From NCBI GenBank assembly GCA_021286765.1, contig JAJTBS010000003.1:62001-126000 (forward strand): a DNA stretch of 64,000 bases, read 5' to 3'. The notes beneath the pieces were generated by a model, which was given only the letters and a program-made list of their open reading frames with translations, was not told the DNA's origin and made no database searches. Position numbers and translations under genes: made by a program. Shown in pieces: positions 1-64,000 of the stretch (positions are counted from its first letter, which is position 1; every line of letters starts with the position of its first letter). This stretch comes from Holophagaceae bacterium (GTDB lineage Bacteria > Acidobacteriota > Holophagae > Holophagales > Holophagaceae).

Positions 1-172
1 TGGGCGGGTTGGAACCGAAGGCGTTGAAGAAGCTGAAAGGCGAGAGGTTCCGGATGCCATCCACCGAGACGGTGCTGGCCAGGGCGATGGGGCGGGGCGC
101 CACACCGCCGCAGAGCAGGGCATTGGTCTGAACGGGATCCAGGTCCCCGGGGAGGATCGTTCGCCGGCTCAG
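1..172 (-). CDS. flavin reductase-like domain protein (partial)
   Basis: The gene runs off the left edge, so only the N-terminal ~57 residues are visible. They read as the start of the FMN-binding split-barrel flavin reductase/flavoredoxin family: a TILPGDLDP opening, then GGVAPRPIALAST and NLSPFSFFNAFGSNPP, which match the flavin-binding N-terminal strands. No ATG, GTG or TTG lies at a sensible position in this frame. The best start is a CTG at 172 (residues LSRRTILPG), overlapping the stop of the upstream peptidase gene by 4 bases, which suggests translational coupling. Family assignment is good; the exact reaction (NAD(P)H:flavin oxidoreductase or electron-transfer flavoredoxin) cannot be told from this fragment. 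Confidence 0.75.
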   Translation of the reverse strand, partial: MSRRTILPGDLDPVQTNALLCGGVAPRPIALASTVSVDGIRNLSPFSFFNAFGSNPP

Positions 173-1197
173 AGCTTCACCGCCTTCGCGCCCCGGTCGG
201 TGGCCTTGAGCCAGCGGATCAGGCCGGGGAAGTAGTGGGGCTGATCGTCCCACATGGCGCAGTGGCTGCCATCCGGGCAGAGCAGGAAGCTGCCGTGCTG
301 CACCTGGGTGGACACCCACTTCATGTGGGCGGGATCCATGGTGTCGTGGTCCGCGCCGATGACGAGGGTGGGCATGGCCAGCTTGGGCAGGTCGGCCTTG
401 CGGTCCCAGCGCTCCAGGCGGCCGGAGGCCCCGAATTCGCTGGGGCCCTGCATGAGCACGTAGATGTCCCGGTTGATCTTGCCGAAGGTGCGGTTGATGG
501 CGTCGGGCCACTCGGGCAGTCGACAGAGGTGCTTGGCGTAGAAGTGCGGGGTGAGCAGCTCCATGTAGCGGGGGCTCTCGTACTGGCCTTTGGCCTCGAG
601 GTCTTTGACCTCCTTCACCACCTCCGGCGGCATCTGCCTGGCCAGCACCGTCTCCGCGTAGCGGTTGTAGTCAGGGATGCTCATCATCATGTTGCTGATG
701 ACCAGGCCCTTCAGGTTGGCGCCGTACTTCAGGGCGTACTCCGTGGCCAGGATGCCGCCCCAGGAGTGGCCCAGCAGGTAGAAGTTGTCCTTGGTCAGAC
801 CGAGGGCCAGGCGCACCTGCTCCACCTCCTCCACGAAGCGGTCCACCGTCCACAGGTCCCGGTCCTTTGGCTGGTCCGAGGCGGCCGAGCCCAGCTGGTC
901 GTAGTAGATGAACTCGATGCCCTCCGCGGGCAGGAACCCCTCGAAGGATTCGAAGCCCTCGTGGGTGGCACCTGGGCCGCCGTGGAGCAGCAGTACCTTG
1001 ATGCGTGGGTTGCTCCCGAAGCGCTTGGTCCAGACCTTGAACGTGCCCTTGGGGGTTTTAATGGGGATCAGCTTGATGCCGCCTTCGCGGACCTTGGAGG
1101 TGTCCGCGAAGTAGCTACGAAGCGTGGGGGCGGCCTTCTGGGCCGCGGCGGGCAGGGCCAGGGCGGCGGCGAGGATCGGGAGCAGGAATCGGCGCAT
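169..1197 (-). CDS. secreted proline iminopeptidase-like alpha/beta hydrolase (S33)
   Basis: 342 aa. An N-terminal signal peptide (LLPILAAALALPAAA) indicates export. The mature part is an alpha/beta hydrolase of the prolyl aminopeptidase (S33) family: the oxyanion loop HGGPG at ~72-76, the nucleophile elbow GHSWGG with Ser at ~145, an acid in GADHD at ~285 and the catalytic His in GSHC at ~312. Such enzymes cleave N-terminal residues, often proline, from peptides. I chose the ATG at 1197 because it opens directly with the signal peptide; the reading frame continues further upstream without support. It overlaps the next gene downstream by 4 bases and lies behind a secreted amidohydrolase, so both may serve extracytoplasmic peptide breakdown. 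Exact specificity is not shown. Confidence 0.85.
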   Translation of the reverse strand: MRRFLLPILAAALALPAAAQKAAPTLRSYFADTSKVREGGIKLIPIKTPKGTFKVWTKRFGSNPRIKVLLLHGGPGATHEGFESFEGFLPAEGIEFIYYDQLGSAASDQPKDRDLWTVDRFVEEVEQVRLALGLTKDNFYLLGHSWGGILATEYALKYGANLKGLVISNMMMSIPDYNRYAETVLARQMPPEVVKEVKDLEAKGQYESPRYMELLTPHFYAKHLCRLPEWPDAINRTFGKINRDIYVLMQGPSEFGASGRLERWDRKADLPKLAMPTLVIGADHDTMDPAHMKWVSTQVQHGSFLLCPDGSHCAMWDDQPHYFPGLIRWLKATDRGAKAVKL

Positions 1198-1262
1198 GGG
1201 GGCCTCGGGGAAGGGTGGGGAAGTCTGACAAGACCCGTGGCCGTTTCGCAAGGGCCTGGATG

Positions 1263-2540
1263 TCAGCGCCGCACGACCTCGCCGCCCTTGACCACCACGC
1301 GGAGGCGCTGCAAGACGCTGATGTCCTTCAGCGGGTCCTCGGGCAGGGCCACGAGATCGGCCCAGGCGCCGGGTTCCAAGGTGCCAAGGTCCTTGGCGCC
1401 CAGCAGGTCGGCGGCCACCACCGTGGCCGACTGGAGGGCCTGGAGGGGCGTCATGCCGCGCTCCACCATCAGGGCCAGCTCCTTGGCGGGGTTCTCCGTC
1501 CAGGGGAAGGCCCCGGCGTCGCTGCCCAGGGCGATCTTCACGCCCTTGGCGAGGCCGCGGCGGAAGGCGGCGGCGAGGATCTCCGGGTATTTCGTTCCGA
1601 GCGGACCGCGACCCTCGGCCACCCAGATCCCCGCGTAGATCGTAGGACACCAGAAGGTGCCTTGCTTCACGGCCCGGTCGAGCAGGTCCTCCGTGAAGCC
1701 ATCGGCGTGTTCCAGCGTGTCGAAGCCGGCGGTGAGCGCCGCGTCGATGCCATCCCAGCCCTTCACGTGGGCCGAGGTGCGCTTGCCCAGCCGGTGGGCC
1801 TCCTCGACGAAGGCCTTCAGCTCCTCGGGCCGGTAGTTGGTCCGGGAGCGCAGGCGGCCATCGGGGCCCTGGGTGATGGCACGGTCCACGTAGACCTTCA
1901 CCCAGTCCGCGCCGCGACGGACTTCATCGCGCACGGCCACGCGGATGGCCTCCACGCCATCCACCACCCGCACGCCCGAGGGCAGATCCAGTTCCCAGGC
2001 GTAGTCCTGCAGCGGGTAGGTGCCCGTGGCGCTGAAGGCCTTCCCGGCGACGAAGAGCCGTGGCCCCGGCACCACGCCCGCCTCGATGGCGCGCTTCAGG
2101 TCCACGTCGGCGTAGCCCGCGCCCTCAGTGCCCAGGTCCCGCAGGGCGGTGAAGCCCCAGTCGAGGGCGGCCTTCGCTGCGGTGGCGGCGCGCAGGGTGC
2201 GATAGGGGATGCTCTCCTTCAGGATCTGGTCGGCATAGTCCTGCTTGAAGCGGTTGCCCTGCAGGAAGACGTGGGTGTGGGCCTCGATCAGGCCGGGCAG
2301 GACCAGCTGGTCCGAGAGGTCCAGGACAGCCATCCCTTTTTTCGCCCGGGCCGACACCTGGCCCCAGGGCCCGACGGCGGCGATGCGGCCCTCCTGCACC
2401 AGCAGACCCTGATCCGCGAGCACCTGGCCGGTGCGCACATCCAGCAGGCGGCCGGCGCGGATGAGGGAGGGCGGCTGGGCCCACAGGGCGAGGCCCAGGA
2501 GGAAGCCGGACAGGAGACGGAGGGCGGGGAACCGGAGCAT
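1263..2540 (-). CDS. secreted amidohydrolase, imidazolonepropionase-like
   Basis: 425 aa with a signal peptide (residues ~1-21, ending ALWAQ). This is an amidohydrolase-superfamily TIM barrel of the imidazolonepropionase-like/Xaa-Pro dipeptidase subgroup. Expected metal ligands are visible: HTH at ~88-90, a Lys in WVKVYVD (~215) that can be carbamylated, His in SAHVKG (~258), His in LEHAD (~278) and Asp in GSDAG (~341). Family members in this subgroup hydrolyse N-acyl or prolyl dipeptides; the substrate here is unknown. It is on the same strand as, and 65 bases before, the secreted iminopeptidase gene, so a shared peptide-scavenging role in the periplasm is a reasonable inference. Confidence 0.85.
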   Translation of the reverse strand: MLRFPALRLLSGFLLGLALWAQPPSLIRAGRLLDVRTGQVLADQGLLVQEGRIAAVGPWGQVSARAKKGMAVLDLSDQLVLPGLIEAHTHVFLQGNRFKQDYADQILKESIPYRTLRAATAAKAALDWGFTALRDLGTEGAGYADVDLKRAIEAGVVPGPRLFVAGKAFSATGTYPLQDYAWELDLPSGVRVVDGVEAIRVAVRDEVRRGADWVKVYVDRAITQGPDGRLRSRTNYRPEELKAFVEEAHRLGKRTSAHVKGWDGIDAALTAGFDTLEHADGFTEDLLDRAVKQGTFWCPTIYAGIWVAEGRGPLGTKYPEILAAAFRRGLAKGVKIALGSDAGAFPWTENPAKELALMVERGMTPLQALQSATVVAADLLGAKDLGTLEPGAWADLVALPEDPLKDISVLQRLRVVVKGGEVVRR

Positions 2541-2582
2541 GCGGCCATGATGGTCGCGCCAGGGCCCGAGGGCAACGCCGGG

Positions 2583-3602
2583 TCAGTCTCCGGCCTCGCC
2601 GGCGGGAGTGCCGGCGTAGAGATCCGGGAGCACGCCGCCCACCAGGTGCGGCGGCATGCCCTCCAGCCGCTCGGGAACGTGGGTGATCGTGTTCACGAGG
2701 CGGCCCAGGCCTTCGATCTCCATGACGACCTCGTCTCCGGCCTTGAGCCAGAGGTTGTCCGTGACCTTCGAACCGTTCAGCTCCAGCAGGCAGCCCGTCC
2801 CCACGGTGCCGCTGCCGATGACCTCGCCGGGGTGCATCTGGATGCCGTAGCTGGTGCGTTGGAGAATCTGGGCGAAGGTCCAGTTCATGCTGTCGGCGTT
2901 GCCATTGGACAACCGGTGCCCATTCACCTCGCAGGTCATGGCGGCGTGGAGGACCTCGCCCTGCGGCGTCCGCTCCAGCTTCAGCTCGTCCTTCGTGACC
3001 AGCCACGGGCCCAGGCTGGTGGCGAAGTCCTTGCCCTTGCAGGGACCCAGCGAAAGCTTCATCTCCTCCATCTGGAGCATGCGGGCGCTCCAGTCATTCA
3101 TCACCATGTAGCCGAAGATGGCCTCGTCGGCCTCTTCCAGCGTGGCGTTCTTCAGGGGCTTTCCCGTGACGATGGCCACCTCCAACTCGAAATCGAGGCG
3201 CACGAGGTGGTGGGCCTGCACCAGCACCTCGCCCGGACCTGTGACGGCCAGGTGGTTGGTGAAGTAGGTGACGGGAAAGAGGTCGAACTCAGGAATCATG
3301 TCCAGTCCGCGGTTGCGGCGGGCCGTGGCCACGTGCTGGCGGAAGGCGTAGCCATCCCGCATGGAGACGGGGCGGGGGATGGGCGCCAGCAGGTGGGTGG
3401 AGGCGGCTTCCAACAGCGCTTTGGCCGGTGGGGCCGCGGTCAGCCGTCGCGCCAGCGGCATGAGTTCATCCTGCCGCCGGATGAGGGTGAGCATGTCCAC
3501 GGCCAGGCGGGGCTCGGCGGCGCCAAAATCAAGGATGCGGCCCTCCGCCACCACGGCACCGATCTTCTCCGTTCCGCCATGCAGGAAGGTCACCAGTTTC
3601 AT
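2583..3602 (-). CDS. fumarylacetoacetate hydrolase (FAH) family protein
   Basis: 339 aa from the ATG at 3602 (MKLVTF); an in-frame start 15 codons upstream adds only an arginine-rich stretch. The C-terminal two thirds is the FAH fold: ELEVAIVTGK carries the acidic metal ligands, followed by GYMVMNDWSAR, the GKDFATSLGPW loop, and GSGTVGTGCLLEL near the C terminus. The family cleaves C-C bonds or decarboxylates/isomerises keto acids in aromatic catabolism (fumarylacetoacetase, HpaG-type isomerase). The length is close to bacterial fumarylacetoacetases, but no other tyrosine or homogentisate genes are adjacent, so the substrate is left open. It lies 55 bases downstream of bioA on the same strand. 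Confidence 0.85.
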   Translation of the reverse strand: MKLVTFLHGGTEKIGAVVAEGRILDFGAAEPRLAVDMLTLIRRQDELMPLARRLTAAPPAKALLEAASTHLLAPIPRPVSMRDGYAFRQHVATARRNRGLDMIPEFDLFPVTYFTNHLAVTGPGEVLVQAHHLVRLDFELEVAIVTGKPLKNATLEEADEAIFGYMVMNDWSARMLQMEEMKLSLGPCKGKDFATSLGPWLVTKDELKLERTPQGEVLHAAMTCEVNGHRLSNGNADSMNWTFAQILQRTSYGIQMHPGEVIGSGTVGTGCLLELNGSKVTDNLWLKAGDEVVMEIEGLGRLVNTITHVPERLEGMPPHLVGGVLPDLYAGTPAGEAGD

Positions 3603-3657
3603 CGCGCGCTCCGGCAAAAAGCCAGTGTAGCGGCGACGGAACATCACTCCTGAGTCG

Positions 3658-5019
3658 TCATTCCAGCAGCTGGAGCAGGGTTTCGGCGGTTTCGGCGAGG
3701 CGGCTCGCCGGCGTGTTCAGGGGCGGCAGCAGGTACAGGCAGTCACCGATGGGCCGCACCAGCAGGCCGTGGTCCAGGGCCCGGCGGTGCAGGCGCCAGC
3801 CGAAGCGGGATTCGGGCTCGTGGGGCCGGCCAGTGGAGGGATCCACCAGGCGGCAGGCTCCGATGGTGCCCAGCACCCGCGCCTGGCGCACGGCCCGGTG
3901 GGCGGCCAGAGCCGTGAAGGCGTCCACCATGGCGGTGTGGAGGGCCGCGGCCTGGGCCAGCACGGGTTCCTCGTCGAAGAGGGCGAGGCTGGCGCAGGCC
4001 ACGGCGCAGGCGGTGGGATTGGCGGTGTAGCTGTGGCCGTGGAGGAAGGCGCGGCCCGAGGCGGGCTCGCCCCAGAACTGCTGGTAGATGGCCTCGGTGG
4101 CCCAGGTCATGGAAAGCGGCAGCGTGCCGCCTGTGAGGCCTTTGGAGAGGCAGAGGAGATCCGGCGCCACCCCGGCCTGTTCGCAAGCCAGGAAAGTGCC
4201 CGTGCGGCCGAAGCCCGTGGCGACTTCGTCGAGGATGAGGTAGACGCCCTGGGCATCACACTGGGCGCGCAGCTCTTGCAGCAGCTCGGGCGGCCACATG
4301 CGCATGCCCCCTGCGCACTGGATGAGGGGCTCTGCGATGAAGGCGGCGAACTGTCCGCCGTGGACCTTGAAGAAGGCGCGCATGTCCTCGCGCGCGGCCT
4401 CCAGGCGCGCGGGCCAGCCCGTGAGGTCGGGATGGATCTCCCGTCGGGGGTCCTCTGGCACCTCCAGCCGGTCGCAGGCCAGCAGCAGGGGGCTGAAGAG
4501 GCCCGTCATGAAGTTCTCCAGCTCGCCCACGCCCACCGCGCCCAGGGTGTCACCGTGGTAGCCGCCGCGCAGGGCGCCGAAGCGGACGCGGCCCCGCTCG
4601 CCCCGCTGCAGCTGGGCCTGGAAGGCCATCTTCAGGGCCACCTCCACCGCGGTGCTGCCGTCATCCGAGAAGAAGGCGCGGGTGAGGCTGGGGGGCAGCT
4701 TGGGGCGGAACCGGGCCACCAGCTCCAGGGCGGGTTCGTGGGTGAAGCCTGCGAACATCGCATGGTCGAGCCGCGCGGCCTGCCGCTCCAGCGCACTCAC
4801 CAGCCGGGGATGGCCGTGCCCGTGCAGGCAGGTCCACCAGCTGGAGATGCCGTCCAGCACCCGCTCCCCGTTGGCCAGCAGCAGGTCGCAGCCCTCGCCG
4901 CCCACCACGGGAACCGGTGGATCGGCTTCATGGACCTTCATCTGGGTGAAGGGGTGCCAGAGGTGGGCGCGGTCCAGGGCCAGGCGGTCGGTCCAGTCGG
5001 GGGGCAGGGGACTTGGCAT
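3658..5019 (-). CDS. bioA: adenosylmethionine-8-amino-7-oxononanoate aminotransferase
   Basis: 453 aa, normal for BioA. It transfers the amino group of S-adenosylmethionine to 8-amino-7-oxononanoate, giving 7,8-diaminononanoate, the penultimate intermediates of biotin synthesis. Class III PLP aminotransferase features are clear: HLWHPFTQM and GISSWWTCLHGHGHP near the N terminus (typical of BioA), GGYHGDT, LILDEVATGFGRTG with the PLP Asp at ~264, and the PLP lysine in LSKGLTGGTLPLS at ~293. It starts 4 bases after the bioD stop, so bioD-bioA form an operon. bioF lies 4 kb away on the same strand; bioB is not in this window. Confidence 0.97.
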   Translation of the reverse strand: MPSPLPPDWTDRLALDRAHLWHPFTQMKVHEADPPVPVVGGEGCDLLLANGERVLDGISSWWTCLHGHGHPRLVSALERQAARLDHAMFAGFTHEPALELVARFRPKLPPSLTRAFFSDDGSTAVEVALKMAFQAQLQRGERGRVRFGALRGGYHGDTLGAVGVGELENFMTGLFSPLLLACDRLEVPEDPRREIHPDLTGWPARLEAAREDMRAFFKVHGGQFAAFIAEPLIQCAGGMRMWPPELLQELRAQCDAQGVYLILDEVATGFGRTGTFLACEQAGVAPDLLCLSKGLTGGTLPLSMTWATEAIYQQFWGEPASGRAFLHGHSYTANPTACAVACASLALFDEEPVLAQAAALHTAMVDAFTALAAHRAVRQARVLGTIGACRLVDPSTGRPHEPESRFGWRLHRRALDHGLLVRPIGDCLYLLPPLNTPASRLAETAETLLQLLE

Positions 5020-5023
5020 GCCC

Positions 5024-5632
5024 TCAGTCTAGGACCAGCACCGGCAGGGGCAGGAACCCCCGCAGCAGCTTGGCGTTGGCTTCGGCCACCTCGGGCGCCG
5101 TGCCGTCGGCCCCTGGGTTGAGCAGCACGGCCTCGATGCGCCAGCCCCTCAGCATGAGGGCTTCGGCCGAGAGCAGGGTGTGATTGAGGGTGCCGAGACC
5201 GCCCAGGGCCACCAGCACGCAGGGAACCTTCTGTTCCGTGGCCCAGGCCAGGAAGTGGGTGGACGGTGCCAGCGGCACCATGAGGCCGCCCACGCCCTCC
5301 AGCAGCACGCGGCCATGGAAGGGCCGCTGGCACCACCGGGTCGCGGCCTCGAGGTCGAGGGTGCGGCCTTCCAACTGGGCCGCGGCCAGGGGCGCCAGGG
5401 GGGCCTGCAGCAGGACGTGGCTTTCCGAGATGATCCCGGGCCCGGCCACGGCGGAGGCATCGGCCTCCGGGTGGTCGGGTCGGTCGACGCCGGTCTGGAA
5501 GGGCTTGCGGTAAGCCACGGGGCCGAGTTCCGCCCAGGCCCGGGCCAGCCGCGCGCAGACATGGGTCTTCCCCACCCCTGTGCCGGTGCCGAGCACCCAC
5601 AGGGGATGGGGAAGGATGTCCGGGCTCAGCAT
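5024..5632 (-). CDS. bioD: dethiobiotin synthetase
   Basis: 202 aa. It closes the ureido ring of dethiobiotin from 7,8-diaminononanoate, CO2 and ATP. The P-loop GTGTGVGKT at ~15-23 is the BioD-type Walker A; AYRKPFQTG and LLEGVGGLMVPL are the diagnostic substrate-binding and Mg/ATP stretches. It is slightly short of the usual ~220-230 aa but has the complete core. It is directly upstream of bioA (4-base gap) and 26 bases downstream of the TPR gene on the same strand, so these three are probably co-transcribed. Confidence 0.95.
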   Translation of the reverse strand: MLSPDILPHPLWVLGTGTGVGKTHVCARLARAWAELGPVAYRKPFQTGVDRPDHPEADASAVAGPGIISESHVLLQAPLAPLAAAQLEGRTLDLEAATRWCQRPFHGRVLLEGVGGLMVPLAPSTHFLAWATEQKVPCVLVALGGLGTLNHTLLSAEALMLRGWRIEAVLLNPGADGTAPEVAEANAKLLRGFLPLPVLVLD

Positions 5633-5658
5633 GGCGGGGCCAGCGTTTCGCCGTCCCG

Positions 5659-6279
5659 CTACTTCTTCAGCTGGCTGAGCATCTGGCGGGCCTGGGCGGC
5701 CTGCTCGCTGCCCGGGGCCAGGGCGATGACCTTGTTCCAGGCCTTGGCGGCTTCATCCGGCTTGTGGAGGTCGCTGGAGTACACCACGCCCATGTTGAAG
5801 AGGCTCTGGACGTGGTTCGGGTCCAGCTTGTTCGCCTTCTGGAAGTTCGCCAGTGCCTTGTCGAACTGGCCCAGGTCACGGTACATCACGCCTTGATCGG
5901 TGAGGACGTTCGGCTCGTCGGGCTTGATGGCAAGCCCCTTGCCGTAGGCATCCACGGCCTTCTGGTGCTGGTGGGTATCGAAGTACTCGTTGCCGAGGGA
6001 GAACCAGGCGGCGAAGTTCTTGGGCTCGGCCAGGACCGTGGCCTCGAGGCGCGTGATCCGGGCCTGGGCCTCCGCGCTGGGAAGGGCGGGACCGGCGGGC
6101 ATGGCCCCCGGCGCGGCGCCGGGCATGGCGCCGCCCAGCGAGGGTGCGGGCATGATGGGGCCGGTCGGGGCCGCCACGACCGGGCGGGCCTCATGCGATT
6201 CTCCGCCGAAGACGAAGTAGCCGGCGAGGAACCCGGCGGCCAGTCCCCCAGCCAGGGCGAACATGATGTTGCGGTTCAA
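5659..6279 (-). CDS. membrane-anchored TPR protein
   Basis: 206 aa from a TTG start at 6279, chosen because AGGAGG sits 6 bases upstream and the next residues (LNRNIMFALAGGLAAGFLAGYFVF) form an N-terminal membrane anchor. A Pro/Ala/Gly-rich linker follows (~30-70), then about three tetratricopeptide repeats (~75-190), for example NFAAWFSLGNEYFD, PNVLTDQGVMYRDLG and HVQSLFNMGVVYS. TPRs mediate protein contacts; no enzymatic domain is present. It resembles the cytochrome c biogenesis/CcmI-like or generic TPR anchors, but no specific role can be assigned. It precedes bioD and may be read with it. Confidence 0.8.
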   Translation of the reverse strand: MNRNIMFALAGGLAAGFLAGYFVFGGESHEARPVVAAPTGPIMPAPSLGGAMPGAAPGAMPAGPALPSAEAQARITRLEATVLAEPKNFAAWFSLGNEYFDTHQHQKAVDAYGKGLAIKPDEPNVLTDQGVMYRDLGQFDKALANFQKANKLDPNHVQSLFNMGVVYSSDLHKPDEAAKAWNKVIALAPGSEQAAQARQMLSQLKK

Positions 6280-6438
6280 ACGGCACCTCCTGATGACCCT
6301 GCGGTCCACTGGAATTCTCCCACAGGTAAGGAAGGATGGCTGCCGTGTCGATGAAATGGGAGCCCGTGCTTCCCTCTGGGAATTCCACGGTTGGCATGGC
6401 GCCCCGCGCACCCTAGGCTGGCCCTCCCGAGGCATCTC

Positions 6439-9035
<2,597 letters not shown>

Positions 9036-9039
<4 letters not shown>

Positions 9040-10178
9040 GCCTTATGCAGGGCCTCAAGGAGACTTGCGGCCAGGGCCGCCATGTCCGCGTCGGATAGGT
9101 GCGCTCCAGTGGTGATCCGGAGCCGGGCCGAGCCCTCCGGAACGGTCGGGGGCCGGATGGCTCGCACATCAAAGCCCCGCCCCTGCAGCGTCTGGGCGAT
9201 GCGGACCGCTTCGGCATCAGGGCCCACGGGAACGGGAACGATGGCCGAGGGTCGATGCGGGTCCCCCAGGGCCTCGCGCAGACGGTCCGCCAGGGCCAGG
9301 GCCCGCTCCCGGCGCCATGGTTCCGCGCGGGCCAGGCGGATTCCCTCCAGGGCTGCGCCCAGCACCGGAGGCGGGAGGGCGGTGGAGAAGATGAAGCCCC
9401 GGGCCCGGTTCAGCAGGTGGTCCCGGAGCAGGCCATCGCAGCAGACGAAGGCGCCGAAGCTCCCGAGGGCCTTGCCGAGGGTCCCCATTACCAGGGGCAC
9501 CCGCCCGTGGACGCCCTGCAACTGGGCCAGACCGGCACCATCGGATCCCAGCAGACCTGTGGCGTGGGCCTCATCGATGAGCAGCAGGGCCCCGTGCTCC
9601 TCGCAGAGGTCGAGCAGGGCGGGAAGATGGGCCGTGTCGCCGTCCATGCTGAACACGGCGTCCGTGGCCACCAGGGCCAGAGCACCGGCCGAGGCTCCGG
9701 CACGCCAGGCCGCCAGCTGCCCGGCCAGGTCATCCAGGTCGAGGTGGCGGTAGATGCCGACCTGGGCCCCGTTCCCCCGAGCCATGCGGCAGCCATCCAC
9801 CAGGGAGGCGTGGTTGAGGGCGTCGGAAAACACGGCATCCCCCCGGCCCGCCAGGGCGGGGATGAGGGTGGCGTTGGCCTGGTAGCCGGTGTTGAAGAGC
9901 AGGCAGGCCTCCGTCCCCTTCCACTGGGCCAGGGTCGCTTCGAGTTCCTCGTGGAGGCCGCAGGTGCCTCGCAGGAGCCGGGCCGCCCCGGCGCCTGCCC
10001 CATGCTTCCGGGAGGCCTGGGCGGCGGCCTCGGCCAGGCGGGGATCGCGCCGCAGCCCCAGGTAGTCGTTGGAGCAGACATCCACCCCCGAGGGCGGGTG
10101 GATGGCCCGGTCCCGGCCCAGGGCCCGCCGGGCCTCGGCTGACTGCTGCAGGCGGGCTCGCCAGGATGGAGGGATCAC
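9036..10178 (-). CDS. bioF: 8-amino-7-oxononanoate synthase
   Basis: 380 aa from the GTG at 10178, chosen because GAGG lies 5 bases upstream and the protein then has normal BioF length; longer in-frame starts give a non-homologous leader. It condenses pimeloyl-ACP/CoA with alanine. PLP alpha-oxoamine synthase motifs: CSNDYLGL, RLLRGTCGLHEELE, FNTGYQANA, SDALNHASLVDG, DEAHATGLLG and the PLP lysine in GTLGKALGSFG at ~236. Closest alternative is another alpha-oxoamine synthase (Kbl), but the nearby bioA and bioD favour BioF. The gene is transcribed away from the BI-1 gene and converges on the hybrid kinase gene. Confidence 0.93.
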
Positions 10179-10269
10179 GGAACCTCGGGAGGGCTGACGG
10201 CAGGGATAGGGTGGGGGGAATGTTAGGATCTGAGGGGGATCCGCGTCCGGATCTCCCTTGGAGCGTGGC

Positions 10270-10950
10270 ATGGAATTCCAGCAGTCGTGGCAGGGAGCTT
10301 CCGAAGGGACCAAGTCCCGGGTCGATTTTGTCCGCAGTGTCTATTTGTGGCTCATGGGCGGATTCGCCGTGGCGGCCCTGGGGGCCCTCAGCGCTCCCAT
10401 GATCGGAAGGGCGCTGATCGCCGTGGCCGGCGGTTTCTGGCACTGGATCCTGTTCGGGGTGCAGTTCGGCTCCCTGATGTTCGCTTCGGCCGTCAGCCGC
10501 AGGCGCCCCCTCAACCGCATTGCCTTCGGCCTCTTCACCTACATCTCGGGTGCCATCGCGGGCATCGTCGCCCTCATCGTGGCCCAGGGCGCGGGTTTCA
10601 TGCCGGTACTCACGGCCTTCAGCCTCACAGGGGTGGTCTTCCTGACCCTGACGGTGACGGCCTTCGTGTCGAAGCGGGACTTCAGCTTCCTGCGGAACTT
10701 CGTGATCGTCGGCGTCGTCGTGGCTGTCTTCGGGAGTCTGGCCGCCGCCATCTTCCACCTGGAGACCCTAAGCCTCGTCATCTCCGGCGTGGCCGTCATC
10801 GCGTTCTCGGCGAAGCTGCTCTGGGACACCTCGGCCATGCTGCGCACCCAGGATTTCGGCGATCCCGCCGGCTTCGCCCTCTCCCTCTTCGTGAGCCTCT
10901 ACAACATCTTCATCTCGCTGATGAACCTTCTCGGCGGACGGCGCCGCTAG
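10270..10950 (+). CDS. Bax inhibitor-1 family membrane protein
   Basis: 226 aa. The ATG at 10270 has GGAG 6 bases upstream; a TTG four codons earlier would place the SD inside the gene. Seven hydrophobic segments span the protein, with the BI-1/YccA family features: a short N-terminal cytoplasmic part (SRVDFVRSVYLWLMGG), NRIAFGLFTYISG, and the C-terminal LLWDTSAML...ALSLFVSLYNIFISLMNLLGGR, where conserved acidic residues would regulate ion leak. Bacterial homologues (YbhL/YccA) are inner-membrane proteins linked to FtsH modulation or Ca2+ leak. It lies 25 bases upstream of the SurA-like genes; the link may be envelope stress, by inference only. Confidence 0.92.
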   Translation: MEFQQSWQGASEGTKSRVDFVRSVYLWLMGGFAVAALGALSAPMIGRALIAVAGGFWHWILFGVQFGSLMFASAVSRRRPLNRIAFGLFTYISGAIAGIVALIVAQGAGFMPVLTAFSLTGVVFLTLTVTAFVSKRDFSFLRNFVIVGVVVAVFGSLAAAIFHLETLSLVISGVAVIAFSAKLLWDTSAMLRTQDFGDPAGFALSLFVSLYNIFISLMNLLGGRRR

Positions 10951-10975
10951 GCGCCCAGGCATCCAAGGAAAAACC

Positions 10976-11959
10976 ATGCTCCGTGCTTCCCTGATCTCCC
11001 TGATCGCCCTCGGTGTCGTTGCCCAGGAACCCGCCCAGGCGCCGGCTCCCGCACCTGCCCCCGCCGCGGCTCCCGCGCCCGCCCCCAAGCCCGAGGAGGT
11101 CGCGCTCGCTAAGGTGGGTGGCGAGGTCATCACCGAGGCGGACTTCCAGGCGGCCTTCCGCCTGCTGGGCCAGCAGGAACAGATGCAGATCCTGATGATC
11201 CAGGGGGGCAAGGAGGAATTCGTCAAGCGCATGGCCGAGAGCAAGCTGCTCTCCGTGAAGGCCAAGCGCCTGGAGCTGGACAAGACGCCCAGCTACCAGC
11301 GGGCCCTGGACCGCACCAAGGATGACCTGCTGGCCCGCGAGTTCCTGGCCAAGGAGGGCGAGGCCCTGCAGAAGAAGTTGGTGGTGACCGAGGCCGATGT
11401 GAAGGCCTACTACGACAAGCACCCTGAGCGGTTCAAGCAGCCGGACCTGGTCTCGGTGCGCCACATCCTGGTGTCGGTGAAGCAGGGCGAGAATCCCCAG
11501 GGCCTGAGCGACGCGGATGCCAAGAAGCGCATCGCGAAGATCCAGGCCGAGCTCAAGAAGGGCGCCAAGTTCGAGGACCTGGCCAAGAAGTACACGGACG
11601 ATCCCGGAAGCAAGGAGAGCGGCGGGCTCTATGCGGACCAGGATCCCTCCGCCTGGGTGCCTGAGTTCGGCGCCGCGGCGCGCACGCAGCCCCTGGGCAA
11701 GGTGGGGGCCCCGGTGAAGACCCAGTTCGGCTACCACCTGATCAAGGTGGAGGCGCGCAAGCCCGCCCGTCAGGTCCCTTTCGAGGAGGCCAAGCAGCCC
11801 GCGGAGAAGATGGCCCAGCAGGAGCGCCAGGCCACGATCTGGAACGAACTGATGGACAGCCTCCGCAAGGAGATCCCCTTCGAACTGGTCAAGCCGGCCG
11901 CGCCCAAGTCGCCTGAGGCGCCGAAGGCCGTCGAGGCAGGCAAGGCGGGTGCCCAGTGA
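10976..11959 (+). CDS. periplasmic SurA/PrsA-like peptidyl-prolyl isomerase (catalytic-type)
   Basis: 327 aa, with a short signal peptide and a long Ala-Pro tract (~17-37). A SurA-like N-terminal chaperone module (~40-150) is followed by a parvulin PPIase domain (~155-265): SVRHILVSV carries the first conserved His, GGLYADQDPSAWVPEF is the mid-domain loop and FGYHLIKVE carries the second His. Family role: folding of exported and outer-membrane proteins. The C-terminal tail is Lys/Pro/Ala-rich. The stop overlaps the next start as GTGA at 11956-11959, so the two paralogues are translationally coupled. Confidence 0.92.
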   Translation: MLRASLISLIALGVVAQEPAQAPAPAPAPAAAPAPAPKPEEVALAKVGGEVITEADFQAAFRLLGQQEQMQILMIQGGKEEFVKRMAESKLLSVKAKRLELDKTPSYQRALDRTKDDLLAREFLAKEGEALQKKLVVTEADVKAYYDKHPERFKQPDLVSVRHILVSVKQGENPQGLSDADAKKRIAKIQAELKKGAKFEDLAKKYTDDPGSKESGGLYADQDPSAWVPEFGAAARTQPLGKVGAPVKTQFGYHLIKVEARKPARQVPFEEAKQPAEKMAQQERQATIWNELMDSLRKEIPFELVKPAAPKSPEAPKAVEAGKAGAQ

Positions 11960-12987
11960 AGGCGGCTGCCTCCATCCTGACGGTCCTCCTGGCCGCTCCG
12001 CAGCTGGTGGCGCAGACCAAGCCCGCCGAGGCGAAGCCCGAGACCAAGCCCGAGGCCAAGGCGGACGTCCGTGAGGAGATCCTCGTGGTCGTGAACAGGC
12101 ACATCATCACGCGCCGTGGCCTAACCCAGGCCGTGGAGCAGCAGCACGCCGCGCTTTACCGCCAGTTCTCGGGCAAGGAGCTGGATGAGAAGCTGGCCGA
12201 TGCCCGCGAGAAGACCCTGCAGGGGCTCATCGACGCCTTCCTGCTGGAGGACAAGGGGGCCGAGCTGGGTTCCCCGGTTTCCGATGAATATGTCCGGGCC
12301 AGCATCGACGGCATCAAGAAGGAGAACAACTTCGCCACGGACGCCGATCTGGAGCGGGCCCTCAAGGGCAGCCTCGGCATCGGCCTGCCGGAGTTCATGA
12401 AGCGGCAGAAGCAGCAGGCCACCCAGCAGTTCGTGCTGCAGCGCGAGGTGTTCTCCAAGGTCGCCGTGGAGGATAACGAGCTGCGGGCCTACTACGAGGA
12501 TCACAAGGACGAGTACCGCATGCCCAGCCGGTTCCGCCTCCGCGAGCTGGTGCTCGCCAAGGGCGCCACCGTCGAGGAGCAGACCGAGGCCCGCAAGAAG
12601 CTGGAGGCCATCCAGGCCGAGCTGAAGGGCGGGAAGTCCTTCGAGGAGCTGGCCCGCCTGCACTCCACCAGCCCCAGCAAGGCCACGGGCGGCGACCTGG
12701 GCTGGATGAACAAGGGCTTCCTGCGCGCCAGCATCGAGGAGGCGGCCGTGAAGCTCAAGCCCGAGCAGGTCTCTGCGCCCATCGAAACGGACAAGGATCT
12801 CTATCTGGTCCAGCTCATCGCCCTGGAGGATGCGCCGGTGAAGTCTTTCGCGGAGGTGAAGGCCAAGATCCTGGAGAAGCTCCAGGAGCCCAAGGCCCAG
12901 AACGCCATGGAGCAGTACCTGGCCAACCTCCGCATGCGCGCCAACATCCGCTATCTGGTGCCCAAGGATCAGATCCTGAAGGGGTGA
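11956..12987 (+). CDS. second SurA/PpiC-like chaperone with degenerate parvulin domain
   Basis: 343 aa from the GTG at 11956, which overlaps the previous stop. A signal peptide (to ~20) and a Lys/Glu/Pro linker precede a SurA-N-like helical domain (~40-180) and one parvulin-like domain (~185-295). In that domain the positions that hold His in the upstream paralogue are not His: the HILV strand reads RELVLA and the GYHLI strand reads DLYLVQLI. GGDLGWMNKG is kept. I infer a chaperone that has lost or reduced prolyl isomerase activity, as in the first parvulin domain of E. coli SurA. It is 4 bases upstream of the S4-domain gene. Confidence 0.88.
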   Translation: MKAAASILTVLLAAPQLVAQTKPAEAKPETKPEAKADVREEILVVVNRHIITRRGLTQAVEQQHAALYRQFSGKELDEKLADAREKTLQGLIDAFLLEDKGAELGSPVSDEYVRASIDGIKKENNFATDADLERALKGSLGIGLPEFMKRQKQQATQQFVLQREVFSKVAVEDNELRAYYEDHKDEYRMPSRFRLRELVLAKGATVEEQTEARKKLEAIQAELKGGKSFEELARLHSTSPSKATGGDLGWMNKGFLRASIEEAAVKLKPEQVSAPIETDKDLYLVQLIALEDAPVKSFAEVKAKILEKLQEPKAQNAMEQYLANLRMRANIRYLVPKDQILKG

Positions 12988-12991
12988 TGCC

Positions 12992-13315
12992 GTGCGTCTC
13001 GACGCCTTCCTGAAGAAGAGCCTGCTCATCAAGCGGCGCGAGCTGGCCAATCAGCTTTGCGACGAGGGAATGGTGCGGGTGAACGGGGTGCCCCGGAAGG
13101 CCAGCCAGGATGTGAAGGCCGAAGACGAGCTTGAGTTTCCACTCTACAACCGGGTGCTGAAGGTCCGTGTGCTCTCCCTGCCCGAAGGCAACGTGAAGAA
13201 GGCGGATCAGTGGTCCCTCTTCGAGGTGCTGGAGGACAAGCGGATTCCCCTGGACTTGGGCTTCGGCGACGAGGATCCCTTCGCCCCGCCCCCCAAGGCG
13301 CCCCGCAACCACTAG
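12992..13315 (+). CDS. S4-domain RNA-binding protein, RqcP/HslR family
   Basis: 107 aa with a GTG start 4 bases after the upstream stop. The first ~60 residues are an S4 RNA-binding fold: MRLDAFLKKSLLIKRRELAN, then DEGMVRVNGVPRKASQDVKAEDELEF. The pattern is closest to RqcP (Bacillus YabO), which binds 50S-peptidyl-tRNA during ribosome-associated quality control; E. coli HslR (Hsp15) recycles similar 50S complexes. The ~40-residue acidic/Pro tail is not conserved in what I recall of either. It sits in an operon with protein-folding factors, consistent with quality control. RqcP versus HslR cannot be decided without an alignment. Confidence 0.85.
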   Translation: MRLDAFLKKSLLIKRRELANQLCDEGMVRVNGVPRKASQDVKAEDELEFPLYNRVLKVRVLSLPEGNVKKADQWSLFEVLEDKRIPLDLGFGDEDPFAPPPKAPRNH

Positions 13316-13367
13316 ACAGCCACCGTCGCATCCGGGGCGCGATCCTGATGCCAGACCCGGAGTCCCC

Positions 13368-14348
13368 ATGCCTGACCAGCCCCCCATCCGGACCCTGAAG
13401 GAGGGCGATCTGTTCCAGGGATTCCTCCTGGCCCAGGAGGCCGCCTACAAGATCAGCACCAAGGGCAGCGAGTACCTGGAACTGAAGCTGGCCGACGCCT
13501 CCGGCGACCTGAAGGCCTTCCTCTGGGATGTCCGGGCCATCGAGGGGGATTTGGAGGCCATCCGGGCCGACGTCTTCCTGCGGGTGAAGGGCGCGGTCAC
13601 CAGCTACAACGGGCGCCTCCAGATGAAGCTGGACAAGGCCCGGTTTGCCGCCGACACCGAAGTGGGCGATCTGTCGGCTTTCTTCCCCGTGAGCGCCCGG
13701 CCGGTGCCCGAGATGTTGGATGAGCTGGACCGCATCATCGCCTCGGTCCGCGATCCCTGGATCGGCCAGCTCCTGAAGGCGCTCTTCGTGGAGGATGGTG
13801 ACCTCCGCGCCGCCTTCGCCCTGGCCCCCGCGGCCAAGTCCATGCACCACGCCTTCCTGGGAGGCCTGCTGGAACACACCCTGTCGATCCTGGGCATGGC
13901 AGAGCGGGCCTGCGCCCACTACCGGGCCCTGAATCGGGATCTGGTGGTGGCCGGCGTCTTCCTCCATGACGTGGGGAAGACGGCCGAGCTGAGCTACCAG
14001 CGCAGCTTCGGGTACACCGATGCCGGCAACCTGCTGGGCCACATCGCCCTGGAGGCCGACTGGATCAGCCGCGCGGTGGGCAAGATCCCCGGATTCCCCG
14101 AGGAGCTGCGGATGCAGATCCTGCACATCGTCCTGAGCCACCACGGGCGCCTGGAATTCGGCTCGCCGGTGCTGCCGAAGACGCCCGAGGCCCTCCTGGT
14201 CCACCACCTGGACGACCTGGATGGGAAACTGGAGGCCATGTTCCGCGCGGTGCAGGATGAGGCTGGCGGCGGTTCCTGGAGCCCGTACAGCCGGGCCCTG
14301 GAGCGCATGGTCTACCGCAACCGGTGGCCTGGAATCGGCCAAGCCTGA
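13368..14348 (+). CDS. YhaM-like 3'-5' exoribonuclease (OB fold + HD domain)
   Basis: 326 aa; ATG at 13368 preceded by GGAG. The N-terminal ~110 residues look like an OB-type nucleic-acid binding fold (YLELKLADASGDLKAFLWD). The HD phosphohydrolase domain follows at ~165-300: MHHAFLGGLLEHTLSI, then FLHDVGKTAELSY with the HD pair, LLGHIALEADWI and LSHHGRLEFGSPVLPKTPEA, all as in YhaM. Known YhaM degrades RNA/ssDNA in the 3'-5' direction using Mn2+. It follows the RqcP-like gene by 52 bases on the same strand. Confidence in the family is high; the substrate is inferred. Confidence 0.9.
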   Translation: MPDQPPIRTLKEGDLFQGFLLAQEAAYKISTKGSEYLELKLADASGDLKAFLWDVRAIEGDLEAIRADVFLRVKGAVTSYNGRLQMKLDKARFAADTEVGDLSAFFPVSARPVPEMLDELDRIIASVRDPWIGQLLKALFVEDGDLRAAFALAPAAKSMHHAFLGGLLEHTLSILGMAERACAHYRALNRDLVVAGVFLHDVGKTAELSYQRSFGYTDAGNLLGHIALEADWISRAVGKIPGFPEELRMQILHIVLSHHGRLEFGSPVLPKTPEALLVHHLDDLDGKLEAMFRAVQDEAGGGSWSPYSRALERMVYRNRWPGIGQA

Positions 14349-14350
14349 GG

Positions 14351-14370
14351 CCTGTTCGAATCCGAACAGG
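14351..14370. repeat. perfect 8-bp palindrome downstream of the yhaM-like gene
   Basis: CCTGTTCG and CGAACAGG are exact reverse complements separated by the 4 bases AATC. It starts 2 bases after the yhaM-like stop. There is no T-run, so it is not a clear intrinsic terminator; it could be an RNA 3'-end stem or a protein operator. Function unknown. Confidence 0.5.
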
Positions 14371-14507
14371 TGCGAACCTGCCCGACCAGTACTGGACAGA
14401 AAAGGACCAGATGACTGGGACCTCTGGGCAGGACCCGCTGGGCAAACCCAGGGGGGAAGTGCTGGCACTTCAAGAGCTGTGCCTTTTTGGCCAGGGTAGA
14501 AAATTCC

Positions 14508-14522
14508 TGGCACGGCTCTGGC
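14508..14522 (+). promoter_or_regulatory. candidate sigma-54 promoter before the 161-aa gene
   Basis: The sequence TGGCACGGCTCTGGC has the GG and GC dinucleotides exactly 10 bases apart, as in -24/-12 promoters (TGGCAC-N5-TTGC). Only the second base of the -12 box differs (TGGC for TTGC). The expected start point would be ~14534, leaving a ~22-base leader with GAGGTGG before the ATG at 14556. A weaker second match begins at 14463. No sigma-54 activator gene is in the window. Confidence 0.4.
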
Positions 14523-14555
14523 TCTTGGGAGGTTCAGTCCTTCCTGAGGTGGTCC

Positions 14556-15041
14556 ATGAAGCTCTCCCGCAAAGCCAAGCGCTACGACGACTCGGTTCTC
14601 CCCGGGGAGTTCCAGGGTTTCGAGACCTTCCATCAGACGGATGCCGAGCTGGAAGGGACTTTGGACGGCTTCCTCCGCCGGGCCGAGGGAGGGGTGCAGC
14701 TGGGCGAGATGGTGCTTGAGCGCCATGTGCCCAAGAAGCTCAGCTTCGCCAAGCTGAAGACCAAGGCTGAGAAGCTCTCCGAGCAGGTGGACTACCTCAA
14801 GGAGCGTCTGGAGATCGTGGACCACGACCGCCGGGGGATGTACATCCAGCTCCGCAGCCTGCCCCCCTACAAGGACGACACCCAGATCCAGTTCAACGAG
14901 ATCAGCATCGGCAAGAACAAGATCGTGGTGAAGCGCATCGCCTTCTACCGCAAGGACGAGGTCAAGCAGCAGGTGCCCCTCCAGCTGTCCGAACTGGAAC
15001 TCAAGCGCCTCCTGTTCGATATTCGACAGGCCATTGCGTAG
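14556..15041 (+). CDS. unrecognised conserved-looking soluble protein, 161 aa
   Basis: I do not recognise this protein. The ATG at 14556 (MKLSRKAKRYDDS) has GAGGTGG just upstream; longer in-frame starts give an unconvincing leader. It has no signal peptide or membrane segment. The composition is strongly charged: a basic N terminus, a Glu/Asp-rich stretch (~20-45), a Lys-rich helical region (LSFAKLKTKAEKLSEQVDYLKERLE, about residues 62-85, likely coiled coil), then a beta-like segment (FNEISIGKNKIVVKRIAFYRK) and a C-terminal helix. Codon use looks normal for the neighbourhood. It stands alone between a candidate sigma-54 promoter and a strong terminator, so it is probably monocistronic. Confidence 0.75.
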   Translation: MKLSRKAKRYDDSVLPGEFQGFETFHQTDAELEGTLDGFLRRAEGGVQLGEMVLERHVPKKLSFAKLKTKAEKLSEQVDYLKERLEIVDHDRRGMYIQLRSLPPYKDDTQIQFNEISIGKNKIVVKRIAFYRKDEVKQQVPLQLSELELKRLLFDIRQAIA

Positions 15042-15070
15042 GTATTTTAATCGTTGCTTAGTTGAGCCAT

Positions 15071-15109
15071 AACTTCAAAAAGGGCGCCGATGGCGCCCTT
15101 TTTGAAGTT
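15071..15109. terminator. bidirectional intrinsic terminator
   Basis: An 18-bp perfect stem (AACTTCAAAAAGGGCGCC and its exact complement) closes a 3-base GAT loop. A-rich and T-rich flanks are symmetrical, so it can terminate transcripts from both sides. It lies between the stop of the plus-strand 161-aa gene (15041) and the stop of the convergent LapAB-like gene (15129). It is the strongest terminator in the window. Confidence 0.92.
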
Positions 15110-15128
15110 CCAGGTTGGTGGTCACCCT

Positions 15129-16493
15129 TCAAAGCATCGCCATCCACGACCCCGACTCGTTCCGGATGGGGCCTTCGGGCAGGTCGCTTTCCTTGAACAT
15201 GAAGTGGTTGCTGTTCCAGCTGCCGCAGTTCTCGCAGCGGTCGGCGAAATCCTGGGTGCGCTGGCCGCACACGGCGCACTCGTAGCGCAGCTTGAGGATC
15301 CCCAGGTTGCGGAGCAGCTGGCGGTACTCGTTCAGGGCGGCATCCAGCCGGGCACGGCGGCTGTGGATCTTGGCCATGAAGAAGAAGAGGATGGGGCTGT
15401 AGACCACCTGGCTGCGGACCTCCTGGAACAGATCCAGGGCCTCGTCCAGGATCTCCAGGCGGTAGAGCATCTTGCCCAGGAAGAACTTGGCGGTGGTGGC
15501 GTGCTTGGAGGTGGCCGCCAGGCGGCGCATGAGGGCGAGGCCATCCTCGGGGCGTCCCAGCTGGATGAAGTAGTCCTCAAGCTCCTGCAGGAAGGTTCCC
15601 TCGCCGGTCTTGCGGAAGCCCTCGATGAGGATCTCCAGGCCCTGAGCCTCCTGGTCCTGGAGGATCATGCAGCGACCCAGGCTGAGGTAGGCGGGCACGA
15701 AGTCGGGCTCGTCCTTGATGACCTGCTGGAAGATCTGGGCGGCGTCCTTGAACTGGTCCGCATCCACCTTGGCCATGCCGATCTGGTAGGCCAGGGCGGA
15801 GCCCTGGGCCTTCTCGCCCTGGGTCAGTTCGGCAGCGAAGTGGGTCAGCAGCTTCTTGTGGGCTTCGGCGGCCTCCTCCCAGCGCTGGGCCTCCATGTGG
15901 ATGGCCCGCAGGCGCCGCCAGGCGCGGAGCGCCTTCTTGGGGTGGTCGGCGGCCAGCTTCTTGAGCACGGCCACGGAAGCCTCGGGATTCCGGACCGCCA
16001 TGAGGGCCTCGGCCAGCTGGTAGCGGCCCTCGACCTGGTCTGGAACTTCATCGCAGAGGGCCTGGAAGAGCTTCACGGCCTCGTCCGCGCCGCCGGTCTT
16101 GATGAGGATCTCGCCCAGCAGGATCCGCGCGGGGATGTGCTCCTTGCGCTGATCGAGGATGGTCTCGAGGATCTCCTTCGCTTCGCGGGGAAGCCCGTGG
16201 GCCACCAGGTCGCGGGCATCCTGCATGCGCTCGGAAATGCGCTTCACCAGGCGGGTGTCGGCGGAGTCGTTGAGGCCGCGCACCAGGCGGATCACTTCCA
16301 TGATGCCGGTGTAGAGGACGTTGAGCAGGAAGCCGAGCAGGAAGGTGATGAGGATGACGCTCTGCAGCTTGATGCTTTCGCCGAAGACGACCACCTCGCG
16401 CACCAGCAGGTCGTGGTTCGTGAGGTACAGGTTGCCCAGCACCATCAGGACCAGCAGCAGCAGCACGATGAAGAACACATTGACCAGACGCAT
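15129..16493 (-). CDS. LapA-LapB-like fusion: two-TM head, TPR array, rubredoxin-type zinc/iron knuckle
   Basis: 454 aa from the ATG at 16493. The first ~75 residues hold two TM helices with a short strand between (VREVVVFGESIKLQSV), the pattern of LapA (DUF1049). A run of about eight TPR-like helical pairs follows (~85-410). The C terminus has two CxxC pairs (YECAVCGQRT...RCENCGSWN, ~415-435), as in the rubredoxin-like domain of LapB. In E. coli LapA and LapB are separate inner-membrane proteins that control LpxC turnover and LPS assembly. The combination in one chain points to a fused LapAB regulator; that function is inferred. It ends against the bidirectional terminator. Confidence 0.85.
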   Translation of the reverse strand: MRLVNVFFIVLLLLVLMVLGNLYLTNHDLLVREVVVFGESIKLQSVILITFLLGFLLNVLYTGIMEVIRLVRGLNDSADTRLVKRISERMQDARDLVAHGLPREAKEILETILDQRKEHIPARILLGEILIKTGGADEAVKLFQALCDEVPDQVEGRYQLAEALMAVRNPEASVAVLKKLAADHPKKALRAWRRLRAIHMEAQRWEEAAEAHKKLLTHFAAELTQGEKAQGSALAYQIGMAKVDADQFKDAAQIFQQVIKDEPDFVPAYLSLGRCMILQDQEAQGLEILIEGFRKTGEGTFLQELEDYFIQLGRPEDGLALMRRLAATSKHATTAKFFLGKMLYRLEILDEALDLFQEVRSQVVYSPILFFFMAKIHSRRARLDAALNEYRQLLRNLGILKLRYECAVCGQRTQDFADRCENCGSWNSNHFMFKESDLPEGPIRNESGSWMAML

Positions 16494-16552
16494 GGGCGGC
16501 CCTCGAAAACCTGCGCCTAGCATGACACAGGTCGGCGGTCAGCCTTCCTGGG

Positions 16553-16675
16553 CCTTGTCCGCCCACTCCTTCGCCGCCTTCTTCGCCCTGTGGGCTCAGA
16601 CCTCTCCCTCGGAGGCGCGGAGCATGCAGGCCATCACGCCCCTTCATCCTTGTCCGCCCACTCCTTCGCCGCCTT
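16553..16675. repeat. 28-bp direct repeat: duplicated 3' end of the uracil-DNA glycosylase gene
   Basis: The same 28 bases occur at 16553-16580 and 16648-16675, 95 bases apart. In the second copy they encode KAAKEWADK near the end of the glycosylase (minus strand). In the first, non-coding copy, the same frame reads KAAKEWADKAQEG and a stop. This looks like a remnant of the gene's tail left by partial duplication or by replacement of the C terminus. The ~140 bases 16494-16633 hold no other gene. Confidence 0.85.
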
Positions 16676-17443
16676 GAGGTCCTCCCACACGGCGCGGCGC
16701 ACGTCCTGCGTGTACTGGCGCAGCACGTAGGCCGGATGGAAGGTGGGCATGACGGGGATCTCGCGATTCCCCACCACCACCCGCTTCCACTGGCCGCGCA
16801 CCCGCGTGATGCCCTCGCTGACGCCCACCAGCTCGCGCAGTGGCGTGGCGCCCAGGGTGACGATCACGGCGGGCCGGATCAGCTCGATCTGGCGGCGCAG
16901 GTAGCCAAGGCAGGCGCGGGCCTCCTCGGGGGTCGGGGTGCGGTTGTCGGGGGGGCGGCACTTCACCACGTTGGCGATGTAGGTCTGGTCGCGCCTCAGC
17001 CCGATGGCGCCGATCATCTTGTCCAGCAGCTCTCCAGCCTTGCCCACGAAGGGTCGGCCGTGAAGGTCCTCGTCCCGGCCGGGTCCCTCGCCCACGAACA
17101 TGAGCGGGGCCTGGGCATCCCCTTCGCCGAAGACGAACTTCAGGCGGCCCGGTCCCAATGGGCAGGCCAGGCAGCCCTGGATGGCAAGCTGCAGCTCCTG
17201 GAGGCTGGTGGCGCCGGCCACGGCCTCGGAGGTTGGACAGCCCACTGGATCGGTGGGCGGCGTGTAGGCCGCCACAGCCCGAGGGGAGGCGACTGGGGCT
17301 GGACGGGCGGCCGAGGGGCGAGCTGGGGGCGGTTCCATGGCGGCGGCCGGGGCCGCGGGAACGGCCGTGGCGGGCTCGCGCACCAAGCCCATCACCCCCA
17401 ACTCCTCGAGGGTGTCGCGCCAGGCTTGAAGCGGATGATCCAT
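16634..17443 (-). CDS. uracil-DNA glycosylase, family 4 type (Fe-S)
   Basis: 269 aa from the ATG at 17443. It removes uracil from DNA in base-excision repair. An Ala/Pro-rich linker (~25-75) follows a short N-terminal helix; similar linkers occur in many family-4 proteins. The catalytic domain shows CLACPLG (first cluster cysteines), FVGEGPGRDEDLHGRPFVGKAGELL, VVKCRPPDNRTPTPEEARACLGYL with further cluster Cys, and MPTFHPAYVLR near the end. GEGPG with a downstream Asp/Glu is the family-4 active-site strand. It is divergent from the ECF sigma gene. The C-terminal coding tail is repeated just beyond the stop (see the direct repeat). Confidence 0.93.
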   Translation of the reverse strand: MDHPLQAWRDTLEELGVMGLVREPATAVPAAPAAAMEPPPARPSAARPAPVASPRAVAAYTPPTDPVGCPTSEAVAGATSLQELQLAIQGCLACPLGPGRLKFVFGEGDAQAPLMFVGEGPGRDEDLHGRPFVGKAGELLDKMIGAIGLRRDQTYIANVVKCRPPDNRTPTPEEARACLGYLRRQIELIRPAVIVTLGATPLRELVGVSEGITRVRGQWKRVVVGNREIPVMPTFHPAYVLRQYTQDVRRAVWEDLKAAKEWADKDEGA

Positions 17444-17461
17444 ACCCTTCCAGGCTATCCC

Positions 17462-17490
17462 GGAACTTCTCCTCTGCATCGGGCATCCTA
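17462..17490 (+). promoter_or_regulatory. candidate ECF-type promoter upstream of its own sigma gene
   Basis: GGAACTT at 17462-17468 matches the typical -35 element of ECF sigma factors (GGAAC core). With a 16-base spacer the -10 falls on ATCCTA at 17485-17490, giving a start near 17496 and a very short leader before the GGAG ribosome site and the ATG at 17509. This fits autoregulation, common for ECF operons, but the -10 motif of this sigma is unknown. Confidence 0.45.
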
Positions 17491-17508
17491 AGGCGTCGGA
17501 GCTCATGC

Positions 17509-18024
17509 ATGTCGCAGTCCCCCATGGAAACCCCGTTCGGCACGCAGGAGGCCTTTCATGCCGCCTTCGCCGAGCTCTACCCAAGGCTCGTGAGCTATTC
17601 ACGGCGCTACGGGGCCACTTTCCCGGAAGACATCGCCCAGGAGGCGTTCGTCATCCTCATGCAGCGTGAGGAGCGGGTGGAACATCCCACCGCCTTCCTG
17701 TACGGCACCGTGCGAACCCTGTCCCTCACCGAGCGACGCCCCATGAAGAACCAGAACCTCAGCCTGGAAGCCGTCACCGAGCCCGGCCTCGGCGGGGGGG
17801 CCGACGACATGGTGCTCAACCAGGAGGTGCGGGAGCGCATGCGATCGCTTTCGCCAACCTTCCGCGAGGCGCTCTGGCTCTTCGTGGTGGAAGGGCTCTC
17901 CATCCGGGAGATCGCGGACATCCTCGCCATTCCCGAGGCCACCGTGAAGACCCGCATCCACCGGGCCAAGGCCCAGCTCAAAGATCAGCTCAATCCTTCA
18001 GGAGGCCTGCATGCCCTGGTCTGA
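17509..18024 (+). CDS. ECF-type RNA polymerase sigma factor
   Basis: 171 aa; ATG at 17509 with GGAG 7 bases upstream. Region 2 is at ~20-60 (LYPRLVSYSRRYGATFPEDIAQEAF) and binds core polymerase and the -10. Region 4 is at ~110-165 (LSPTFREALWLFVVEGLSIREIADIL...ATVKTRIHRAKAQLKDQL), a helix-turn-helix for the -35. Regions 1 and 3 are absent, so it is group 4. The next gene starts inside its last 14 bases and encodes a single-TM protein that may be its anti-sigma factor. It lies divergent from the uracil-DNA glycosylase gene. Confidence 0.93.
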   Translation: MSQSPMETPFGTQEAFHAAFAELYPRLVSYSRRYGATFPEDIAQEAFVILMQREERVEHPTAFLYGTVRTLSLTERRPMKNQNLSLEAVTEPGLGGGADDMVLNQEVRERMRSLSPTFREALWLFVVEGLSIREIADILAIPEATVKTRIHRAKAQLKDQLNPSGGLHALV

Positions 18025-18529
18025 TCCCGCCCGGCGCTTCGAACCCGCCGAGGATGTCCAGCTCCGAGCGGAGCTCCGCGACCTGCTGGGCCTGGGGCCC
18101 GTGGCGGCTCTCCGGCCCTCGGAACCGACGGCGGAACTCAATGCCCTGGCTGATGATCTGCGGCGGGAGGCCCAGCGCCGCAGCCGCACGGAGCGCAAGC
18201 GGCCCACCTGGGGCCTCCTGGCCGCCGCGGCCTTGCCCCTGTTGGCGGCCTTGGCCGGGCTGGGAACCTGGGGCTTCCAGCAGAAGCACCGGGCCGATGA
18301 CCTTGCCGCCCAGACCCAGCGGCAGGACCAGGAGCTGACGCGGCTCGCCGCGCTTCATGCTTCCGAGGTGGCCAAGGAACGCCAGGCCAAGGAACAAATT
18401 CAGCAGGAATTGCAGTTGGCTTCACGGAAGGGAAGCCGCAAGGCGGAACCCTACCTGGTCATTCCCGTGGAAAAGCCCCTCAAGACCATGGGTGACGACT
18501 ATCAGAGGGTGAAGCAGAAGCCCCAGTAG
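18011..18529 (+). CDS. single-pass membrane protein, possible anti-sigma factor
   Basis: 172 aa; ATG at 18011 with AGGAGG 5 bases upstream, overlapping the sigma gene by 14 bases. The cytoplasmic part (~1-65) is charged and helical. One TM helix lies at ~68-88 (WGLLAAAALPLLAALAGLGTWG), then a coiled coil (~92-140) rich in Gln/Glu/Lys, and a basic C-terminal tail. The topology and position are those of an anti-sigma factor, but the zinc-binding HxxxCxxC motif of classical ZAS anti-sigmas is absent and I see no known family. Role inferred from context only. Confidence 0.8.
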   Translation: MPWSDPARRFEPAEDVQLRAELRDLLGLGPVAALRPSEPTAELNALADDLRREAQRRSRTERKRPTWGLLAAAALPLLAALAGLGTWGFQQKHRADDLAAQTQRQDQELTRLAALHASEVAKERQAKEQIQQELQLASRKGSRKAEPYLVIPVEKPLKTMGDDYQRVKQKPQ

Positions 18530-18568
18530 TCGGCACGGTCCTGGCAACGCCAAAGGCAAGGTGTGCCC

Positions 18569-18853
18569 ATGGCCAGCAATCCCCTGCTTCTCCTGATCCT
18601 CCTGCTTACCGCCCTCGCCACGGTGTTGGCCGGGATCGGCGTGTTCGGCAACAGCCGTCCCCCCGATCCCCGGCTGAATTCGCTGCTCAACGACCTGGAT
18701 GACATCAAGGGGATGCTCTCGCAGATCCAGAAGTCTGTCCTCCAGACCGAGCGGAAGCTGGAGAAGGAAGTCCAGGTCTCCCGCGCCGAAAGCCGCGAGG
18801 TGGTCGAGAAGCTCGCCGAAGTGCTCGACAAGCGGCTGAAAGAGTTGGTCTAG
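18569..18853 (+). CDS. small membrane-anchored coiled-coil protein
   Basis: 94 aa from the ATG at 18569 (AAGG 7 bases before); a GTG two codons earlier is also possible. Residues ~5-27 form one hydrophobic anchor (LLLLILLLTALATVLAGIG). The rest (~38-94) is a charged heptad-like helix (LNDLDDIKGMLSQIQKS, then KLEKEVQVSRAESREVVEKL). I do not recognise a family. It is the third gene after the sigma factor and ends just before a terminator, so the three likely form one transcript. Confidence 0.75.
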   Translation: MASNPLLLLILLLTALATVLAGIGVFGNSRPPDPRLNSLLNDLDDIKGMLSQIQKSVLQTERKLEKEVQVSRAESREVVEKLAEVLDKRLKELV

Positions 18854-18875
18854 TCGTCGATCACGGAACAGGACC

Positions 18876-18902
18876 ACAAAGCCCGGCTTGGCCGGGCTTT
18901 GT
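18876..18902 (+). terminator. intrinsic terminator of the ECF sigma operon
   Basis: A 12-bp perfect stem (ACAAAGCCCGGC with its complement) and a TTG loop, with CTTTGT on the 3' arm. It is 23 bases after the 94-aa gene's stop. The T-run is short, so it may be symmetrical and also stop transcription from the convergent helicase-associated gene. Confidence 0.75.
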
Positions 18903-18981
18903 CGCGGCGCACCGTGGGTGTGCGCAGCGCGACCCTAGATCCCGGCCACGCATGCATGGCGGGGGGAACCCCCGGCCAGCA

Positions 18982-20892
18982 TCATCCCGCCTGGCTGTGG
19001 TTCGCCGGGGTCCAGCCGCGCTCGTTCAGCAGCTTCACGCCCTGGATGCGGGTGAGGCGGAAGGCCATCTCCTCCTGGTGGAGGTGGCAGAACGCCAGCA
19101 GGTGGTCTTCCTGGATGGTGCGGGGTGACACGCGCCGCAGCTGCGTCCGGTGGGCGGCCGGGGGCAGGTAGGTGAGCTCCACCATGAGGGTGTGGCCCGC
19201 GGCGTATTCGAGGATGCGCTGCACCTCCTCGGCCAGCTGGTCCTCTCCGCCCAGATGCAGCATCGGGATGCGCCGCTGCACCTCCTGGTAGAGGGCGGGG
19301 TCCTCATCGTGGAGTTTCTGGAGGGCCGTGCGCACCATCTGCTGGACCGGCTCCAGGTGGTGGTTCATGCCCTTCTCATCCACGAAGGCCAGGGCCGCCA
19401 GGGCCCAGAGGTAGAGCTTCTCGTCCGAATCCACGCTGAGGGCCAGGAAGCGGCCGGGCTTGGGCATGAAGCCCGCCTGCTTGAGCAGCGCGTGGGCATT
19501 GCCGTCCCCGCGCACCTCCAGCACCGTCTCCGACAGGGAGCCCAGCTTCAGGGGGGCCAGCTCGGGGCGCAGCTTCAGTTCCTCGGCCAGGTGGGCCGTC
19601 CGAGCCCGCACCAGGCGCACGCCCTGGTGGACCTCCACCTCGCCCACGCGCCGCGATAGGTCCTCCAGCAACTGAAGCAGAGGCTGGGGCAGGGTCTGGG
19701 TGGTGGCGCCCAGGCGGAGGCCCAGCTCCTCCAGGGGCACACCCGCATCCAGGGCGCGCACCAGGGTGGCGTGGCTCACGCGGAAGCTGCCCATGGCATC
19801 CAGGGATTCCACATCGGCCAGCTGGGCCAGCTGCAGCAACCGGTGGGGGTTCTGCAGCAGGGGCGTCAGCAGCTCCAGGGTGGGCTGCATGATCATGGGC
19901 TGGTCCAGCTCCAGCTGCTGCCAGTGGGCCGCCGTGCCCTTCAAATCCCGGAGCAGGTACTCGTGGGCCAGGGCCTCGCCATGCTCGGTGAGCCGGAGGT
20001 GCGCGAAGCCCTCATCGGCCTGGATGATGCCCATGCGGCCCAGGAACGGCAGGAACACCGTGCGGGTGCGCTCCTCGTCCAGGGGATGCAGGGTCTTGAG
20101 GAAGGCCAGGAAGGGCTGCACCGCCAGGGACTGGCCGCGGCGCTCCAGCAGATGCTGCATGAGGAAGTGGCGGTCCTCCGCCGGGGGCATGCCCCAGGCC
20201 TTGAGGTCGTGCTCCAGCAGGCTCGCGAAGGCCCGCTCGGCCACCCAGCGGGGCGGGTGGCTGATCACGGCGGGCAGCAGCGTCTCCACGCGGCCGTCGC
20301 GGTTCCAGAGCAGGCCCAGGCGATGCAGCAGGGTGAAGAGCAGGGTCGCGTCCTGCTCCTCCTGGAGCATGGCGTTGCGCTGCATGAGCTGGCCCAGCTC
20401 CTTCTTGGCGGGCAGGCCGCCTTTGAGCACGCGCAGCCCGGCGACGCAGCGCAGCAGCACGCTGGTGAGGGCCAGGGAGAAGCGGAAGGGTTCGGCCGCC
20501 CGGAGCTTCACCTCGGCGGGGGTCTGGAAGCTCAGCGCGCCCTCGTCGAAATCCTCCAGGGCATCGGCCACCCGTTCCGCCACGGCCCAGCCGGCTCCAG
20601 TGGGCAGGATCAGGCCCAGGTCCCGCAGGACCTCGACCACCTCGGGTGCCGGCGCGGTCCCGTCGCAGACGAAGTGCTTCAGTGCGACCAGGGAATGGCT
20701 GTCCAGGTCGGCGAGGGTGTCCGAGAGCCGCTTGTGGTCCTCCAGGTGGAAGACCATGGTCTTGAGCAGGCGCATGCGCCCCTCGCCGCAGTCTTCCCAG
20801 CGGATGGGGATGGGCAGACGCCGCCGCTCGCAGATGGTCCGAAGCTGCTCATCCGAGCAGTTCGAGAGAAGCTGGAAGTGCGTCTGCGGCAT
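18982..20892 (-). CDS. helicase-associated domain protein with WYL-like C terminus (XPB partner)
   Basis: 636 aa, mostly helical, no signal peptide. The long N-terminal and middle parts resemble the bacterial helicase-associated (XPB/Ssl2-linked) proteins: LTSVLLRCVAGLRVLKGGLPAKKELGQ, then a winged-helix-like block ending in FLGRMGIIQADEGFAHLRLTEHG. The last ~75 residues look like a WYL-type ligand-binding SH3 barrel (VELTYLPPAAHRTQLRRVSP, LLAFCHLHQEEMAFRLTRIQG). In actinobacteria such a gene (Rv0862c) sits next to the XPB helicase gene (Rv0861c). Here the XPB gene is 3.6 kb away, divergent, with a protease gene between. Biochemical role is unknown; DNA repair is inferred. Confidence 0.82.
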   Translation of the reverse strand: MPQTHFQLLSNCSDEQLRTICERRRLPIPIRWEDCGEGRMRLLKTMVFHLEDHKRLSDTLADLDSHSLVALKHFVCDGTAPAPEVVEVLRDLGLILPTGAGWAVAERVADALEDFDEGALSFQTPAEVKLRAAEPFRFSLALTSVLLRCVAGLRVLKGGLPAKKELGQLMQRNAMLQEEQDATLLFTLLHRLGLLWNRDGRVETLLPAVISHPPRWVAERAFASLLEHDLKAWGMPPAEDRHFLMQHLLERRGQSLAVQPFLAFLKTLHPLDEERTRTVFLPFLGRMGIIQADEGFAHLRLTEHGEALAHEYLLRDLKGTAAHWQQLELDQPMIMQPTLELLTPLLQNPHRLLQLAQLADVESLDAMGSFRVSHATLVRALDAGVPLEELGLRLGATTQTLPQPLLQLLEDLSRRVGEVEVHQGVRLVRARTAHLAEELKLRPELAPLKLGSLSETVLEVRGDGNAHALLKQAGFMPKPGRFLALSVDSDEKLYLWALAALAFVDEKGMNHHLEPVQQMVRTALQKLHDEDPALYQEVQRRIPMLHLGGEDQLAEEVQRILEYAAGHTLMVELTYLPPAAHRTQLRRVSPRTIQEDHLLAFCHLHQEEMAFRLTRIQGVKLLNERGWTPANHSQAG

Positions 20893-20950
20893 GAGGTCCC
20901 GGGTACAGAGGATCTTTCAGTATCCCACATTAGTGGAATCCGCTCACGCG

Positions 20951-20977
20951 CAAAAAGCGCCCGGCATGCCGGGCGCT
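20951..20977 (-). terminator. intrinsic terminator of the metalloprotease lipoprotein gene
   Basis: On the minus strand AGCGCCCGGC, a 2-base gap and the exact complement are followed by TTTTTG. It begins 21 bases after the protease stop (20999). The helicase-associated gene starts 59 bases further on, so the two minus-strand genes are separate transcripts. Confidence 0.85.
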
Positions 20978-20998
20978 CGGGTGGAGAAAACCATCAGG

Positions 20999-23900
20999 CT
21001 AGTTGAGGGTTTCCAGGCGGTGGGTGCGGCTGGCCACGCCGTCGCTGAGCACGAGGTCAAAGCGCTTGCCGGTGGCCGTGATGGTCTGGCGGCCGCCGGA
21101 GAGGATGGCGATGACCTCCCCGGTATCCGCGTCCCGCACCATGGCGGCCGGGTGGACCGTGGCGTCCCAGGTGAGCTGCAGCCGGTCGGCGGACAGGCGC
21201 AGGGCCTCGGGGGCGGCGGCCACGATCCGGGCTTCCGCGCTCACGGAGCGCAGGCTGGTCAGGGTCTGGCCGGCCTTGGTGACCTGGAGCCCGGCCAGGG
21301 CGTCCAGCACGGCGGCTTCCAGGGGCAGGGCCATGACGAAGTGGCGGATGTGCTCCTTCGGACCGCAGCCGACTTCCATCAGCTCCAGGGCCGTGGAGAA
21401 GAGCGTGGCGCCCTTGGCATCGTGGAGGTCCAGGGTGAATTCACCCTTGGCGGGCAGCTCGGAGGGCAGGGCCTTGGTGCGGAAGGAGGGCAGCATCTGG
21501 ACGGTGCCGTCCTCATGGACGACGCCACGGACGATGAGGCACTCCCGGGCCGTGGCCTGGGCCTTGGGCAGGGGGGCGTCCTCCGCGCCCACCATGAGGA
21601 AGCCGCCCGTGCCGCCCCGGAAGTCGAGGATCTTCTTGTAGACGTAGTCGCTCACCCAGTTGGGGGTGCAGTAGGCCATGATGTCGTGGTCCACGGTGGG
21701 GGAGTGCAGGGTGTTCAGCACCGTGTCGTAGCCCCAGACGCCGATGAAGGCGTTGGCGTAGGGGTAGGCCGCATCCGGATTGCCGGCGCCGCCGCAGGGG
21801 CTGTGGTTCCGGCCCATGTTGTGGCCGGTCTCGTGGGCGAAGACCTCGGGGAAGAGGCCGCCGTCGTTGTAGCCGGAGGTCTTGTCCCAGCCGATGGCGG
21901 TGCGGTACTTGAAGGAAGCGCTCGAGACATTCGGGACCCAGCCCAGGCCCGCCACGCCCGAGGGGTAGCTTACGTTGAGGGCGCCGTAGTAGTAGCGGTC
22001 GCTGGCGCCGTCGGCCAGGTGCTTGGCCGTGAGGTCGTTCAGGAGCGTATCCCAGCCTGTGCCATCCGAGGCGAGGGTGTTGACGGAGCCGGTGAAGGTG
22101 GTGCCGACAGCGACATCCACGCTGGCCACGGGATACATCTTGGCCAGTCGGGCGGCCCAGGCATCCTTGTTGGCCGCGGAGATGTTGCCGTTTCCGGTGG
22201 AGAGCACCACGGGGAAGATGGTGGTCCTGAAGGTGGGAACCGTGGTGCTGGTGAAGGTGGCCGTCGCCTGGTTGTTGCCTTCGTCGGCTTCCGCCACGGC
22301 ATTGGTGGGATCCACCTCGGCCAGGATGCTGTAGCCGCTGCCCGTGGGCGTGGTCAGGTCCGTGCCGGGCACCGTCAGGTTCCAGCTGGCGGTCAGGCTG
22401 GATTCATTCAAGGTCTGGGGAACGCTGGCGCCGGGGGCAGTGACGGTCTTGGGATAGCCGGCCACGTCCACGCCGTTGTTCTTCAGCGTGATCCGGACCG
22501 AAGGCGTGGCCGTGTTGGCCTGGTTGGCCAGCACGAAGACCCGGATCAGGCCGTTCTTCCCGGCCACGATGGGCACGGTGTTGGCCAGGGTCTGGGTGCT
22601 CTGGGTGAGCTGCAGCTTGTCGACATGCAGATCCAGGGTGGCGGTGGCGGAATTGACGGTGAAGCTGCGGCTCTGGGTGCCGCCGGGCGTGGTGACCACC
22701 AGGTTGCCGGAGGTGGCGCCCGCGGGGACGACGAAGGTGAGTCGGGTGGTGCTCTGGGTGGCGATGGTGATGGGGGCGCCATTCAGCGTGATGGTGGTGC
22801 CGGTGTAGCCGAGGTAGGTGCCGTCGATCACCACGGTAGCGCCCACGGGGGCCTGGGTCGGGTTGACCGAGGTGATGGTGGGGGCGCCGTAGGCCACGGT
22901 GAAGTTGGTGGCCGAGGTGCCGGTGCCCTGGGCGTTGGCGATGCTGATGGGGGCGGCCCCATTGGTTGCGCCGGCGGGGATCAGGGTGGAGAGGCTCGTG
23001 CCGTCGGTGAGGGTGTAGGCGCAGTTGGCGCCGCCAATGGTGACGCTGGTGAGGCCGAAGAAGTTGCGGCCCGAGATGGTGACGGTATCCACGCCGGCCA
23101 CGCCAGAGGTGGGCGTGAAGCTGGTGATGACCGGCTTGAGGTCGGCGGCGTTCGGCACGGCGATGGTGGCCGTCACATCGTCCAGCAGGAAGCTGGTGGC
23201 GTTCTGAGCGTCTTCCTGGCTCTTGAAGGAGAGGCGCACGACCTGGCCCTTGTAGGGCAGGAGGCTCACGGTGTAGGCGGTGTAGTCCGCCGCATTCAGG
23301 TTCGACTTGGTGAGCAGGGTTCCAAGCACCGTGTTGGTGGTGCTGAGGGCCTGGACCGTGAAGGTATCCGTGGCGACGGCGCCAGGCTCGGCGGTGAGGA
23401 TTTTCACATAGAAGGTGACATCGGCCACGGTGGCGGTCGCGGGAACCCAGAAGTCCTGGGTGATCTGGTCGGAGTTCACGGAGCCATAGCCGCCCACCCA
23501 GGCGTAGTGTGTTCCGGAGTGGGGCACCATATTGGCGCCACTGGCGGTGGAGATGATGTCGGTACTGCCCTGCCAGATGATTGGGTTCGGGGCGACCGCT
23601 TCGAAGCCCGTGTTCATCATGACCTGGGCCTGGATCGAGGCATTCACCGTGTAGGCCGTGCTGGTGGCCACGCCACCGCCGCTGTTCACGGTGATGGTGC
23701 CGGCGGTCAGGCCCGCCGGGGCCGTGGCGCGGATCTGGGTGTCGCTGTCCACGGTGAAGGTGGTGGCATTCACACCATTGAACTGGACGGCGGTGGTGCC
23801 CACGAAGTGCGTGCCCGTGAGGGTGACGACGGTGCCGATGGAGAGGGTGGACGGTGTGTAGCTGGTGATGGCCGGGGTCTGGGCGGCGTCCACGGTGAAG

Positions 23901-24223
23901 GTGGGCGAGCTGGCCAGGCCGTTGAGGGTGGTCACCTGGATGGCGCCGGTGGTGGCATCGCCGGGCACCACGGCATTGATCTGGGTGGCGCTCGCCACGG
24001 TGTAGGAGAAGGCTGCGTGGCCACCGAAGGAGACAGCACTGACGTTGGTGAAGTTGGTGCCGGTGAGGGTGACGGAGGTCCCCGGGCTGGCGTGGGTGGG
24101 GCTCACGCTGCTGACCGATGGCGTGGCGGGAGGGGGAGGCGGAGTGGAGCCACCCCCGCCTCCGCAACCCAGGAAGGCGATCAAGGCAACAACAGAGAAC
24201 ACTTTGGTCAGCGGCGAGGCCAT
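20999..24223 (-). CDS. large lipoprotein with IPT/TIG repeats and a metzincin-type metalloprotease domain
   Basis: 1074 aa; ATG at 24223 with GGAG 6 bases upstream. A lipobox (LIAFLGC) is followed by GGGGGS and a Pro tract. About four IPT/TIG immunoglobulin-like repeats (~33-113, 116-192, 390-470, 475-560; each with the SPTxxxxGTxVTLTGTNF-type start) surround a jelly-roll-like segment (~195-385). A CARDB-like domain (~565-700) precedes the protease: HETGHNMGRNH at ~797-807 is the zinc motif HExxHxxGxxH and DIMAYC holds the Met-turn. A beta-rich tail ends the protein. It is probably exported and lipid-anchored, degrading extracellular protein or binding matrix. Substrate unknown. Confidence 0.9.
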   Translation of the reverse strand: MASPLTKVFSVVALIAFLGCGGGGGSTPPPPPATPSVSSVSPTHASPGTSVTLTGTNFTNVSAVSFGGHAAFSYTVASATQINAVVPGDATTGAIQVTTLNGLASSPTFTVDAAQTPAITSYTPSTLSIGTVVTLTGTHFVGTTAVQFNGVNATTFTVDSDTQIRATAPAGLTAGTITVNSGGGVATSTAYTVNASIQAQVMMNTGFEAVAPNPIIWQGSTDIISTASGANMVPHSGTHYAWVGGYGSVNSDQITQDFWVPATATVADVTFYVKILTAEPGAVATDTFTVQALSTTNTVLGTLLTKSNLNAADYTAYTVSLLPYKGQVVRLSFKSQEDAQNATSFLLDDVTATIAVPNAADLKPVITSFTPTSGVAGVDTVTISGRNFFGLTSVTIGGANCAYTLTDGTSLSTLIPAGATNGAAPISIANAQGTGTSATNFTVAYGAPTITSVNPTQAPVGATVVIDGTYLGYTGTTITLNGAPITIATQSTTRLTFVVPAGATSGNLVVTTPGGTQSRSFTVNSATATLDLHVDKLQLTQSTQTLANTVPIVAGKNGLIRVFVLANQANTATPSVRITLKNNGVDVAGYPKTVTAPGASVPQTLNESSLTASWNLTVPGTDLTTPTGSGYSILAEVDPTNAVAEADEGNNQATATFTSTTVPTFRTTIFPVVLSTGNGNISAANKDAWAARLAKMYPVASVDVAVGTTFTGSVNTLASDGTGWDTLLNDLTAKHLADGASDRYYYGALNVSYPSGVAGLGWVPNVSSASFKYRTAIGWDKTSGYNDGGLFPEVFAHETGHNMGRNHSPCGGAGNPDAAYPYANAFIGVWGYDTVLNTLHSPTVDHDIMAYCTPNWVSDYVYKKILDFRGGTGGFLMVGAEDAPLPKAQATARECLIVRGVVHEDGTVQMLPSFRTKALPSELPAKGEFTLDLHDAKGATLFSTALELMEVGCGPKEHIRHFVMALPLEAAVLDALAGLQVTKAGQTLTSLRSVSAEARIVAAAPEALRLSADRLQLTWDATVHPAAMVRDADTGEVIAILSGGRQTITATGKRFDLVLSDGVASRTHRLETLN

Positions 24224-24239
24224 GTCGGCTCCATGCGTG

Positions 24240-24281
24240 ATCCCTTGAGGAGAGGTTGGAATGGGACGGGTCTCAAGGGAT
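24240..24281 (-). promoter_or_regulatory. inverted repeat in the leader of the metalloprotease gene
   Basis: ATCCCTTGA (24240-24248) and TCAAGGGAT (24273-24281) are exact reverse complements 24 bases apart, just upstream of the ribosome-binding site of the minus-strand lipoprotein gene. They could form a 9-bp stem in the mRNA leader or act as an operator. The promoter-like GGATTATAG lies just beyond (24288-24296). Confidence 0.45.
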
Positions 24282-24287
24282 GGAAGA

Positions 24288-24296
24288 CTATAATCC
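24288..24296. promoter_or_regulatory. TATAAT-type box shared with the other Cys-Gly5 lipoprotein gene
   Basis: The plus strand reads CTATAATCC (a perfect TATAAT at 24289-24294) and the minus strand GGATTATAG. The minus-strand gene starts 65 bases away. Nearly the same nine bases (CAATAATCC) lie 61 bases before the start of the FN3-like lipoprotein gene at 46134-46142. No good -35 box is visible on either strand, so its role as a -10 element is only suggested. Confidence 0.35.
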
Positions 24297-24420
24297 CCTT
24301 CCTCGATCCAGATGCCTGACCTTTTCTTAACCGACCTGGAGGGTTCCATTAAGTCAGGCAGGCAGGGCCTCCGGACCCGTCCGGAAGCCCGCGCCGGATC
24401 CATGGTCTGACCACCTTTCG

Positions 24421-24450
24421 TTGACCCGCCAGGGCCCGGCCATCTACGCT
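24421..24450 (+). promoter_or_regulatory. candidate promoter of the XPB helicase gene
   Basis: TTGACC (24421-24426), an 18-base spacer and TACGCT (24445-24450) resemble a sigma-70 promoter. The start point would be ~24457, 18 bases before the GTG at 24475. This favours the GTG over an in-frame TTG at 24421, which lies inside the -35 box. The remaining intergenic bases back to 24224 hold no gene. Confidence 0.4.
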
Positions 24451-24474
24451 CAAAGGTTTGGGTCTCCTGCCACC

Positions 24475-26220
24475 GTGATCGCCCTCCGCCCCGACAATCC
24501 CCTGATCGTCCAGAGCGATCGCACGCTGCTGCTCGAGGTGGCGCACCCCGCCTTCGAACAGGTGCGGGATGAGCTGGCGCGCTTCGCAGAGCTGGTGAAG
24601 AGCCCCGAGCACATCCACACCTACCGCATCACGCCGCTCAGCCTCTGGAACGCCTCGGCCTCCGGCGTGCACTGCACGGACATGATCGAGACCCTCAACG
24701 CCTGGTCGAAGTACCCGGTGCCGCAGAACCTGCTGCAGGAGATCGAGGACCACGGTACCCGCTACGGCAAGCTGCGCCTGGTGGCCAAGGGCGACCGGCT
24801 CGCCCTGGAGATGGACGACCGCGGTCTCTTCTGGGAACTGGAGAACCAGAAGTCGCTGCAGGGCCTGCTGGCGGAACCCTACCCGGATGAGAAGGGCATC
24901 TTCCTCAACACGGGGATGCGCGGCGAGGTGAAGCTGCAGCTCATCCGCCTGGGCCACCCCGTGCAGGACATGGCCGGCTACAAGCCCGGCGATCCGCTTC
25001 CCTTCGAGCTGTCGCCCACCACCAAGCAGAACGGCAAGCCCTTCGGCCTGCGTCACTACCAGCAGGCGGCGGTGGATGTGTTCCACGCGGGCGGCGGACC
25101 CGACGGCGGCGCGGGCGTGCTGGTGCTGCCCTGCGGCGCGGGCAAGACCGTCATCGGCATCGGCTGCATGGGCAGCCTGCAGACCCACACCCTGGTGCTC
25201 ACCACCAACGGCACCGCCGTGAAGCAGTGGAAGCAGGAGCTGCTGGACAAGACCACCCTGACGGAAGACCAGGTGGGGCTCTACACGGGCGACACCAAGG
25301 AGATCAAGCCCGTCACCATCGCCACGTACCAGATCCTCACCTACCGTCGCAGCAAGACCGGCCCCTTCGAACACTTCAAGCTCTTCGAGGCCGCCAACTG
25401 GGGCCTGGTGATCTACGACGAGGTGCACATGCTGCCGGCGCCGGTCTTCCGGGCCGTGGCCGAGCTGCAGGCCAAGCGCCGCCTGGGTCTGACGGCCACG
25501 CTGGTCCGCGAGGACGGCAAAGAGGAGGACGTCTTCAGCCTCATCGGGCCCAAGCGGGTGGACGTGCCATGGAAGATGCTGGAGAAGGACGGCTTCATCG
25601 CCACGGCCCACTGCCTGGAGATCCGCGTCCCCCTGCCCACGGACGAGCGCATGGAATACGCCGTGGCCGACCAGCGGCAGCGATTCCGCATCGCCTCCGA
25701 GAACAGCCTGAAGATGGTGGTGATGGACGAACTGCTGGCGGGACACCCCACCGACAACATCCTCATCATCGGCCAGTACCTCGAGCAGCTCCGCATCATC
25801 GGCGAGCGGCTCAATGCCCCGGTGCTCACGGGCCAGACGCCGGAGAAGGAGCGCGAATCGCTCTTCCGGCAGTTCCGCGAGGGCCAGCTGCGGGTGCTCA
25901 TCGTCAGCAAGGTGGCCAACTTCGCCATCGACCTGCCGGATGCCTCCGTGGCCATCCAGGTGAGCGGCACCTTCGGCTCACGCCAGGAGGAGGCCCAGCG
26001 CCTGGGCCGCATCCTGCGCCCCAAGGGCGAGCGCAACGTGAGCTACTTCTACTCGCTCATCAGCAGCGAGACCACCGAACAGGAGTTCGCCCGCAACCGC
26101 CAGCTCTTCCTCACGGAGCAGGGCTACCGCTACCTCATCGAGAGCCGCCGCTTCGACGAGCACCGCCAGCTCAGCGAGCCCACGGTGTGGAAGCAGCTGC
26201 TGGAGGAAACCACGCGCTAG
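24475..26220 (+). CDS. XPB/ERCC3-type DNA repair helicase (SF2)
   Basis: 581 aa from the GTG at 24475, which begins with the family's own start (RPDNPLIVQSDRTLLLEV). The N-terminal DNA-damage-recognition-like region (PEHIHTYRITPLSLWNA) precedes the SF2 motor: Walker A LPCGAGKT (~218), motif II DEVH (~314), motif III LTATLVREDG, then GTFGSRQEEAQRLGRILRPKG as motif VI. The match to mycobacterial XPB (Rv0861c) is extended and collinear. It is an ATP-dependent 3'-5' helicase in nucleotide-excision-type repair. The gene ends in a CTAG shared with the convergent pgpA stop. Its usual helicase-associated partner is 3.6 kb upstream on the other strand. Confidence 0.95.
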   Translation: MIALRPDNPLIVQSDRTLLLEVAHPAFEQVRDELARFAELVKSPEHIHTYRITPLSLWNASASGVHCTDMIETLNAWSKYPVPQNLLQEIEDHGTRYGKLRLVAKGDRLALEMDDRGLFWELENQKSLQGLLAEPYPDEKGIFLNTGMRGEVKLQLIRLGHPVQDMAGYKPGDPLPFELSPTTKQNGKPFGLRHYQQAAVDVFHAGGGPDGGAGVLVLPCGAGKTVIGIGCMGSLQTHTLVLTTNGTAVKQWKQELLDKTTLTEDQVGLYTGDTKEIKPVTIATYQILTYRRSKTGPFEHFKLFEAANWGLVIYDEVHMLPAPVFRAVAELQAKRRLGLTATLVREDGKEEDVFSLIGPKRVDVPWKMLEKDGFIATAHCLEIRVPLPTDERMEYAVADQRQRFRIASENSLKMVVMDELLAGHPTDNILIIGQYLEQLRIIGERLNAPVLTGQTPEKERESLFRQFREGQLRVLIVSKVANFAIDLPDASVAIQVSGTFGSRQEEAQRLGRILRPKGERNVSYFYSLISSETTEQEFARNRQLFLTEQGYRYLIESRRFDEHRQLSEPTVWKQLLEETTR

Positions 26221-26765
26221 CGCCAAAGCTCCGGATGCAGCAGGGACTGGGCGCCCAGCCAGCGGTCCAGGGGCCAGGCCAGGAGCGCGGCCAGCAGGCC
26301 GGCCAGCACGTCATCCACCACCACCCCCCAGCCGCCCGGCAGGCGCTGGGCGCGGTCCACCACGCCCGGCTTCCAGATGTCGAAGAGGCGGAAGAGCATG
26401 AAGGGCGCCACCAGCCGGGCCGCCCAGAGCAACCAGGGCTGGGGCTGCACGGTGGCCGTGAAGAGCAGGGGCGTGAGGGCGAACCAGATGCCGGCCCACT
26501 CGTCGGCCACGACGAAGGAGGGGTCCTTCACGCCGGTATCCCTGACAACGCGATCCGCGGCCCACACGGCGGCCAGGGTCATGGCGAGGGGGGCGATCAG
26601 CAGGATCCAGAGGAAGGCCCCGCCCCGGATCTGGCGGAGGAGGGCCAGCAAGAGGAGCCAGGCCGACAGTCCCGCCAGGCTGCCCCAGGTGCCCGGCGCG
26701 GGCTTCAGGTAGCCGCTGCCGCAGCCCGTGGCGAGCCACCAAGCGAAACGCGGAGCCTTAAACAT
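26217..26765 (-). CDS. pgpA: phosphatidylglycerophosphatase A
   Basis: 182 aa. It dephosphorylates phosphatidylglycerol phosphate to phosphatidylglycerol at the inner membrane. PgpA signatures: GSGYLKPAPGTWGSLAG near the N terminus, VVADEWAGIW, FRLFDIWKPG and GGWGVVVDDVLAG with the conserved acidic residues, and about four TM helices. Its ATG overlaps the stop of the ABC permease gene by 8 bases, so it is the last gene of a three-gene operon. It is convergent with the XPB helicase gene. Confidence 0.93.
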   Translation of the reverse strand: MFKAPRFAWWLATGCGSGYLKPAPGTWGSLAGLSAWLLLLALLRQIRGGAFLWILLIAPLAMTLAAVWAADRVVRDTGVKDPSFVVADEWAGIWFALTPLLFTATVQPQPWLLWAARLVAPFMLFRLFDIWKPGVVDRAQRLPGGWGVVVDDVLAGLLAALLAWPLDRWLGAQSLLHPELWR

Positions 26766-28002
26766 GCCTCAGCGCCTCCACGATCCGCAGCCGCGCCGCC
26801 TTCAGCCCCGGGAAGAGGGCGCTCACCTGGATCGTCGCCTGCAGGCCGAGGGCCACGATGGTGTAGACCGCCGGCACGAAGTGGATGTCCAGCTCGTAGC
26901 CGTGGCTGGTGCCGGGGGGGGCGGGCATCTCGATGTGCAGGGCGTTCAGCCCGGCCCGCAGCAGCAGGGTGGCCGCCAGGCCGAGGGCGCTGCCCATGAG
27001 GCCGAGGAAGGCGCCCTCCCACTGGAGCAGGACCAGCAGCTGGCCGGGCTGGAGGCCCATGGCCCGCAGCACCCCGAATTCACGCACCCGCTCCATGACC
27101 GACATGAGCAGGGTGTTCGCCGTGGCCAGCAGCACTACCAGGAACAGCACCAGGCCCATGAAGCCGAAGATGGCGAAATAGAGCAGCTTGACCTGCCGGT
27201 AGAAGGAGGCCAGCTCGAACCAGGGCTTCACCATGGTGCCGGGCAGCAGGGCCTGGATCCGCCCCTGCTCGCGGGCCGTGTCCTGGGGGCGCTTCAGGAT
27301 GACGGAGAGCCGGGATCGCGCCGGGCCGGCATCCAGCAGCTGGCTGGCGGTGGCGAGGCTCACGGTGAGGAAGCGGTCGTTCAGCTCGCGGAGGCCGAGG
27401 TCCTGAAGTCCGGCCACCTCCACGTCCACGGCGTTCAGCGCGCCGTCCCGGGTGGTGGACATCAGGGTGAGGGAACTCCCCACGGTGGCGCCCAGGGTGC
27501 GGGCCAGGCCCACGCCGAGGATCACCTCCCGGGCCGCAGGGTCGGCGGAGAACCATCGGGAGCCGGCGCCGGCGGGCGTCTTCGCGGCGTTGTTCAGGGC
27601 CTCGAGGCAGGCCATGTGCCGGGGTTCGAGCAGGGGGTCGATGGCGGTGCCCAGGAAGGCCACGCTCTTCGCCCCGCTGGAGAGCAGGCCCATGAACTGG
27701 GTGCGCGGCAGCACCTCGGCCACGGCCGGATCCTGGCGGAGCCGCGCGGCCAGGGCCTCGCCATCCGGCAGGGATTGCTCCAGGCTCTGGGCCTCGTCGC
27801 CCTCCATGGCGCCGGGCGGCATCACCTGGAGGTGGCCGAGGCCGCCTCGGATGGCCGAGTCGGAAAGCCCCTGGAAGGTCTGGGCCATGAAGCCCCCGGC
27901 CAGACTCAGGGCCACGAATCCGGCGATCACGACCATGAGTGTCAGCGCCGTGCGCCGCCGCTGGCGCAGCAGGTTCCGGAGGGCCAGGCGGGCGAGGATC
28001 AT
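26758..28002 (-). CDS. LolC/E-like ABC transporter permease (FtsX/MacB fold)
   Basis: 414 aa. One N-terminal TM helix (~18-38), a large periplasmic domain (~40-270) and three C-terminal TM helices (~275-400) make the FtsX-like permease topology. MILARLALRNLLRQRRRTALTLMVVIAGF is the typical LolE/MacB opening and VMERVREFGVLRAMGLQPGQLL the coupling region that contacts the ATPase. It overlaps the upstream ATPase gene by 4 bases (ATGA). Such pairs extract lipoproteins or act as mechanotransmission transporters; the substrate is not known, and only one permease gene is present here. Confidence 0.92.
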   Translation of the reverse strand: MILARLALRNLLRQRRRTALTLMVVIAGFVALSLAGGFMAQTFQGLSDSAIRGGLGHLQVMPPGAMEGDEAQSLEQSLPDGEALAARLRQDPAVAEVLPRTQFMGLLSSGAKSVAFLGTAIDPLLEPRHMACLEALNNAAKTPAGAGSRWFSADPAAREVILGVGLARTLGATVGSSLTLMSTTRDGALNAVDVEVAGLQDLGLRELNDRFLTVSLATASQLLDAGPARSRLSVILKRPQDTAREQGRIQALLPGTMVKPWFELASFYRQVKLLYFAIFGFMGLVLFLVVLLATANTLLMSVMERVREFGVLRAMGLQPGQLLVLLQWEGAFLGLMGSALGLAATLLLRAGLNALHIEMPAPPGTSHGYELDIHFVPAVYTIVALGLQATIQVSALFPGLKAARLRIVEALRHV

Positions 28003-28673
28003 GACCGCTCCTCGCCGATGAGCCGACCGTCCATGAGCCGGAAGACGACATGGGCCCGGGCGATGACGGAGGGGTCGTGGCTGGCGACGAGGAAGGTGAC
28101 GCCGCGCTCGGCGGCCAGCTCGGCCATGAGGTCCATGAGGGGGCCGCCGTGGGCGTGGTCGAGGCTGGCGGTGGGCTCATCCGCGAGGACCAGGAGCGGG
28201 TCCGGCGCCAGGGCGCGGGCGATGGCGGCACGCTGCTGCTGGCCGCCGCTGAGCTGGCCTGGCCGATGGTGGGCGCGGTCCGAGAGGCCCACCCGCTCCA
28301 GCGCGGCCTCGGACCGGAGCCTGGCCTCGGCCTCCGGCATGCCCCGGAGCTGCAGGGGCAGCATGACGTTTTCCAGGGCGGACAGCACGGGCACCAGGTT
28401 GAAGGCCTGGAACACGAAGCCCAGCCGCCGGAGCCGCAGGTCGCACCGGGCCTTTTCGGACAGGGCGGACACGGCCTCGCCCTCAAGGCGCACCTCGCCT
28501 TCATCCGGCGCGTCCAGCAGCCCCGCCAGTTGGAGCAGGGTGGTCTTCCCGCTGCCGCTGGGGCCCGCCAGCACCGCCAGGCAGCCCCTGGGCACGGTCA
28601 GGGACACGCCGAACACGCCGGCGCGCTCTCCGCCGAGTTCGTAGGCCCGGGTGATGCGGTCCAGTTGAAGCAT
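27999..28673 (-). CDS. LolD-like ABC transporter ATP-binding protein
   Basis: 224 aa from the ATG at 28673 (MLQLDRITRAYELG). Complete ABC motor: Walker A GPSGSGKTT (~38-46), Q-loop FVFQAFNLVPVLSALENVMLP, signature LSGGQQQR, Walker B PLLVLADEPTASLD and the switch His in VASHDPSV. The Q-loop region matches the MacB/LolD subfamily. It is the first gene of the operon with the permease and pgpA, translationally coupled to the permease. The gene is divergent from the zinc-ribbon membrane protein gene. Confidence 0.95.
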   Translation of the reverse strand: MLQLDRITRAYELGGERAGVFGVSLTVPRGCLAVLAGPSGSGKTTLLQLAGLLDAPDEGEVRLEGEAVSALSEKARCDLRLRRLGFVFQAFNLVPVLSALENVMLPLQLRGMPEAEARLRSEAALERVGLSDRAHHRPGQLSGGQQQRAAIARALAPDPLLVLADEPTASLDHAHGGPLMDLMAELAAERGVTFLVASHDPSVIARAHVVFRLMDGRLIGEERS

Positions 28674-28756
28674 GCTGTCAGTGTAGCCCGGAGCCACGCA
28701 GGCCCTGGGGCCAATAGGCTGAACGGCGGCTGCCGCGTTGTGGGAAGATGGCGCCC

Positions 28757-29368
28757 ATGAATCCAGTCCAGCCCGTGCGGGGGCACACGAAGCCGAGGAG
28801 GTGGGGCGCAGGCGAAGGGCCCATCCGCAGCGCCCGGCCTCTGTTCGCCTGGCTGGTGGCTCTGGCGCTGTTCGGGGGGATCCTGCTGATCGATGTCCTC
28901 TCGCCCCCCGAGGTGGATTACTCCGCGTTCTACCTGGCGCCCGTGATCTGGCTGGCCTGGTGCCGGGGGACCCGCGAGGGATTCGGCATCGCCTTGCTCG
29001 CGGGGACCGGGTGGTATCTCCACGCGCTCCTGAGCGGGCGGTACGCCAGTTCCGAGTGGTACCGGCTCTGGGATGCGGTGAACCTGCAGCTCTCCTACCT
29101 GCTGGCCGCCTGGGCCGTCGGAGCCCTGCGCCGCGAGGTCCTGGTCCAGCAGGCCCTCAACCAGAAGCTGCAGGAGTCCATGGCCGAGGTCCGGGAGCTG
29201 AAGGGGCTCCTCCCGGTGTGCGCCTGGTGCCACAACATCCGGGATGACCAGGGGGAGTGGCACCCGATGGAGGTGTTCATCCAGCAGCGGACCGGCGCCT
29301 CCGCCACGCACGGCATCTGCCCCTCCTGCCTGGAGAAGGCGGATCCGGAGCTGGGCTCCCGCCCATGA
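28757..29368 (+). CDS. four-TM sensor-like protein with C-terminal CxxC/CxxC module
   Basis: 203 aa from the ATG at 28757 (GGGAAG ~9 bases before); an ATG three codons earlier is an alternative. Four TM helices fill ~28-125, then a short coiled coil (LVQQALNQKLQESMAEVRELKGLL) leads into the module LLPVCAWCHNIRDDQG...HGICPSCLEK (~163-198). I know this module as the C-terminal tail of many PAS or receiver proteins in delta-proteobacteria; its metal or redox function is not established. No kinase or cyclase output is present. It is 142 bases upstream of a hybrid kinase gene on the same strand. Confidence 0.75.
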   Translation: MNPVQPVRGHTKPRRWGAGEGPIRSARPLFAWLVALALFGGILLIDVLSPPEVDYSAFYLAPVIWLAWCRGTREGFGIALLAGTGWYLHALLSGRYASSEWYRLWDAVNLQLSYLLAAWAVGALRREVLVQQALNQKLQESMAEVRELKGLLPVCAWCHNIRDDQGEWHPMEVFIQQRTGASATHGICPSCLEKADPELGSRP

Positions 29369-29510
29369 GCCTCCGGGCGGTACGGACGGGCTCGGGGTCT
29401 GGGCGGCAGGAGGCAGGGCCAAGATTTGGCTCGAAGGGAGGACCGCCCGAAGAAGGGGAACACCCCACCTGGCAACCAGCCTCTTCCCTGTATCTGCGTG
29501 TAAAGGATTC

Positions 29511-32138
29511 ATGCTGACAGACGGCACCCTGGTCATGATCCTCGCCCTCCGATCGCTGCTGGGGGGCTTCCTGTGCGTCCTGTTCTGGTCCATGTACCGG
29601 CCCAACCGGGAGCAGCGCTACTTCCTGTGGTGGAGCTTGGCCTGGTCCGCCCATGCGGGCTTTCTGGTCCTTGGCCTTGCTGCAACCTTGGTGATGCCGG
29701 GGGGGCTGGCTCGGTCCGGGCTGCAGTTGGCCGCCATCTTCATGGCCTTCCTCCAACTCCCCCTCCTGATCCTGGGTGTCCGCGCGTTCATCCAGCCGGA
29801 GACCGGCCGATTCACACGGGCGAAGGTCATGGTTGTGGCCATCTGGTGCCTTTTGGGTCTCACGGTGTACCTGGTGTCCAAGAGCCTGTCCGGCAGTCCC
29901 GACGTGTCCTACCAGATCCGCACGTTGCCGCGCCAGCTGGCCATGGCCGGGGCCTACGCCTTCTGCGCCCATGCCATGTGGCGCGCCTGGCGGATGGAAC
30001 GCACCCTTGCGACGGCCCTCTGTGGGAGCGCCTTTGCGCTCATGGTCGGAATCGAGGCACGATTCGTCCTGGCGGGCGGCAACTTCCTGGCCAACCAGGC
30101 CTGGGGGGTCCGGATCCTCTTCCCCGTATCTCATGGGCAGGAGTTGTCCTGGGCCCTCTTCAATGCCGGCTCCACCCTGCTGCTGGCGCTGGGGATGGTG
30201 CAGCTCCTGGTGGAGCGCACCCAAAGCATCGGTGACCGCCTGAAGGCCAGTGAGGCCCTGTTCAGCTCAGCTTTCCGCGCCATCCCCGACGCGGTCAGCC
30301 TCACGCGGGTGGTGGACGACACCTTCGTGCACGTGAGTGAAGGCTTCACCCGCATCACAGGCTGGAGCGCGTCCGAAGCCTTGGGCCGGCAGTCCAGGGA
30401 TCTGGTGCTCTGGGCCGACGAGCAGGAGGCCCGCCGCCTGCAGGAGACCATTGGGCAACAAGGCGAATGCACAGGGCTGGAGGCCACCTTCCGGCGGAAG
30501 GACGGGCGCACTTTCACGGGAATGATTTCGGCCCGCGTGTTGCACCTCGAGGGGAGGGAACTCCAGGTCACGATCCTCCGAGACATCACCGTCCGGAAGG
30601 AACGGGAACTCTCCCTCCGGAAGGCCTCCCGGGTCATGGAGCAAAGTCCCCTGGTGGTCATGATCACGGATCTGAAGGGCGACCTGGAATACGTCAATCC
30701 CGCCTTCACCACGGCCACCGGCTACCAGCCGGACGAGGTGCTCGGGCGGAATCCGCGCTTCCTGAAGTCCGGGGAAACGCTGCCGGCCACCTACCAGAGG
30801 CTGTGGCGCACCCTCACCAGCGGCGGCACCTGGGAAGGCGAGTTCTGCAACCGACGGAAGGATGGATCCCACTACTGGGAACGGGGTCGCATCTCTCCGA
30901 TCTATGACGACTCTGGCCAGATCACCCACTACGTGGCTGTGAAGGAGGACATCACCGCGGTCCGGGAGATGGAGCTGGAACGCCGGAATCTGGATCGCCA
31001 ATCCCAGGTAAACCAGCGCATCGAGGCCGTGGGCCAGCTGGCGGGCGGCGTGGCCCACGACATCAACAACATGCTGAGCATCATGTTGGCGCACATCGAC
31101 CTGCTCTCGGGCCAGGTACCGGACACGCCTTCCGTGCAGAAGCGGCTCAAGGACATGGAGGAGGCCGCCCTGCGCTCCGCCGAGATCGTCCGCAGCCTGC
31201 TGACCTTTGCCCGCCAGCAAGTCACCGAGCCGAAGATCCTCGACCTGAACGCCCACTTGGAAGGCCTGCGTCGAACCCTGGCCCCCCTGCTTGGCGAGGA
31301 CCAGGTCCTGAAGCCCCGGCTCGATCCGGCCCTCTGGCGGGTGAAGGTCGATCCGGCCCAGTGGGACCAGGTGGTGATGAACCTTGTCCTGAATGCCCGC
31401 GACGCCATGCCCCGGGGTGGGGAGATCGCCCTGGACACCTGCAATCTCGACCTGGATGACGCCTTCGCGGCCGCCCACCCGGAGGCGACGCCTGGTCCAC
31501 ACGTGTGCCTTTCCGTGGGGGATCAGGGTGAGGGGATGACGACGGACCAGATGGCCCGCATCTTCGAGCCCTTCTACACCACCAAGCCCCTGGGCAAGGG
31601 CACCGGCCTGGGGCTTTCCACGGTCTACGGCATCGTAAAACAGGCGGGTGGTTTCCTCACCGTCTACAGCGAACCGGGGGTGGGGAGCACCTTCAAGGTC
31701 TACCTCCCAGCGGCGGAGGGCGAGCGCCCGGCGGCGGTGGCGCCTCTGTCTGAGGAGGCCCCACCAGCCTCGGGTCGGATTCTCGTCGTGGAAGACAATG
31801 AGCTGTTGAGAGCCTGCATCCAGGACGTGGTCTCGCGCCTAGGCTACGAGACCCAGACGGTGGATTGCCCGGAGCAGGCCCTGGCGCTTCTGGGGGACCC
31901 CTCTCTTGAGCTGGATCTTCTGCTCACGGATGTGATCATGCCGGGCATGAGCGGCAAAGAGCTGCGCGACCGGGCCCTGGTCCTCAGGCCCGGCTTGCCG
32001 GTGCTTTACATGTCGGGCTACACGGCTGACATCATCGCCCGCAAAGGTGTGCTGGAGGCGGGCACGGACTTCCTCCAGAAGCCCTTCACCCGCGAGGCCA
32101 TCCGGATGAAGATCCGCCAGGTCATGGAGGGACGCTAG
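29511..32138 (+). CDS. seven-TM hybrid sensor histidine kinase (PAS-PAS-HK-REC)
   Basis: 875 aa from the ATG at 29511 (AAGG 4 bases upstream); the frame is open further back without support. An N-terminal multi-TM sensor region (~7 helices, ~1-245) is followed by two PAS domains (~260-375 and ~390-500), HisKA with the phospho-His in GGVAHDINN (~516), the ATPase domain (NLVLNARDAMP, GTGLGLSTVYGI) and a C-terminal receiver with Asp ~807 (LTDVIMPGMSG) and the switch Lys in QKPF. It has no adjacent response regulator. The stop overlaps the convergent DUF5916 gene at a CTAG. Confidence 0.93.
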   Translation: MLTDGTLVMILALRSLLGGFLCVLFWSMYRPNREQRYFLWWSLAWSAHAGFLVLGLAATLVMPGGLARSGLQLAAIFMAFLQLPLLILGVRAFIQPETGRFTRAKVMVVAIWCLLGLTVYLVSKSLSGSPDVSYQIRTLPRQLAMAGAYAFCAHAMWRAWRMERTLATALCGSAFALMVGIEARFVLAGGNFLANQAWGVRILFPVSHGQELSWALFNAGSTLLLALGMVQLLVERTQSIGDRLKASEALFSSAFRAIPDAVSLTRVVDDTFVHVSEGFTRITGWSASEALGRQSRDLVLWADEQEARRLQETIGQQGECTGLEATFRRKDGRTFTGMISARVLHLEGRELQVTILRDITVRKERELSLRKASRVMEQSPLVVMITDLKGDLEYVNPAFTTATGYQPDEVLGRNPRFLKSGETLPATYQRLWRTLTSGGTWEGEFCNRRKDGSHYWERGRISPIYDDSGQITHYVAVKEDITAVREMELERRNLDRQSQVNQRIEAVGQLAGGVAHDINNMLSIMLAHIDLLSGQVPDTPSVQKRLKDMEEAALRSAEIVRSLLTFARQQVTEPKILDLNAHLEGLRRTLAPLLGEDQVLKPRLDPALWRVKVDPAQWDQVVMNLVLNARDAMPRGGEIALDTCNLDLDDAFAAAHPEATPGPHVCLSVGDQGEGMTTDQMARIFEPFYTTKPLGKGTGLGLSTVYGIVKQAGGFLTVYSEPGVGSTFKVYLPAAEGERPAAVAPLSEEAPPASGRILVVEDNELLRACIQDVVSRLGYETQTVDCPEQALALLGDPSLELDLLLTDVIMPGMSGKELRDRALVLRPGLPVLYMSGYTADIIARKGVLEAGTDFLQKPFTREAIRMKIRQVMEGR

Positions 32139-34312
32139 AACTGCATGGCGTAGGCGAGCTTGGCGAACAGGCCGCGCTCGACCATGCGCTCGGAGGGGAC
32201 CAGGGCCAGGGGATCCCGGCGGCGCTGGCCGGACCAGCCCAGATAGGCATTGGTGAAGGCATTGGGCTGCCAGCCCAGGAAGGCCTTCAGGAACTTGTCC
32301 ACGCCCTCGGCCTCGGTGCCGTCGTAGCGCACCACGAAGGCCTGGGCCTTCAGGTAGAGAGAGCGGGGGAACTGCCAGCTGCCCGTGGCGGTGAGCTCCC
32401 GCGCCCGGATCAGGTGCCTATTGTCGGCCTCCCGGTCCAGGGCGCCCTGCAGTCCCGTGAGGTTGTACGAGAGCGAGCCCAGGGTGCCATAGAGGAAGAG
32501 CTGCGCGGAGCGGAAGCGGGCGGGGTCGCCGGAACCCAGATCGAGGGTGCGCGCCTCGGTAGCATTCCAGCCGAAGCGGACCGCGGAGTAGAGCCGCCAG
32601 TTGCCGCCGAGGGTGAGGGAGCGGGCCGCCACGGACTGTGCGCGATCCTCGGCCCAGGTGCGGCCGGCGATGTCCCAGTTGAGGAAGAAGCTCAGGCGGC
32701 CGGCGGTCTCCATCCAGGCATCCAGGCCCAGGGCCCGGTCCATGGGATCGCCGTTCCACCAGGTGAGCTTCCGCCACCGGAGGAAGGCATTGGCGGAGGA
32801 CAGCAGCCCCTGGTTCCAGTTGTTCCGCCAGCCGAAGCCTGCGTTGTCGCGGCGGTAGCCCTGGAGGTCGGTGAAGCCGGAGAGCAGCTCAAGGTCGGGG
32901 CTGGTGGCCTGGGTGAGGAGCCAGCCGGACCAGTTCCGCGTGTTCCAGTCCAGCTCGGCGGAGGTGGCGGTGCCCCGCTTGGAGGACAGGGAACCATCGG
33001 CCTGGGGCAGGTGGGAGACGGCGGTCATGGCGCTACCGATGAAGTGGAACTCGGAGCCCAGGTACTGGTCCACGTAGAGGCCACCGCTCTGGCCGCCCGT
33101 GCCGCCGGGCCCGCCCAGCAGGGTCTTGTCGGTGCCGAGCAGGGAGATGCCCGAGCCGCGGCTGTCGGTGAGGAACTTCACGGAAGCGGCCGTGTCCCGG
33201 GTGGCGAGGCCATCCACGCCGGAGGCCCCGTTGGCGCCCAGCAGGAGGCCGCCGTCCTCGTCCCGGGCGTGGAGCACGGTCCAGGTGGCAACGTCCGCCT
33301 GTCCCGAGGCCTTCACGCCGTAGAGGGGATTCTGGATGGAGCGGCTGAAGAACTGGCGTTGGGCTCCCTGGACGCCCAGCAGGTCCATGCCCTCCAGGAA
33401 GAAGGGCCGCCGTTCAGGATAGAACACCTTGAAGCGGCTGTTGATCTGCAGCGGATCCACGTCGGCGTCCGCCGTGGCGAAATCCGGCCGGTAGGTGCCC
33501 TCCAGGGTGAGGGCCGTGGTGGCATAGCGCAGGTCCATGCCCAGGCGGGATTTCGATTCGGCAGGGGCGCCCGGGTTGTCCGCCAGGCTCTGGGTGCGGT
33601 TGAAGGTGGCAAAGGGGATGACGAGAAAGGGTGAGCCCGGCTTGTCCACAGGTGCGCCGGAGACCCGGGCCAGCTGGCAGATGTCGCACTGCACATCCTT
33701 GCTCATGCGCGGCCAGGAGATGCCGTAGCGCCGTTCCCGCGGGATGATGCGGAGGATGCGCAGGCCCCAGTCGCCGGGCATGCGGCGCAGGCTGCTGTAG
33801 GGGATGCGCATCTTCACCACGTAGCCAGTCGGCGTCAGCACGCCGGTGGAGTCCCACAGGCAGTCGTAGGAGGCGTTCTCCCCGGTGCTGTCCGTGGCGA
33901 TCTCGTCGATCTGACCCCCCAGGGGCGTCACGAAGAAGCGGATGATGCTCTGGCCCTTGCCGGAGGGGTCCAGGTCCACCCCCACGAAGTCGAAGTCGCC
34001 GGTGTTGTTGTCCCGCATGTGGCGGGCGGCGTGGATCTTTCCAGGCTCAGGATCCGTGGCCTCGATGGCGATGTAGAGCGCGTCGGGGCCCCAGCCTGCA
34101 TGGACGGTGGTGGGCCAGCGGTTCTGGCCCTTGTCGTCGGGCATGATCATGCCGAACTCGGTGATCGTGAGGGCGCCTGCCCAGGAGGACAGGTCCGCGT
34201 CCTGGGCCATGGAGGGGGCCTGCGCCAGCTTCGGGAAGGCCAGGCGAGGCGGGTTGGGCGCCTGGGAGGCCAGGATGGGCAGGCAGGCCAAAGCCAAGGC
34301 AGAAAGGCGCAT
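32135..34312 (-). CDS. DUF5916 outer-membrane protein with N-terminal carbohydrate-binding-like domain
   Basis: 725 aa with a signal peptide (MRLSALALACLPILA). The N-terminal ~45-210 is a CBM9-like/DOMON-type beta sandwich (FVGVDLDPSGKGQSIIRFFVTPLG). The rest matches the DUF5916 family: YGISWPRMSK, YPERRPFFLEGMDLLG and a long series of amphipathic strands ending in an aromatic C terminus (KLAYAMQF) typical of outer-membrane beta barrels. The family is frequent in Acidobacteriota and Bacteroidota; its cargo is unknown. It is convergent with the hybrid kinase and probably monocistronic. Confidence 0.85.
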   Translation of the reverse strand: MRLSALALACLPILASQAPNPPRLAFPKLAQAPSMAQDADLSSWAGALTITEFGMIMPDDKGQNRWPTTVHAGWGPDALYIAIEATDPEPGKIHAARHMRDNNTGDFDFVGVDLDPSGKGQSIIRFFVTPLGGQIDEIATDSTGENASYDCLWDSTGVLTPTGYVVKMRIPYSSLRRMPGDWGLRILRIIPRERRYGISWPRMSKDVQCDICQLARVSGAPVDKPGSPFLVIPFATFNRTQSLADNPGAPAESKSRLGMDLRYATTALTLEGTYRPDFATADADVDPLQINSRFKVFYPERRPFFLEGMDLLGVQGAQRQFFSRSIQNPLYGVKASGQADVATWTVLHARDEDGGLLLGANGASGVDGLATRDTAASVKFLTDSRGSGISLLGTDKTLLGGPGGTGGQSGGLYVDQYLGSEFHFIGSAMTAVSHLPQADGSLSSKRGTATSAELDWNTRNWSGWLLTQATSPDLELLSGFTDLQGYRRDNAGFGWRNNWNQGLLSSANAFLRWRKLTWWNGDPMDRALGLDAWMETAGRLSFFLNWDIAGRTWAEDRAQSVAARSLTLGGNWRLYSAVRFGWNATEARTLDLGSGDPARFRSAQLFLYGTLGSLSYNLTGLQGALDREADNRHLIRARELTATGSWQFPRSLYLKAQAFVVRYDGTEAEGVDKFLKAFLGWQPNAFTNAYLGWSGQRRRDPLALVPSERMVERGLFAKLAYAMQF

Positions 34313-34367
34313 GAAGGATCCCCTGGTGGGTCGAACCCCTCGCCTACGAGAACCTTCGCAGGCCGGT

Positions 34368-35741
34368 TTAGCGCCTTTTCCGGAAGGCCGCCTCGTAGGC
34401 CGCGGTGCTCGCCTCCAGGCCGCCCTCTTCCACTTCGCCGATGAGGTCGTAGGCGTGGGCTTTCACGATGCGGACCCGCTGGATGGCATTCACCTGGGGG
34501 GCGCCATCCACCAGCAGCACATTGCCGTCGATGTCCGGGGCCTGGCCGGCATGGCGGCCCTTGATGATGAGGTCAGTCTCCTCGTGGGCGCCCTCCACCA
34601 GCACCTCGATGACCTGGCCCACCTTCTCCTGGTTCAGCTCCCGGGCGATCTTCTGCTGCAGTTCCAGAATGCGCCGCTTGCGGGCCTCCTTGGTGCGCTT
34701 GGGAATGGGATCTCCGAGCGCGTAGGCGGAGGTGCCCTCCTCGGGGCTGTAGGTGAAGACGCCCACATGGTCGAAGCGGGCCTCCTTCACGAAGGCCTTC
34801 AGTTCTTCAAAGGCGGCTTCATCCTCGCCGGGGAAGCCCACGATGAAGTTCGAGCGGATGGCGATGCCCGGCACCAGGCGGCGCACCTTCTGGATGAGCT
34901 TCAGGAAGGAGGCGCGGCTGCCGCCCCGGGCCATGGCCTTGAGGATGCGGGCATCGGCATGCTGGAGGGGCATGTCCAGGTAGCGGGCGCAGTTGGGCGT
35001 TTCCGCCATGGCGCGGAGCAGGCCGTCGGTGAGGCGGTTGGGGTAGGCGTAGTGGATGCGGAACCAGCGCAGGCCCTCGACGGATCCCAGAGCCCGCACC
35101 AGCTTCTCCAACGCGTCGGGATCGCCGAAATCGCGGCCGTAGTCCGTGGTGTCCTGGCCCACGAGGCTGATCTCCAGCACGCCCTGGGCCACGAGGTTGC
35201 GGGCTTCGGCCACCACGCTCTCGATGGTGCGGCTCCGCTGGCCCCCCCGCAGTTGGGGGATCACGCAGAAGGCGCAGGCATGGTCGCAGCCCTCGCTGAT
35301 CTTGAGGTAGGCCGATGCCTTGGGCGTGGTCAGCATCCGGGGGCTGGCCTCGGTGTAGAGGTAGTCGGGGTTCGGATCCAGCTCGAAGCTGGCGCCGGCG
35401 CCGATGACCTCGGCGATCTGCTCGATGTCCCGGGTGCCCAGGCAGGCGTCGATCTCGGGCATTTCCGCCATGAGCTCGTCCCGGTAGCGCTCGACCAGGC
35501 AACCCGCCACGATGAGCTTCTCGCAGGCGCCTTCCTGCTTCATGGAGGCGGCCTGGAGGATGGCCTCGACGCTCTCCTGCTTGGCGGCATCGATGAAGCC
35601 GCAGGTGTTCACCACCAGGACCTGGGCCTCCTCCAGCACGGGGGTGATCTGGTAGCCCTTGAGGCGCAGGTGGCCCAGCATGACCTCGGAATCCACGAGG
35701 TTCTTGGGGCAGCCCAGGGACATGAATCCGACTTTGGTCAA
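34368..35741 (-). CDS. rimO: ribosomal protein S12 methylthiotransferase
   Basis: 457 aa from a TTG at 35741, chosen for the GGAG 5 bases upstream and because RimO begins with KVGFMSLGCPKNLVDSE. It is a radical-SAM enzyme that adds a methylthio group to an Asp of ribosomal protein S12. The N-terminal UPF0004 cluster cysteines sit in SLGCPKN, NTCGFID and VAGCLVERY; the radical-SAM CxxxCxxC is CDHACAFC (~150). The C-terminal TRAM domain (~390-457) is present. LGCPKN and the S12-specific C terminus separate it from MiaB. It is divergent from the FHA cyclase gene. Confidence 0.96.
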   Translation of the reverse strand: MTKVGFMSLGCPKNLVDSEVMLGHLRLKGYQITPVLEEAQVLVVNTCGFIDAAKQESVEAILQAASMKQEGACEKLIVAGCLVERYRDELMAEMPEIDACLGTRDIEQIAEVIGAGASFELDPNPDYLYTEASPRMLTTPKASAYLKISEGCDHACAFCVIPQLRGGQRSRTIESVVAEARNLVAQGVLEISLVGQDTTDYGRDFGDPDALEKLVRALGSVEGLRWFRIHYAYPNRLTDGLLRAMAETPNCARYLDMPLQHADARILKAMARGGSRASFLKLIQKVRRLVPGIAIRSNFIVGFPGEDEAAFEELKAFVKEARFDHVGVFTYSPEEGTSAYALGDPIPKRTKEARKRRILELQQKIARELNQEKVGQVIEVLVEGAHEETDLIIKGRHAGQAPDIDGNVLLVDGAPQVNAIQRVRIVKAHAYDLIGEVEEGGLEASTAAYEAAFRKRR

Positions 35742-35839
35742 CGGCGCTCCAGACCCCGTGCGGGGAACCTCATAGGTTACCGCAGAGGGCCGATAAGGTC
35801 TGCATCGCGTGTTAAACTCAACGCCCTTCCGGACATCCC

Positions 35840-37459
<1,620 letters not shown>

Positions 37460-37551
37460 ACAAGCTTGCCCACTATCCCTGGTTCGGGCGGCCCCCTACA
37501 CTGGCCAGGTCACCCACCCATCCCGGTTGAGCCCGGTCGCAGGAGCCGCCC

Positions 37552-37842
37552 ATGAATGACTTCCAGAACCCCGCCCCCGTCAAGGCGCACCGCGGCGTGA
37601 TGCTGCTGATCTTCGGCATCCTCGGCATCCTGTGCTGCGTCATCTTCGGCATCCTCGCCTGGGTCATGGGCCACAGCGACCTCAAGGCCATGGCCGAGGG
37701 CCGGATGGATCCCAGCGGCGAGGGGCTGACCAAGGCCGGGAAGATCCTGGGGATCATCGGCTGCGCCTTCGCCATACTCTCCATCCTCTGGGTCATTTTC
37801 TTCGGCGGCTTGGCGGCTCTGGGAGCCATGCGCGGCCACTGA
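37552..37842 (+). CDS. DUF4190-type small membrane protein
   Basis: 96 aa, ATG at 37552 with AGGAG upstream. Two TM helices (~16-40 and ~65-90) flank a short loop with DLKAMAEGRMDPSGEGLTKAGKILGIIG, the usual DUF4190 arrangement (GxxMGHSDLxxM, then a second Gly-rich helix). Function unknown. It is followed after 4 bases by the DUF2752 gene, suggesting an operon. Confidence 0.85.
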   Translation: MNDFQNPAPVKAHRGVMLLIFGILGILCCVIFGILAWVMGHSDLKAMAEGRMDPSGEGLTKAGKILGIIGCAFAILSILWVIFFGGLAALGAMRGH

Positions 37843-37846
37843 TCCC

Positions 37847-38257
37847 GTGAAGCTCCACCTGGAGCGGGCCACCCGGGTGCCGCGGCTGCCGCTCTGGGCC
37901 GCGGTGGCGCTTGGCACCTGGCTGCTCCTGGTGCTGCTGGGAGTCCTGCTGGAACAGCGGGGCGGTCCGGTCTTGGAGACCTGCCTGCTCCATCGTCTCA
38001 CCGGCCATCCCTGCCCCACCTGTGGCAGCACGCGGGTGGTGCAGGGGCTGGGGCAGGGGGCCTGGCGGGCGGCCTTCCAGTTCAATCCCCTGGTGGCGCT
38101 CGGTCTCCTGCTGGGCGCCGCCGGGCTTGCCCTGCGGCTGGCCACGGGGCGGATGCTCCGCGTGGAGCTGTCGTCCCTGGAACAGAAGGTCGCGCTGGCG
38201 ACCGGGCTGATGGCCCTGCTGGGCAACTGGGCCTGGGTGCTGCGGACTCAGGGCTGA
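37847..38257 (+). CDS. DUF2752 membrane protein
   Basis: 136 aa from a GTG at 37847. Three or so TM helices and the family's CPTCGSTR motif (~55-62) with FNPLVALGLLLG define DUF2752, a small membrane protein of unknown role often found beside DUF4190 or TM2 genes, as here. Its last 10 bases overlap the end of the convergent dcd gene. Confidence 0.88.
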   Translation: MKLHLERATRVPRLPLWAAVALGTWLLLVLLGVLLEQRGGPVLETCLLHRLTGHPCPTCGSTRVVQGLGQGAWRAAFQFNPLVALGLLLGAAGLALRLATGRMLRVELSSLEQKVALATGLMALLGNWAWVLRTQG

Positions 38258-38787
38258 TCAGAGTCCTTCACGAAGTCCTTCCACAGCATCGATGGCTGGA
38301 TGCCGGAATTGCGCTGGTACTTGCCAGAGTCGTAGCTGTCGAAGTCCCCGCTGACGGTGTGGTAGAAGATCTGGCAGATGGCCACGCCGGCGTAGATGCG
38401 CACGGGCTGGATGCAGCTGATCTCCAGGGTCCAGTAGCCGCAGAAGCCGATGTCGCCGAAGCCGGCCGTGACGTGGACGAAGAGGCCCAGGCGCCCCACG
38501 CTGCTGCGGCCTTCCAGCATGGGCACCATGCCCCTGGTCTCGGTGTATTCCAGGGTGCGGCCCAGGTACAGCTTGCCGGGCTGCAGCAGCAGGCCCTCAG
38601 CAGGGATCTTCAGGAACTCGATGCCGTTAGGCTTCGCCATGTCCAGCTCATGGTCGGTGTAGACCGCGAGGTCCTCGCCCAGCCGCAGGTTGTAGCTGTT
38701 CGGATTGAGCTGGGCATCCTGCCAGGGATCGATGCGGATCTGCCCCTTCGCCTTCGCCTCGAGGATCTGCCTGCCGGTGAGGATCAC
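38248..38787 (-). CDS. dcd: dCTP deaminase
   Basis: 179 aa. It deaminates dCTP to dUTP for thymidylate synthesis; some members also hydrolyse to dUMP. Family motifs: IRIDPWQDAQLNPNSYNLRLG, LLLQPGKLYLGRTLEY, EGRSSVGRLGLFVHVTAGFGDIGF with the catalytic Glu, and CQIFYH. The trimeric dUTPase-like fold is complete. It lies 66 bases downstream of the FHA-RDD gene on the same strand, with a terminator in between, so it probably has its own promoter. Confidence 0.95.
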   Translation of the reverse strand: MILTGRQILEAKAKGQIRIDPWQDAQLNPNSYNLRLGEDLAVYTDHELDMAKPNGIEFLKIPAEGLLLQPGKLYLGRTLEYTETRGMVPMLEGRSSVGRLGLFVHVTAGFGDIGFCGYWTLEISCIQPVRIYAGVAICQIFYHTVSGDFDSYDSGKYQRNSGIQPSMLWKDFVKDSDQP

Positions 38788-38800
38788 GGGACCTCCTGCG

Positions 38801-38832
38801 CCAAAAGGAAGGCGCCCGCGGATGCGGGCGCC
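38801..38832 (-). terminator. intrinsic terminator after the FHA-RDD gene
   Basis: On the minus strand a 9-bp GGCGCCCGC stem with a 4-base loop is followed by TTCCTTTTGG. It starts 22 bases after the FHA-RDD stop and ends 14 bases before the dcd start, so it separates the two genes. Confidence 0.7.
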
Positions 38833-38853
38833 GGCTCCGGGTTCAATCGTTCA

Positions 38854-39834
38854 TCAGCGGTCGACCTTGATGCAGACCGACTTGCTGATCATGTCGCCCA
38901 CGTGCTTGCGCTCGCCGCCGAGCACCAGGAGGTAGCCGATGGTGAAGTTCAGGATGTGGCCCACGCGCCGCAGGATGGCGGTGCCGAAATCGATGCGGCC
39001 GTTGGGATCGTCCTCGGGGACGATGCGCAGTTTCATGATCTTCTTGCCGATGGAGCCCCCGAAGTGGCTTTCGCAGTAAGGGATGAACAGGAACATGTAG
39101 GCAAGGCCCATCAGCCCGATGATCGGGAACATCAGGCAACCGATGAAGGGAATGAAGGCGAGGATGACGCCCGCGATGTAGGCCACGAGGAGGACGGCGT
39201 AATCAATGAGGAAGGCCAGGAATCGCGTCCCGAAATCGCCTCGCTCGCCGGTCGGCACGGCATCGTCCGGAACGGGCGGCAGGTATGCGGCGATGAAGGA
39301 GGGCAGGGGACCGCTGGAGGACCGGGCCACAGGTTCGGATCTGGGCGCCGCCGGCGCCACCGGGGGGATGGGCTTGGGGGTGGGCACGGGGCCCGTGGCG
39401 ACCTGATCCTGGATTTGGATCTTCGGATCCGCCTCCTCCGGGGGCTTGCCGGCGTGGATGGCGGCCAGCTGATCGGCGGACATGCGCACGGTGCCGCTGG
39501 GCGGGGGGGCGTCCATGGCGCTGATGGCCACGGTGGCGGCGACCTCAGGGCGGGGGTCCTGGAAGGTGAGCTGCACCTGGCCCAGGGTGACGCGGTCGCC
39601 ATCCCGCAGAGGGGAGGCCTGCACCCGGTTGCCGTTCACCAGCACGCCGTTGCTGCTCTGCAGATCCTGGATCTCGAAGCCGCCGCCCACCTTTCGGATC
39701 ACGCAGTGATGGCGGCTGATGCTGGGATCGGGCAGGCGGAGGGTGTTGTCCAGCTCCCGGCCCATGTGGACTTCGTTGTCGATGATTTCGAATTCGCGGA
39801 TGCCCGCGCTTTCGTGCACCAGCAGTTTGGCCAT
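38854..39834 (-). CDS. FHA and RDD-domain membrane protein
   Basis: 326 aa from the ATG at 39834 (GAGG 6 bases upstream). The N-terminal FHA domain (~20-90: MGRELDNTLRL, SISRHHCVIRK, SSNGVLVNGNRV) binds phosphothreonine peptides. A Pro/Ala-rich linker (~105-185) leads to an RDD-type membrane domain (~195-320) with FGTRFLAFLIDYAVL and FGGSIGKKIMKLRIV. RDD proteins may be transporters or ion antiporters. The fusion suggests a membrane protein regulated by phosphorylation. It is divergent from the MglA-like GTPase gene (160-base gap). Confidence 0.9.
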   Translation of the reverse strand: MAKLLVHESAGIREFEIIDNEVHMGRELDNTLRLPDPSISRHHCVIRKVGGGFEIQDLQSSNGVLVNGNRVQASPLRDGDRVTLGQVQLTFQDPRPEVAATVAISAMDAPPPSGTVRMSADQLAAIHAGKPPEEADPKIQIQDQVATGPVPTPKPIPPVAPAAPRSEPVARSSSGPLPSFIAAYLPPVPDDAVPTGERGDFGTRFLAFLIDYAVLLVAYIAGVILAFIPFIGCLMFPIIGLMGLAYMFLFIPYCESHFGGSIGKKIMKLRIVPEDDPNGRIDFGTAILRRVGHILNFTIGYLLVLGGERKHVGDMISKSVCIKVDR

Positions 39835-39941
39835 GGGGACCCTCGGGAAGGTGGGATGGGCCGAAGTGTACCGCATCCCGACCGCGCGGGGATAGGCGCG
39901 TGGGGATAGGTTGGGGAGGGCGCTGGAATCACGCTTCTTTC

Positions 39942-39971
39942 TTGACGGGTCGAGGCGGACCCGCCAATCTT
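39942..39971 (+). promoter_or_regulatory. candidate sigma-70 promoter of the MglA-like GTPase gene
   Basis: TTGACG (39942-39947), an 18-base spacer and AATCTT (39966-39971). The start would fall near 39978, with AAGGTG 5 bases before the ATG at 39995. The -35 matches 5 of 6 consensus bases, the -10 only 3 of 6. Confidence 0.45.
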
Positions 39972-39994
39972 CCCCCACGAGACAAGGTGCAGGT

Positions 39995-40873
39995 ATGGTG
40001 CTTTTCAACGCGGCCACCAAGGAGTTGACGGCCAAGATCGTCTACTACGGCCCCGGCCTGTGTGGGAAAACGACCAACCTCCAGCACGTCTACGACACGC
40101 TGCCCGGCGATGGCCGCGGGAAGATGCTCTCCCTGGCCACCCAGACGGACCGCACCCTCTTCTTCGATTTCCTGCCCATCGAGCTCGGCACCATCCGCGG
40201 CATGAAAACCCGGATCCAGCTGTACACAGTCCCGGGCCAGGTCTTCTATGACGCCACCCGCAAGCTGGTGCTGCGCGGCGCCGACGCCGTGGTGTTCGTG
40301 GCCGACTCCCAGGCCCCGGCCCTGGAAAGCAACAAGGAGAGCTTCCAGAACCTCATCACCAACCTGAGGGATCAGGGCGGGGAACTGGAGAAGATTCCCC
40401 ACGTGATCCAGTGGAACAAGCGGGATACCCCCAATGCCCTGCCGGTGGAGACCCTGGACCGCGAAATCAACCTCTTCGGCGCCCCCACCTTCGAGGCCTG
40501 CGCCATGCGAGGGGAAGGCGTCAAGGAGACCCTCACCGGTGTGGCCAAGCTGGTGCTGAAGAGCCTTGCCGAGAAGTACGGTGGCGGTGTGGTGGAAGAG
40601 CCCCCGGTCTTCCTGGGCGGGCCGCCTCCCCCGCCCCCACCTCCCGCGGTCGAATCCACCAAACCCCTGGAGGTGGAGGAGCTCTCCGCAGGGGAACTCC
40701 TGGAGGAGATCGACGAGATCCCGGTGGAATCGGGCCCGCCGGCCCACCCCCACGTTCCGGCGCCGGGCCACATGCCCCACAGCAGCGTGGTCGAGGTTCC
40801 CGTGGTGCTCGACCGCAGCCTCTTCAGCGGCGACTCCCCGGTGGAGATCCGGTTGAAGCTGTACATCAAGTGA
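39995..40873 (+). CDS. MglA-like small Ras-family GTPase with Pro-rich C-terminal extension
   Basis: 292 aa; ATG at 39995 with AAGGTG upstream. The GTPase core (~1-195) is MglA-like: MVLFNAATKELTAKIVYYGPGLCGKTTN (P-loop), SLATQTDRTLFFDFLP, a G3 region reading YTVPGQVFYDATRKLVLRGAD and the G4 motif WNKRDTP. MglA sets cell polarity and motility or polar placement of pili in Myxococcus. Beyond ~195 is a Pro-run (eight Pro) and an acidic tail to 292 that MglA lacks. No mglB roadblock gene adjoins it. The neighbour gene encodes an FHA-RDD protein. Confidence 0.92.
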   Translation: MVLFNAATKELTAKIVYYGPGLCGKTTNLQHVYDTLPGDGRGKMLSLATQTDRTLFFDFLPIELGTIRGMKTRIQLYTVPGQVFYDATRKLVLRGADAVVFVADSQAPALESNKESFQNLITNLRDQGGELEKIPHVIQWNKRDTPNALPVETLDREINLFGAPTFEACAMRGEGVKETLTGVAKLVLKSLAEKYGGGVVEEPPVFLGGPPPPPPPPAVESTKPLEVEELSAGELLEEIDEIPVESGPPAHPHVPAPGHMPHSSVVEVPVVLDRSLFSGDSPVEIRLKLYIK

Positions 40874-40891
40874 ACCTTGAGGTTCCGTGTG

Positions 40892-40917
40892 AAAACGCGG
40901 CCTTGGGCCGCGTTTTT
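40892..40917 (+). terminator. intrinsic terminator of the GTPase gene
   Basis: AAAACGCGGCC, loop TTG and the exact complement GGCCGCGTTTT, followed by a T-run (TTTTTCG). An 11-bp stem, 18 bases after the stop. Confidence 0.92.
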
Positions 40918-40982
40918 CGTTTCCGCGCAGACGGAGTCCGGGCGCTTTGGGGCAAACTGTAGGATTGACCCGAGGCCCTGCC

Positions 40983-42455
40983 ATGTCCCGCCAGATCGTC
41001 ACCCGCTTCGCCCCTTCGCCCACGGGCATGCTCCACATCGGCGGGGTGCGCACGGCGCTGTTCTGCTGGCTGTTCGCCCGCCGGCACGGAGGGCGCTTCA
41101 TCCTGCGCATCGAGGACACGGACCTCTCCCGCAGCACGGACGACAACATCCGCATCATCGAGGAGGGCATGGCCTGGTGCGGCCTGGGCTGGGACGAGGG
41201 CCCGGTGGTGGGCGATCCCAGCCAGTGGAAGGGCCCCCACGGCCCCTACCGCCAGATGCAGCGCATGGATCTCTACCGCGCCAAGATCCAGGAACTGCTT
41301 GATCGGAACCTGGCCTACCGCTGCCGCTGCTCCCGCGAGGCCATCGAGGAACGCCGCAAGACCGTGGAGGCCGCCGGCAAGGTGTTCCAGTACAACCGGG
41401 GCCTGGACCGCGGCAAGGGCTGCGCCGCCGCCAAGCACGATGCCAGCGAGCCGGCCGCCATCCGCTTCCGCATGCCCGAAGAGGGCGACATCGTGGTGCC
41501 CGATCTCATCAAGGGTGACACCCGCTTCCCGGCCGACAGCCTGGACGACTGGATCATCGCCCGCACCGGCGAGGGCCCTGGCGAGATCGGCGTGCCCACC
41601 TACAACTTCTGCGTGGTGGTGGACGACACCCACATGGAAGTGACCCACGTGATCCGCGGCGACGACCACCTGAACAACACGCCTAAGCAGATCCCCCTCT
41701 TCGCCGCCTTCGGCACCGAGCTGCCGGCCTTCGCCCACGTGCCCATGATCCTTGGCGCCGATGGCGCCAAGCTCAGCAAGCGCCACGGCGCCACCAGCAT
41801 CACCGAGTACCAGGCCATGGGCCTGCTGCCCTCCGCGGTGCGCCTGGCCCTGGCGCGGCTTTCGTGGACGCCGAAGATCGATGGCAAGGCCGTGGAGAGC
41901 GCTGAGGAGGAACTGCTCACGGACGAGCAGATGATCCAGCTCTTTGACCTGGCGGACTGCCAGAAGAGCGCCGCCCGCTTCGACATGGACAAGCTCCAGT
42001 GGCTGAATCAGAAGCTGATCCAGCGCGCCCCCTGGCAGGAACTGGAGCCGCACCTGCGCCCCTTCATGCCCGAAGCCTGGCAGGGCAAGCCGGATGCCTG
42101 GAAGGCCCAGGCCATCCAGTGCACCCAGAAGGGCAAGTCGCTCACCGACATGGCCGAGGCCCTGCGCTTCACCTTCGAGCGGCCCGCCGCCTTCGAGGAG
42201 AAGGCTGTGGAGAAGTTCATGACGCCCGCCGTGAAGCCGGCCCTGGCCGAGGTGGTGGCCCTCCCGGATTACAGCCACGAGGGCCTGGAGGCAGGCTTCA
42301 ACGCCATCCTCGAGCGGCATGGCCTCAAGACCAAGGACCTGGCCCAGGCCCTCCGGGTGGCCCTCTGCGGCAGGCCCGTCAGCCCCGGCATCTTCGACAC
42401 GCTCATGCTCCTCGGTCGTGAAGAAGTCGTGGCCCGCCTCGAACGCTGGCTCTGA
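40983..42455 (+). CDS. gltX: glutamyl-tRNA synthetase
   Basis: 490 aa from the ATG at 40983. It charges tRNA-Glu in the cytoplasm. Class I motifs: the HIGH-type FAPSPTGMLHIGGVRTALF near residue 10-28, LRIEDTDLSRS, and the KMSKS-type LSKRHGATS (~260). A complete C-terminal anticodon-binding domain is present (~330-490). A zinc-type CxCx motif is seen in YRCRCSREAIEERRK (~115). Because glnS is also in the window, this enzyme need not misacylate tRNA-Gln, though that is not proven. The downstream 114-aa gene overlaps its stop by one base. Confidence 0.96.
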   Translation: MSRQIVTRFAPSPTGMLHIGGVRTALFCWLFARRHGGRFILRIEDTDLSRSTDDNIRIIEEGMAWCGLGWDEGPVVGDPSQWKGPHGPYRQMQRMDLYRAKIQELLDRNLAYRCRCSREAIEERRKTVEAAGKVFQYNRGLDRGKGCAAAKHDASEPAAIRFRMPEEGDIVVPDLIKGDTRFPADSLDDWIIARTGEGPGEIGVPTYNFCVVVDDTHMEVTHVIRGDDHLNNTPKQIPLFAAFGTELPAFAHVPMILGADGAKLSKRHGATSITEYQAMGLLPSAVRLALARLSWTPKIDGKAVESAEEELLTDEQMIQLFDLADCQKSAARFDMDKLQWLNQKLIQRAPWQELEPHLRPFMPEAWQGKPDAWKAQAIQCTQKGKSLTDMAEALRFTFERPAAFEEKAVEKFMTPAVKPALAEVVALPDYSHEGLEAGFNAILERHGLKTKDLAQALRVALCGRPVSPGIFDTLMLLGREEVVARLERWL

Positions 42456-42799
42456 TGGATCTGGACGAATTCACCCACATCACGCTGGCGGTGCTGGAGG
42501 ATCAGGGCGCCGCGGCCTATGCGCCCACCATCATCGCCGATGACACCCTGCAGGTGATCCAGGGCATTCCCGAAGGGCTGGACCACCGGAAGGCCCTCCA
42601 GGAGACGGTGCAGCGTCTGGGGCTGGAGCAGTCCGACTTCTACTTCGGCGTGAAATCGGGCCCTGGCGAAGTCACCACGGGCTTCCACACGGCCGTCCGT
42701 ACCCAGGTCCAGCGCATTTCCGAGATGCAGCAGGGCTTCGTGGTGTCCGGCCTGGAGGACTGTGCCTGGTGGACCCTGGGGCAGGGCCGGGACCAGTAG
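42455..42799 (+). CDS. unrecognised small acidic protein coupled to gltX
   Basis: 114 aa, start overlapping the gltX stop as TGATG. No signal peptide or membrane segment; the composition is acidic (MDLDEFTHITLAVLEDQG...). Predicted mix of helices and strands, ending FVVSGLEDCAWWTLGQGRDQ. I do not recognise a family. Overlap with gltX suggests a shared transcript. It is followed by the proC leader region. Confidence 0.7.
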   Translation: MDLDEFTHITLAVLEDQGAAAYAPTIIADDTLQVIQGIPEGLDHRKALQETVQRLGLEQSDFYFGVKSGPGEVTTGFHTAVRTQVQRISEMQQGFVVSGLEDCAWWTLGQGRDQ

Positions 42800-42857
42800 C
42801 GCTTTTCACCCACGCCCGGCCCGGGCCCGCTATGCTATCCGCATGATCCTGTCCACG

Positions 42858-42962
42858 CTGGTCCACCCGCGCCCTAGCACCTTGAGTGCGGGGGGGAACC
42901 GCACGCCGCGCTGACCTGGACCCAGGTTCCGACATCCCCCCCGCCGCATCCGGCGGGTTTTT
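42858..42962 (+). promoter_or_regulatory. structured leader with attenuator-type terminator upstream of proC
   Basis: Between the 114-aa gene and proC lie 179 bases with no gene. The 3' end is an intrinsic terminator: CCCGCCG (42940-42946), loop CATC, CGGCGGG, then TTTTT (42958-42962), which ends 9 bases before the proC ribosome site (AGGGAG). Upstream, GTGCGG/CCGCAC (42886-42904) forms a hairpin. Next, 42914-42927 can fold on itself (ACCTG/CAGGT) or pair with 42858-42865. The mutually exclusive pairings suggest attenuation. It could also simply be the terminator of the gltX unit. No known riboswitch motif was recognised. Confidence 0.55.
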
Positions 42963-42978
42963 CATTTCAGGGAGCACC

Positions 42979-43794
42979 ATGAGCCAGCACCCCAAGCTTG
43001 CCATCCTCGGCTTCGGCACCATGGGCCAGGCCATCAGCGCTGGCCTGGTGGAGGCCTCGGGCTACCCGGCCGGCCTCATGCATGCGGTCGACATCCATCC
43101 GGCTGCGGCGAAGGCGCGGGCCGCGGCCCTGGGCATCCGCCTTTCCCACGAGGTGGAGGCGGCCGCCCGGGAGGCCGAGGTCGTGCTGCTCTGCGTGAAA
43201 CCCAAGGAGCTGAAGGACCTGCTGGATGGCCTGACGGCGGCCGGGGCTCTGGACCACCGGCCCCTGGTTGTGTCCATCGCCGCCGGCACCACGCTGGCCT
43301 TCCTCCAGGACCACACGCCCGGGGGTACGCCGCTGGTGCGGGCCATGCCCAACACGCCCTGCGCCATCCGGAAGGGCATGACGGTGCTGGCCCCGGGGAA
43401 GGGGGTGACCGAGGCCCAGCTGGCCGCGGCCCGGGCCCTCTTCGAGCCCCTGGGCCGGGTCATGGACCTGGACGAGAAGCACATGGATGCCGTCACCGGA
43501 CTCAGTGCCAGCGGCCCCGCCTTCATGTTCGTCATCCTGGAATCCCTGGCCGAAGGCGGCGTCCAGTGCGGTCTGCCCCGGGCCGTGGCCGTGGAACTGG
43601 CGGCGCAGATGACGCTGGGGGCGGCTTCCATGGTGCTGGAGACCGGCCGCCACCCCGCTGCCCTCAAGGACGAGGTGACGACCCCCGCCGGGTGCACCAT
43701 CGCCGGGCTGATGGTCCTGGAGGACGGCCGCATCCGCTCCGTCGTGGCTCGGGGCATCGAACGCGCCACCCAGGTGGCGGCGGGGCTGGGGTGA
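42979..43794 (+). CDS. proC: pyrroline-5-carboxylate reductase
   Basis: 271 aa from the ATG at 42979, with GGGAG upstream. It makes proline from pyrroline-5-carboxylate with NAD(P)H. The N-terminal Rossmann motif is LAILGFGTMGQAISAGL. Other ProC signatures: LLCVKPKEL, VSIAAGTTLAFL, VRAMPNTPCAIRKGMTVL, and the C-terminal LSASGPAFMFVILESLAEGGVQCGLPR and EVTTPAGCTIAGLMVLE. Length is normal. The gene has its own structured leader with a terminator upstream and ends 12 bases before the convergent lipoprotein stop. Confidence 0.96.
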   Translation: MSQHPKLAILGFGTMGQAISAGLVEASGYPAGLMHAVDIHPAAAKARAAALGIRLSHEVEAAAREAEVVLLCVKPKELKDLLDGLTAAGALDHRPLVVSIAAGTTLAFLQDHTPGGTPLVRAMPNTPCAIRKGMTVLAPGKGVTEAQLAAARALFEPLGRVMDLDEKHMDAVTGLSASGPAFMFVILESLAEGGVQCGLPRAVAVELAAQMTLGAASMVLETGRHPAALKDEVTTPAGCTIAGLMVLEDGRIRSVVARGIERATQVAAGLG

Positions 43795-43805
43795 GCTGGC
43801 CCCGG

Positions 43806-46073
43806 CTATTCGTGGAAGTCGGTATAGCCGTAGGGATGTGACAGCAGGACGTGGACCTTCTGGGCGCCGTCGAAGGCGACCTCGAACAGCGGCCAGCTGC
43901 CGGCATCGGACGGGAGCAGCGTGGGGTGCCACCCGTCGGCGGCCAGGTGGTAGACCCGGATGCCCAGGGTGGCCCCGTGGAGCACCGCCAGGCGCGTCCG
44001 GTCCGGGGAGATGGCCACCTTGGCCCTGGTCCCGGGCCAGACGTTGACCTGGGAGCCCAGGAGCACGGGGGCCTGCCAGGCGCCCCCCCGCAGCTCGGTG
44101 GCCCAGAGGCCGCGGACGGCGGTGTCCCCGTTCAGGAGGCTCTCATGGAAGATCCAGCCGTTGGCCCCGTCGATCCAGGTCCCGTCCAGAAAGTCGTACC
44201 AGCCGGCGGTGACAGGGCCCGTCGGCACGGTGGCCGAGGCCCAGGTCCCGGGCCCGGTCCGGACGCAGTCGAGCACGCTGGTGCCGGCGCCCAGCAAGAG
44301 GTGTGGGACATCTGCGCCATCCAGGCGCAGGTGGAAAGAGCCCAGGCTGGGGATGGCCGGCACGCGCCCGGCCAGGGGTTCCTCGACCCAGGTGCCACCC
44401 TCCTTGTGGACGTAGGAGAGGCCTTCAGTGGCACCGCCGGTGGGGTAGGCGGCCGACGCGTGGTCCACCAGCAGGTGGGGTGTGCCCAGGGCGTCCAATT
44501 GGAAGGTCCAGGCCGAGGTGGCGCCGCCGGAGGGCAGCTTGGCGGTGACGGTGGGCTCAGACTGCCAGCCAGTGCCGTCGAACCAGAGGTGGGTGAGTGC
44601 GAAATGATCGGTCGTGCCAGCGAGGGGTGATGCGTAGACGGCGTGGGGCCAGCCCAGCCGGTCCACCTGGACGATGGGCCTGGTCGGTCGGATGGCCCCC
44701 GCGGGGGTGATGGCGGGCCAGGGATCGTTGTAGGACTGGATCCCGAAGGGAACATCCCCGGCGAGGACCCAGGATCCGAGGGGCCGGAGGGCCGCGCTCG
44801 CGGCACCCGGCAGATTCAGCGGTGTGGCCGTGAGCGCGAGGGCGCCCGGCGGATTTGGCGTCCCTATGAAGACCGATTCGCTGGCGGATTCGGTCTGGAG
44901 GTTCTTGGCGGTCACCCAGTAGAGGTAGTAGCCCAGCTCGGGTCCCACGTCCAGGTAGCTGGTGGTGCCGGGAGGCAGGACGGCCAGTTCGGTGGGACCG
45001 CCGACTCCGGGAGAGCGCCGGACGATCACCTGGGTGGCCCCAGTGGTCCGGTTCTGCCAGGTGAGCTGCAGTCCGCCTGTGCTGGGCACCACCTGGAGGT
45101 TGACGGGCGCGAACAGGGGCACCCAGGCGAGGGAGGGCGGCTGGGTCGGGGCGCTGGCCACCGGCCCATGCCGGTTGGTGATCCGGTAGGCGTAGTAGCG
45201 CCCATCCCCGATGGCCGAATCCAGGAAGGAGACCGCCGTCCCCGGCAGCAGGGCCACCTGGGACCAGTTCCCCAGCGGGCTGCTGTCGAGTGCGCAGTCG
45301 CTCCGCTCCACGAGCCGGCCGTCCACCTGGGCCGAGGCCGACGCCCAGCTGAGCAGGATGCCCCCATAGCCGTTGTCGTAGAAGGCGTTGAGCGAGTACG
45401 GTGCTTCCAGCCAAGTGGAGATGGCGGAAGAGACCGTGCTGGGTTGGCCCGCCTTGGTCCCGTACAGGTTCGTCAGGCGGTAGAGGTAGTAGTGGTTCGC
45501 GTCAGCGCTCTGGTCCAGGTAGGTGGATGCCAGCGGGTCTGGCACCGGCAGGGACACCCATGGCCCGGTCTGGGTGCTGAGGACGGTGCATTCGGCCCGC
45601 TCCACCTGCAGGCCGTCGGAACTGATGGTGTTCCGGGTCCACGTCAGGCTCACGCCGTTCTGGCCCCAGTCATAGGTGCCGGTTGGCTGGCCCGGTGTGT
45701 TGGGCCCGCGGGCGTACGAGGCCTCGTTCGAATAGGTGCTAAAGCTGGACCCCCGCGCCACCCGGAGCCGGAAGGCGTAGGTCGTGTTGTCAGGGGCCGT
45801 GGCTTGGAAGGACAGAATGATGCCCTGATAGGTGTTCGGGATCAGGCCGGTGTGGACCTTCTCGAAGGGTTCTGTGCCCAGCCGGCCCTCCAGCTCGTAC
45901 CCGTCGAACGGAGTGGTGGGCGCCACCCAGTTGAGGGTGATCTGGTCCCGGCCTGATTCTGTGACGACGAGCCGGGTCGGGGCTGCGGAGGTGGGGCTGG
46001 CGCTGCCACCCCCGCCTCCGCAGCCCCCCAGGAGGAGGGTCATCAGAATCGCCAGGCAAGAAATCGGCCGCAT
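43806..46073 (-). CDS. lipoprotein with fibronectin-III-like repeats, Cys-Gly5 start
   Basis: 755 aa; ATG at 46073 with GAGG 7 bases upstream. A lipobox (LLLGGC) is followed by GGGGGS, as in the metalloprotease lipoprotein. Residues ~30-430 hold about four FN3-like beta-sandwich repeats (TRLVVTESGRDQITLNWVAPTTPFDGYEL, then repeats ending in YYLYRLTN, YYAYRITN, YYLYWVTAK). The C-terminal ~300 residues have repeating strands with Trp and GTW/GWY motifs suggestive of a beta-propeller or similar (for example LGTPHLLVDHAS, VPHLLLGAG). No catalytic motif seen; likely a surface binding protein. It is convergent with proC. Confidence 0.8.
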   Translation of the reverse strand: MRPISCLAILMTLLLGGCGGGGGSASPTSAAPTRLVVTESGRDQITLNWVAPTTPFDGYELEGRLGTEPFEKVHTGLIPNTYQGIILSFQATAPDNTTYAFRLRVARGSSFSTYSNEASYARGPNTPGQPTGTYDWGQNGVSLTWTRNTISSDGLQVERAECTVLSTQTGPWVSLPVPDPLASTYLDQSADANHYYLYRLTNLYGTKAGQPSTVSSAISTWLEAPYSLNAFYDNGYGGILLSWASASAQVDGRLVERSDCALDSSPLGNWSQVALLPGTAVSFLDSAIGDGRYYAYRITNRHGPVASAPTQPPSLAWVPLFAPVNLQVVPSTGGLQLTWQNRTTGATQVIVRRSPGVGGPTELAVLPPGTTSYLDVGPELGYYLYWVTAKNLQTESASESVFIGTPNPPGALALTATPLNLPGAASAALRPLGSWVLAGDVPFGIQSYNDPWPAITPAGAIRPTRPIVQVDRLGWPHAVYASPLAGTTDHFALTHLWFDGTGWQSEPTVTAKLPSGGATSAWTFQLDALGTPHLLVDHASAAYPTGGATEGLSYVHKEGGTWVEEPLAGRVPAIPSLGSFHLRLDGADVPHLLLGAGTSVLDCVRTGPGTWASATVPTGPVTAGWYDFLDGTWIDGANGWIFHESLLNGDTAVRGLWATELRGGAWQAPVLLGSQVNVWPGTRAKVAISPDRTRLAVLHGATLGIRVYHLAADGWHPTLLPSDAGSWPLFEVAFDGAQKVHVLLSHPYGYTDFHE

Positions 46074-46133
46074 GCGCCATCCTCGGTAATCGCCGGTGCA
46101 TCGAGACGGCACGGCAGAGATGGAATGAGGATG

Positions 46134-46142
46134 CAATAATCC
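46134..46142 (-). promoter_or_regulatory. promoter-like box before the FN3-like lipoprotein gene
   Basis: GGATTATTG on the minus strand, 61 bases before the ATG at 46073, matches 8 of 9 bases of a box 65 bases before the other Cys-Gly5 lipoprotein gene. It may be a -10 region. No clear -35 partner. Confidence 0.3.
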
Positions 46143-46270
46143 TCTATCCACGGCTGAGATTCAATCCAGCGGGCTCGACCGGGGGCCCGTCGCCGAGCCT
46201 GGCGCCCAATTGCCCTGTGGGGGAACGCGAGCCACCGGGTATCTTGGAGGTTTGCATCCTGTGAGCCCCG

Positions 46271-47980
<1,710 letters not shown>

Positions 47981-47990
47981 CGTGCTTCCC

Positions 47991-48009
47991 CCTCCCGGTG
48001 GCCGGGAGG
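47991..48009. terminator. weak stem-loop after glnS
   Basis: CCTCCCGG, loop TGG, CCGGGAGG: an 8-bp perfect stem 10 bases after the glnS stop, without a T-run on either side. It could be a 3'-end stem or a weak terminator. The rest of 48010-48172 holds nothing I can support except the GGGAAG ribosome site of nuoH. Confidence 0.4.
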
Positions 48010-48172
48010 CGCCAAATCGAGGCTGAAGGCGGATCGCCTGCCAACCCGCCCCCTGTGACCCAGGTCGCATCGGCGCACCAGGGGTTGTTTCCCCGCGTGT
48101 CCGCAAGCCCGCGGCTCTGCTAGTCTCGATGGGTTGGGCCTCCCCGCGGGTGGCCCTGCCGGGAAGCCGCCC

Positions 48173-49234
48173 ATGGACAAGCTTGCGAGCCTGCTGCACA
48201 CGACGCCTGCCATCGCCTGGATGGTTCTGAAGGTCGTCATCGTCTTCGCCGGCGTCATGTCGCTGGCGGCGATCTTCACCTGGGTCGAGCGCCGGGGTTC
48301 GGCCATGATCCAGGACCGCATCGGCCCCAACCGGGCGGCGCTGTTCGGGAAGATCCGCATCATCGGCCTGGCCCAGATCCTGGCCGACGGCATCAAGATG
48401 TTCTTCAAGGAGGACCTGATCCCCGCGGCCGCCAACCGTGGGCTGTTCTTCCTGGCGCCCTTCCTGGCCTTCGTGCCCGCGCTGCTCGGCTTCGCGGTCA
48501 TCCCCTTCGGCAAGAGCTTCGTGAGCGGCGGCACCACCTACCACCTCTCGGTCCTGGATCCGGGCAACGGCATGGGCATGCTCTATCCCCTGGCCATTGG
48601 CGGCATGGCGGTCTACGGCGTCCTGGTGGCGGCCTGGTCCAGCAACAACAAGTGGTCCATCCTCGGCGGCATGCGGTCCTCGGCCGCCATGGTCAGCTAC
48701 GAGATCGGCATGAGCCTGGCCGTGGTCAGCATCTTCATGACCGCCGGCGGCTACGATCCGGCGGAAATCATCAAGGCCCAGGGCCACCAGCCCTGGACCT
48801 GGAACATCGTGCGCCAGCCCCTGGGCTTCATCGTGTTCTTCACCTGCATGTTCGCCGAGACCAACCGGCTGCCCTTCGACTTCGCCGAGGGCGAGAGCGA
48901 GATCGTGGCGGGATTCAACACCGAGTTCGGCAGCATGAAATACAGCCTCATGGCCCTGGCCGAGTATTCGCACATGATGACGGCCTCGGCCCTCATCGCC
49001 ACGCTCTACTTCGGCGGCTGGCAGGTGCCCTTCGTGAAGGACCCCTCCGTCCTGCTGTCCGTGGCCTGCTTCGTGGTGAAGCTGGTCTTCTTCGCCTGGG
49101 TCTTCGTCTGGATCCGCTGGACGGTGCCCCGGTTCCGCTATGACCAGCTCATGAAGCTCGGCTGGAAGCGGATGCTGCCGCTGTCCATGGTCAACCTGGT
49201 CTTCCACGCCTGGCGCATGAGCCAGGGCCACTGA
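48173..49234 (+). CDS. nuoH: NADH-quinone oxidoreductase subunit H
   Basis: 353 aa from the ATG at 48173 (GGGAAG 6 bases upstream). It is the membrane subunit that meets the quinone site of complex I. Eight or so TM helices and the signatures TWVERRGSAMIQDRIGPNRAA, GLAQILADGIKMFFKED, MVSYEIGMSL, and FAETNRLPFDFAEGESEIVAGFNTEFGSMKY. First gene of a plus-strand H-I-J-K-L-M-N run; genes nuoA-G are not upstream here, so the complex is encoded in at least two places. Proton pumping and quinone reduction are expected of the assembled enzyme. Confidence 0.97.
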   Translation: MDKLASLLHTTPAIAWMVLKVVIVFAGVMSLAAIFTWVERRGSAMIQDRIGPNRAALFGKIRIIGLAQILADGIKMFFKEDLIPAAANRGLFFLAPFLAFVPALLGFAVIPFGKSFVSGGTTYHLSVLDPGNGMGMLYPLAIGGMAVYGVLVAAWSSNNKWSILGGMRSSAAMVSYEIGMSLAVVSIFMTAGGYDPAEIIKAQGHQPWTWNIVRQPLGFIVFFTCMFAETNRLPFDFAEGESEIVAGFNTEFGSMKYSLMALAEYSHMMTASALIATLYFGGWQVPFVKDPSVLLSVACFVVKLVFFAWVFVWIRWTVPRFRYDQLMKLGWKRMLPLSMVNLVFHAWRMSQGH

Positions 49235-49244
49235 GGGGGGGGCG

Positions 49245-49808
49245 ATGGGCGTCGTCGTCAAGAAAGCCGAACTGAGCTGGCTGGACCGCACCTATGTCTG
49301 GCCGGTGCTGAAGGGCATGGCCATCACCTTCGATCACTTCATCAAGCAGCTCTTCACCCCGACCTCGAAGCGCTACACCATCCAGTACCCCGAGATGAAG
49401 AAGGAGATGCCCGACGGCTACCGGGGTCTCCATGAACTCAAGCGGTTCGAGGACGGCGCCATCAAGTGCGTGGCCTGCTTCATGTGCCAGGAGGCATGCC
49501 CGGCCCGGTGCATCAGCATCGAGGCCGAGGAGTTCAGCGACCTGAACATCACCCAGGGCTTCGAGGAGAAGCGGCCGGCCCAGTTCAAGATCGACATGCT
49601 GCGCTGCATCTACTGCGGCATGTGCGAGGAGGCCTGCCCCAAGGACGCCATCTGGCTGCGCAAAGACTACGAGCTGGCCGCCTACGACCGCCTCTCCATG
49701 CAGTTCGGCAAGTGGGACCTGATGAACACCTACGCCGAGGCCGACGGCAAGGACCGCATCAGCCAGGACCCCACCCCCTCCGTGCCCCGCCGCACGATCG
49801 TGATGTAG
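49245..49808 (+). CDS. nuoI: NADH-quinone oxidoreductase subunit I
   Basis: 187 aa. It carries two [4Fe-4S] clusters: CVACFMCQEACP (~78-89) and CIYCGMCEEACP (~120-131) are the paired ferredoxin motifs of the N6a/N6b centres. The N-terminal amphipathic part (LDRTYVWPVLKGMAITFDHFIKQLF) contacts the membrane arm. It lies 10 bases after nuoH. Length fits the NuoI family. Confidence 0.96.
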   Translation: MGVVVKKAELSWLDRTYVWPVLKGMAITFDHFIKQLFTPTSKRYTIQYPEMKKEMPDGYRGLHELKRFEDGAIKCVACFMCQEACPARCISIEAEEFSDLNITQGFEEKRPAQFKIDMLRCIYCGMCEEACPKDAIWLRKDYELAAYDRLSMQFGKWDLMNTYAEADGKDRISQDPTPSVPRRTIVM

Positions 49809-49816
49809 GAGCGGCC

Positions 49817-50311
49817 ATGTTCATCACCTTCGCCCTCATCACGCTTCTCGGCGCCCTCGGGATGCTGCTCCAGAAGAATGTCATCGTGGCGGGCCTGTTC
49901 ATGGTGGCCGCCTTCTTCGGCGTGGCCGGCCTCTTCGTGCTGCTGGCGAACCCCGTGGCCGCCGCCCTCCAGATCATCGTCTACACGGGAGCCATCATGG
50001 TGCTGGTGCTCTTCGTGATCATGATGCTGAACAGCCACGAGGAGGAGAAGGCCCAGTCCTCCCGCCCCGTGCAGCGGTGGGTCTCCGTGGCCCTGGTGGC
50101 GGCCCTGGCCTTCGGCGCGGTGAAGCTGGTGCTGGCCTCCCCCGGCCTGAAGGCGCTGGCCCAGAGCGGTGCAGCCACGCCCGAAGCCATGACCTTGCAG
50201 AAGGTGGGCGTGACCCTCTTCGCCGACCACCTGCTGGGCTTCGAAGTGGCAGGCCTGCTGCTGCTGGCGGCCATGATCGGCGCCGTGGCCCTGACCAAGA
50301 GGAACCTGTGA
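49817..50311 (+). CDS. nuoJ: NADH-quinone oxidoreductase subunit J
   Basis: 164 aa, ATG at 49817 with AGGAG upstream. Five TM helices. Signatures of NuoJ: an early GLFMVAAFFGVAGLFVLLANPVAAALQIIVYTGAIMVLVLFVIMML, with the conserved YTGAIMVLVLFVIM helix. The stop overlaps the nuoK start by one base (TGATG), a sign of translational coupling. Confidence 0.95.
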   Translation: MFITFALITLLGALGMLLQKNVIVAGLFMVAAFFGVAGLFVLLANPVAAALQIIVYTGAIMVLVLFVIMMLNSHEEEKAQSSRPVQRWVSVALVAALAFGAVKLVLASPGLKALAQSGAATPEAMTLQKVGVTLFADHLLGFEVAGLLLLAAMIGAVALTKRNL

Positions 50312-50649
50312 TGAGCGGCATGGACGCGGTCCCCCAGATCCTCAGCGGCGGCCTCCAGGGGTACCTGGTCGTCGCCCTCCTCCTGTTCGCCATCGGCCTT
50401 GCGGCGGTGCTGCTGCGCCGCACCCTGCTCATGCAGTTCATGGGCGTGGAGTTGATGCTCAATGCGGCCAACGTGGCGCTGCTCGCCTTCGCCCGTTTCC
50501 GCGGGGGGGACAGCCAGGCCATGGTGTTCTACCTCTTCATCATCGCCGTGGCCGCCTGCGAGGCGGCCGTCGGCCTGGCGCTGGTCATCGGCCTCTTCCG
50601 TCACCGGGACACCACCGACTCGGACCGGGCTGCCAGCCTGAAGCAGTGA
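50311..50649 (+). CDS. nuoK: NADH-quinone oxidoreductase subunit K
   Basis: 112 aa, ATG overlapping the nuoJ stop. Three TM helices with the conserved Glu in MQFMGVELMLNAANVALLAF and a second Glu in AVAACEAAVGLALVIGLFR, both part of the proton channel. Slightly longer at the N terminus than the usual ~100 aa (MSGMDAVPQILSGGLQGYL). Confidence 0.95.
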   Translation: MSGMDAVPQILSGGLQGYLVVALLLFAIGLAAVLLRRTLLMQFMGVELMLNAANVALLAFARFRGGDSQAMVFYLFIIAVAACEAAVGLALVIGLFRHRDTTDSDRAASLKQ

Positions 50650-50656
50650 GGATGCG

Positions 50657-52561
50657 ATGAACAAGTACTACTGGCTCATTCCGATCCTCCCCCTGCTGGG
50701 CTCGGCCTTCAACGGCCTGCTGGGCAAGCGCGCCGGCAAGGGCGCCGTCACCGTCGTGGGCCTTGGCGTGATCCTCGGCTCCCTGCTTCTGGCCACCTCG
50801 GCTTTCTTCGCCATGAAGGGCATGCCCGACCACCGCCTGGTGCTGAACTACGGCGAGTGGATGGCCACGGGGTCCCTCAGCGTGCCCTTCGGCCTGGCCA
50901 TCGATCCCCTCAGCGGGACCATGATGTTGGTCATCACGGGTATCGGCTTCCTCATCCACCTCTACTCTGTGGGCTACATGCACGAGGACGAAGGCTACTA
51001 CCGGTTCTTCTGCTACCTGAACCTCTTCGTGTTCTTCATGCTCACCCTGGTGCTGGGCTCCAGCCTGGTGTTGATGTTCGTGGGCTGGGAGGGCGTGGGC
51101 CTCTGCTCCTACCTGCTCATCGGCTACTTCTACGAGACGGACTTCGCGCCGGATGCCGGCCTCAAGGCCTTCCTCACCAACCGCGTGGGGGACCTGGGCG
51201 TGGCCATCGGCATGATGGTGCTCTTCGCGGCCTTCGGCACCCTGACGGTATCCGACGTTCTCACCCAGGCGGGCCACATGGCCCCCGAGGTGGGCTTCGG
51301 CGTCCTCACCTTCGCCACCCTCATGCTGTTCTTCGGTGCCACGGGCAAGAGCGCCCAGCTGCCCCTCTACCTCTGGCTGCCGGACGCCATGGCGGGCCCC
51401 ACCCCCGTCAGCGCCCTCATCCATGCGGCCACCATGGTCACCAGCGGCATCTACATGATCTGCCGCCTGGCGCCGGTGTTCACGCTGGCCCCCATCACCA
51501 TGGAGGTGGTGGCCTGGGTGGGCGGGGCCACCGCGCTGTTTGCGGCCACCATCGGTCTGGTGCAGCGCGACATCAAGAAGGTGCTGGCCTATTCCACGGT
51601 CTCCCAGCTGGGCTACATGTTCCTGGGCCTGGGCGCCTCGGGGTTCGCGGCGGGCTTCTTCCATGTCTTCACTCACGCCTGGTTCAAGGCCCTCCTCTTC
51701 CTTGGCGCCGGCAGCGTGATCCACGCCATGCACCACGAGCAGGACCTGTTCAAGATGGGCGGCCTGAAGACCAAGACGAAGATCACCTTCATCACCATGT
51801 TCGCCGGAACCATCGCCATCATGGGCTTCCCGGGCACCTCGGGCTTCTTCAGCAAGGACGAGATTCTCTACCTGGCCTTCCTGAAATCCCCGGCCCTCTG
51901 GGTCATCGGCGTCATCGGCGCCTGCTGCACCAGCTTCTACATGTGGCGCCTCATGGCCCTCACCTTCTGGGGTGAACCCCGGGACCACCACGCCTACGAC
52001 CATGCCCACGAGAGTCCGCTAACCATGACCCTGCCCCTGATGGTGCTGGCCCTGGGTTCCCTGTTCTGGGGATTCTGGGGTGTGCCCGAGGCCTTCGGCG
52101 GCCACTTCGCCGTGGGCGAGTGGCTGAAGCCGGCCCTGACCTACGGCCAGACCCATGCGGCCCACGGCCACCACGAGGGGCCGGCTGTGCTGCTGGCTGT
52201 CATCTCCACCACCCTGGGCCTGGGCTTCGGCTTCCTGGGCTGGAAGACCTTCAAGAACGGCCCGGCCTCCGAGCTGGCCTTCGCGGCGAAGTTCCCCTTC
52301 CTGCACAACCTGCTGCTGAACAAGTACTACGTGGACGAGGGAGTGGAGCTCTACCTGCTGCGGCCCACCCGCTGGTTCGGCAACCTGCTCTGGAAGCTCT
52401 TCGACGTGATCCTCATCGATGGCGTGGGCGTGAACCTGCCCGGCGCGCTGACGCGGGTCTTCGGTGATTTCACCGCCCTCCTGCAGACCGGCCGGGTGCG
52501 CAACTACGCGCTCAGCATGGCGCTGGGGACCGCGGTCCTCCTCTATGTCTTCCTGAAGTAG
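50657..52561 (+). CDS. nuoL: NADH-quinone oxidoreductase subunit L
   Basis: 634 aa, ATG at 50657 with GAGGATG upstream. Distal antiporter-like proton-pumping subunit with about 16 TM helices. Signatures: LFVGWEGVGLCSYLLIGYFYE, KSAQLPLYLWLPDAMAGPTPVSALIHAATMVTSGIYMICR, AYSTVSQLGYMFLGLG, HAWFKALLFLGAGSVIHAMHHEQD and FSKDEIL. The C-terminal lateral helix region (~580-634) is present. Confidence 0.97.
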   Translation: MNKYYWLIPILPLLGSAFNGLLGKRAGKGAVTVVGLGVILGSLLLATSAFFAMKGMPDHRLVLNYGEWMATGSLSVPFGLAIDPLSGTMMLVITGIGFLIHLYSVGYMHEDEGYYRFFCYLNLFVFFMLTLVLGSSLVLMFVGWEGVGLCSYLLIGYFYETDFAPDAGLKAFLTNRVGDLGVAIGMMVLFAAFGTLTVSDVLTQAGHMAPEVGFGVLTFATLMLFFGATGKSAQLPLYLWLPDAMAGPTPVSALIHAATMVTSGIYMICRLAPVFTLAPITMEVVAWVGGATALFAATIGLVQRDIKKVLAYSTVSQLGYMFLGLGASGFAAGFFHVFTHAWFKALLFLGAGSVIHAMHHEQDLFKMGGLKTKTKITFITMFAGTIAIMGFPGTSGFFSKDEILYLAFLKSPALWVIGVIGACCTSFYMWRLMALTFWGEPRDHHAYDHAHESPLTMTLPLMVLALGSLFWGFWGVPEAFGGHFAVGEWLKPALTYGQTHAAHGHHEGPAVLLAVISTTLGLGFGFLGWKTFKNGPASELAFAAKFPFLHNLLLNKYYVDEGVELYLLRPTRWFGNLLWKLFDVILIDGVGVNLPGALTRVFGDFTALLQTGRVRNYALSMALGTAVLLYVFLK

Positions 52562-52569
52562 GTGGGGCG

Positions 52570-54174
52570 ATGACCTGGCTGACCTCCCATCCCCTCTCCT
52601 TCCTGGTCTTCGCGCCGGCGTTGCTTGGCTTTGTGATCCTGGCGCTTCCCCATGCCCTGGGCCGCCTCTCCCGCATGCTGGGCTTCATGGGCGCCCTGGC
52701 CTTCTTCGCCCTCAGCCTGGCCTGGCTCCTGGGCCATGGTGGCGCGGTGGTGACCGAACGCGCCGCCTGGTTCACCCTGGTGGGCCTGCCCGTGGACTAC
52801 GCCCTCACCGTGGACGGCCTGAACCTCTGGCTGGTGCTTCTCACCACCTTCCTGGTCCCCCTCACCATGCTGGGCACCTGGAACAGCCTGAAGGACCGCA
52901 TCGGCACCTTCGCGGCCCTGTTCCTCATGCTGGAGACCGGCATGCTGGGCGCCCTCATGGCCCAGGACCTGTTCTTCTTCTACCTGTTCTGGGAAGCCAT
53001 GCTCATCCCGATGTATTTCATGATCGGGGTTTGGGGTGGCGATGAGCGGCGCTACGCCGCCAACAAGTTCTTCCTCTACACCCTGGGCGGCTCGCTGCTC
53101 TGGCTCGTGGCCCTGCTCTACCTGGCGAACAAAGCCGGCGGTTTCAATCCGACCCTCATGGGCCAGGCCGCCTCCGCGCTGCCCTTTGGCGTCCAGTGCT
53201 GGCTCTTCATCGCCTTCGCGGTGGCTTTCGCCATCAAGGTGCCGCTGTTCCCCCTGCACACCTGGCTGCCGGACGCCCACGTGCAGGCGCCCACGGCCGG
53301 TTCGGTCATCCTGGCGGGTGTGCTGCTGAAACTGGGTGGATACGGCTTCATCCGCTTCGCCATCCCCATGTTCCCCCAGGCGGCCATGCACTATGCCAAG
53401 CCCCTGGCCCTGCTCAGCGTCATTGCCATTGTGTACGGCGCTCTGGTGGCCATGGTGCAACGCGACATCAAGAAGCTGGTGGCCTACTCTTCCGTGAGCC
53501 ACATGGGCTTCGTGATGCTGGGGCTGGCCTCGTTCACCGTGATCGGCACCCAGGGTGCCATGCTGCAGATGCTCAACCACGGCGTCAGCACCGGCGCCCT
53601 GTTCCTTCTCGTTGGCATGATCTACGACCGGGCCCACACGCGCATGATCGCGGACTTCGGTGGCGTGGTGACGAAGATGCCCGTGTTCACCACCTTCTTC
53701 CTCATCGTCACCCTCAGCTCCATCGGCCTGCCGCTGACCAACGGGTTCGTGGGCGAGTTCTGGATCTTGAACGGCACCTTCCTCTCGGGCTTCCATTGGG
53801 GCCGCCTCTACGCCTGCCTGGCCACCTCCGGCGTGCTGCTGGGCGCGGTCTACATGCTCTGGATGTTCAAGCGGGTCTTCTGGGGCCCCGAGAACAAGGA
53901 CGAAGACAGCGGCACCCACCACCTGCACAGCGACCTGAATGCCCGTGAGATCGCGGTGCTGCTGCCCCTGGTGGTCCTCATTGTCTGGATGGGCGTGCAC
54001 CCCAAGACCTTCGTGGCCGCCAGCGAGGCGCCTGTCACGGCCCTCCTGCAGGATGCCAAGGCCCCCGCACCCCGCACCTTCGTGCTCAGGCCGGCGGTCC
54101 ATGAGGCACCTGCCCATGCCCAGCCAGCCCCAGAAGGGCATGCCGAACCCGCCGCCCACGAGGTGCACCGATGA
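52570..54174 (+). CDS. nuoM: NADH-quinone oxidoreductase subunit M, with His/Ala-rich tail
   Basis: 534 aa. Antiporter-like subunit with 14 TM helices; motifs FFYLFWEAMLIPMYFMIGVWGG, KVPLFPLHTWLPDAHVQAPTAGSVILAGVLLKLGGYG, and AYSSVSHMGFVMLGL. The C terminus carries a ~40-residue extension rich in Ala, Pro and His (APAPRTFVLRPAVHEAPAHA, ending EPAAHEVHR) not expected in NuoM. The start of nuoN overlaps its end by 4 bases. Confidence 0.96.
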   Translation: MTWLTSHPLSFLVFAPALLGFVILALPHALGRLSRMLGFMGALAFFALSLAWLLGHGGAVVTERAAWFTLVGLPVDYALTVDGLNLWLVLLTTFLVPLTMLGTWNSLKDRIGTFAALFLMLETGMLGALMAQDLFFFYLFWEAMLIPMYFMIGVWGGDERRYAANKFFLYTLGGSLLWLVALLYLANKAGGFNPTLMGQAASALPFGVQCWLFIAFAVAFAIKVPLFPLHTWLPDAHVQAPTAGSVILAGVLLKLGGYGFIRFAIPMFPQAAMHYAKPLALLSVIAIVYGALVAMVQRDIKKLVAYSSVSHMGFVMLGLASFTVIGTQGAMLQMLNHGVSTGALFLLVGMIYDRAHTRMIADFGGVVTKMPVFTTFFLIVTLSSIGLPLTNGFVGEFWILNGTFLSGFHWGRLYACLATSGVLLGAVYMLWMFKRVFWGPENKDEDSGTHHLHSDLNAREIAVLLPLVVLIVWMGVHPKTFVAASEAPVTALLQDAKAPAPRTFVLRPAVHEAPAHAQPAPEGHAEPAAHEVHR

Positions 54175-55670
54175 ACCTCACCCCCAGCCAGTGGGCGGCC
54201 CTGTTGCCGCTGATCATCCCGGCCCTGGGCGCCTGCCTGATTCCCCTGATGGCCCTCGACAAGGACCAGGCCACGGCCAAGTGGATCCGGGCGGCCATGT
54301 ACGGTACCGCCCTGCTCGCCGTGGGCGCCAGCTTCTGGTACCTGACCAACCTCTGGAACACCGGAGGCCAGCCCAGCTTCTTCCAGCTGCGGATGGACCG
54401 CCTGGCCCAGTTCACCGGCATCTTCGTGCTGGTGGCCGCGGCCCTGGCCATCCTCCAGAGCTGGGACCACTTCCATCAGGAGGGCTGGGTGAAGGGGGAG
54501 ACGCTCTCTCTGCTGCTGTTCTCGGTGACGGGCATGATCCTGTTCGCCTCCACCACCCACTTCGTGGCCCTGTTCCTGGGCCTTGAGCTCTTCAGCATCC
54601 CCCTCTACGCCATGGTGGGTACGGTCCGCGCGCGCACCGAAAGCTCCGAGGGCGGCATGAAGTACTTCCTCACGGGCGCCGTGGCCTCCAGCTGCTTCCT
54701 CATGGGCGGCGTGCTGATCTATGGCATGAGCGGCTCGCTGGACCTGTCAGCCGCGGCCTTCACGATCAAGGCCCAGGGACTGGCCCTGGATCCCCTGGTG
54801 CTGGTCGGCGCCGCCCTCCTGCTCGTGGGCTTCCTCTTCAAGGTGTCGGCTGCGCCCTTCCATCAGTGGACGCCGGACGCCTACGAGGCCTCGCCCCACC
54901 CCGTTGCAGGTTTCATGTCCGTGGCCACCAAGGGCGTGGCCCTCATCGCCCTGCTTCGCGTCTTCCCTGGCAGCTTTGGTCCCCTGGGCGCGGTGGGCGT
55001 CAAGATGCAGGCCGTGGTGGCGGTGCTGGCCATGGTGACCCTGGTGCTGGGCAACCTCACCGCCCTGGTGCAGTCCAATGTGAAGCGCATGCTGGCCTAC
55101 TCAAGCATCAGCCACGCCGGCTATCTGCTGTTGGGCCTCGTGGCCGGCACGCCCGCCGCCTACCACGGCATGCTGTTCTACCTCGTGATCTACCTGGCCA
55201 TGAACATGGGCGCCTTCGGCCTGCTGACCGCCTTCGGTCTGGTGGGCGAGAAGACCACCTTTGACGACCTGCGCGGCCTGGGCTGGAAGCGCCCGGCCAT
55301 GGGTGTCGCCGGCGCCATCTTCATGCTCAGCCTGGCCGGCATCCCGCCCATGGGTGGCTTCTACGGCAAGTACATGATCTTCCGTGAGCTGGTGGGCACC
55401 GGCCACGTGGGCATGGCCATCCTCGGCGTGCTGGCCAGCCTGGTGTCGGCTTACTACTACCTGCGCCTTCTGGTGGCCCTCTTCCTCCAGGCACCCAGCG
55501 CCGAGGCCGAGCGGCTGGCCTCGGACCGGCCCGCCGTGCACGCGCCCCTGGCCGGCGCCACGGTGCTGGTCTGTGCTGTCATCGTCCTGGCCGGCGGCTT
55601 CCTGCAGACCTTCCTGGCGGACGGCTTCGCCCGCCGCGCCCTGGTGGATGGCCTCGGCCTCCTTCGCTGA
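54171..55670 (+). CDS. nuoN: NADH-quinone oxidoreductase subunit N
   Basis: 499 aa, ATG overlapping the nuoM stop (ATGA). Third antiporter-like subunit, about 14 TM helices. Signatures: ATTHFVALFLGLELFSIPLYAMVG, RARTESSEGGMKYFLTGAVASSCFLMGG, LVGFLFKVSAAPFHQWTPDAYEASPHPVAGFMS, MLAYSSISHAGYLLLGL and LAGIPPMGGFYGKYMIF. Last gene of the complex I cluster. A clear terminator after it is not visible. Confidence 0.96.
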   Translation: MNLTPSQWAALLPLIIPALGACLIPLMALDKDQATAKWIRAAMYGTALLAVGASFWYLTNLWNTGGQPSFFQLRMDRLAQFTGIFVLVAAALAILQSWDHFHQEGWVKGETLSLLLFSVTGMILFASTTHFVALFLGLELFSIPLYAMVGTVRARTESSEGGMKYFLTGAVASSCFLMGGVLIYGMSGSLDLSAAAFTIKAQGLALDPLVLVGAALLLVGFLFKVSAAPFHQWTPDAYEASPHPVAGFMSVATKGVALIALLRVFPGSFGPLGAVGVKMQAVVAVLAMVTLVLGNLTALVQSNVKRMLAYSSISHAGYLLLGLVAGTPAAYHGMLFYLVIYLAMNMGAFGLLTAFGLVGEKTTFDDLRGLGWKRPAMGVAGAIFMLSLAGIPPMGGFYGKYMIFRELVGTGHVGMAILGVLASLVSAYYYLRLLVALFLQAPSAEAERLASDRPAVHAPLAGATVLVCAVIVLAGGFLQTFLADGFARRALVDGLGLLR

Positions 55671-55726
55671 TCCCTGCAGATCGATCCCCGGATCGCCCCG
55701 CTCGGCCCCCGGCTGAGGCCATTCGG

Positions 55727-55780
55727 CTTCAACCTGGAACCTGGGCTGGTGGTCCATGCATCGTTATGCGAAGGTTGAAG
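55727..55780. promoter_or_regulatory. 9-bp inverted repeat upstream of the macA-like gene
   Basis: CTTCAACCT (55727-55735) and AGGTTGAAG (55772-55780) are exact reverse complements 36 bases apart, ending 41 bases before the ATG at 55822. The spacing of ~45 bases centre to centre suits an operator pair or a looped leader; no repressor gene adjoins. A smaller palindrome (CGATCC-CC-GGATCG) lies just before at ~55682-55695, inside the gap 55671-55821. Confidence 0.4.
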
Positions 55781-55821
55781 ATGGGCTTGTCCCGGCCCCT
55801 TGATATGCGGAGTGCGGCGTC

Positions 55822-57411
55822 ATGAAACGGAATACCTGGATCGGCCTTGGCATCGGCATCGCATTGGTGGCAGGAGGTGCCGCCTATGTCCTGACCCGGC
55901 CCAAGGATGAGGTCAAGTGGCGGTCGGGCAAGGTGGAGCGGGGCAACATCACCCAGCGCATCAACGCCACGGGGGCAGTGAGCCCGGTGGTGCAGGTGGC
56001 CGTGGGCACCCAGGTGTCGGGCGTCATCTCGGCCCTCTATGTGGACTACAACAGCATCGTCAAGAAGGGCCAGCTCATCGCCCAGATCGACCCCACCATC
56101 TGGGAGACTCAGCTGGCGGATGCAAGGGCTGGCCTGGAGCGGGCCAAGACCAACATGGATGACGCGCGGCGCCAGTATGAGCGGGCCAAGCGCCTCGCCG
56201 CCGAGAAGCTGCTGGCAGACCAGGATCTGGAAGCCAAGCAGGTGGTCTACCAGACGGCGGTCGCCAACATGGAGAACGCGAAGGCATCCATGGATCGCGC
56301 CAAGGCCAACCTGGACTACTGCAACATCACCGCCCCGGTGGACGGCGTGGTCATCGCCCGCCTGGCCGACGTGGGCCAGACCGTGGCGGCCAGCTTCAGC
56401 ACGCCCAACCTGTTCCAGATCGCCCAGGACCTGTCGAAGATGAAGGTCCAGGTGAACATCGGCGAATCCGACATCGATGAGGTGAAGGTGGGCCAGCGGG
56501 CCATGTTCACGGTGGACAGCCTGCCGGACAAGCAGTTCACGGCCACCGTGAGCCTGGTGCGCCAGGAGCCCATCACCACCCAGAACGTCGTGAACTATGT
56601 CGTGGAGATGATCGTCCCCAACGAACCCCTGCCGGGCTCGGAGGACGAGGGCAAGACCGCGCCCGCCACCCCCGGCGCCGAGAAGGGCAGGGGCGGCGAC
56701 CATGGCCGGGGCGGAGCGCCGGTGGCCGAAGGGGCGCCGGACCCCGAGAAGGCCTGGGAGCGCATGAAGGACCGCATGACCGCCCAGGGCGTGACCAAGG
56801 ACCAGTTCCTGAAGCGCTTCAAGGAGCGCATGGCCGAGGGGGGTGGACGCCCTGGCTGGAGCCGGCCGGCCCTGAACGCCATGCCGGCCACCGCCTCCGC
56901 GCCTGCCGGCGACCCCAAGGCCCTGGCCCGCATCCCCGGCGGCGCCAGCCAGCTGGGTGGGCCGAAGTTCACGGGCAACCTGGCCCTGCGTTCCGGCATG
57001 ACCGCCAACGTCACCATCAGCACCAACCAGCGCCGCGACGTTCTGCGTGTGCCCAATGCCGCGCTGCGGTTCAACCCGGCGGCCTTCATCAAGGACGAGA
57101 AGAAGCCCGATGGCCCGCGCCTGGGCCAGCCGGCGATGATGGGCGGCGGGCCCCGGCCCGCCGGCGCCCAGACCGGAACCGGCAGCCGCGGAGGCATGGT
57201 GGCCCGCCGCGAGGACCGCATCTGGGTCCTCGAGAATGGCAAGCCCAAGGCCATCGTGGTGAAAGCGGGCATCTCCGATGGGCAGTTCACCGAAGTATCG
57301 GCCGAAGGCCTCACCGAGGGCCTGCAGGTCCTCGTGGGCGTCGACACCTCGAAGCAGGCCGGCGGATCTGCGGCGCCCCTGGGCGGCGCGCCCGGCGGCG
57401 GACGGCGCTAG
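55822..57411 (+). CDS. MacA-like periplasmic adaptor (HlyD/RND adaptor family) with low-complexity insert
   Basis: 529 aa. N-terminal signal anchor (IGLGIGIALVAGGAAYVL), then the barrel-sandwich/lipoyl halves (GTQVSGVISALYVDYNSIVKKGQLIAQIDP and ITAPVDGVVIARLADVGQTVAASFSTPNLFQIA) around an alpha-hairpin (~95-165). The usual beta-barrel domain is split at ~265-385 by a Gly/Pro/Ala-rich insert containing a short charged helix (PEKAWERMKDRMTAQGVTKDQFLKRF). The family links inner-membrane transporters to outer-membrane channels. The macB-like permease follows after 13 bases; no ATPase gene is present. Normal family length is nearer 400 aa. Confidence 0.9.
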   Translation: MKRNTWIGLGIGIALVAGGAAYVLTRPKDEVKWRSGKVERGNITQRINATGAVSPVVQVAVGTQVSGVISALYVDYNSIVKKGQLIAQIDPTIWETQLADARAGLERAKTNMDDARRQYERAKRLAAEKLLADQDLEAKQVVYQTAVANMENAKASMDRAKANLDYCNITAPVDGVVIARLADVGQTVAASFSTPNLFQIAQDLSKMKVQVNIGESDIDEVKVGQRAMFTVDSLPDKQFTATVSLVRQEPITTQNVVNYVVEMIVPNEPLPGSEDEGKTAPATPGAEKGRGGDHGRGGAPVAEGAPDPEKAWERMKDRMTAQGVTKDQFLKRFKERMAEGGGRPGWSRPALNAMPATASAPAGDPKALARIPGGASQLGGPKFTGNLALRSGMTANVTISTNQRRDVLRVPNAALRFNPAAFIKDEKKPDGPRLGQPAMMGGGPRPAGAQTGTGSRGGMVARREDRIWVLENGKPKAIVVKAGISDGQFTEVSAEGLTEGLQVLVGVDTSKQAGGSAAPLGGAPGGGRR

Positions 57412-57424
57412 CCGGAGGTCGACC

Positions 57425-58642
57425 ATGTCTCCAATGGAGTTCCTGAAGCTTGCGTTATTTGCCATCACCCGCAACAAGATGCGGGCCTTCCTCACCATGC
57501 TCGGCATCATCGTGGGCGTGGGCGCGGTCATCGCCATGATCGGCATCGGCGAGGGCTCCAAGCGGGCCTCCATCGCCCTGATCCAGAACATGGGCTCCAA
57601 CATGCTCCAGATTTTCCCCGGGCAGGGCAGCAACCGCTTTGGCCCCTCGGCCATGGGCAGCTCCGACATCCTGCTGGAAAGCGATGTTCCGCTCATCGAG
57701 CAGGAGCTCGCCGGCAGCAGCGTGGTGGCGGCCAGCCAGCTGGTGCGGACCACCCGACCCGTCATCTACCAGAACAGCAACTACGTGACCTCGATCCAGG
57801 GCTCGAACCCCAACTTCCTCCAGATCCGCGGCTGGGACATGGAGAGTGGGCGCTTCTTCACGGACGCGGAAGTGCGAGGCATGGCCAAGGTCTGCGTGCT
57901 GGGTACCACCGTGAAGGACAACCTCTTCCCCAACGGGGACGACCCCGTGGGGCAGACCGTGCGCATCGGAGCGCTGCCCTTCCAGGTGGTGGGCGTGCTC
58001 GAGAAGAAGGGCGCCGGCATGTGGGGCGACCAGGATGACCTCATCGTGGCGCCCTATACCACCGTGATGCGGAAGATCATGGGGCGCGACAAGATCCAGC
58101 AGATCATGCTGAGCGCCCAGGAGGGCAAGGCCGAGCTCGCCGAAGCCGAGGTCACGGCCCTGCTCCGCCAGCGGATGAAGACGCCGCCCAAGGACGACAA
58201 CCCATTCCAGATCCGCAAGCAGGACGACATCGTGCAGATGCAGACCCAGCAGGCCGGCATCCTCACCGCCCTGCTCGCCGTGGCCGCCAGCATCTCCCTG
58301 GTGGTGGGTGGCATCGGCATTTCGAACATCATGCTGGTGAGCGTCACCGAGCGCACCCGCGAGATCGGCGTGCGCCGCGCCCTGGGGGCCACCCAGCGGA
58401 ACATCCTCTGGCAGTTCCTGGTGGAGGCCATCGTGCTGGCCTTCTTCGGCGGGCTCATCGGAGTCGCCTTCGCCATGGGCGCCATCGGCATTCTCCAGAA
58501 GTTCCAGGTGCCCGCCGTGACCGAGAGCTGGGCCGTGATCCTGGGCCTGGGCTTCAGCGGCCTCGTCGGGGTGGTGGCGGGGTTCCTGCCGGCCCTAAAG
58601 GCCGCGCGCCTGGATGTGATTGACGCCCTGAGGTACGAGTAG
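57425..58642 (+). CDS. MacB-like ABC transporter permease without ATPase domain
   Basis: 405 aa from the ATG at 57425 (GGAGGTCGACC upstream). FtsX/MacB fold: N-terminal TM (~15-40) with TRNKMRAFLTMLGIIVGVGAVIAMIGIGEGSK, a periplasmic domain (~45-270), then three TM helices with GGIGISNIMLVSVTERTREIGVRRALGATQRNILWQFLVEA and the C-terminal PALKAARLDVIDALRYE. The sequence matches the permease half of MacB; the N-terminal ATPase of E. coli MacB is absent. Together with the upstream adaptor it would form a tripartite efflux pump, with the ATPase supplied by another locus. Confidence 0.92.
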   Translation: MSPMEFLKLALFAITRNKMRAFLTMLGIIVGVGAVIAMIGIGEGSKRASIALIQNMGSNMLQIFPGQGSNRFGPSAMGSSDILLESDVPLIEQELAGSSVVAASQLVRTTRPVIYQNSNYVTSIQGSNPNFLQIRGWDMESGRFFTDAEVRGMAKVCVLGTTVKDNLFPNGDDPVGQTVRIGALPFQVVGVLEKKGAGMWGDQDDLIVAPYTTVMRKIMGRDKIQQIMLSAQEGKAELAEAEVTALLRQRMKTPPKDDNPFQIRKQDDIVQMQTQQAGILTALLAVAASISLVVGGIGISNIMLVSVTERTREIGVRRALGATQRNILWQFLVEAIVLAFFGGLIGVAFAMGAIGILQKFQVPAVTESWAVILGLGFSGLVGVVAGFLPALKAARLDVIDALRYE

Positions 58643-58645
58643 GCC

Positions 58646-59899
58646 GTGACGGAAGCGGCGGAAGGTCCAGCGCTCGATCCCTATGCGGTCTTGCGGATTC
58701 CGGACTACCGCTGGTTCATCGCCTCCATGGGCCTGGTGACCCTGGGGCTCCAGATGCAGGGCGTGGTGGTGGGGTGGCAGGTCTACGCGCGCACGGGCGA
58801 TCCGCTGGCCCTGGGCCTGGTGGGCCTCTCCGAGGCGCTGCCCTTTCTGGGCGTGGCGCTCTTCGGCGGCCACGCGGCGGACCGCCTGAACCGGCTCCGG
58901 CTCTGCATGGCCTCCACCCTGAGCCTGGCCCTCTGTTCGGCACTCCTGCTGCTCTTCACCTGGCGTTCCATGGCGGGGCCGCTGGCCACCCAGGTGGCGC
59001 CCATTTACGGGATCATTTTCCTCACCGGCATCGTCCGGGCGTTCTACCGGCCGGCCAACGTGGCCCTTGGCACGGACCTGTTGCCGAAGGACCTCTACGC
59101 GGCCGGATCCACCTGGCGCGTCTCGGTCTTCCACGCGGGCATGGTGATCGGCCCGGCCATCGGCGGCCTGGTCTATGCGTGGAAGGGGCCCCTGGCCGCC
59201 CACCTGATCGTCGGAATCCTCCTGCTGGCCGGATTCGCCGGACTGCTGCCGGTCCGCTACGCGCCGAAGCCGGTACGACCCCGGGAGGGCTCCATCTTCG
59301 CGAGCCTGGGGGAGGGCTTGCGCTTCGTGTTCTCCCAGCGGCTGCTGCTGAGCGCCATCAGCCTCGACCTGTTCGCGGTGCTGTTCGGCGGGGCCGTGGC
59401 GGTGCTGCCCGTCTTCGCCAAGGAGGTCCTGCAGACGGGCCCCCAGGGCCTGGGCGCGTTGCGCGCCGCACCCGCCGTGGGCTCGGTGCTCATGGGGCTC
59501 ACCCTGGCCCACCTGCCGCCCCTGCGCCGGGCGGGACGCACGCTCCTGATCTGCGTGGCGGCTTTCGGCGTGTTCACCATCGCCTTCGCCCTGAGCCGCT
59601 CCTTCCTGCTGAGCCTGGTCCTGCTGGCGGCGAGCGGGGCCATGGACAACGTCAGCGTGGTGCTGCGGGCCACGCTGCTGCAGACCCTCACGCCGGAGCA
59701 CATGCTGGGCCGCGTGTCCTCGGTGAACCAGGTCTTCATCGGCTCCAGCAACGAGATCGGCGCCTTCGAGAGCGGCCTGGCGGCCCGGCTGATGGGCCTG
59801 GTGCCCTCCGTGGTGTTCGGCGGCTGCATGACCCTGCTGGTGGTGGGCTTCACCACGTGGAAAGTGCCCGAGCTGCGGAAGATGGACCGCATCGGATGA
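58646..59899 (+). CDS. MFS transporter (MFS_3/EntS-like)
   Basis: 417 aa from a GTG at 58646, 3 bases after the macB-like stop, so probably co-transcribed. Twelve TM helices; FGGHAADRLNRLRL is the motif-A-like loop between TM2 and TM3 and FLTGIVRAFYRPANVALGTDLLP the MFS_3/enterobactin-exporter-type stretch. The substrate is unknown, perhaps a siderophore or drug. The end of the gene lies against the terminator of the convergent tpx gene. Confidence 0.9.
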   Translation: MTEAAEGPALDPYAVLRIPDYRWFIASMGLVTLGLQMQGVVVGWQVYARTGDPLALGLVGLSEALPFLGVALFGGHAADRLNRLRLCMASTLSLALCSALLLLFTWRSMAGPLATQVAPIYGIIFLTGIVRAFYRPANVALGTDLLPKDLYAAGSTWRVSVFHAGMVIGPAIGGLVYAWKGPLAAHLIVGILLLAGFAGLLPVRYAPKPVRPREGSIFASLGEGLRFVFSQRLLLSAISLDLFAVLFGGAVAVLPVFAKEVLQTGPQGLGALRAAPAVGSVLMGLTLAHLPPLRRAGRTLLICVAAFGVFTIAFALSRSFLLSLVLLAASGAMDNVSVVLRATLLQTLTPEHMLGRVSSVNQVFIGSSNEIGAFESGLAARLMGLVPSVVFGGCMTLLVVGFTTWKVPELRKMDRIG

Positions 59900-59922
59900 A
59901 AAAGCGGCCCCGAAGGGCCGCT
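59899..59922 (-). terminator. intrinsic terminator of tpx
   Basis: On the minus strand AGCGGCCC, loop TTCG, GGGCCGCT are followed by TTTTTC (59899-59903 read in reverse). It starts 20 bases after the tpx stop. The plus strand lacks a T-run after the stem, so it serves tpx rather than the MFS gene. Confidence 0.85.
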
Positions 59923-59942
59923 CAACGAAGGAAGGACGTTCC

Positions 59943-60440
<498 letters not shown>

Positions 60441-60540
60441 GGAGAGCTCCTGAAGATGAAGGTCCAGCTTAGCGCCCCTGGAGCTTCTCAGGTATTGCCC
60501 GTTCCTGGAGTAGTCTTGGACATTCCCGTGACGGAGGCCC

Positions 60541-61260
60541 ATGCCTACCCTGCTGCAGAAGATCACCGCGCGGGACCACCGCCTGGCCGGCTTCCGCCAC
60601 TACGAGCTGCTGGTGCACGCCTACGTGGTGGTGCTGCTGGTCAGCAACCTGCTCGGGCCCAAGCCCACGCAAATCGGCCCCTTCATCTTCAGCGGGGCCC
60701 AGCTCCTCTTCCCCATCACCTACATCTTCAGCGATGTCTTCACGGAGGTGTACGGCTACGGCGGCTCGCGGCGGGCCATCTGGATCGCCTTCCTGGCCAG
60801 CGTGCTGATGGGCGTCTTCGCGCTCTTCATGGTGTGGCTGCCGGCGGCCCCGGCTTGGCCCAGGGAGAGCCAGCGGGCCTTCGAGATCGTCTTCGGCAAC
60901 ACCCTGCGGGGCATCCTGGCCAGCCTGGCGGCCTTCTGGATCGGCGAGTTCGTGAACAGCTACGTCATGGCGAAGATGAAAGTCTGGACCGCTGGCCGCT
61001 GGCTCTGGACCCGCACCATCGGCAGCACCGTGGCCGGGGAGGCGGTGGATAGCCTGGTGGTCACCTTCGGCCTCTTCGCCTTCACCCTGCCGGTGAAGAC
61101 CATCCTCGTGATGGCGGGCAGCGGTTATGTCTTCAAGGTGCTCTACGAGACCCTGGCCACGCCCCTCACCTACGCCGTGGTGGGCTTCCTCAAGCGCACC
61201 GAAGGCGTCGACGTCTACGACGAGGGCACGGACTTCAGCCCCTTCGTGAAGGACGCCTGA
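60541..61260 (+). CDS. queuosine precursor transporter, YhhQ family
   Basis: 239 aa, ATG at 60541 with CGGAGG upstream. About six TM helices; family signature [40 protein letters not shown] and [54 protein letters not shown]. YhhQ imports queuine, preQ0 or preQ1 for tRNA modification. The leader shows no clear preQ1 riboswitch. Confidence 0.92.
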
Positions 61261-61349
61261 CGGTACCCAGGCTCGCGACCTCACCTGGGGAAGGCCAAGC
61301 GAAGCGCGATTTCGCCGCGCAGCGAAGCGGAGCGAGGAACCCCCGGAGG

Positions 61350-61889
61350 TTACCGCGGCGGGAACTTCGCCAGGATGTCGCGCACGGCGTTGGCCACCAC
61401 CTCGTTGGCGTCCTCGGGGTTCTCCAGGCCTGTGAGCGCTCCCGCGGCGGCGCCCTGCCAGACCATCTGGTTGCTCTTGAAGTCCACGATCTCGATGACG
61501 ATGGTGCCTTCCTTGTATTTCCGCACCTGGCTTGAGCTGGTGGCGATGCCGCCGCGGAAGGGGCGGTAGCCCCAGCCCCAGCCCATGTGGACCGTGCTGC
61601 GGACCTTGCGTTCCTGGACGATGGGGTAGTAGGTCACGAGGAAGTCCGGATCGGCCTTGGTCTCCATGGCGAAGCCCTTGGCCTGCAGTTCCTTCTCCAC
61701 CGCGGCGCGGACCCGCTTGTCCATGAGGCTGGTGGTGCCCCCGGTGCCTTTCTTGGAGGTGTAGTAGTCGAAGGTCTTGTAGCGGTCGTACGAGGCGGTC
61801 ACGTCATAGTCGTAGGTCACGTTGTAGCTGCTGCAGGCCCCGAGCAGGAGCAGGGACAGCAGGGCGGCGGACAGGGTAAGGGCGCGCAT
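61350..61889 (-). CDS. DUF4136 lipoprotein
   Basis: 179 aa from the ATG at 61889 (GGAGG 5 bases upstream). A lipobox (LLLLGAC) directs lipidation. The rest is DUF4136: YDVTASYDRYKTFDYYTS, KRVRAAVEKELQAKGFAM, PDFLVTYYPIVQERKV and the C-terminal ANAVRDILAKFPPR. The family is a periplasmic or outer-membrane lipoprotein of unknown function, common in many Gram-negatives. It is divergent from the mocR gene. The stretch 61261-61349 has GCGAAGCG-type short repeats and no gene. Confidence 0.88.
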   Translation of the reverse strand: MRALTLSAALLSLLLLGACSSYNVTYDYDVTASYDRYKTFDYYTSKKGTGGTTSLMDKRVRAAVEKELQAKGFAMETKADPDFLVTYYPIVQERKVRSTVHMGWGWGYRPFRGGIATSSSQVRKYKEGTIVIEIVDFKSNQMVWQGAAAGALTGLENPEDANEVVANAVRDILAKFPPR

Positions 61890-61947
61890 GGGCACCTCCG
61901 GACACCAGTATGGATGCTCGGAGTCGGGGAAAGGTTGAAGCTGGGCA

Positions 61948-61965
61948 GTCTAGGGTGGTCTAGAC
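61948..61965. promoter_or_regulatory. candidate MocR/GntR operator: two GTCTAG boxes 10 bp apart
   Basis: GTCTAG at 61948-61953 recurs at 61958-61963 exactly one helical turn later, the second copy within the palindrome GTCTAGAC, which fits GT-N-TA-N-AC seen for HutC-type GntR regulators. It lies in the 178-base gap between the DUF4136 lipoprotein gene (minus) and mocR (plus). MocR proteins such as GabR and PdxR bind direct repeats near their own genes, so autoregulation is plausible. Confidence 0.5.
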
Positions 61966-62067
61966 AAATCCGCCTTCCAGCCCCCGCCACCGGGATGGTC
62001 TGTCCTGGGCTGTGATTTTCAATTCGTTTCTTTGAAATGCAGGGGCTTTCACCCGATCCTGGTGGGG

Positions 62068-63531
62068 ATGGCCCTCGATCCCACCCTCGACCCTGGCGCG
62101 TCCAGCCCCCTCTACCTGCAGCTGCAGAGGAAACTCCGCGGCCTGATCCAGCAGGGGGAGTGGCGGCCGGGTTCGCGCCTGCCGGCGGTGCCGGAGCTGG
62201 CCCAGCGCTGGGGCGTGCACCGCCTCACGGTGCTGAAGGCCATCGCCGGGCTGAAGCGCACGGGCTGGATCCAGACCGTGCAGGGCCGGGGCAGCTTCGT
62301 GGCGCCCCGCCTGCCGGAGGCTCCGGGCCTGCGGGCCAGCAGCGAGTTCCCCTTCGAGGGCTCGCCTCTGCTGGTGCATGACGGCGAGCTGGGTTCCTGG
62401 CTGGGCGAGACCCTGGAACGGGCCCAGGACACACACCTGGTGAGCTTCTCCGCCGGCTTCATCCCCTCCGACCTGCTGCCCGGCGAGCAGCTGCGGCGCC
62501 TCACGGCCCAGGTGCTCAAGGACCTCGGCTCCGAAGCCTGGGTCTACTCGGCGCCGGCGGGCTATGCGCCCTACCTGGAGGCCGTGGGCCGCTGGCTGGA
62601 GTCCGAGGGCGAGCCCATCGACGAAGGCTGGGGCATCCGCTCCATTCCCGGGGCCCAGTCGGGCCTGGCCCTGGCGCTGGAGTCGTTCACCGTGCCCGGC
62701 GACCGGGTGCTGGTGGAGAGCCCCTGCTACGTGGGCATCCTGGCCCTCATCCGCGCCCTGGGCCGTGAGGCGGTGCCCGTGCCCGTGGACCGCCAGGGCC
62801 TGGACCCCGAGCGCCTGGCCTCGGCCCTGCAGCGCAGTGAAGCCAAGATGCTCTTCACGGTGCCGAGCTTCCACAATCCCACGGGCATGACCCAGTCCAA
62901 GGCCCGCCGGGAGCGCGTGCTGGCGCTCACCCGCGCCCACGGCGTGATCCTGGTGACGGATTCGGCCTACGGCGACCTGCGCTTCTCCGGCAACTCCCTC
63001 CCGCCCTTCCGCCGACTGGACGGCGCCGACCACGTCATCCACCTGGGCAGCTTCTCCAAGTCCCTGGCGGCGGGCCTGCGCATGGGCTACCTCATCGCCC
63101 GGCACGACCTGCTGCGGCGCATGGCCCCCATCCAGGAAGTGCAGACCATCGCCCAGCCGCCCCTCATGCAGGCCGTGGTGGCGCGCTTCCTCGACAACGG
63201 CGGCTTCCGCCGCCACCTGGCCCGCCTGCGCCGCGCCCTCAAAGAGCGCCGGGACGCCATGGTGGAGGCCCTGGCCGAGCACTTCCCACCCGGCACCCAG
63301 GTCTCCGAGCCCAAGGGCGGCATGCACCTCTGGGTGGTGATGCCCGAGGAGTTCTCCGCGCTGGACCTGCACCGGGACGCCCTGCAACACGGCCTGGGCT
63401 TCGCGCCGGGCCCTCTCTTCTTCGCCGATGGGCGTGGCACCAACTGCCTCCGCCTGAACTTCTCCACCCACGACCCTGAGACCACCCGGGAGGCCATCGC
63501 GCGCCTGGGGCACCTGGTCCACCGGGCCTGA
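62068..63531 (+). CDS. MocR-type GntR regulator with aminotransferase domain
   Basis: 487 aa from the ATG at 62068 (MALDPTLDPGASSPLYLQLQ); TTG and GTG starts exist just upstream. The N-terminal winged helix (~12-78: LQLQRKLRGLIQQGEWRPGSRLPAVPELAQRWGVHRLTVLKAI) is GntR type. The rest (~110-480) is a fold-type I aminotransferase domain: SAPAGYAPYLEAVGRWL, PSFHNPTG, and the PLP lysine at ~331 in LGSFSKSLAAGLRMGY. MocR proteins use PLP as a ligand to regulate amine, GABA or vitamin B6 genes. A direct repeat lies upstream. The next gene, 28 bases on, is ilvE. Confidence 0.92.
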   Translation: MALDPTLDPGASSPLYLQLQRKLRGLIQQGEWRPGSRLPAVPELAQRWGVHRLTVLKAIAGLKRTGWIQTVQGRGSFVAPRLPEAPGLRASSEFPFEGSPLLVHDGELGSWLGETLERAQDTHLVSFSAGFIPSDLLPGEQLRRLTAQVLKDLGSEAWVYSAPAGYAPYLEAVGRWLESEGEPIDEGWGIRSIPGAQSGLALALESFTVPGDRVLVESPCYVGILALIRALGREAVPVPVDRQGLDPERLASALQRSEAKMLFTVPSFHNPTGMTQSKARRERVLALTRAHGVILVTDSAYGDLRFSGNSLPPFRRLDGADHVIHLGSFSKSLAAGLRMGYLIARHDLLRRMAPIQEVQTIAQPPLMQAVVARFLDNGGFRRHLARLRRALKERRDAMVEALAEHFPPGTQVSEPKGGMHLWVVMPEEFSALDLHRDALQHGLGFAPGPLFFADGRGTNCLRLNFSTHDPETTREAIARLGHLVHRA

Positions 63532-63559
63532 TCCGATCCCCCTCCACCAAGGAGTTCCT

Positions 63560-64000
63560 GTGAGCCACGCCATGACCGACGCCACGATCGAGATCCGTCC
63601 TTCCGCCCACCCCGCCACCCCTGAGGAGCGGGCCGTGCGCATGACGAACCCAGGCTTCGGCCGCATCTTCACCGATCACATGGTGGTGGTGCCCTACAAG
63701 GAGGGCGAGGGCTGGGGCAAGGGCGTGCTGAAAGCCTATGGCCCCCTGGAGATGGATCCCGCCGCCTCTGTGCTGCACTACGGCCAGGCCATCTTCGAGG
63801 GCTTCAAGGCCTACAAGCAGCCCGACGGCAGCATCGCCTCCTTCCGCCCTGAGGCCAATTCCCGGCGCTTCAACGCCTCCGCCGCCCGCCTCGCCATGCC
63901 CGAGCTGCCGGAGGCCATCTTCATCGGCGCGGCCAAGGCCCTCATCACGCAGGACCAGGCCTGGGTGCCCGGCAACCTGGGCGAGAGCCTCTACATGCGC
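63560..64000 (+). CDS. ilvE: branched-chain amino acid aminotransferase (partial)
   Basis: 147 codons before the window ends. The GTG at 63560 has GGAG 5 bases upstream and is preferred over an ATG four codons on. The visible part matches type II BCAT: RMTNPGFGRIFTDHMVVVPYKEG, LEMDPAASVLHYGQAIFEGFKAY and SFRPEANSRRFNASAARLAMPELP. It transaminates Leu, Ile and Val keto acids with PLP; the PLP lysine lies beyond the window edge. Placed 28 bases after mocR, it may be its target or cotranscribed. Confidence 0.93.
   Translation, partial: MSHAMTDATIEIRPSAHPATPEERAVRMTNPGFGRIFTDHMVVVPYKEGEGWGKGVLKAYGPLEMDPAASVLHYGQAIFEGFKAYKQPDGSIASFRPEANSRRFNASAARLAMPELPEAIFIGAAKALITQDQAWVPGNLGESLYMR

Follow-up and report, generated by a model that had tools for sequence, protein, structure and literature searches.

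A p52/Tfb2-like protein as the probable partner of bacterial XPB helicase in Holophagaceae

When an XPB helicase gene and a gene for a helicase-associated protein (HLP) lie on either side of a gene for an exported protease, as they do in a Holophagaceae bacterium, the question arises as to which of the three products belong together and in what way. To our knowledge, neither a partner nor a clear role has so far been established for bacterial XPB. In humans, XPB is held and controlled by p52, a subunit of TFIIH, into which XPB is recruited by a dimer of homologous domains, the p52 clutch and the XPB N-terminal domain (NTD). According to a 2012 study on bacterial XPB, no p52 had been found in bacteria, and no later report of a bacterial counterpart was found in the open-access literature searched. 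The window analysed here is the whole stretch of 64,000 nucleotides that contains the locus; the genus of the source genome has more than 30 sampled species, and its named relatives are Geothrix/Holophagaceae. The locus comprises the following features:

18982..20892, minus strand: HLP, a p52/Tfb2-like, WYL-fused candidate partner of XPB, 636 aa (Pfam, PDB profile search, AF2 and Foldseek)
20952..20976, minus strand: intrinsic terminator between the protease gene and HLP, GCGCCCGGCATGCCGGGCGCTTTTT, read directly
20999..24223, minus strand: exported TIG-repeat/CARDB metzincin lipoprotein gene, variably present in the genus (Pfam; lipobox LIAFLGC)
24475..26220, plus strand: DNA repair helicase XPB, GTG start, 581 aa (NF045503, 853 bits; start by comparison)
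24502..24870, plus strand: XPB NTD, residues 28-150 of the 599-aa ORF, predicted docking site of HLP (PF13625, E 8.2e-37)

All three genes are present and placed as the initial annotation had claimed, with support from Pfam, from NF045503 and from the lipoprotein start at ATG 24223. The window XPB is an NF045503 equivalog (853 bits against a cut-off of 610), in which PF13625 (Helicase_C_3) corresponds to the NTD. For its start, GTG 24475 is more probable than TTG 24421, where the ORF opens, and gives 581 aa, the length called in most relatives. PF13625 is also found in HLP (E 1.6e-13, 51.2 bits against a cut-off of 34.2, residues 333-451), which bears out the helicase-associated identity first given to it, and these two are the only PF13625 proteins found in the 3.15-Mb genome. 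A plus-strand ORF of 1539 aa (19700-24319), antisense to both HLP and the protease gene, was discarded, the coding model not having chosen it.

The AF2 model of the window HLP (pLDDT 81.3, pTM 0.58) consists of three winged-helix-like units with an H-H-H-E-E pattern and a clutch-like domain of five strands and four helices, which is followed by a small alpha/beta module and, beyond a linker modelled with low confidence, by a WYL barrel. Mapped onto the gene, these parts are:

20584..20736, minus strand: winged-helix-like unit 1, residues 53-103 (AF2 H-H-H-E-E pattern, pLDDT about 80-92)
20281..20484, minus strand: winged-helix-like unit 2, residues 137-204 (AF2 secondary structure)
19990..20181, minus strand: winged-helix-like unit 3, residues 238-301 (AF2 secondary structure, pLDDT about 88-96)
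19603..19896, minus strand: clutch-like/XPB-NTD-like domain, residues 333-430 (PF13625; alignment to the p52 clutch)
19459..19596, minus strand: small alpha/beta module, residues 433-478, at the position of the p8-binding module of p52 (AF2; p52 alignment to residue 453)
19024..19233, minus strand: WYL-like barrel, residues 554-623, with FRLTRI kept (R612, R615) (Pfam, PADLOC, Foldseek and conservation)

No nuclease family was found among the Pfam matches of the window HLP or among the families matched across 52 HLPs, and a search of a viral structure library gave no significant match.

When a profile built from these 52 HLPs was compared with 177,635 PDB sequences, human p52 came first (E 2.3e-6, HLP 386-492 on p52 339-453), followed by the XPB NTD and then by Tfb2 (6trs_A, E 3.5e-4), and the alignment to p52 extended beyond the clutch into the C-terminal module. 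With a Bacillota-centred profile, the XPB NTD came first (8.3e-8) and p52/Tfb2 next (3.4e-6), the latter match (6trs_A, 214-424/91-328) starting upstream of the clutch. Tfb5 was matched by the family profile only weakly (E about 0.5). Pfam Tfb2 (PF03849) gave weak matches in 7 of 26 HLPs, the best with E 3.1e-7, and none in the window HLP; because its cut-off of 34.5 bits was not reached by any HLP shown singly (16-22 bits), HLP is described here as a p52-like homologue and not as a member of the curated PF03849 family.

The predicted folds point in the same direction. With the model of the window HLP as query against 350,542 PDB chains, Foldseek ranks 1-14 were all p52/Tfb2, over alignments of 331-540 columns, most of them longer than 500. 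An HLP without WYL, taken from an XPB operon of Bacillota and modelled with greater confidence (pLDDT 89, pTM 0.78), gave p52/Tfb2 at ranks 1-22 (best E 1.1e-12) and, lower down, crystals of the p52 N-terminal half; the small alpha/beta module after the clutch is present in both models. Global TM-scores against p52/Tfb2 are low (0.2-0.3, rmsd near 20 A), probably because the relative placement of the domains differs, and it is E-value, probability and colinearity on which homology is claimed. These scores would also suit a different origin, in which the XPB NTD of HLP is a stand-alone module for binding DNA or protein and the rest came to resemble p52 through convergent stacking of winged helices, all the more as the N-terminal half of HLP, searched alone by sequence, finds MarR-type winged helices and not p52. 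Such convergence is nevertheless quite unlikely, given that p52 stands above every other winged-helix protein of the PDB with both models, that the whole chain is aligned in order and that the profile matches reach outside PF13625. The preferred reading, to which we assign a probability of about 0.76, is that HLP is homologous to TFIIH p52 (Tfb2) and in bacteria forms a two-subunit module with XPB; this reading is based on profile and fold likeness, domain order, co-occurrence, operon pairing elsewhere and insertion history.

The co-occurrence of the two proteins, which the initial annotation had proposed to examine across Acidobacteriota, is complete among the XPB-positive genomes of that phylum (61 of 61, over 12 families, in a sample of 396 genomes), and an HLP-like gene is present in nine of about 335 genomes without XPB. 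Among 299 Bacillota genomes, 21 of the 23 with XPB have HLP, none being detectable in the other two. A second PF13625 protein, often unlinked, was found in 33 of 35 XPB-positive genomes from many phyla, a set picked mostly because HLP had not been seen adjoining XPB; the two misses are a 1-Mb, probably partial, genome and a Brevibacillus. The relatives of this Brevibacillus pass the threshold by little. Counts are given here instead of P values, since the genomes are not independent. In archaeal control genomes, the XPB model was matched below its cut-off and PF13625 was unmatched, which is consistent with the NTD and HLP going together.

Gene order is far more variable. Wherever an assembled genome of the genus carries HLP and XPB on a single contig, the two genes are divergent and about 2.6-8 kb apart, and nearly all examined loci hold one to three exported TIG-domain genes in the gap; the window genome, like two relatives, is without two of these. 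The gap between the divergent genes shrinks to 116-289 bp in sister genera (g16, g20 and named MAGs). In the XPB tree, the Geothrix/g17 insertion falls in one supported clade (97/96), and the insertion in g19, a genus with small genomes, is a second one that may be of independent origin. Tandem pairs with XPB first occur in many phyla, as well as in another family of the class, with an overlap of 4 nt in 12 genomes, whereas in some genera the two genes are unlinked. The absence of the TIG genes in sister genera, together with tandem or unlinked pairs elsewhere, therefore indicates that the protease block was inserted and that linkage across bacteria is loose overall, although co-occurrence is almost complete. 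The initial annotation had put forward insertion and loose pairing as alternatives, and both turn out to hold.

The intervening gene is, as first described, that of an exported lipoprotein protease with its own terminator: its product combines TIG repeats and CARDB with a metzincin (M66/reprolysin) domain, and the terminator, GCGCCCGGC-AT-GCCGGGCGC-TTTTT on the minus strand (20976-20952), was seen by reading the sequence, being missing from the listing of the pattern scanner. Exported TIG genes between the pair in nearly all examined loci of the genus might suggest that the protease is functionally tied to the repair pair, which would then frame it as cargo or as a defence cassette. This cassette idea was rejected as very improbable: the TIG content varies, no such genes lie between the adjacent pair in sister genera, and no framing of the same protease by XPB and HLP was seen outside Holophagaceae. 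Moreover, the protease gene ends in a terminator of its own, is missing in several species and diverges much faster, with identities between genus relatives and the window of mostly 55-72% as against mostly 84-97% for the flanking HLP and XPB proteins. A search of XPB and HLP for defence families returned nothing beyond generic helicase and WYL, and the composition profile gave no hint of a GC island of foreign origin. The block is best explained as an insertion specific to this lineage, with no relation to the XPB-HLP module.

The C-terminal WYL-like end is supported by PADLOC (E 1.7e-5), by Foldseek matches to BrxR, CapW, DriD and PafBC, and by PF13280 over residues 568-620 (E 8.8e-4, 19.7 bits, below the cut-off of 21.8); in a Nonomuraea HLP, PF13280 scores 34.2 bits. 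The domain is probably genuine but not universal in the family, occurring in 24 of 52 HLPs. In Holophagaceae HLPs, FRLxRI with its two arginines is nearly invariant, and ssDNA binding by PafBC requires a pair of conserved arginines in its WYL domain that are spaced in the same way (PMC11804915). By this analogy, a role of the HLP WYL domain as a sensor or in holding ssDNA is conceivable, if tentative. From the WYL regulators matched by Foldseek, and from the narrow gap between the divergent genes in sister genera, which would suit autoregulation, one might take HLP for a transcription regulator of the XPB locus, built of winged helices and WYL, rather than a subunit of an XPB complex. Many HLPs paired with XPB lack WYL, however, and p52 ranks far above the WYL regulators in Foldseek. 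We know of no XPB-NTD-like domain in WYL regulators as a class, which also counts against a regulator, and we consider this role unlikely. The initial annotation, which had the pair sensing a nucleic-acid or nucleotide ligand, was right about the family, the WYL-like end and the co-occurrence but missed the likeness to p52/Tfb2, which explains the pairing of HLP with XPB much better than WYL sensing does; the latter is kept as a proposal because WYL is not constant in the family.

For HLP as a p52 homologue, we infer a physical complex, control of the ATPase and sensing of ssDNA. XPB keeps its NTD and HLP would bring a second copy of the same domain, so that docking of HLP in the way of p52 is the simplest reading, the two domains pairing face to face like the clutch and the NTD in TFIIH. 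Docked in this manner, HLP would hold XPB and tune its ATPase/translocase, its winged-helix array might act as a scaffold or as a DNA-contact arm, and the added WYL domain may couple XPB activity to ssDNA arising in repair. A p52 counterpart would provide bacterial XPB with a partner and a docking site, suggest a mechanism of control that can be tested, offer a two-protein system in which to study how p52 controls XPB, and bear on the origin of TFIIH. The wider proposal, on which we are evenly divided, is that a minimal TFIIH-like XPB-p52 module exists in many phyla, that the XPB-recruiting core predates or entered eukaryotes, and that some WYL-p52 proteins are ssDNA sensors gating XPB.

Among known systems, archaeal XPB-Bax1 likewise has a dedicated XPB partner, the binding of HLP being predicted; in contrast to Bax1, which is a nuclease, HLP has no nuclease domain, and for this reason a Bax1-type nuclease partner was rejected. 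The "helicase-associated domain-containing protein" entries near "DNA repair helicase XPB" at NCBI (Deinococcus, Paenibacillus, Actinomyces) belong to the same family, with PF13625 outside the helicase, but are not annotated as p52-like, and their gene order and WYL content vary; mycobacterial Rv0862c, named in the initial annotation, is presumably another member. As in PafBC, DriD, CapW and BrxR, the barrel of HLP is C-terminal, and the two arginines of FRLxRI, three apart, would correspond to R211/R214 of PafB (PMC11804915); unlike in these sensors, the W-Y-L motif is degenerate (HLL) and the barrel sits on a p52-like body instead of a DNA-binding regulator. The closest likeness is to TFIIH p52/Tfb2 (GTF2H4): although HLP is bacterial, shares only about 12-15% structure-aligned identity and has an added WYL domain in Holophagaceae, an actinobacterium (Nonomuraea) and Sumerlaeota, both proteins run from a winged-helix array through a clutch homologous to the XPB NTD to a small alpha/beta module, that of HLP being a candidate counterpart of the p8-binding module, and the partner of HLP, as predicted from gene pairing and co-occurrence, is likewise XPB.

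Upstream of HLP, the p52/Tfb2-like helicase-associated protein encoded beside the DNA repair helicase XPB, lies a block of three genes:

window 16634-18529: family-4 uracil-DNA glycosylase (-), ECF sigma factor (+) and a 172-aa protein

The same block is found again in the majority of Geothrix loci. A plasmid of Actinomyces oris, on which HLP and XPB are divergent with a small hypothetical gene in between (L259:2592-7674), likewise has a uracil-DNA glycosylase close to the two genes. Within the window, one further open frame was considered:

window 19700-24319 (+): 1539-aa open frame, antisense to HLP and the protease gene

It was rejected as a gene by the coding model and is a high-GC artefact.

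HLP genes also occur in tandem. In Anaerolineae, XPB is followed by two of them (L161:4911-9557; L180:8079-12634), the first of each tandem bearing a CxC...CxH stretch that by eye resembles SWIM, with no Pfam match to SWIM in these proteins. A tandem pair of HLP-like genes is present as well in one Acidobacteriota genus (G094, with L205:2089-3948 and 4002-5846; also G239 and G247), in which XPB was not detectable.

Bacterial-type XPB is present on two contigs labelled as Thorarchaeota (L137 and L152, the N-terminal domain being confirmed for L137), which could reflect contamination or transfer.

Finally, at several Candidatus Hydrogenedentota loci XPB is immediately followed by a nuclease gene, with a spacing of +2/+3 nt in three loci:

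L120:3337-6513, L124:9665-12808, also L122, L126 and L130: AddB-like PD-(D/E)XK nuclease next to XPB

These genes possibly form a helicase-nuclease pair, an arrangement that recalls the archaeal XPB-Bax1, in which Bax1 is the nuclease.
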